From: a virus
Virus record (IMG/VR): IMGVR_UViG_3300025305_000195
Location: 1-20,281 of that record
DNA length: 20,281 bases
Direction: 5' to 3' (one strand)
Shown here: one piece after another, positions 1 through 20,281 of the stretch
Numbering within the stretch: the stretch's first letter is position 1
Layout: every line of letters starts with the position of its first letter
The notes under the pieces: model-generated
What the model saw: only the letters and a program-made list of their open reading frames with translations
What the model was told of the DNA's origin: nothing
Databases searched by the model: none
Made by a program: the position numbers and the translations under genes

Positions 1-2225
1 CCTAGAGCAGAAGATTCTATAAAATTTTCTAGGTACAAAGACAGGGTAGCACTTCCATTAGCATCTGTAATTCCTCTTGCTTTCATAGCTGCTTCTAAAA
101 CATTAGCGTTCTTTCGTGCTTCTTGTATTTTTTTACTAAAAGATACTCGTTGTTCTGGTTCCATAGAATCAATAAGATATCGAGCACTTTGTCGTAATTT
201 TTTCAACATCTTGGGTCTGGTAGAAACTATAGAACTTAACTCTTGAAAGTCTAAACCAGTTAGCTCCGCTTGCCAGTTACTTCCATCCAAAGGAACGTAA
301 TTACTACGCAGTTCAACTAGACGGGATTCTTGTGCTGCATTTCTATTAGGAACTTTTAGAAGTTGTTCGTATTCTGCATTATTCTGCAAAGCTTTAGTTC
401 TTATCTGTGCAGTAGAAAGTTTACCCTCTCCGTCTATTTGATATAAATCTCTAGCCTGTTGTATAGCCTTTTTACTCATCCGTTCTTTAGCTTGACTTTG
501 TAAACCAAACATTTTAATAGCTGTTCTTAGCATATTTTCTTGTGAACCTGCTACTCCCGATAGGTCTGCCATTCTATGACCAGCAAATTCAAGAGAACGA
601 AGTCCATATAAAGTTTTATCTCCTATCCCTGCTATAGTTTGCCCTGTATTATGTACAGCAGCTAAACCTCCAACCAGAGGAGCTACCGCAGTTACCCAAT
701 GGTCTTCTCCAAAAGCAGCAGCAGCGTAAGATAATCCTGCAGCAGCACCAGTCTCTAGCAAAAATTCTGTGTTTGCTATCTCGCTTCTACCTGCTTGTGT
801 TAAACGATACCCACTTCCATAATTTTCAGTAGGCCATTTTGCTAGATATTTTCTTTCTTTATCAGTTACATTTCGTAATAATTTTGTTTGATTATTTAGA
901 GCTATTAATTCTATTTTGTCTTGGGGTGACAGCCCTCTTACCGTACCAGCTTTATTATTTAATTCTGTTAAACGGTTTTCAATACCTCCTAGGTTTACTT
1001 TTCCCCTATCTACCATTAGTCTTTGAGCTATTTTTAAAGATTTAGACGCTCTTACAAGTTGTGTTGCATAAGCTATTGGCATAGCCAGAGTTATAAGATA
1101 TGGAATAGCTTCTTCTACAACCCGTGTTCCCATCGTTCCTCCTGATAATCTCTCTCCTATCAGGTCTGTCAATCCTATGTCATAAGATTTTTTTCTAAGC
1201 CATTCCCTCATTCTTTCGTTATCTTCACCTACAAGCTGTAAACTTTCTAAAAATTCTTCAGTTTTTCTTTGGGAATAGTTTATGGCAGTATCTTCTGGCA
1301 TATCTTTTAATTCATTAAAAGCGTCAGTTATAGCACTAGCAGCATAAGAAAAACCCAGTTCAGGAGCTTGTCCTGCTGAAGTTATAAACATTCCTCCAAG
1401 CTGATTGAGACTTATAAGAGCTTCTGGTATTCCATATAAAATTCCCCTAGCTGTAGCTTTTCCTTGGCTCTCTAATTCGGTCAGTATTCTTTCTCCAACG
1501 GTAGGTTGCCTATAAAATTCACTACCATTCCACCCTATATCTGTAGTATTTAATACTCCAGGTTCAGCATTTGCAAGAATATTTTTACCATGAACTGATT
1601 CTCCTACTCCAAGTTCTATAAACCTGTTTCTTAATAGATCTTTTCTTCTAGAAATTACTAATTCTTCACTAGGAGCAAGTCCAGTGCTAGGATCGGCAGA
1701 AGTTACAGTTCTCCTCCATTCGGATAATGGAATACCATAATGCCAAACTGCTCCTTCAGGATCAGATTTTCCTTTATCTAAAATGGGAGGATCATAATAA
1801 GCTACTCCAGAAGCATTTTGTTCTACACCGTTAGCTAGAATAGTTATATTTCGATTAAGATCTTTTGTAAATTGTTCTGCACCTACTGTAGATAAACGCT
1901 CGTCCAGTTCTGCAACAGTTACATTAGGATTCCAAGCCTCTGGTTTAATAACTTTCAATACAGAGGGTTCCTCTTGTACTTCAGGTTCTGCTGCTTGAGC
2001 ACTGGAAAATAAAAAGCTATCTCCCGTATCTGCATCTTGCATTATTATATTAGCATCGTTTTCAACAGGAGAATCATCTGTAGGAAGTACACCACCAAAA
2101 CTAGGAAGATCTACAGGGGGCAAATTTCCTCTATCGGTTTCGACAGCTATATCTCCTTGTCGAACATATTCTCCAGAGTATTCATTGTTAACTTTTGAAT
2201 TTTGAACTACATTATTCAATGCCAT
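1..2225 (-). CDS. Large internal virion (ejection-type) protein, 3' end beyond the left edge
   Basis: An open frame of 741 codons runs from an ATG at 2225 to the left edge without a stop, so the C-terminus is missing. The start follows AGGA about 7 nt upstream and begins MALNNVVQNSKVNNEYSGEY. The first 100 or so residues are acidic and low in complexity. Residues about 369-390 (IPYLITLAMPIAYATQL region) and about 488-524 (LLETGAAAGLSYAAAAF, then VAPLVGGLAAV) are hydrophobic and Ala/Gly-rich. The last 200 residues are charged and look helical. Position at the end of the structural operon, after other internal proteins, and very large size with amphipathic segments suit a protein ejected into the host envelope with the DNA, comparable in role to T7 gp16. 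That role is inferred from context; I see no catalytic motif. The reading frame is certain, the function is not. Confidence 0.8.
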   Translation of the reverse strand, partial: MALNNVVQNSKVNNEYSGEYVRQGDIAVETDRGNLPPVDLPSFGGVLPTDDSPVENDANIIMQDADTGDSFLFSSAQAAEPEVQEEPSVLKVIKPEAWNPNVTVAELDERLSTVGAEQFTKDLNRNITILANGVEQNASGVAYYDPPILDKGKSDPEGAVWHYGIPLSEWRRTVTSADPSTGLAPSEELVISRRKDLLRNRFIELGVGESVHGKNILANAEPGVLNTTDIGWNGSEFYRQPTVGERILTELESQGKATARGILYGIPEALISLNQLGGMFITSAGQAPELGFSYAASAITDAFNELKDMPEDTAINYSQRKTEEFLESLQLVGEDNERMREWLRKKSYDIGLTDLIGERLSGGTMGTRVVEEAIPYLITLAMPIAYATQLVRASKSLKIAQRLMVDRGKVNLGGIENRLTELNNKAGTVRGLSPQDKIELIALNNQTKLLRNVTDKERKYLAKWPTENYGSGYRLTQAGRSEIANTEFLLETGAAAGLSYAAAAFGEDHWVTAVAPLVGGLAAVHNTGQTIAGIGDKTLYGLRSLEFAGHRMADLSGVAGSQENMLRTAIKMFGLQSQAKERMSKKAIQQARDLYQIDGEGKLSTAQIRTKALQNNAEYEQLLKVPNRNAAQESRLVELRSNYVPLDGSNWQAELTGLDFQELSSIVSTRPKMLKKLRQSARYLIDSMEPEQRVSFSKKIQEARKNANVLEAAMKARGITDANGSATLSLYLENFIESSAL

Positions 2226-2248
2226 TATTTTTTCCTATTGTTTTTTGA

Positions 2249-4264
2249 TCAAAATGAAGGTTTTAAGGCTGTATTAGCGTTTGAAGAACCGTTTCCATTA
2301 CTTATATATTCTCTTGAAGAGTTACTCCAATTCTCTGCAAGGTCACGAGCATCTGTTTGCAACGCTTTCTCTAAAAGGTTTGGATCTCCTATATTAGAAG
2401 TAACTTCATCATATTTTCTTAGAGATCTTCTGTATTTTCGATCAAATAGTACTTGGTATTTATCAATAATTTTTTTAGATTTTCCGCTATTTCCATATCT
2501 ATTCTTGACAAGATTTTCAAACAAACCTAGCTCTAATTTAGCTTGTAGCATTTTCAAAGCACTTTCTTGTGCTTCTGTATTTGGTGCTCTGAATAACGCA
2601 GTAAATACTATTTTAAAATCTTGATCAGAGATCATTCTTCCACCTGATCCTCCTTGGAACATAGCAGCGAATTGATAGGTCATTTTAGCCATTAAAAGTT
2701 TTTTATGTGTTCTGTCTATAACTTCTTGTTGTCTTTTAGTTATAAGTTTACGGTCGCCAAATATGGTACTTGGGCCAGCTAGCTCGGCTTTTTTAGCATT
2801 TAGAGCATCTTTAAGTTCGCTATCGTTTAAAGTCTCCGCTACTAACCCATTTAAAAAGTCTCCTGCTATTGTTTCTCCATAATTTTCCTTAACAGCAGCA
2901 TTTCCATCCGAAAAGTCACTTCTTTTCACTACTCTTTTAAATTCATTAGCAAATCTTGCTACAATTGTTTTACCTGCTTGTACAAATCCTGACTCTGGAT
3001 CTAGTAATCTATCTAAACCACTTTCTGCTGCTAATTTATAACTAGTACTAGATCCTTCAGCCCTCAAAAGATCTCTCATAGTAGCTAGATCGCTAACTAA
3101 TTCAAAACCAAGGTCTTTTCTTTCACCAGCCTGATTTATCTCGGCTGTTTGTAATACATAATCTTTATAAGGATTAATATTTACAAACACTCTTCCGTCT
3201 GGTTGTTTACTGTAAATTTTATTTGGTATCATCGCTGCTGCTGCGTTACTAAAATCTGTTATAAATCGTTTTTCTTGTTGAGGGCTTGGGGATGATTCTC
3301 CATTAAAAAATTCTTCGCCTATCATATCTAATAAAAGATCGCTACCTGCTTCACGTTCTCGGTTGGTTTTAGCTTGATATAGAGCCATCATCGGTACGCC
3401 CATACCGAATTTTTCTTCTTGTGTATTTGGATCATAATGACGTTTTACAAGAAATTCAGAACCTGTATCTATATTATTTATATTTCCAGAAATGTTATTC
3501 CAATTGAGCCAAGTTTTTACCTCACTAGTATCTGGATCGGGAGCACCTCCTGAATGTTCTTTCCATCCCGTAGGAGTATATACTGATACTTCCTGACCAT
3601 TTATAACGCCCTTAGTCATTTCAAATCTATTTGGATCTGTGAGTATTTGATTAGGAACTATTCCTTTCTTAAATACTTCTGCTAGCTCTGGCATAGTCTT
3701 GGCTAATCTTGCTAAATTTTCATACCTATTTATATCTACAGTCCCAAAGAATACTTGAGAATCTGGATCTTCTGGATCTACTCTTTGTTGCGTTGTAATC
3801 TGCGATGTTAAATTTCTAATTGTAGGAACCATTGCTAGGGCATTAAAATTTACTCCTGCATTTTCATAAATAGGTACATTTTGATCTATTTGAGCTAACA
3901 TAGATGACGCATATCCTGGTGTATTATTCTCCCCCATAATTTTTCTTCTATCTACATGCATCATGGAATTTCCTATAGGTATCATGTTCGCATCATTATA
4001 ATTAGGAATTTTATCTATCTGATCTTTAACATATATTTCTTTCTCAGCCTGTGCGTTCATTCCTGTATAAATCACTCCCGTGAGAGGATGCGTAAAAGTA
4101 GCTGCAGGTTTTCCTGTTGCTTTACTAACTCTGATTTGAGATTCTTCCTGTTGTTTTAATTGGTCTGTAAATGCCTCTGCCTGATCTCTTTTTTGTTGTT
4201 TGTATACAAGTTGTTGATTTATACCGCTAGCTAACCCACCAAAAAAAGCTCCCATACTTCCCAT
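2249..4264 (-). CDS. Putative internal virion protein, 671 aa
   Basis: The start codon overlaps the stop of the preceding gene by one base (TAATG), with GAGGAG about 10 nt upstream, so the two are probably translationally coupled. The N-terminus (MGSMGAFFGGLASGI) is a short Gly/Ala-rich hydrophobic patch, followed at about residues 16-45 by a Gln/Lys/Glu-rich helix likely to form a coiled coil. The rest is mixed and mostly polar, with no membrane segment or catalytic motif I recognise. The C-terminus is Ser/Asn-rich. An N-terminal hydrophobic patch followed by a coiled coil, and a place among other internal proteins near the operon end, fit a phage core or ejection protein. This is inference from composition and order; I cannot name a family. 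Confidence 0.8.
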   Translation of the reverse strand: MGSMGAFFGGLASGINQQLVYKQQKRDQAEAFTDQLKQQEESQIRVSKATGKPAATFTHPLTGVIYTGMNAQAEKEIYVKDQIDKIPNYNDANMIPIGNSMMHVDRRKIMGENNTPGYASSMLAQIDQNVPIYENAGVNFNALAMVPTIRNLTSQITTQQRVDPEDPDSQVFFGTVDINRYENLARLAKTMPELAEVFKKGIVPNQILTDPNRFEMTKGVINGQEVSVYTPTGWKEHSGGAPDPDTSEVKTWLNWNNISGNINNIDTGSEFLVKRHYDPNTQEEKFGMGVPMMALYQAKTNREREAGSDLLLDMIGEEFFNGESSPSPQQEKRFITDFSNAAAAMIPNKIYSKQPDGRVFVNINPYKDYVLQTAEINQAGERKDLGFELVSDLATMRDLLRAEGSSTSYKLAAESGLDRLLDPESGFVQAGKTIVARFANEFKRVVKRSDFSDGNAAVKENYGETIAGDFLNGLVAETLNDSELKDALNAKKAELAGPSTIFGDRKLITKRQQEVIDRTHKKLLMAKMTYQFAAMFQGGSGGRMISDQDFKIVFTALFRAPNTEAQESALKMLQAKLELGLFENLVKNRYGNSGKSKKIIDKYQVLFDRKYRRSLRKYDEVTSNIGDPNLLEKALQTDARDLAENWSNSSREYISNGNGSSNANTALKPSF

Positions 4265-4998
4265 TATACTAACTCCTCTTCTTCCATAGATGGCATCTGT
4301 TCCATAACATCCATAGGCATTTCTTCTATATCATCCATAGGCATTTCTTGCATTTGTTCTACAGGTGAACTTTCCATAAAACTAGCAACTGGTATATTGG
4401 GGTCTACAGTTATAGGCATCTCTTCTACCGTTTGAGAAGGCTCAAGAATAGCCATAAAACTATCTCCCTCTGCAACAGGAGTTCGTTCTACTTCTTGAAG
4501 TACCATATCTCTTTGTTTCATAGCTTCTTCTCTTCTACGCTCATATTTTCTAGGATTTAATTCACGCATAATTTCTAAAGCTTTAGAAGTTTTAATTTCA
4601 TTATCTGGATAGCTGTTTAATGTACGAATATCTTCTATTCCAGCATCCCTTGCCATAGCTAGAACTTCCAAAGTTAATATAGGATTGAGCATTTCTGCAA
4701 CGTCTGGTGTCCATTGCCCCTCTACAAAACCATTAAATGTAATAGATCTGACTACAGATTCTATAGACACTCCAGCATCTATAAGAGCTATTAAATTTTT
4801 CATATTGCTAGGCTGGTTTAAAGATAGCATCACTTTAGGTAAAGCATCATCTACGTCTATTATTCTGGAAGGTTTTTCCCATTGATATTTTCCAAGAGGT
4901 TGAGTTAAAGATTGTCCAGGTACAGAACGTGCGAAGTGGCTTGGCATCCCTTGTTCTTGTCTGTTAGTTTCTTCTATTGTGGTAGGAGTCATTTCCAT
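4264..4998 (-). CDS. Hypothetical virion protein with Met/acid-rich tail, 244 aa
   Basis: The gene starts 1 nt after the stop of the 126-aa gene and ends in a 1-nt overlap with the next. I chose the first ATG (MEMTPTT); a second ATG two codons in is also possible. Residues about 54-125 look like a helical domain with an FVEGQWTPDVAEML segment. Residues 148-172 are strongly charged and helical. The last 29 residues (216-244) hold eight methionines in an acidic background, built on repeats of EMPMD. No enzyme motif is visible. Gene order suggests a structural protein of the head or core, but no function can be assigned from the sequence. Confidence 0.78.
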   Translation of the reverse strand: MEMTPTTIEETNRQEQGMPSHFARSVPGQSLTQPLGKYQWEKPSRIIDVDDALPKVMLSLNQPSNMKNLIALIDAGVSIESVVRSITFNGFVEGQWTPDVAEMLNPILTLEVLAMARDAGIEDIRTLNSYPDNEIKTSKALEIMRELNPRKYERRREEAMKQRDMVLQEVERTPVAEGDSFMAILEPSQTVEEMPITVDPNIPVASFMESSPVEQMQEMPMDDIEEMPMDVMEQMPSMEEEELV

Positions 4999-4999
4999 T

Positions 5000-5380
5000 T
5001 TAACTTACTCTTCCTTTTTGTACAGGGACAGATGCAAAAGCATACGCATCTGCTTGAGGATTTTGATTTTTCATTTCTCTTTGTAGCTGTGCAAATACTT
5101 CCTCTGCTCCCCCTGCATTTTGCATAGCGTTTGCTAAAAGCTGATAGTATTTTTGTCTTGCTTCTGCTTGTTGTTGGCTCTGTGAACTTCTCTGTATAGC
5201 ACCTGGAACATCTCCTAGTGGTGCTACGGGTGCTCCTTTCTGTGCTGATGCTAGTATATCCATAAAAGGAGGAGGGCCATAACCAACAGTTCCATCTCCT
5301 GAACCACCTTTTTGACCCTTTTTAGATATAGCACTACCTACAATTTGTGCTCCTGCTGCTATTACTGCTCCCCATGCCAT
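5000..5380 (-). CDS. Small virion protein with hydrophobic N-terminus, 126 aa
   Basis: A good AAAGGAGA site precedes the start. The protein opens with a short Ala/Gly-rich hydrophobic stretch (about residues 3-18, WGAVIAAGAQIVGSAI), then a Gly/Lys linker, a Gly/Pro-rich stretch and a polar helical C-terminal half rich in Gln and Ala (QQQAEARQKYYQLLANAMQ). It resembles in style the small internal virion proteins that precede the large ejection proteins of podoviruses, and T7 gp14 would be the positional analogue. That comparison rests on order and composition only. The hydrophobic patch is short for a transmembrane helix and does not look like a cleavable signal peptide. Confidence 0.75.
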   Translation of the reverse strand: MAWGAVIAAGAQIVGSAISKKGQKGGSGDGTVGYGPPPFMDILASAQKGAPVAPLGDVPGAIQRSSQSQQQAEARQKYYQLLANAMQNAGGAEEVFAQLQREMKNQNPQADAYAFASVPVQKGRVS

Positions 5381-5393
5381 ATTTTTATCTCCT

Positions 5394-6845
5394 TTATGAG
5401 CCGAATAATCCTGTGATTGAATCTAAATTAGAAATAACAGTTCCTGCCAATTGTCCTATTTGCCCAAAAGTAGCATCTCTAGCTGCTGTTTTATACTGTG
5501 CAGATTGAAAATCCTGTTGTTGAGAAAGAATACCTACCTGATGTGCTCGTTGTAATGCATTTTCTGTAGTTTGAATTAAAAATTGAGCATCATCCCGATA
5601 TGCTTGCCACAAATTAGCTTGTGCTACTTCATTCATACCGAGTACAGCTTGAGCATTTATTCTGTTAGCTTCATTCTGGGTAGCATTATTTGCAGTATTT
5701 ATACTTCTACGCCACACAGCATTAGATTGTCCTATTTGAGTGGATAGATTAGCTTCAAATTTATCTCTATCATTTTGTACTTGTTGGTTAAACTGCCTAA
5801 GTGCATTTACTTGATCTGAGTTAAATTGAGCATTGGCAGTTGCTAATTCTGAATTTCTAGTTCTTACTTTTGTACCTAACTCTGCAAAAAATTCATCTAC
5901 TTGTACTTGTCCAGTTGCATTGAATTGTCTGGTAGCATTTTCAGCAGATTGATCTGTAAACATTTCCTGTATGTCTGCTTGAAAATTTATAGTTTCAGTA
6001 GCTTGTTCAGCAGTTAAATTAGCCGTATCTATGGATAGAAAATTTTGAGAGTTTTGAATAGCTGCTCTCATTCTAGCATCTTGATTTCTTTGATCCATTT
6101 GAGCATAGGTAGAAGCATTTTGCAAAGCTGCCTGTTGTTTATTATTTAAATTTTGCACTTGAATAGCAGCATACTTTTGAGCATCTGCTGCAGCGATTGG
6201 AATAGCACTTTCCTGCACAGCTTGTACAAGGGCTGCTCCTGCAATCGAACTAGCTCCCAAACCTCTTTGCTGCATTATTTGTGAAGCTGCTCTAACTGGC
6301 CCTGAAGCCCAAGCAGGTAAAGGCTGTCCATCTACAATAGAATTGTACAAACCATCTAATTGACCCTGAACGGTAGCTTTTACATCCAGTTCTTCAGTTT
6401 GTGCTGTTACTAAAGAGGGAGTTGAAACAGTGCCTGTAACATCTGCTTCTTCTACAGATACCTCTGGAGATATTTCTTCTCTGGTTAATTGGGCAGCTTG
6501 CGTATCTTGTACAGCTTGTCTTTGTGCTGCTGTTACTGTAGGAAATGCTGGTTGTGTAGCTTCTGTTATTGTAGTAGGAGCCACAGCTTGATCAGCAGTA
6601 ACTGGAGTAATTTGCTGCAGAGGCTGTTGCCCTACTATTTCCCCTGATTTTTCAGCTATATCCCTTGGATTATAAGTGCCTCCAAAAGGTCTGATAGTTT
6701 GAGGTCTGCCAAAAGGATCTATAAGTTCCCTAGGAGCAGCTTGCCCTGTCATTATATCTATAATAGCACGATTTCTATCTTCGATACTAAACTGTGTAGT
6801 ACCTCCTTCTTGATAGTTATTGTCTGGTTTAAAATTTATAGCCAT
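5394..6845 (-). CDS. Ala/Gln-rich internal virion protein, 483 aa
   Basis: The start follows AAAGG about 11 nt upstream. Residues 1-75 form a small domain with the phrase RELIDPFGRPQTIRPFGG, and residues about 75-150 are a Gln/Thr/Ala/Pro-rich linker. From LPAWASGPVRAASQIMQQRG onward the protein is nearly all helix, rich in Ala, Gln and Asn (QNLNNKQQAALQNASTYAQM and similar), as in elongated coiled-coil core proteins. I have a general memory of the PAWASGPVR...RGLGASS region from virion proteins of marine podoviruses, but cannot confirm it here. The place between the fibre and the other internal proteins supports a component of the inner core or ejection apparatus. No enzymatic motif is seen. 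Confidence 0.8.
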   Translation of the reverse strand: MAINFKPDNNYQEGGTTQFSIEDRNRAIIDIMTGQAAPRELIDPFGRPQTIRPFGGTYNPRDIAEKSGEIVGQQPLQQITPVTADQAVAPTTITEATQPAFPTVTAAQRQAVQDTQAAQLTREEISPEVSVEEADVTGTVSTPSLVTAQTEELDVKATVQGQLDGLYNSIVDGQPLPAWASGPVRAASQIMQQRGLGASSIAGAALVQAVQESAIPIAAADAQKYAAIQVQNLNNKQQAALQNASTYAQMDQRNQDARMRAAIQNSQNFLSIDTANLTAEQATETINFQADIQEMFTDQSAENATRQFNATGQVQVDEFFAELGTKVRTRNSELATANAQFNSDQVNALRQFNQQVQNDRDKFEANLSTQIGQSNAVWRRSINTANNATQNEANRINAQAVLGMNEVAQANLWQAYRDDAQFLIQTTENALQRAHQVGILSQQQDFQSAQYKTAARDATFGQIGQLAGTVISNLDSITGLFGS

Positions 6846-6876
6846 CAGTTACAACCTTTACTTATATTTTTATTTT

Positions 6877-7173
6877 TTATAATGGTTTATATCCATTGTC
6901 AGACATCCAAGTTCCTACATCTTCATTACTGTAAACACCATCTGAACCTAAACTATCGCAAGGAATGTTTGCTCTAGTTTCATACACCTCTATAAAATGT
7001 GAATTTTCTAAATTTCCATACTGGTAAGATGCATATATATTTTCACTATTTGGGTTTTGAGTAAATTTTAATCCTCTTTGAGCAACTTTATAAACAGTAA
7101 CTGTTCCGTTTACAGTAACTTCAAGATTAGAAGTGGAACCATTAGCGTTGATATTTTCGTAAACATGTGACAT
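6877..7173 (-). CDS. Hypothetical protein, 98 aa, downstream of the fibre gene
   Basis: The gene lies 10 nt after the fibre stop, with GGAGAG just before the ATG. The product (MSHVYENINANGSTSNLEVT...) alternates short hydrophobic and polar stretches, suggesting a small beta-rich fold, and ends in WMSDNGYKPL. Genes in this slot are often fibre-associated (tip, adhesin or assembly factor), so a role in fibre assembly or receptor contact is possible. Nothing in the sequence proves it. I do not recognise the family. Confidence 0.7.
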   Translation of the reverse strand: MSHVYENINANGSTSNLEVTVNGTVTVYKVAQRGLKFTQNPNSENIYASYQYGNLENSHFIEVYETRANIPCDSLGSDGVYSNEDVGTWMSDNGYKPL

Positions 7174-7183
7174 TTATCTCTCC

Positions 7184-10060
7184 TTAATTTGATCTCATAG
7201 TAACAAACCATGCTGCTGTAGCATGTGAACCAGAACCATAGGCTAATTGTAAAGAACTACCTGAAGTGGAATAAGTTCTAGCTGGAGGGCTATTTTTAAC
7301 AACAGAAGAAATTGTAGCAGGAGTTCCACCACTATTATGAAACAAAACAAGATCCGTAAAAGTATTTGGATCACTTCCTCCAGTAACAACAGCTAAGATT
7401 CCACCTACACCACCAATAGTTACACTAGCAATAGTGGTAGCACTTGTTCCTACAGTAGTTTTTTGATTAGCTATAATTTGCCCAGTATCTTTACCTTGGC
7501 ATTTAATAAGATCGTATTGCGTTCCTAAATCAGCAGACTCTGGCCCAACTTTAAGAAACTCTGTGTTACTTGGATCACACCCTATTCCTACAGCATTATT
7601 AGCAGCATTAACTTTAAGCATACTGGTATTATCATCACTTTCAACTCTAAAATCTATGTCTGCTGAACCTTCATTAAATACTGTTTCGGCTGCTGCTAAG
7701 TGTATTAAATCCGCAGTAGTTGCATTTCCTATTGTTTTACCATCTGCTAGAACAAGATCATCTTTAATAGTTAAAAGACCAGCAGAAGAAAGTGTAAGTG
7801 CATCAGTAGCTGAAGCAACACCAATTGTGCCACCATCTTTAATTAAAATGTCATCTACAAATGTAACGATTCCTGTAGAAGCTACTGTCATTGCAGTAGC
7901 AGCAGAAGCTGAACCTATTGTTCCACCATCTTTAATGACAATATCATCTTTAAAAGTTACAATTCCAGCAGAAGAAATAGTCATTGCATCATTTGTTGAT
8001 GCTACACCAATAGTGCCACCATCTTTAATCATAAAATCATCTGCAATCGTAAGTAAACCAGCAGAACTGAGAGACATTTTTTCAGAGGCAGCTTCACTAG
8101 CAGCCGTTTTAAAACTTAACTTTGTAGCATTATTATCCGCTGCAAAATTACCTTCTGATACAGCTTCGATACCAGCAGCAACTAATATAGCATCTGTTCC
8201 TGCTCCTTCATCTGGTGCTTGAAAGAAAATAGAACCAAGTACATCGTTAACTGCAATATCATTATCCCCTGCTTGAAAAGTAAGAGAAGGTTCTTTACCA
8301 TCGCCTGTACCTACATGCTTGAGAACAAGACCATCATCAGCAACATGTGTAAGTGTAATTTCCTGATCATTACCAAAATAAATTACACTACTATCTGCAA
8401 GATATAAATCATTCCATTCTGCACTACTTGTACCTATATCTCTAGTACCACCTCCATCAGGAGCAAGATTTGAACCTATACTAGTAAGATCTGTACTTCC
8501 AATGTAAGTTTTAAGCCTAGAAGCTGCAGTTTTTCTATTTGTTCCCCCTGCTCCATTATCAATTATAAACAGGTCAGCATCTACAATAGCTTCACCAATA
8601 TCTGTACCGCCATCTATATCTAAAGCAGTTAAAGGAAACCCACCAGCAGTTTGAACTAGAGTATTAATTCTAGATAGAGCAGCTTTTCTATTTGTACCTC
8701 CAGCACCGTCATCTACAATGATCAGATCAGAAGTAGTTAAATCTGCCCCGATATCCGTGCCACCGTCTATATCTAGATCAGCAATTGGCACTCCTCCATC
8801 TGGAAATACTGGATTTTGAGAAAATGTTACAACTCCTCCAGAACTGATAGCAATAGCATCTGTATCAGAAGCAGAACCTATATTACCTGCGTCTGGTATT
8901 ACAATGTTACCTCCTGTAGTCATAGTACCACCACCAGTGTATGTACCTGCACCAGTTACATTAGCACCACTGAAAGTTAAAGCAGTTGTTGTACCAGATT
9001 TTATTATTAAGTTTCCAGAAGTATTAGTAGCACTACCGAATGTAGTACCATCATCTTTAAAGAATATATCTCCCCCACCTGCATCTAAAACAATATCTGT
9101 AGCAGCATCTACATTAAATAGAGCAGACGCAGACACTGTTAAATCTGTGCCATCTCCTTCTATCTTTTCACCATCATCTCCAAAAGTTATACCTACTCCA
9201 GAAGGAATATTTACATCACTAGTAGCTGTTAAATTAATATCTGCTCCAGAAGTTATTGTTAGATCAGTACTGTTACCTTCTATCTTTTCACCAGACCCAA
9301 ATGTAATGCCTACATCAGCAGGAATTACTACATCTGCTGTAGCAGTTAAATTAATGTTATTACCAGTAATAGTTAAATCCGTACCGTCACCCTCTATTTT
9401 TTCTCCATCATTACCAAATGTTATACCAATATCAGCAGGGATATTTACATCACCACCACTACCTACAGTAATTGATAAATCTGTACCATCTGATTCTATT
9501 TTTTCAGCAGTAGCAAAAGTTATACCTACGCCAGAGGGAATATTTACATCGGCTGTAGCAGTAAGATTGATATTGTTACCAGAGATAGTTAAATCAGTGC
9601 CATCACCTTCGATCTTTTCACCGTCATTACCGAAAGTTACACCTATATTTGCAGGTATATTAATATCTGCTCCCGATACTAAATATAAATCTGTACCGTC
9701 ACCGTAGATGTATTCTCCACCTTCGTCATTTAAATATAACCGTTTGGTGCTATCGATTACTACATCGTCTGAAAATTTAAAGTGATCTTCATCTTCCATC
9801 CAAGTCAGGACACCATCAGTTGTCTCCCCATCGAAAGTGACCACAATATCTGTACCAGCAGTACCATCACCAATAGTAATAGCTGTTCCTAAAAGTTTAG
9901 TTATATCACCACCTTCAGCACTAGTACCATCATGGGTATGTCCTGTATCGGCTGCAAATGCTGATACTAATTGATCAAATTCATCATTAAAATGTGATGC
10001 TTCGATAGTAGCACCGTCTACAATAGTAGATGAACTTTGTCTAGTGTAAGTAGCTCCCAT
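7184..10060 (-). CDS. Repeat-rich tail fibre or spike, 958 aa
   Basis: The start overlaps the nozzle stop by one base (TAATG) with an AGGAGG site upstream. Residues 1-60 include HFNDEFDQLVSAF and GHTHDGT, typical of the virion-attachment end of phage fibres. The shaft holds three repeat families. Residues about 119-318 hold five to six units of 34-40 residues around DGTDLTI...VNIPSGVGITFG..GEKIE. Residues 425-521 hold two units of about 51 residues sharing LDIDGGTDIG and GAGGTNRK. Residues 678-788 hold four units of 31 residues around IKDGGTIGVAS..DA. After NNAVGIG (about 821-827) comes a non-repeated C-terminal domain that would carry receptor contact or trimer registration. Ser/Thr/Gly/Asp-rich beta repeats fit a trimeric fibre. 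Fibre identity is well supported by the architecture; the receptor is unknown. Confidence 0.88.
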   Translation of the reverse strand: MGATYTRQSSSTIVDGATIEASHFNDEFDQLVSAFAADTGHTHDGTSAEGGDITKLLGTAITIGDGTAGTDIVVTFDGETTDGVLTWMEDEDHFKFSDDVVIDSTKRLYLNDEGGEYIYGDGTDLYLVSGADINIPANIGVTFGNDGEKIEGDGTDLTISGNNINLTATADVNIPSGVGITFATAEKIESDGTDLSITVGSGGDVNIPADIGITFGNDGEKIEGDGTDLTITGNNINLTATADVVIPADVGITFGSGEKIEGNSTDLTITSGADINLTATSDVNIPSGVGITFGDDGEKIEGDGTDLTVSASALFNVDAATDIVLDAGGGDIFFKDDGTTFGSATNTSGNLIIKSGTTTALTFSGANVTGAGTYTGGGTMTTGGNIVIPDAGNIGSASDTDAIAISSGGVVTFSQNPVFPDGGVPIADLDIDGGTDIGADLTTSDLIIVDDGAGGTNRKAALSRINTLVQTAGGFPLTALDIDGGTDIGEAIVDADLFIIDNGAGGTNRKTAASRLKTYIGSTDLTSIGSNLAPDGGGTRDIGTSSAEWNDLYLADSSVIYFGNDQEITLTHVADDGLVLKHVGTGDGKEPSLTFQAGDNDIAVNDVLGSIFFQAPDEGAGTDAILVAAGIEAVSEGNFAADNNATKLSFKTAASEAASEKMSLSSAGLLTIADDFMIKDGGTIGVASTNDAMTISSAGIVTFKDDIVIKDGGTIGSASAATAMTVASTGIVTFVDDILIKDGGTIGVASATDALTLSSAGLLTIKDDLVLADGKTIGNATTADLIHLAAAETVFNEGSADIDFRVESDDNTSMLKVNAANNAVGIGCDPSNTEFLKVGPESADLGTQYDLIKCQGKDTGQIIANQKTTVGTSATTIASVTIGGVGGILAVVTGGSDPNTFTDLVLFHNSGGTPATISSVVKNSPPARTYSTSGSSLQLAYGSGSHATAAWFVTMRSN
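7697..8029 (-). repeat. Fibre repeat family C, four 31-residue (93-nt) units
   Basis: Fibre residues 678-788 hold units beginning near IKDGGTIG at 678, 709 and 740 and a weaker fourth (LADGKTIG) near 771. The exact 31-residue spacing suggests recent tandem growth. A diverged relative (IPDAGNIGSAS) lies at about residue 388. Confidence 0.85.
8498..8788 (-). repeat. Fibre repeat family B, two units with a 51-residue period
   Basis: Fibre residues 425-470 and 476-521 are two copies of one unit that share LDIDGGTDIG, a hydrophobic L-I-I-D stretch, GAGGTNRK and an A-SR motif. No third copy is seen. Confidence 0.85.
9107..9706 (-). repeat. Fibre repeat family A, 34-40 residues per unit
   Basis: Within the fibre gene, fibre residues 119-318 hold five recognisable units plus a diverged sixth. 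Each contains DGTDL, then a short variable stretch, NIP, GITFG and GEKI. Unit lengths of 34, 38 and 40 residues show small in-frame insertions such as NINLTATAD, present in some copies only. Confidence 0.85.
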
Positions 10061-11571
10061 TATCTTCTTCCTCCTGGTACTACGTCTAATTCAAATCCTC
10101 TTATTATAAAAGGATTGTTTGTTGAGTTATCTTGTGAAATTCTAATTGCTATTGCAAAACCAGAACCTACCATCAGCTGTCTTAAAATAGGCGTTCCAAA
10201 ACCTCCGTAAAAACCACTTCCATAAGCAGTAGATCCATATAAAGGCAACCCTACTTCACTAACAGATATTCCTGCAGGTTGAATTATATCTGCATCTTCA
10301 TAATCAAACCTTGCTGAAAGCAGAAAAGTCATAGTGCCTTCTGCTTCGTAATTTATATTTATTCTTTTTAAAAGTTTTCTAATTCCTGGATCACCTAAAG
10401 TTAAGTCAGGTGATGTATAGGTTGCAGGAATATTTCCCCCATTAAAATTATTTCCAGACTCTTGTTTATAAACATAACCGTCATCATAACCGCCATGTAA
10501 AATATGTTCAGTATCTCCAATAAAATCACTAGTACAAACGTAAGGTTTTATACCTCTTATATCAGCCCACTCCCAATTTAAATCTCCTGCTGCTTGCCTT
10601 TTTAAAACTCCTATTAAACCTGGAGAAGCTATTTCAGCAGTTCCTGAAGAAGTAGGAAAAAATAATCTGTACTGCGTTTTTTCTCTTATTACTAGAGAAG
10701 ATATATCTGCACTAGTAGCTTCTGTTAAAGTGCTTTGTACAGCTTTAGATATAGTTCCTAATTCTACATCGCCAATTTTTTCTGTAGCAGCAACGGTACG
10801 AATACCATCAGGTGCTAAAAATATAATGTCACCAGCTACTTCCTGAATTGAAAACCTATTTGTACATCCAATATTTCTAGATACAGGAGCTACCTGAAAA
10901 TCTGCAATAGATGTACCAGCTAATCTAAATATAGAATTTTCACAAAATATATACAGTTGATCACGAAAAGCTTTTAAACCTTCTATCTTATCTCCTACAT
11001 CTATCGTTCCTGCTCCATTTGCAGCAGTAAAATCATTTTCAGAAAAAGGAGCAGAAAAATCTATCTGACTAGTATTGCCTGAATTAGCTCCTGTAAAAAA
11101 TAAATGGTTTCTAAACTCTTCTACAGTATGTGGATCTGAAGGTGCTCCAGTACCACTTAATAAAGTATAAGTACTACCATCGTAGATAAAAGCTTGATTA
11201 GCTCCATCTGCACCTGCTATCTTTTCTGTATTAGCCCATCTGTATTTAGTAAAACTGTACCTACCAGCACTGGTTCTATTGGTAACTATACTTGTCCATC
11301 CAGAACCTGTACCTTTTACTAAATTAGCTCCTCTAGCTGCAATAACACTAGATCCTAATATCTGTACACCAAGAACAGAGCCAGAACCAGAAATTTCATT
11401 ACTATCGTATTTAGTAAAGCCGTTTATTCTACGATACCCTCCCGTTATAGAAGGTTCAAAGTTTTCTAACTTTTTACAAGCTCCAGGGGGCATAGCCAAG
11501 ACACTTGTATCTTTAATTAAACCTCCTTCACAAGCTACTGGAAAAGGTTGTTGTTGAGAAGTTTGTGGCAT
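10060..11571 (-). CDS. Tail nozzle-type protein (T7 gp12 / P22 gp10-like), 503 aa
   Basis: The ATG directly abuts the stop of the adaptor gene, so translation is probably coupled. The N-terminus (LIKDTSVLAMPPGACKKLEN, then GGYRRINGF) matches the usual opening of podoviral tail-tube nozzle proteins. The middle consists of repeated short beta units such as GANQAFIYDGSTYTLL, FRNHLFFTG, FRDQLYIFCENSIFRL and DIIFLAPDGIRTV, as in a beta-propeller. The C-terminal 120 residues are beta-rich (GDPGIRKLLKRININYEAEG, YGSTAYGSGFYGG). Nozzle proteins such as T7 gp12 and P22 gp10 are propeller-containing proteins that extend the tail channel below the adaptor, and order here (adaptor, nozzle, fibre) agrees. 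The assignment rests on this pattern and order, not on a search. Confidence 0.78.
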   Translation of the reverse strand: MPQTSQQQPFPVACEGGLIKDTSVLAMPPGACKKLENFEPSITGGYRRINGFTKYDSNEISGSGSVLGVQILGSSVIAARGANLVKGTGSGWTSIVTNRTSAGRYSFTKYRWANTEKIAGADGANQAFIYDGSTYTLLSGTGAPSDPHTVEEFRNHLFFTGANSGNTSQIDFSAPFSENDFTAANGAGTIDVGDKIEGLKAFRDQLYIFCENSIFRLAGTSIADFQVAPVSRNIGCTNRFSIQEVAGDIIFLAPDGIRTVAATEKIGDVELGTISKAVQSTLTEATSADISSLVIREKTQYRLFFPTSSGTAEIASPGLIGVLKRQAAGDLNWEWADIRGIKPYVCTSDFIGDTEHILHGGYDDGYVYKQESGNNFNGGNIPATYTSPDLTLGDPGIRKLLKRININYEAEGTMTFLLSARFDYEDADIIQPAGISVSEVGLPLYGSTAYGSGFYGGFGTPILRQLMVGSGFAIAIRISQDNSTNNPFIIRGFELDVVPGGRR

Positions 11572-12879
11572 TTACACCGCCCTTATATAATTATTGGTAT
11601 TTATACTTTCTGTACGAATCCTCTTAATACCTTCTTCATATTCCTGTAAACACAAAGAAGCAGCCTGATAGTCTGATCTTAGGGTATGTGCATAGTACCT
11701 GACTCTAGCAGTTATAACATCATGGTATCTGGCAGGTAAGTCTGGAGTATCTGTATCGGAAGATAATTCTGTAGGCTCATCCCAAAAATCAAATTTTAAA
11801 TTATGCCCACCGCTTTTTGGCACTGGAGATACTATTATTTCACTATTTAAACTTTTAGTTACAACAGAAGGTGTGCTGTACCTGTTTGGATCACGTTTAC
11901 TATCGTATGCTTTATGTTTAGAACTGTACTCTTCCCATGTAATAAAATCTAATTTTTTACCCTCTTCATCCAGAGAAACTGTTACAAAATCTACATGCAC
12001 ATTTTCACTAGCTTCATTTGAAAGAGTTAAAAAGGGAGTTTGTGTAGAAGGTGTGAAAGTCGTAGTATAGGTTTTACCCCATCCTAAATTAGTAGTTGTA
12101 AAAGAGGTAGAAAGATCAGCATCTTTATCTGCAGAAGAACCTGCGTACACCTTTAAGGTAGCTGTAGTAGCACTGGTATCTCCAGAAACAAACCTAACAT
12201 TTACTCGATAAGTTTCTCCTTCGGACAGGTCAGTTTTACCATCTGCATCATACAGTTGGGTATCTATAGTTCCATCATTTAATACAACAGAGCCATTATG
12301 TTCATTACTAAAAGCAGGAGTACCAGAAGTAGATGTACCTGCTGGATTGCTAGAACGGGAAGTCCAGTAATTACTATAGTCAGTAGAAACTTCAAATTCT
12401 CCACCTTCTAAAACATTTCTAGGTTCTAGAATCATGTTATCATATTCTACATGTCTAGAATTTATAACAGTCCCTACTGTTCGTGTAGCTCCTGAAAAAA
12501 CACCTGTAATAGTTTCTGCTGAAAATGTTCCAGAAAGAGGTTCTACAACTAAGTAATTAGTTTCTGAAACTTGTACAACTCCTACAGCAGAGGACGTACC
12601 CCCCGTGATACGTTCATGTTTTCTAAAAGTTCCCGAACCTCCACTTATAGTAAGTTTAATTGGATGTTTATAAACTTCTTTACCCTGAATAAGAGCGTAC
12701 TCAGCAGATGTATAATTCCAAGGCCATTCTACTTGATGTAAATCTATATCACGAATAGCTTTATTTATTGTATCTCCAATGAACACATGAAAAGAAGCTG
12801 ATTGTCCACTTACACTACTAGAAATAGTAGGTTCGTTTAGTTCTCTCATTATATTATTAAACAAAGTAAGATAGTTCAT
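11572..12879 (-). CDS. Tail adaptor-type protein (T7 gp11 / P22 gp4-like) with inserted beta domains, 435 aa
   Basis: Residues 1-76 (MNYLTLFNNIMRELNEP, then INKAIRDIDLHQVEWPWN) and residues about 308-435 (ARYHDVITARVRYYAHTL, AASLCLQEYEEGIKRI) look like the helical halves of podoviral head-tail adaptors. Two beta-rich stretches sit between them. Residues about 77-145 repeat an SGTF...ITG...SGAT/SAVG pattern. Residues about 157-305 look like a carbohydrate-binding (CBM4/9-type) jelly roll: NVLEGGEFE at the start, a solvent-facing Trp at YWTS, ETYRVNVRF, YTTTFTPSTQTPFLTL and a closing VDFVTVSL. The adaptor would plug the portal and dock the nozzle encoded next. Order and the end segments support the adaptor call. 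The lectin-like call is from strand pattern only. Confidence 0.75.
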   Translation of the reverse strand: MNYLTLFNNIMRELNEPTISSSVSGQSASFHVFIGDTINKAIRDIDLHQVEWPWNYTSAEYALIQGKEVYKHPIKLTISGGSGTFRKHERITGGTSSAVGVVQVSETNYLVVEPLSGTFSAETITGVFSGATRTVGTVINSRHVEYDNMILEPRNVLEGGEFEVSTDYSNYWTSRSSNPAGTSTSGTPAFSNEHNGSVVLNDGTIDTQLYDADGKTDLSEGETYRVNVRFVSGDTSATTATLKVYAGSSADKDADLSTSFTTTNLGWGKTYTTTFTPSTQTPFLTLSNEASENVHVDFVTVSLDEEGKKLDFITWEEYSSKHKAYDSKRDPNRYSTPSVVTKSLNSEIIVSPVPKSGGHNLKFDFWDEPTELSSDTDTPDLPARYHDVITARVRYYAHTLRSDYQAASLCLQEYEEGIKRIRTESINTNNYIRAV

Positions 12880-12888
12880 TACTGATCC

Positions 12889-13245
12889 TTACAAGATAGG
12901 TGTAAATAGTTCTTCTAAAAATACAGATACATAAAAAGCATCAGCAGTAGCAGCTTGTGCTTTTAAAACATCTGTTGCGTCTAAATATATATTCAAATTA
13001 TCAAGTCTTAAATAATCATCAGTAGCTATCTGTTTATCATGTATAAGACTATAAGTTGCACTAGCAGAAGTATCTGTCCACTGAATATTTAAATTTCTAG
13101 CACTACTATCGTAATTAGCTATGAACATTTCTCGAACTATAGCTGTAGTTTTAGCAGGTACTGTGTATACAGTAGTCAAATTTGTACTGGTTAAATTTAC
13201 AGCAGCATTTATTAATCTTACAGATCTTTGTAAATTACCAACCAT
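12889..13245 (-). CDS. Small hypothetical structural protein, 118 aa
   Basis: The gene begins right after tandem in-frame stops (TAG TAA) of the protease gene, with a weak AGAGA site inside that gene's end, and stops 9 nt before the adaptor. The product is short and beta-rich: TNLTTVYTVPAKTTAIVREM, NYDSSARNLNIQWTD, SATYSLIHDKQI and DAFYVSVFLEEL look like strands of one compact beta-sandwich. Small proteins of this kind occur in phage head-completion or decoration roles. I cannot say which applies here. It carries no catalytic motif or membrane segment. Confidence 0.75.
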   Translation of the reverse strand: MVGNLQRSVRLINAAVNLTSTNLTTVYTVPAKTTAIVREMFIANYDSSARNLNIQWTDTSASATYSLIHDKQIATDDYLRLDNLNIYLDATDVLKAQAATADAFYVSVFLEELFTPIL

Positions 13246-13248
13246 TTA

Positions 13249-14112
13249 CTAATCTCTTTTTATAAAATTTCTTATAGGTTCTATTTCTTCTACTTCAGGC
13301 TCATCTCCGAGTATTTTTTCACCATAACCATTGGATCTTAAAAAAATTCTAATTTCAGATATTGGCCTAGCCCATGCCATATGAGTAACTACATTTCCCC
13401 ACCCGTAGGCTGATACCATACTTGGTACGCCAATTAGTTCGTACTCTCTACGAGGACTGTACACATACAAAGAACCTCCTGAATTACCAAATATAATCGG
13501 GGCTGATGCTAAATATAGATTATTACCATCTCTGTCTCTACCATATCCAGAAAGTAGTCCCATAGTAGGAAAAGGAGGTTTACCTAATCCTGCACCTACT
13601 GCGTATACTGTAGAAAATATCCAAGGGCCACTATCTTTATCCTCTGGGTATAGAGTAGCTACATGAGGCATCTGTCTTTCTTTATCTGCAACTTGTAACA
13701 AAGCAAGATCCCTACTTTTATCATAAGCTACGATATGTGCAAGCCTTCCCATAGTGCCTACAGCCGTACTAAAATTATTATATTCCCACATGTCTATGTT
13801 GACAGGTCTACGGTTTTCAGTCTCTACATTTTCTTGTTTATCTGAGTTCCATACCTTAGTAATCTTTACATAATTCTGGACTACATGCCAGTTTGTAAGA
13901 ACATAACTTTCATACTCTTGTTCTTTGTTTAATTCTGAATGTATAACAGTTCCAGAACCTGTACCATTACCTACTCTTACAAGAACTGTAGGATATAACA
14001 TTTCTAAATGTTCTTGTTTAGGTACAGTACCACTCTTATTTGAATTAGCAAATCCTACAGTCGATCCTAGTGTAATAATTACAGACAATAAAATGGCAGC
14101 AAGTATTTTCAT
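13249..14112 (-). CDS. Exported trypsin-like serine protease, 287 aa
   Basis: The catalytic triad of chymotrypsin-fold (S1-type) proteases is visible: His76 in LTNWHVV, Asp135 in SRDLALLQV and Ser211 in FGNSGGSLY. Residues 1-22 form a Sec signal peptide, with Lys2, a hydrophobic core ILAAILLSVIITLG and a likely cut after GFA22. The mature protein should therefore act in the periplasm or envelope of a Gram-negative host. The domain spans about residues 40-260. No PDZ domain and no cysteine are seen, so it is like the protease core of HtrA/DegP enzymes without their regulatory part. The gene follows hsp20 by 3 nt, with its AGGAG site inside that gene, so the pair is co-translated. A signal peptide argues against procapsid maturation in the cytoplasm. 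Possible roles are lysis help, envelope stress control or virion incorporation. The enzyme class is secure; the role is not. Confidence 0.9.
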   Translation of the reverse strand: MKILAAILLSVIITLGSTVGFANSNKSGTVPKQEHLEMLYPTVLVRVGNGTGSGTVIHSELNKEQEYESYVLTNWHVVQNYVKITKVWNSDKQENVETENRRPVNIDMWEYNNFSTAVGTMGRLAHIVAYDKSRDLALLQVADKERQMPHVATLYPEDKDSGPWIFSTVYAVGAGLGKPPFPTMGLLSGYGRDRDGNNLYLASAPIIFGNSGGSLYVYSPRREYELIGVPSMVSAYGWGNVVTHMAWARPISEIRIFLRSNGYGEKILGDEPEVEEIEPIRNFIKRD

Positions 14113-14115
14113 TTT

Positions 14116-14511
14116 CTACTCCTTTGATATTGCAATTACTTTTTCTTTTTCTTCTTCTGGAATAACTTTTTCTAAGTCTATTTCCAGTAACCCATCTTTT
14201 AATCTGGCATTTGTAATATTCATGTTAGGTGCTAGGCAAAAATCTTTACGAAAATTTCTGTTAGCAATTCCTTTCCATGTATAATCGCAATCATTTTTTT
14301 CCTGTTTATTAGCAGATATACTAAGAGTATTTTTTTGTGTAGTAACTGTCAGATCATCTGATGAAAATCCTGCAACAGCCATAGACAATTTATATTCGTT
14401 AGTACCTGCTTTTTCCACATTGTATGGTGGATAAGTTGTTTTATTTACAGTTGTAAACATTTGGTCAAACATACGGTCAAAACCAATGAACATTTTACTT
14501 AAATCATTCAT
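14116..14511 (-). CDS. Small heat-shock protein, Hsp20 / alpha-crystallin family, 131 aa
   Basis: The sequence matches the IbpA-like group closely in plan. The N-terminus has GFDRMFDQMF, then YPPYNVEK opens the alpha-crystallin domain (about residues 27-115) with EYKLSMAVAGFSSDDLTVTT, NTLSISANK, a WKGIANRNFRKDF stretch and the diagnostic ARLKDGLLEIDL. The C-terminal VIAI (about 125-128) can serve as the I-x-I-type motif that joins subunits into oligomers. Such proteins hold unfolding clients in an ATP-independent manner. Length is normal for the family. A clear AGGAG site precedes the start. Marine T4-like cyanophages are known to carry hsp20; here it sits between head and tail genes of a podovirus-like operon, which suggests help in folding or assembling virion proteins. 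The family call is very sure. Confidence 0.95.
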   Translation of the reverse strand: MNDLSKMFIGFDRMFDQMFTTVNKTTYPPYNVEKAGTNEYKLSMAVAGFSSDDLTVTTQKNTLSISANKQEKNDCDYTWKGIANRNFRKDFCLAPNMNITNARLKDGLLEIDLEKVIPEEEKEKVIAISKE

Positions 14512-14533
14512 AGTGTTCTCCTAAAGATCTACA

Positions 14534-14559
14534 CAATACTCCTGTTACAGCAAGTATTG
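14534..14559. repeat. Inverted repeat upstream of hsp20
   Basis: CAATACT and AGTATTG form a 7-bp stem around a 12-nt loop in the 69-base gap before hsp20. No U-run follows on either strand, so it is not an ordinary terminator. It does not pair with the hsp20 ribosome binding site, which arises about 10 nt further on. Its role is unknown; mRNA processing or stability is possible. Confidence 0.45.
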
Positions 14560-14580
14560 AATAATTAAACTTATACAGTA

Positions 14581-15129
14581 TTAGGTAAACGGTAATGCTA
14601 AAGTACCATCTCCAAAAATAACACCATCAACGATCCATTTAGAATCACTTGCAGCTAAATACGTTAAGCGACTTCCAAGAAATCGGCCTTTCGTATCTCC
14701 ATCAGCAACAAATTGATGGTCAGCAGCAGCAGGAGTAGAAAAACCTATCGTAGCACCTGCGTTAACAGCTACATGGCTATCTACATTATCTTTGTCTACA
14801 ATCCAACACCCACCCTGTAATACATCAGAAGCTGAAGCAGCATTAATAGTCCAGGTTCCAGTAAAAGTAGTTGTTACAACGAAGTCAAAGAAATATCCTG
14901 CAGCAGCAGCAGGTAAAGTAATAGTAATTCCTCCTGCACGATCTAGAGTGAAAATTTTTCCCGAATCTGCTGCAACCAAAGTCTTAGTAGAATCTGTAAT
15001 TGCTTCTACAGACCTACGCAAACCAGATACAGTCATTAACGGAGCATTTCCAGCAGTAAGATCATAGCTGCTTGCATACTGTGGCACTTGCAAAAACCTA
15101 TTATTTAGGTCAGTTGTCATAGAAACCAT
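14581..15129 (-). CDS. Putative head-decoration or fibre-like protein, 182 aa
   Basis: The start at 15129 (MVSMTTD) has AGGAG 8 nt upstream, which favours it over the internal ATG three codons on. Residues 45-110 contain TLVAADSGKIFTLDRAGGIT, TLPAAAAGYFFDFVV and WTINAASASDVLQGG. This strand-loop pattern is seen in trimeric beta proteins of phage capsid decorations and fibres. The middle section continues with short beta strands and the protein ends in DGTLALPFT. It lies just after the coat gene and another small beta protein, which suits capsid decoration. No catalytic motif is present. The family is not named with certainty. Confidence 0.75.
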   Translation of the reverse strand: MVSMTTDLNNRFLQVPQYASSYDLTAGNAPLMTVSGLRRSVEAITDSTKTLVAADSGKIFTLDRAGGITITLPAAAAGYFFDFVVTTTFTGTWTINAASASDVLQGGCWIVDKDNVDSHVAVNAGATIGFSTPAAADHQFVADGDTKGRFLGSRLTYLAASDSKWIVDGVIFGDGTLALPFT

Positions 15130-15149
15130 TAGTATATCTCCTATTTAAA

Positions 15150-15182
15150 AGTTAAAGAAGGGGGAGAGAACTAGTCCCTCCC
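15150..15182 (-). terminator. Possible transcription attenuator after the first decoration gene
   Basis: Read on the minus strand, GGGAGGGA pairs with UCUCUCCC (eight pairs including one G-U) around a CUAGU loop, followed by the pyrimidine-rich tail CCUUCUUU. It sits in the 66-base gap after the coat and first decoration genes. The tail is weaker than a standard U-tract, so partial termination is more likely than a full stop. Confidence 0.4.
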
Positions 15183-15195
15183 TCTCCTAGTTAAT

Positions 15196-15693
15196 TTAGA
15201 ATGTTACTGCTTGAAGTGAATCAGTTTCATCTAGACCCGAAATATCTGCAAGAATTGCATATACCCGAATCTTACCAGTTGAAACGTCATTTGCACCTGC
15301 ATTTACTTTAATATCAATCGTATCTGTAGCAGTAATACGATTGGAAAAAGTAGTAACAGCCGTATAATCTACATGACCGTTAGTACCTGCACCAGCATAG
15401 CCAGTACCTGTAGCATCAAACCCGTCTACAAAGTCATCCCCTGCAGCAAAGTCAACGTCTAGCGTAGGAGTAGTACCGTTAAGAGCAGTAAGAACTTCTA
15501 CACCAGCATGTATAATATACGATTCTGCTGGAACATCAATCGCTTGAATAATATCAGCAGCAGTTAACGCACTGATACCGCCAGCCGTGCAAACAGCAGC
15601 GATATCTACGGTTTTTTCAAGGACGTAAACACCCCTAGAACGAGAGGGATGTCCAGACGTACCTTGACCTGTTGTGTGATCATAAGTAGTCAT
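15196..15693 (-). CDS. Putative capsid-associated (decoration) protein, 165 aa
   Basis: The gene follows the coat gene after 14 nt with a strong AAGGAGGG site, so high expression alongside coat is expected. The product is Gly/Ala/Thr/Asp-rich, low in Lys and in aromatic residues, and looks like a beta-sandwich: GVYVLEKTVDIAAV, AESYIIHAGVEVLTAL, TPTLDVDFAAGDDF and IRVYAILADISGL. The N-terminal 20 residues (TTYDHTTGQGTSGHPSRSRG) look disordered. Position, strong translation signals and composition suit a protein present in many copies on the capsid. A head-completion role cannot be ruled out. I do not recognise a named family. Confidence 0.75.
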   Translation of the reverse strand: MTTYDHTTGQGTSGHPSRSRGVYVLEKTVDIAAVCTAGGISALTAADIIQAIDVPAESYIIHAGVEVLTALNGTTPTLDVDFAAGDDFVDGFDATGTGYAGAGTNGHVDYTAVTTFSNRITATDTIDIKVNAGANDVSTGKIRVYAILADISGLDETDSLQAVTF

Positions 15694-15707
15694 TTTCTAT
15701 TCCCTCC

Positions 15708-16607
15708 TTAATCTATTGTGATGTGTTCAACGATCAAACCTTTTGACCGAATAACTTTACGCCCAAAGACATGCAATCCACGCACGATATCCGCAAAGGA
15801 ATCTGGATCACGAACTACTTCAGTCTTAGCAATATGATTAGCTGTAGCAACAGCAGACATATGACCTGACATAACTTTGTAGTAGTTACTTGTCGATGAT
15901 GCAGCAAAATTGTTAGTCATATAGCAAGAAAATCCTTGGATTTTACCTGCAAAGATTTTACCGTTACGCAAAGGTGAATTTACATCCCCTGTTACAGAAG
16001 CATCCATCAATTTGCTGGAAGTCTGTGCAGCCTGTTCCCAAAATTCGGGAGAGGCTAGGAACCATCTATTCTCCTCTGGCACATCGTTTGAGTTTAAACG
16101 TCTAGCATGGTTAGCTAGAACATTGATTGGGTCAACTTCACCTGAAGCAAAACCAACATCCTGTCCTGAACCGTCAGAACCTACTGTAGTTCCAGCACCT
16201 GAAACCATAGCAGCAATGACGTTTGTATCGAACTCGTTCTTCAATGCATAAGCACCAGAACTAGTTGCAAGGGCTTCCCAATTAACATGGCTTTGACGTT
16301 CTTCAATATCGTCTACTTTAAAAGCAAACGCATTGCCTTGGTCAACTACCAGTGTTAGTTGGTCGTCTTGCAACTCTTGTGGGCTTAGAACTGAACCACG
16401 AGTATACGATGCGACAGAAATAGTTGGCTCTTTGATGATTTTAACCGTGTCACCAAAATTTTCAATTTCTCCTGCATAGTCGGTATTTGAAATATCCTCA
16501 ACAACCGAGGCTGTGCGGAAGAATTTAAGAACTTTTTGGCTATAGATAGCAGGAGCCCAATTCCCATTAGGGAGATTGGAGTACCCACCAGCAGCAGAAA
16601 AAGCCAT
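15708..16607 (-). CDS. Major capsid protein, HK97-fold type, 299 aa
   Basis: A near-ideal AGGAGG site precedes the ATG, and the scaffold gene lies 17 nt upstream, the usual scaffold-coat order. The N-terminus (NWAPAIYSQKVLKFFRTASV) is typical of coat proteins that start with a short arm. Residues about 50-100 (GDTVKIIKEPTISVASYTRG, then DQLTLVVDQGNAFAFKVDDI) match the E-loop and following strands of HK97-fold coats. A long helix follows (VNWEALATSSGAYALKNEFD), then the axial-domain part with NRWFLASPEFWEQ and a closing FGRKVIRSKGLIVEHITID. Length is typical of podovirus coats. GC content is clearly higher than in the left-hand genes, with many C-ending codons, as expected for the most abundant virion protein. 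The coat call is well supported by sequence style and context. Confidence 0.88.
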   Translation of the reverse strand: MAFSAAGGYSNLPNGNWAPAIYSQKVLKFFRTASVVEDISNTDYAGEIENFGDTVKIIKEPTISVASYTRGSVLSPQELQDDQLTLVVDQGNAFAFKVDDIEERQSHVNWEALATSSGAYALKNEFDTNVIAAMVSGAGTTVGSDGSGQDVGFASGEVDPINVLANHARRLNSNDVPEENRWFLASPEFWEQAAQTSSKLMDASVTGDVNSPLRNGKIFAGKIQGFSCYMTNNFAASSTSNYYKVMSGHMSAVATANHIAKTEVVRDPDSFADIVRGLHVFGRKVIRSKGLIVEHITID

Positions 16608-16615
16608 AACTTATT

Positions 16616-16621
16616 CCTCCT
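16616..16621 (-). promoter_or_regulatory. Strong ribosome binding site of the major capsid gene
   Basis: AGGAGG lies 8 nt before the coat ATG. It is one of the best matches to the anti-Shine-Dalgarno sequence in the window and fixes the start at 16607. Confidence 0.85.
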
Positions 16622-16624
16622 AGT

Positions 16625-17458
16625 TTAGGGTTCTAGTCTACCTTCTCGCCTAGCTTGATCTATATCCTTTTCGTACTTCTCGAACTCCCAAGGTTTCATC
16701 TTTTCTATTTCAGTAATAGACCAGACTTTTTTATCTCCCTTAGATTGTACAGTTCGTTTCTGTGTCTTGGTTACAGATTCAGCAGCCTTTGAAGGTCTAC
16801 CTTTTGTTTTTTTCTGAGTCGTACCACTATCAGCTTTGTAAAGATCTATTACTCTAGCTGCCCATTTATGATCCGTACCATTTTTTAGTACACCATTGGA
16901 AATACTTTCAGGCTGATCCTTCAACCATTCCGAAAACGATTCATCTGTTTTTAATTCTACAAAATCTGGATGTAAAGCAAGTAGTTCTTGCTCTGCTGTT
17001 CTTTGTAAAGCTTGTTGTTCTTGCTCTCTTAGAACTTCTAGTCGTTCTTCAATATTTTGAACTCTAGAATCTGCATTTTGCATTGAAATCGTTTCAACTA
17101 TATCATAAACATCTGGATAATTTTGCTTGAACTGAGTTAACTCTTCTGCAGTTTTTGGCACTTGTACATTTTGAGAATTATTTGCCTTTAGTTGTGCATG
17201 TAAAGTTTCTTGTTCTTGCTTCCACTCATTTAGTTTCCTATCATAGTGAGATTTTAAATCATCATATCTTTTTTTATAGTTGTGGTCTGGTTTACTTTTA
17301 TGATTCAAAAATCCGTCATCTTTTGGAGTAGCCTCTTGTGAAGTGTCCTCAGATTCTGATTCTGGATCTGGATCATCTAAGTGCCTTTTGTATTCCCCTT
17401 GGTATGGGGTCGGCTTGGTAACTTTACTCTCTTCTACTTCTGTAGTATTGTCAGTCAT
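16625..17458 (-). CDS. Capsid scaffolding protein, 277 aa
   Basis: The product is highly charged and has no hydrophobic core. Residues 1-60 are acidic and disordered (HLDDPDPESESEDTSQEATP). Residues 58-95 and about 130-165 are long charged helices, probably coiled coil (YKKRYDDLKSHYDRKLNEWK; VQNIEERLEVLREQEQQALQ). The C-terminal 40 residues are a basic helical end (VWSITEIEKMKPWEFEKYEK, then QARREGRLEP), the kind of segment that binds coat in podoviral scaffolds. The gene sits just before coat. Scaffolds direct procapsid assembly and leave or are degraded before packaging. No protease domain is fused to it. The assignment rests on composition and order and is firm. Confidence 0.87.
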   Translation of the reverse strand: MTDNTTEVEESKVTKPTPYQGEYKRHLDDPDPESESEDTSQEATPKDDGFLNHKSKPDHNYKKRYDDLKSHYDRKLNEWKQEQETLHAQLKANNSQNVQVPKTAEELTQFKQNYPDVYDIVETISMQNADSRVQNIEERLEVLREQEQQALQRTAEQELLALHPDFVELKTDESFSEWLKDQPESISNGVLKNGTDHKWAARVIDLYKADSGTTQKKTKGRPSKAAESVTKTQKRTVQSKGDKKVWSITEIEKMKPWEFEKYEKDIDQARREGRLEP

Positions 17459-17540
17459 TTTTCCTCCTTTGGGGCCAGTTTTTACTCTGGGTAGCCTCTA
17501 CAGGGTTGTTGAAGATGGGGCCGTTTGCACAGGTAGCCAT
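17451..17540 (-). CDS. Possible 29-aa mini-protein before the scaffold gene
   Basis: An ATG at 17540 opens a frame of 29 codons (starting MATCANGPIFNNPVEATQ) that ends with TGA at 17451-17453, overlapping the first eight bases of the scaffold gene. By hand count it is 45/90 G+C, far above the AT-rich surroundings. It prefers C-ending codons (AAC four times, ACC and CCC twice each, GGC, ATC, TTC), as in strongly expressed genes. The only ribosome binding candidate is a weak AGAAG about 9 nt upstream. It may be a real small virion or assembly protein, a leader peptide that controls scaffold translation, or chance. Function is unknown. Confidence 0.5.
   Translation of the reverse strand: MATCANGPIFNNPVEATQSKNWPQRRKND
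17463..17470 (-). promoter_or_regulatory. Scaffold ribosome binding site inside a mini-ORF
   Basis: AAAGGAGG lies 4 nt before the scaffold ATG and forms the end of the 29-codon reading frame that stops within the scaffold start. The arrangement would allow translational coupling. Confidence 0.8.
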
Positions 17541-17552
17541 CTTATTTGCTTC

Positions 17553-17570
17553 TAAGATTATTTAATCTTA
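17553..17570. repeat. AT-rich inverted repeat between the right-edge gene and the mini-ORF
   Basis: TAAGATTA and TAATCTTA form an 8-bp inverted repeat with a 2-nt centre, 7 nt after the stop of the upstream gene. It lacks a U-run and is too AT-rich for a strong terminator. A processing site or a binding site is possible; nothing decides between them. Confidence 0.45.
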
Positions 17571-17577
17571 AAAGGTA

Positions 17578-20281
17578 TTAAAAATTCTGTCCAGCAGCCC
17601 CTAGATCTTGCGTAGTAGGAACTATGCTTATTCTAGGGCTGGTTTCTTCCTCTGTTGCCATAAATCCTTCTGGTTTATATACAGGAAGAGGGATAGATGT
17701 ATTATAATTGAGTTCTTTAGCTTTATTATAAAAATCTCTGTCGTAAGAAGAATTAAAGTCAATTTTTTTAGATGCAGCAACTTTTTTCTTATCGGGATTG
17801 ACTTCGTAAAATTCTACTTCTTTTGGTTCTATAACAGCTATAGCAGCTTTAGCAGTCGATTTTAGAAATGGTACGACCCCTTGATCTGAGACAATTTCTT
17901 GTGGAATAATTCTTGTACTATAGGTATTGAAGTATTCATTTTCTACATTTTCAGTAAGGCCAGTACCTTTAGCATCTCTTCGGTTTTGAAACCACAAAGC
18001 TTTTCCTGCTGGATTAGAATACGTTTTAGAATTAATTTCATTAAAAGTACTTTTTATTAAATTCTTTAAATTAGAAAGTATACCAGATTTATCTTTTTGT
18101 AAATCAGCTACAATCCTAGCATTATCTCTATCAAAGGTTAAAACTCCATTTCTAATTGGGTTACTAGAAACAGGTTCAAAAGCATTTGGGTATGCCATTA
18201 TATTCATAAGACTAACAGGTGTATCATCTTTCTTACTTGCAAAATCTCTTTTTCCTTTTTTTGTATGTAAAGCTATATTCATTCTGTTGATAATTACTCC
18301 TAGTATAGCATCAGTAGCTACAGTATCTCTATCTTCTGTGTATAATAGTTTAGCAAGTCCTTCTATTTCCTGATCGGTTACATTTAAAGTTTTATCTCCG
18401 AATTTTACTTGCATCGGTTCTGCTTGAGATTCAGAAACTCTATCTCCTTCTGCGTAACCTCTAGAATCTAATTGTGCTACAAAAGGTTTGCCAGCATCGT
18501 TGATATTATTAAGCGTATCGTACCCTATTTTCTGTGCATCTTTCTTAGATACTTTATACTCTCCATTTGATACATTTATATCCTGTGCTCCAGTAACAGG
18601 ATTACCAAATTGATTAAAGCCAGAAACGGACTGTTGTTTTTGTACTTTATTTACCATAGAATCTATTTTTTTTTTGCCCCCTGCCATTTCTACAGCAGGA
18701 GCATTTATAATAAAAGAATCTGGTTCTGCTTTCATTGGGATACTATCGCTAGTCGGCCCTCCTTCTCCTTGTATAAGGCCCGATTTGTTTATCTGAGGAA
18801 CTTCCCCCCCTGCTTGCATGTTCTTACGATAATCTTCCATATCTTGATTTATTACTTCTTTTAATTCCTTTTCTGTAGCTCTCATAAGATCTACACTTGC
18901 TGCTGATGGAAAATTTTCTAACCCTATTTCATTAGCACGATCCCAAGCTTCTTGGTCTGTCATATTTTTTTTATTACTAGGATTATATCCTGGTATTAAA
19001 TACGCTGTACCTTCCTGATCTGATATAATTTTGCCCAAGATAGTTGTCATACTACCGTCAGGATTTTCTCTGCCTAGACCTTCATCTAAATTTTTTCTAT
19101 GAAAATCTAAATATCTTTGTTCTTGAGGAGTAAATTTTTTTGGTTGTACAAACGATATAACACCTCCTGCTTGCATATCTCTAGTAGAGTCTCGTTGTGC
19201 TCTATCCCAAATATTTTGCGGAAGATTTAAATAATATTCTGTTTCTTCTGGTGTTTTTTCCGATTTTATAATTGCTCTTGCTAAAGCTTCTAGAATTTCT
19301 GGATCATTTACATCTACTTTACTATCAGCACCTGTAATACCAAATCTAGCAAGTTCTTGAGTAATAACATTTATTTTGCCTTGAATATCTTCTGCAGTAT
19401 TTTCATTGGGAGGAGAATAAGTATTTGCTATTTCTGCTATAGTTTTATCCCTGTATCTACCCTGTTGTAAAGTCATAAATAAAACTCTTAATCCAGCTTC
19501 GTCACTATCAAATGTAGCAAAACCAGAATCGTCTTTCCCTGTTCCCCCTGCAAAGTCTACACCTTCAACGTATCTTACATTTCCAGGGTTTTTAGATATG
19601 TCTAGATTGGGATCTGGAGATCTTTCTTCTGTAACATCTACTGAAGGTTCCCTGACAAAAGGTCTTTCAGTACTAACTCCAGATGGCATACCTTCAGGTG
19701 GTTGTTCTACAAATTTTTCAGTGCTAACTCCAGATGGCCTACCTTCAGATACCATTTGGCTAGTACCCGTATCTTGTACAAAAGCTTCTCTTCTAGAAGG
19801 TTCTGACAATCTTTCAGAATCAAGCATATTTAAAGGTTTATCTTTTAATGTTAGTACGGGTGCAGGTATTCTTTCAACTGTAATATTATCAGGATCATCA
19901 GGATCGGTTACAAATGTATTTCCTTCTGCCCTTCTTTCTAATATTTCTTCAGTAGGAGATTTATAAGGTATATATTCTATTTCTGGTCTGGGTGTTCTAT
20001 CTTTTCTTCGTTCAATACCTTCTAGTATTCTAGCTCTTTCTTCATTAGAAAAACTTTTACTACGAAATGCTTCTCTATCAAAAGCTCCTTCTTCTTCTAA
20101 ATCCTGTTCTCTTGATCTGTAAGGTGTTTCAGGAGGAGCACTAGGATATCCATCTCGTCTTGCAGGAGGAACAAACCCCATTGGCCTCTGATCTTCAGGA
20201 TATCTAACTCCTTCATAAGTGTATCTTGTTCCAGCACCACCTACTGTTTCTCCAACTACGGGTCTAGTATCTTCAAGTTCT
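17578..20281 (-). CDS. Multidomain virion protein with SleB-like hydrolase-type C-terminal domain, 5' end beyond the right edge
   Basis: The frame stays open to the right edge (33 more codons, ELEDTRPVVGETVGG... to DQRP, before the Met at 20181), so that Met is probably internal. Numbering from it: residues 1-190 are charged and disordered, with a duplicated PSGVSTE unit near 149-171. Residues 198-335 carry NPGNVRY, FATFDSDEAGLRVL and IANTYSPPNENTAEDI, a pattern known in phage structural proteins. DMQAGG marks occur at 335 and NMQAGG at 454. Residues 472-500 (GEGGPTSDSIPM...FIINAPAVEMAGG) resemble another common virion motif. Residues 601-760 resemble SleB/CwlJ cell-wall hydrolases: LAKLLYTEDRD, AILGVIINRM, NAFEPVSS, GKALWFQNR and EYFNTYS. 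It may be a virion muralytic or portal-proximal protein. The gene lies upstream of scaffold. The frame is certain, the domain calls are moderate. Confidence 0.78.
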   Translation of the reverse strand, partial: ELEDTRPVVGETVGGAGTRYTYEGVRYPEDQRPMGFVPPARRDGYPSAPPETPYRSREQDLEEEGAFDREAFRSKSFSNEERARILEGIERRKDRTPRPEIEYIPYKSPTEEILERRAEGNTFVTDPDDPDNITVERIPAPVLTLKDKPLNMLDSERLSEPSRREAFVQDTGTSQMVSEGRPSGVSTEKFVEQPPEGMPSGVSTERPFVREPSVDVTEERSPDPNLDISKNPGNVRYVEGVDFAGGTGKDDSGFATFDSDEAGLRVLFMTLQQGRYRDKTIAEIANTYSPPNENTAEDIQGKINVITQELARFGITGADSKVDVNDPEILEALARAIIKSEKTPEETEYYLNLPQNIWDRAQRDSTRDMQAGGVISFVQPKKFTPQEQRYLDFHRKNLDEGLGRENPDGSMTTILGKIISDQEGTAYLIPGYNPSNKKNMTDQEAWDRANEIGLENFPSAASVDLMRATEKELKEVINQDMEDYRKNMQAGGEVPQINKSGLIQGEGGPTSDSIPMKAEPDSFIINAPAVEMAGGKKKIDSMVNKVQKQQSVSGFNQFGNPVTGAQDINVSNGEYKVSKKDAQKIGYDTLNNINDAGKPFVAQLDSRGYAEGDRVSESQAEPMQVKFGDKTLNVTDQEIEGLAKLLYTEDRDTVATDAILGVIINRMNIALHTKKGKRDFASKKDDTPVSLMNIMAYPNAFEPVSSNPIRNGVLTFDRDNARIVADLQKDKSGILSNLKNLIKSTFNEINSKTYSNPAGKALWFQNRRDAKGTGLTENVENEYFNTYSTRIIPQEIVSDQGVVPFLKSTAKAAIAVIEPKEVEFYEVNPDKKKVAASKKIDFNSSYDRDFYNKAKELNYNTSIPLPVYKPEGFMATEEETSPRISIVPTTQDLGAAGQNF
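19665..19748 (-). repeat. 51-nt tandem duplication in the right-edge gene
   Basis: Two 33-base segments (19665-19697 and 19716-19748) differ at two positions and repeat with a 51-base period. They encode two copies of a 17-residue unit containing PSGVSTE in the disordered N-terminal region. Confidence 0.85.

Follow-up and report, generated by a model that had tools for sequence, protein, structure and literature searches.

Proteases of the HtrA/Deg family (DegP, DegQ, and DegS) are exported enzymes with a trypsin fold and the motifs TNxHV, D-x-AL, and GNSGG. The viral protease described here shares the fold and the motifs, is predicted to be exported as well, and finds its best sequence and fold matches in this family. 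Unlike DegP, DegQ, and DegS, it has no PDZ domain and a long His-Asp stretch (59 residues apart), and, unlike HtrA/Deg, its family was absent from the bacterial and archaeal genomes that were scanned with peptide patterns. The phrog_9683 proteases (Sulfitobacter phages pCB2047-A/-C, NYA-2014a) are likewise small and trypsin-like with a signal-peptide-like start, and in pCB2047-C the gene is the last one of the lysis cassette; the phrog_9683 profile matches the protease described here weakly (E 0.0017). It would resemble Rz/Rz1 spanins as an exported phage factor at the outer layers in lysis, and spanin-like genes adjoin its relatives, but the protein is a protease and not a membrane-fusion protein. 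No spanin was found in ~13% of genomes, many marine cyanophages among them, and their outer-membrane step was left open (PMC6139136).

The neighboring gene encodes an Hsp20 of the same small heat shock family as other marine phage Hsp20s (phrog_432; T4-like cyanophages, HTVC008M, and HTVC115P). The HTVC115P protein is 41% identical to it, but the HTVC115P gene lies near ribonucleotide reductase genes, whereas the gene described here lies beside a protease gene in a podovirus capsid-neck operon. A capsid-scaffolding role was suggested for the small heat shock proteins of cyanophages (PMC3827213).

Each of the three elements, namely marine phage Hsp20, HtrA-like proteases, and lysis cassettes, is known separately. 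In the openly accessible literature that was searched, we found no description of a protease in lysis cassettes or of an hsp20-protease pair, and none of a PDZ-less HtrA-like protease that recurs in marine lysis modules. The main text of a survey of HMO-2011-type phages (PMC9038755) does not contain the words "hsp20," "protease," or "peptidase."

The hsp20 and protease genes lie between capsid and neck genes

The window, the whole stretch of DNA that was analyzed, covers 20.3 kb from the genome of an HMO-2011-type podovirus, a marine phage, with the genes read on the minus strand. Its capsid, scaffold, and neck genes share their order with HMO-2011 and HTVC033P. A large virion protein, a scaffold-like protein, a P22-type capsid protein, a 165-aa gene, and a 182-aa gene are followed by Hsp20, the serine protease, a 118-aa gene, an adaptor, a neck protein, and a tail fibre. 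The hsp20 (14116-14511) and protease (13249-14112) open reading frames and their placement between head and neck/tail genes were confirmed. On the upstream side, the major capsid protein (15708-16607; phrog_267, 2.3e-59) is of the P22/HMO-2011 type and 57% identical to the HTVC033P coat protein. The 165-aa product (15196-15693) is probably capsid-associated, as its gene is kept behind the capsid gene in HMO-2011-type relatives. The 182-aa protein (14581-15129), of no assigned function and immediately upstream of hsp20, is retained in most close relatives of the window (group 1, below). Immediately downstream of the protease lies the 118-aa gene (12889-13245; phrog_1276, 1.5e-9), which stays beside the adaptor in relatives, and then the SU10-type head-tail adaptor (11572-12879; SU10_adaptor, 4.1e-14; phrog_10775, 4.3e-31).

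The 131-aa Hsp20 has no signal peptide and carries an alpha-crystallin domain at residues 34-129 (Pfam HSP20, PF00011, 5.2e-18; phrog_432, 6.5e-38). Its gene is separated from that of the protease by 3 nt (14113-14115). The protease Shine-Dalgarno sequence AAAGGAG (14119-14125) falls within the final codons of hsp20 and extends into the TAG stop of that gene, so an earlier note on this DNA was fair in stating that the two genes share a translation signal. All 14 Hsp20-linked contigs examined for this feature had a gap of 3-4 nt, and the Shine-Dalgarno sequence was preserved as AAGGAG or AAGGGG in group-1 relatives. Judging from this arrangement, translational coupling of hsp20 and protease is possible.

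The protease is a PDZ-less HtrA-like enzyme with a signal-peptide-like N-terminus

The 287-aa protease matched Trypsin_2 (PF13365, 1e-12) and Trypsin (PF00089, 3e-5) above the cut-off, and its fold and the order of its His-Asp-Ser triad place it among the trypsin-like proteases (clan PA). Profile matches to Do, DegQ, and DegS (2e-8 to 1e-3) identified the domain as HtrA-type. The best PDB fold matches of its AlphaFold model (pLDDT 83, pTM 0.78; the N-terminal helix and linker at lower confidence) were DegQ, DegP, and DegS, with a Foldseek value of 8.6e-12 for DegQ. The catalytic residues named earlier were exact, namely His76 in TNWHV (13885-13887), Asp135 in RDLALL (13708-13710), and Ser211 in GNSGG (13480-13482), and all three were invariant in 37 diverse homologues. 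The protein has no cysteine, and both profile and fold matches cover the protease domain only; the chain ends ~75 residues past Ser211. The absence of cysteine and of a PDZ domain had thus been described correctly.

A Sec signal peptide is predicted at residues 1-22 (MKILAAILLSVIITLGSTVGFA; 14047-14112), with an n-h-c layout consisting of a charged start, a hydrophobic core (2.98), and a G-F-A site; cleavage is likely before NSNKSG. The same layout recurred in all 37 homologues, as the earlier prediction of export would have it: by rule and alignment, the start was charged in all but one, a hydrophobic core followed, and a small-x-small site was usual. Mean column identity across this alignment was 68%. 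The dN/dS of ~0.07 indicates purifying selection and therefore more than a chance open reading frame. This value, the column identity, and the invariant triad make it very likely that the protease is enzymatically functional.

At least 125 pattern-confirmed relatives of the protease were found in IMG/VR, and a second clade, ~43% identical, comprised 44 loci that partly overlap the first set. Among 50,697 phage records, there was one match, a weak one (25%). Two short-peptide-pattern scans of 84,980 prokaryote species genomes, which a divergent relative could escape, returned none. The family was thus seen here in viruses only, as far as pattern scans of bacterial and archaeal genomes reach, and a cellular origin was not adopted.

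The pair recurs at two loci, but the two genes have largely separate histories

Adjacency of hsp20 and protease extends beyond near-identical genomes, since it recurs with Hsp20s that are 29-39% identical and proteases that are 41-44% identical. Group 1, to which the window belongs, comprises ~22 contigs, with proteases 74-100% identical where complete. In group 2, the pair likewise lies between capsid and adaptor genes, with a gap of ~16 nt; its Hsp20 is 38% and its protease 41-44% identical. In a third set (L190, L196, L198, L201, L202, and L205), the pair is followed by lysis genes. The fullest contig, L201, reads Hsp20-protease-small exported protein-holin-like-TM-lysozyme-TerS; L205 shares this order and the four shorter contigs agree with it. 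The holin-like protein, lysozyme, and TerS of this set are 75%, 50%, and 65% identical to HMO-2011 g58, g56, and g55. The pair therefore occupies two loci of HMO-2011-type phages, one between capsid and neck genes and one at the head of the lysis module, which leaves room for a functional tie.

Neither gene depends on the other for its presence. Most protease loci have no adjoining Hsp20, an Hsp20 without protease occupies the neck locus in HMO-2011-type contigs L070-L074, L079, L080, and L115, and neither is present there in ~25 contigs. At L070:3560-4175, in a sister of group 2, Hsp20 is present and a small exported cysteine-bearing protein replaces the protease; the coiled-coil TM gene found behind the group-2 protease is present there too. 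In another HMO-2011-type phage (L076:2898-3638), the capsid-adaptor slot holds a gene that looks sulfotransferase-like by eye, which suggests that accessory genes of various kinds can occupy this slot.

In the protease tree, Hsp20-linked sequences were interleaved with Hsp20-less ones, and the AU test rejected the Hsp20-linked proteases as one clade. The dS to three relatives was higher for the protease (1.5-2.3) than for the adjacent Hsp20 (0.65-0.87) and the capsid gene (0.34-0.63), and identity among relatives dipped across the protease gene. Over 767 nt, the mature protease of L009-L011 shares 97.7% identity with genes that lie in an Hsp20-less tail-fibre context; the swapped block starts at about codon 21, its flanks have no homology, and the local signal peptide is retained. 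These sequences indicate that Hsp20 and protease largely do not share a history, and that phages exchange the mature protease domain without the neighboring Hsp20. Context counts, the tree with the AU test, and the dS contrast rule out an obligate, co-evolving Hsp20-protease cassette.

In three contigs, two contexts meet within the protease gene; no conclusion rests on any of these contigs alone. In L065 and L185, the neck-locus and lysis-locus pairs are joined reciprocally, with the switch within the protease gene; these contigs may be assembly chimeras or may reflect recombination of two copies. L008 appears to run on into the tail-fibre context and may be a chimera; it contributed one of the five group-1 sequences to the tree and the AU test, and L009-L011 show the exchange without it.

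Protease relatives recur beside lysis genes

Protease relatives of several lineages lie in lysis cassettes. The order is fibre-protease-3TM holin (phrog_3427; PF11351)-Rz-like-lysozyme (PF00959, 5e-12) in L152, with L172 and L224 similar, and protease-coiled-coil TM-2TM-TM-3TM holin-lysozyme in L208, which L209 and L215 follow within contig reach. A holin-like gene and, immediately upstream of the protease, an o-spanin gene (phrog_1275, 1e-14) precede the protease gene in L125, L126, and L136, and ~10 contigs of the L140 type read TerL-2TM-protease-3TM holin-portal. Small TM proteins were more common close to the protease (16/45 at a distance of up to two genes vs. 13/86 further off; odds ratio 3.1, p 0.008), a modest effect with p between 0.008 and 0.06 depending on the hydropathy cut-off (0.06 at the strictest). 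PF11351 gave three matches over 25 long contigs, two of them directly beside the protease, so that a 3TM holin of this family is not general.

Two isolates show a comparable arrangement. In Microcystis phage Mae-JY35 (amidase-TM-Rz-Rz1-TM-protease), the protease ends the lysis cassette and is ~25% identical to the window family. In Sulfitobacter phage pCB2047-C, the order is GH108 endolysin-holin-118aa-XhlA-like-protease, and the protease is tied to the window family by weak profile similarity. Both proteases may be analogues rather than relatives.

No clear lysis gene was seen in the TerL-protease-portal and fibre-protease-large virion protein contexts, and the protease frequently follows tail-fibre genes (e.g., L012-L021 and L123-L139). 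The window protease itself has capsid and neck genes rather than lysis genes as neighbors; the first holin-like gene seen in a close relative lies ~18 kb downstream, and the lysis genes of this group seem to lie elsewhere. This position was counted against a lysis role, as was the habit of phage accessory genes to gather near fibre and lysis genes regardless of function.

A short protein with a TM segment and a coiled coil lies behind the protease in two differing contexts (L063:3958-4242 and L211:4833-5090). It is weakly Rz-like (phrog_8821, E 0.008) and is a possible partner of the protease.

Possible roles of the protease and Hsp20

Since a conserved protease with a predicted export signal recurs in the lysis modules of different phages, the simplest reading is that of a periplasmic enzyme with an accessory part in lysis, and the earlier alternative of a role in envelope breakdown fits these contexts. 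We favor, with modest confidence, a late, Sec-exported, PDZ-less HtrA-domain protease that assists lysis, next to an Hsp20 that serves separately as a holdase of the capsid operon. The sequences show the fold class, the triad, the signal-like N-terminus, the purifying selection, the repeated proximity to lysis genes, and the independent exchange of the protease; its late timing, periplasmic location, substrate, and lysis role are inferred from them. The protease would be translated late, together with the virion proteins, exported via Sec, freed of its signal peptide, and folded in the host periplasm. There, it would cut envelope proteins, most likely those that tether or stabilize the outer membrane and peptidoglycan, or, alternatively, those that hold back lysis proteins of the phage itself, and thereby let holin and lysozyme achieve complete virion release. 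Because some cassettes carry spanins as well, the protease cannot be viewed simply as a stand-in for them. The Hsp20 would be a cytoplasmic holdase, often co-inherited and translationally adjacent but dispensable for the protease family. It behaves as a capsid-operon chaperone, of which the protease is a frequent but not constant neighbor, and is optional for the protease.

The conserved, presumably exported enzyme with its intact triad is a directly testable candidate for outer-membrane opening in phages without recognized spanins, also through the analogues in two cultivable phages, and may be a contributor to cell bursting that has gone unnoticed. A less likely reading is that this virus-specific protease constitutes a distinct lysis step of marine phages by degrading envelope proteins, with Hsp20 in some lineages silencing the precursor until export; if true, a proteolytic route to envelope opening would exist besides spanins.

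Superinfection exclusion or receptor destruction, in which the exported protease would trim receptors on the outer membrane and thereby stop phage from binding to an infected cell or to its debris, seems unlikely. The signal peptide, the strong conservation, the frequent position behind tail-fibre genes, and the frequent exchange between phages agree with it, but a late-operon position is late for exclusion and the protease is directly linked to holin, spanin, and lysozyme genes in several lineages.

The earlier note had proposed, as one possibility, an IbpA plus DegP-like pair that serves two compartments. In such a model, Hsp20 would hold aggregating virion proteins in the cytoplasm, and the protease would clear misfolded periplasmic proteins, keeping the cell productive until lysis. 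As an obligate pair, this is contradicted by the proteases without Hsp20, the Hsp20s at the same locus without protease, the AU test, and the alleles exchanged with Hsp20-less phages. As a looser association, it is possible but unsupported, and we regard it as quite unlikely. Recurrence at two loci with two protease clades, the overlap of Shine-Dalgarno sequence and stop, and the resemblance of the HtrA domain to DegP and DegQ speak for it; the separate histories of the two genes speak against it, and in a protein without a PDZ domain, one would not expect a quality-control cage of the DegP type. As this case shows, striking gene neighbors can be associated largely by position: the protease is exchanged between phages independently of Hsp20.

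The functional tie for which the two loci leave room could be one of escort, with the holdase keeping the protease precursor unfolded and inactive until Sec export and so sparing virion proteins from the same operon. This would account for a cytoplasmic and an exported protein traveling together, and translational adjacency agrees with it; it is improbable, as most protease relatives are presumably exported without a linked Hsp20 and Hsp20 occurs at the locus without the protease. Packaging of the protease into the virion, or processing of structural proteins by it during assembly, is very improbable even with structural genes flanking the window copy, given the signal-peptide-like N-terminus of every homologue, the lysis-cassette members of the same family, and the lack of any match to prohead-protease families among Pfam and PHROGs profiles.

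Other features of the window

The 503-aa neck protein (10060-11571) matched phrog_5107, labeled amidase (1e-70). This label looks wrong, as the head-closure family phrog_578 also matches, and the match was not counted as lysis evidence. In the 867-aa virion-type protein (17578-20181), residues 194-336 matched phrog_873, labeled endolysin (2.4e-15), with tape-measure-like matches beyond. Residues 159-280 of the adaptor may be a carbohydrate-binding-module insert (PF02018, E 0.0017, below the cut-off); the adaptor is shorter in relatives outside group 1. Directly 3' of the 165-aa gene lies a terminator-like hairpin (15162-15182, minus strand) with 8 pairs, a loop of 5, and a T-rich tail, so that transcription of hsp20 and the protease gene could be below that of the capsid genes.
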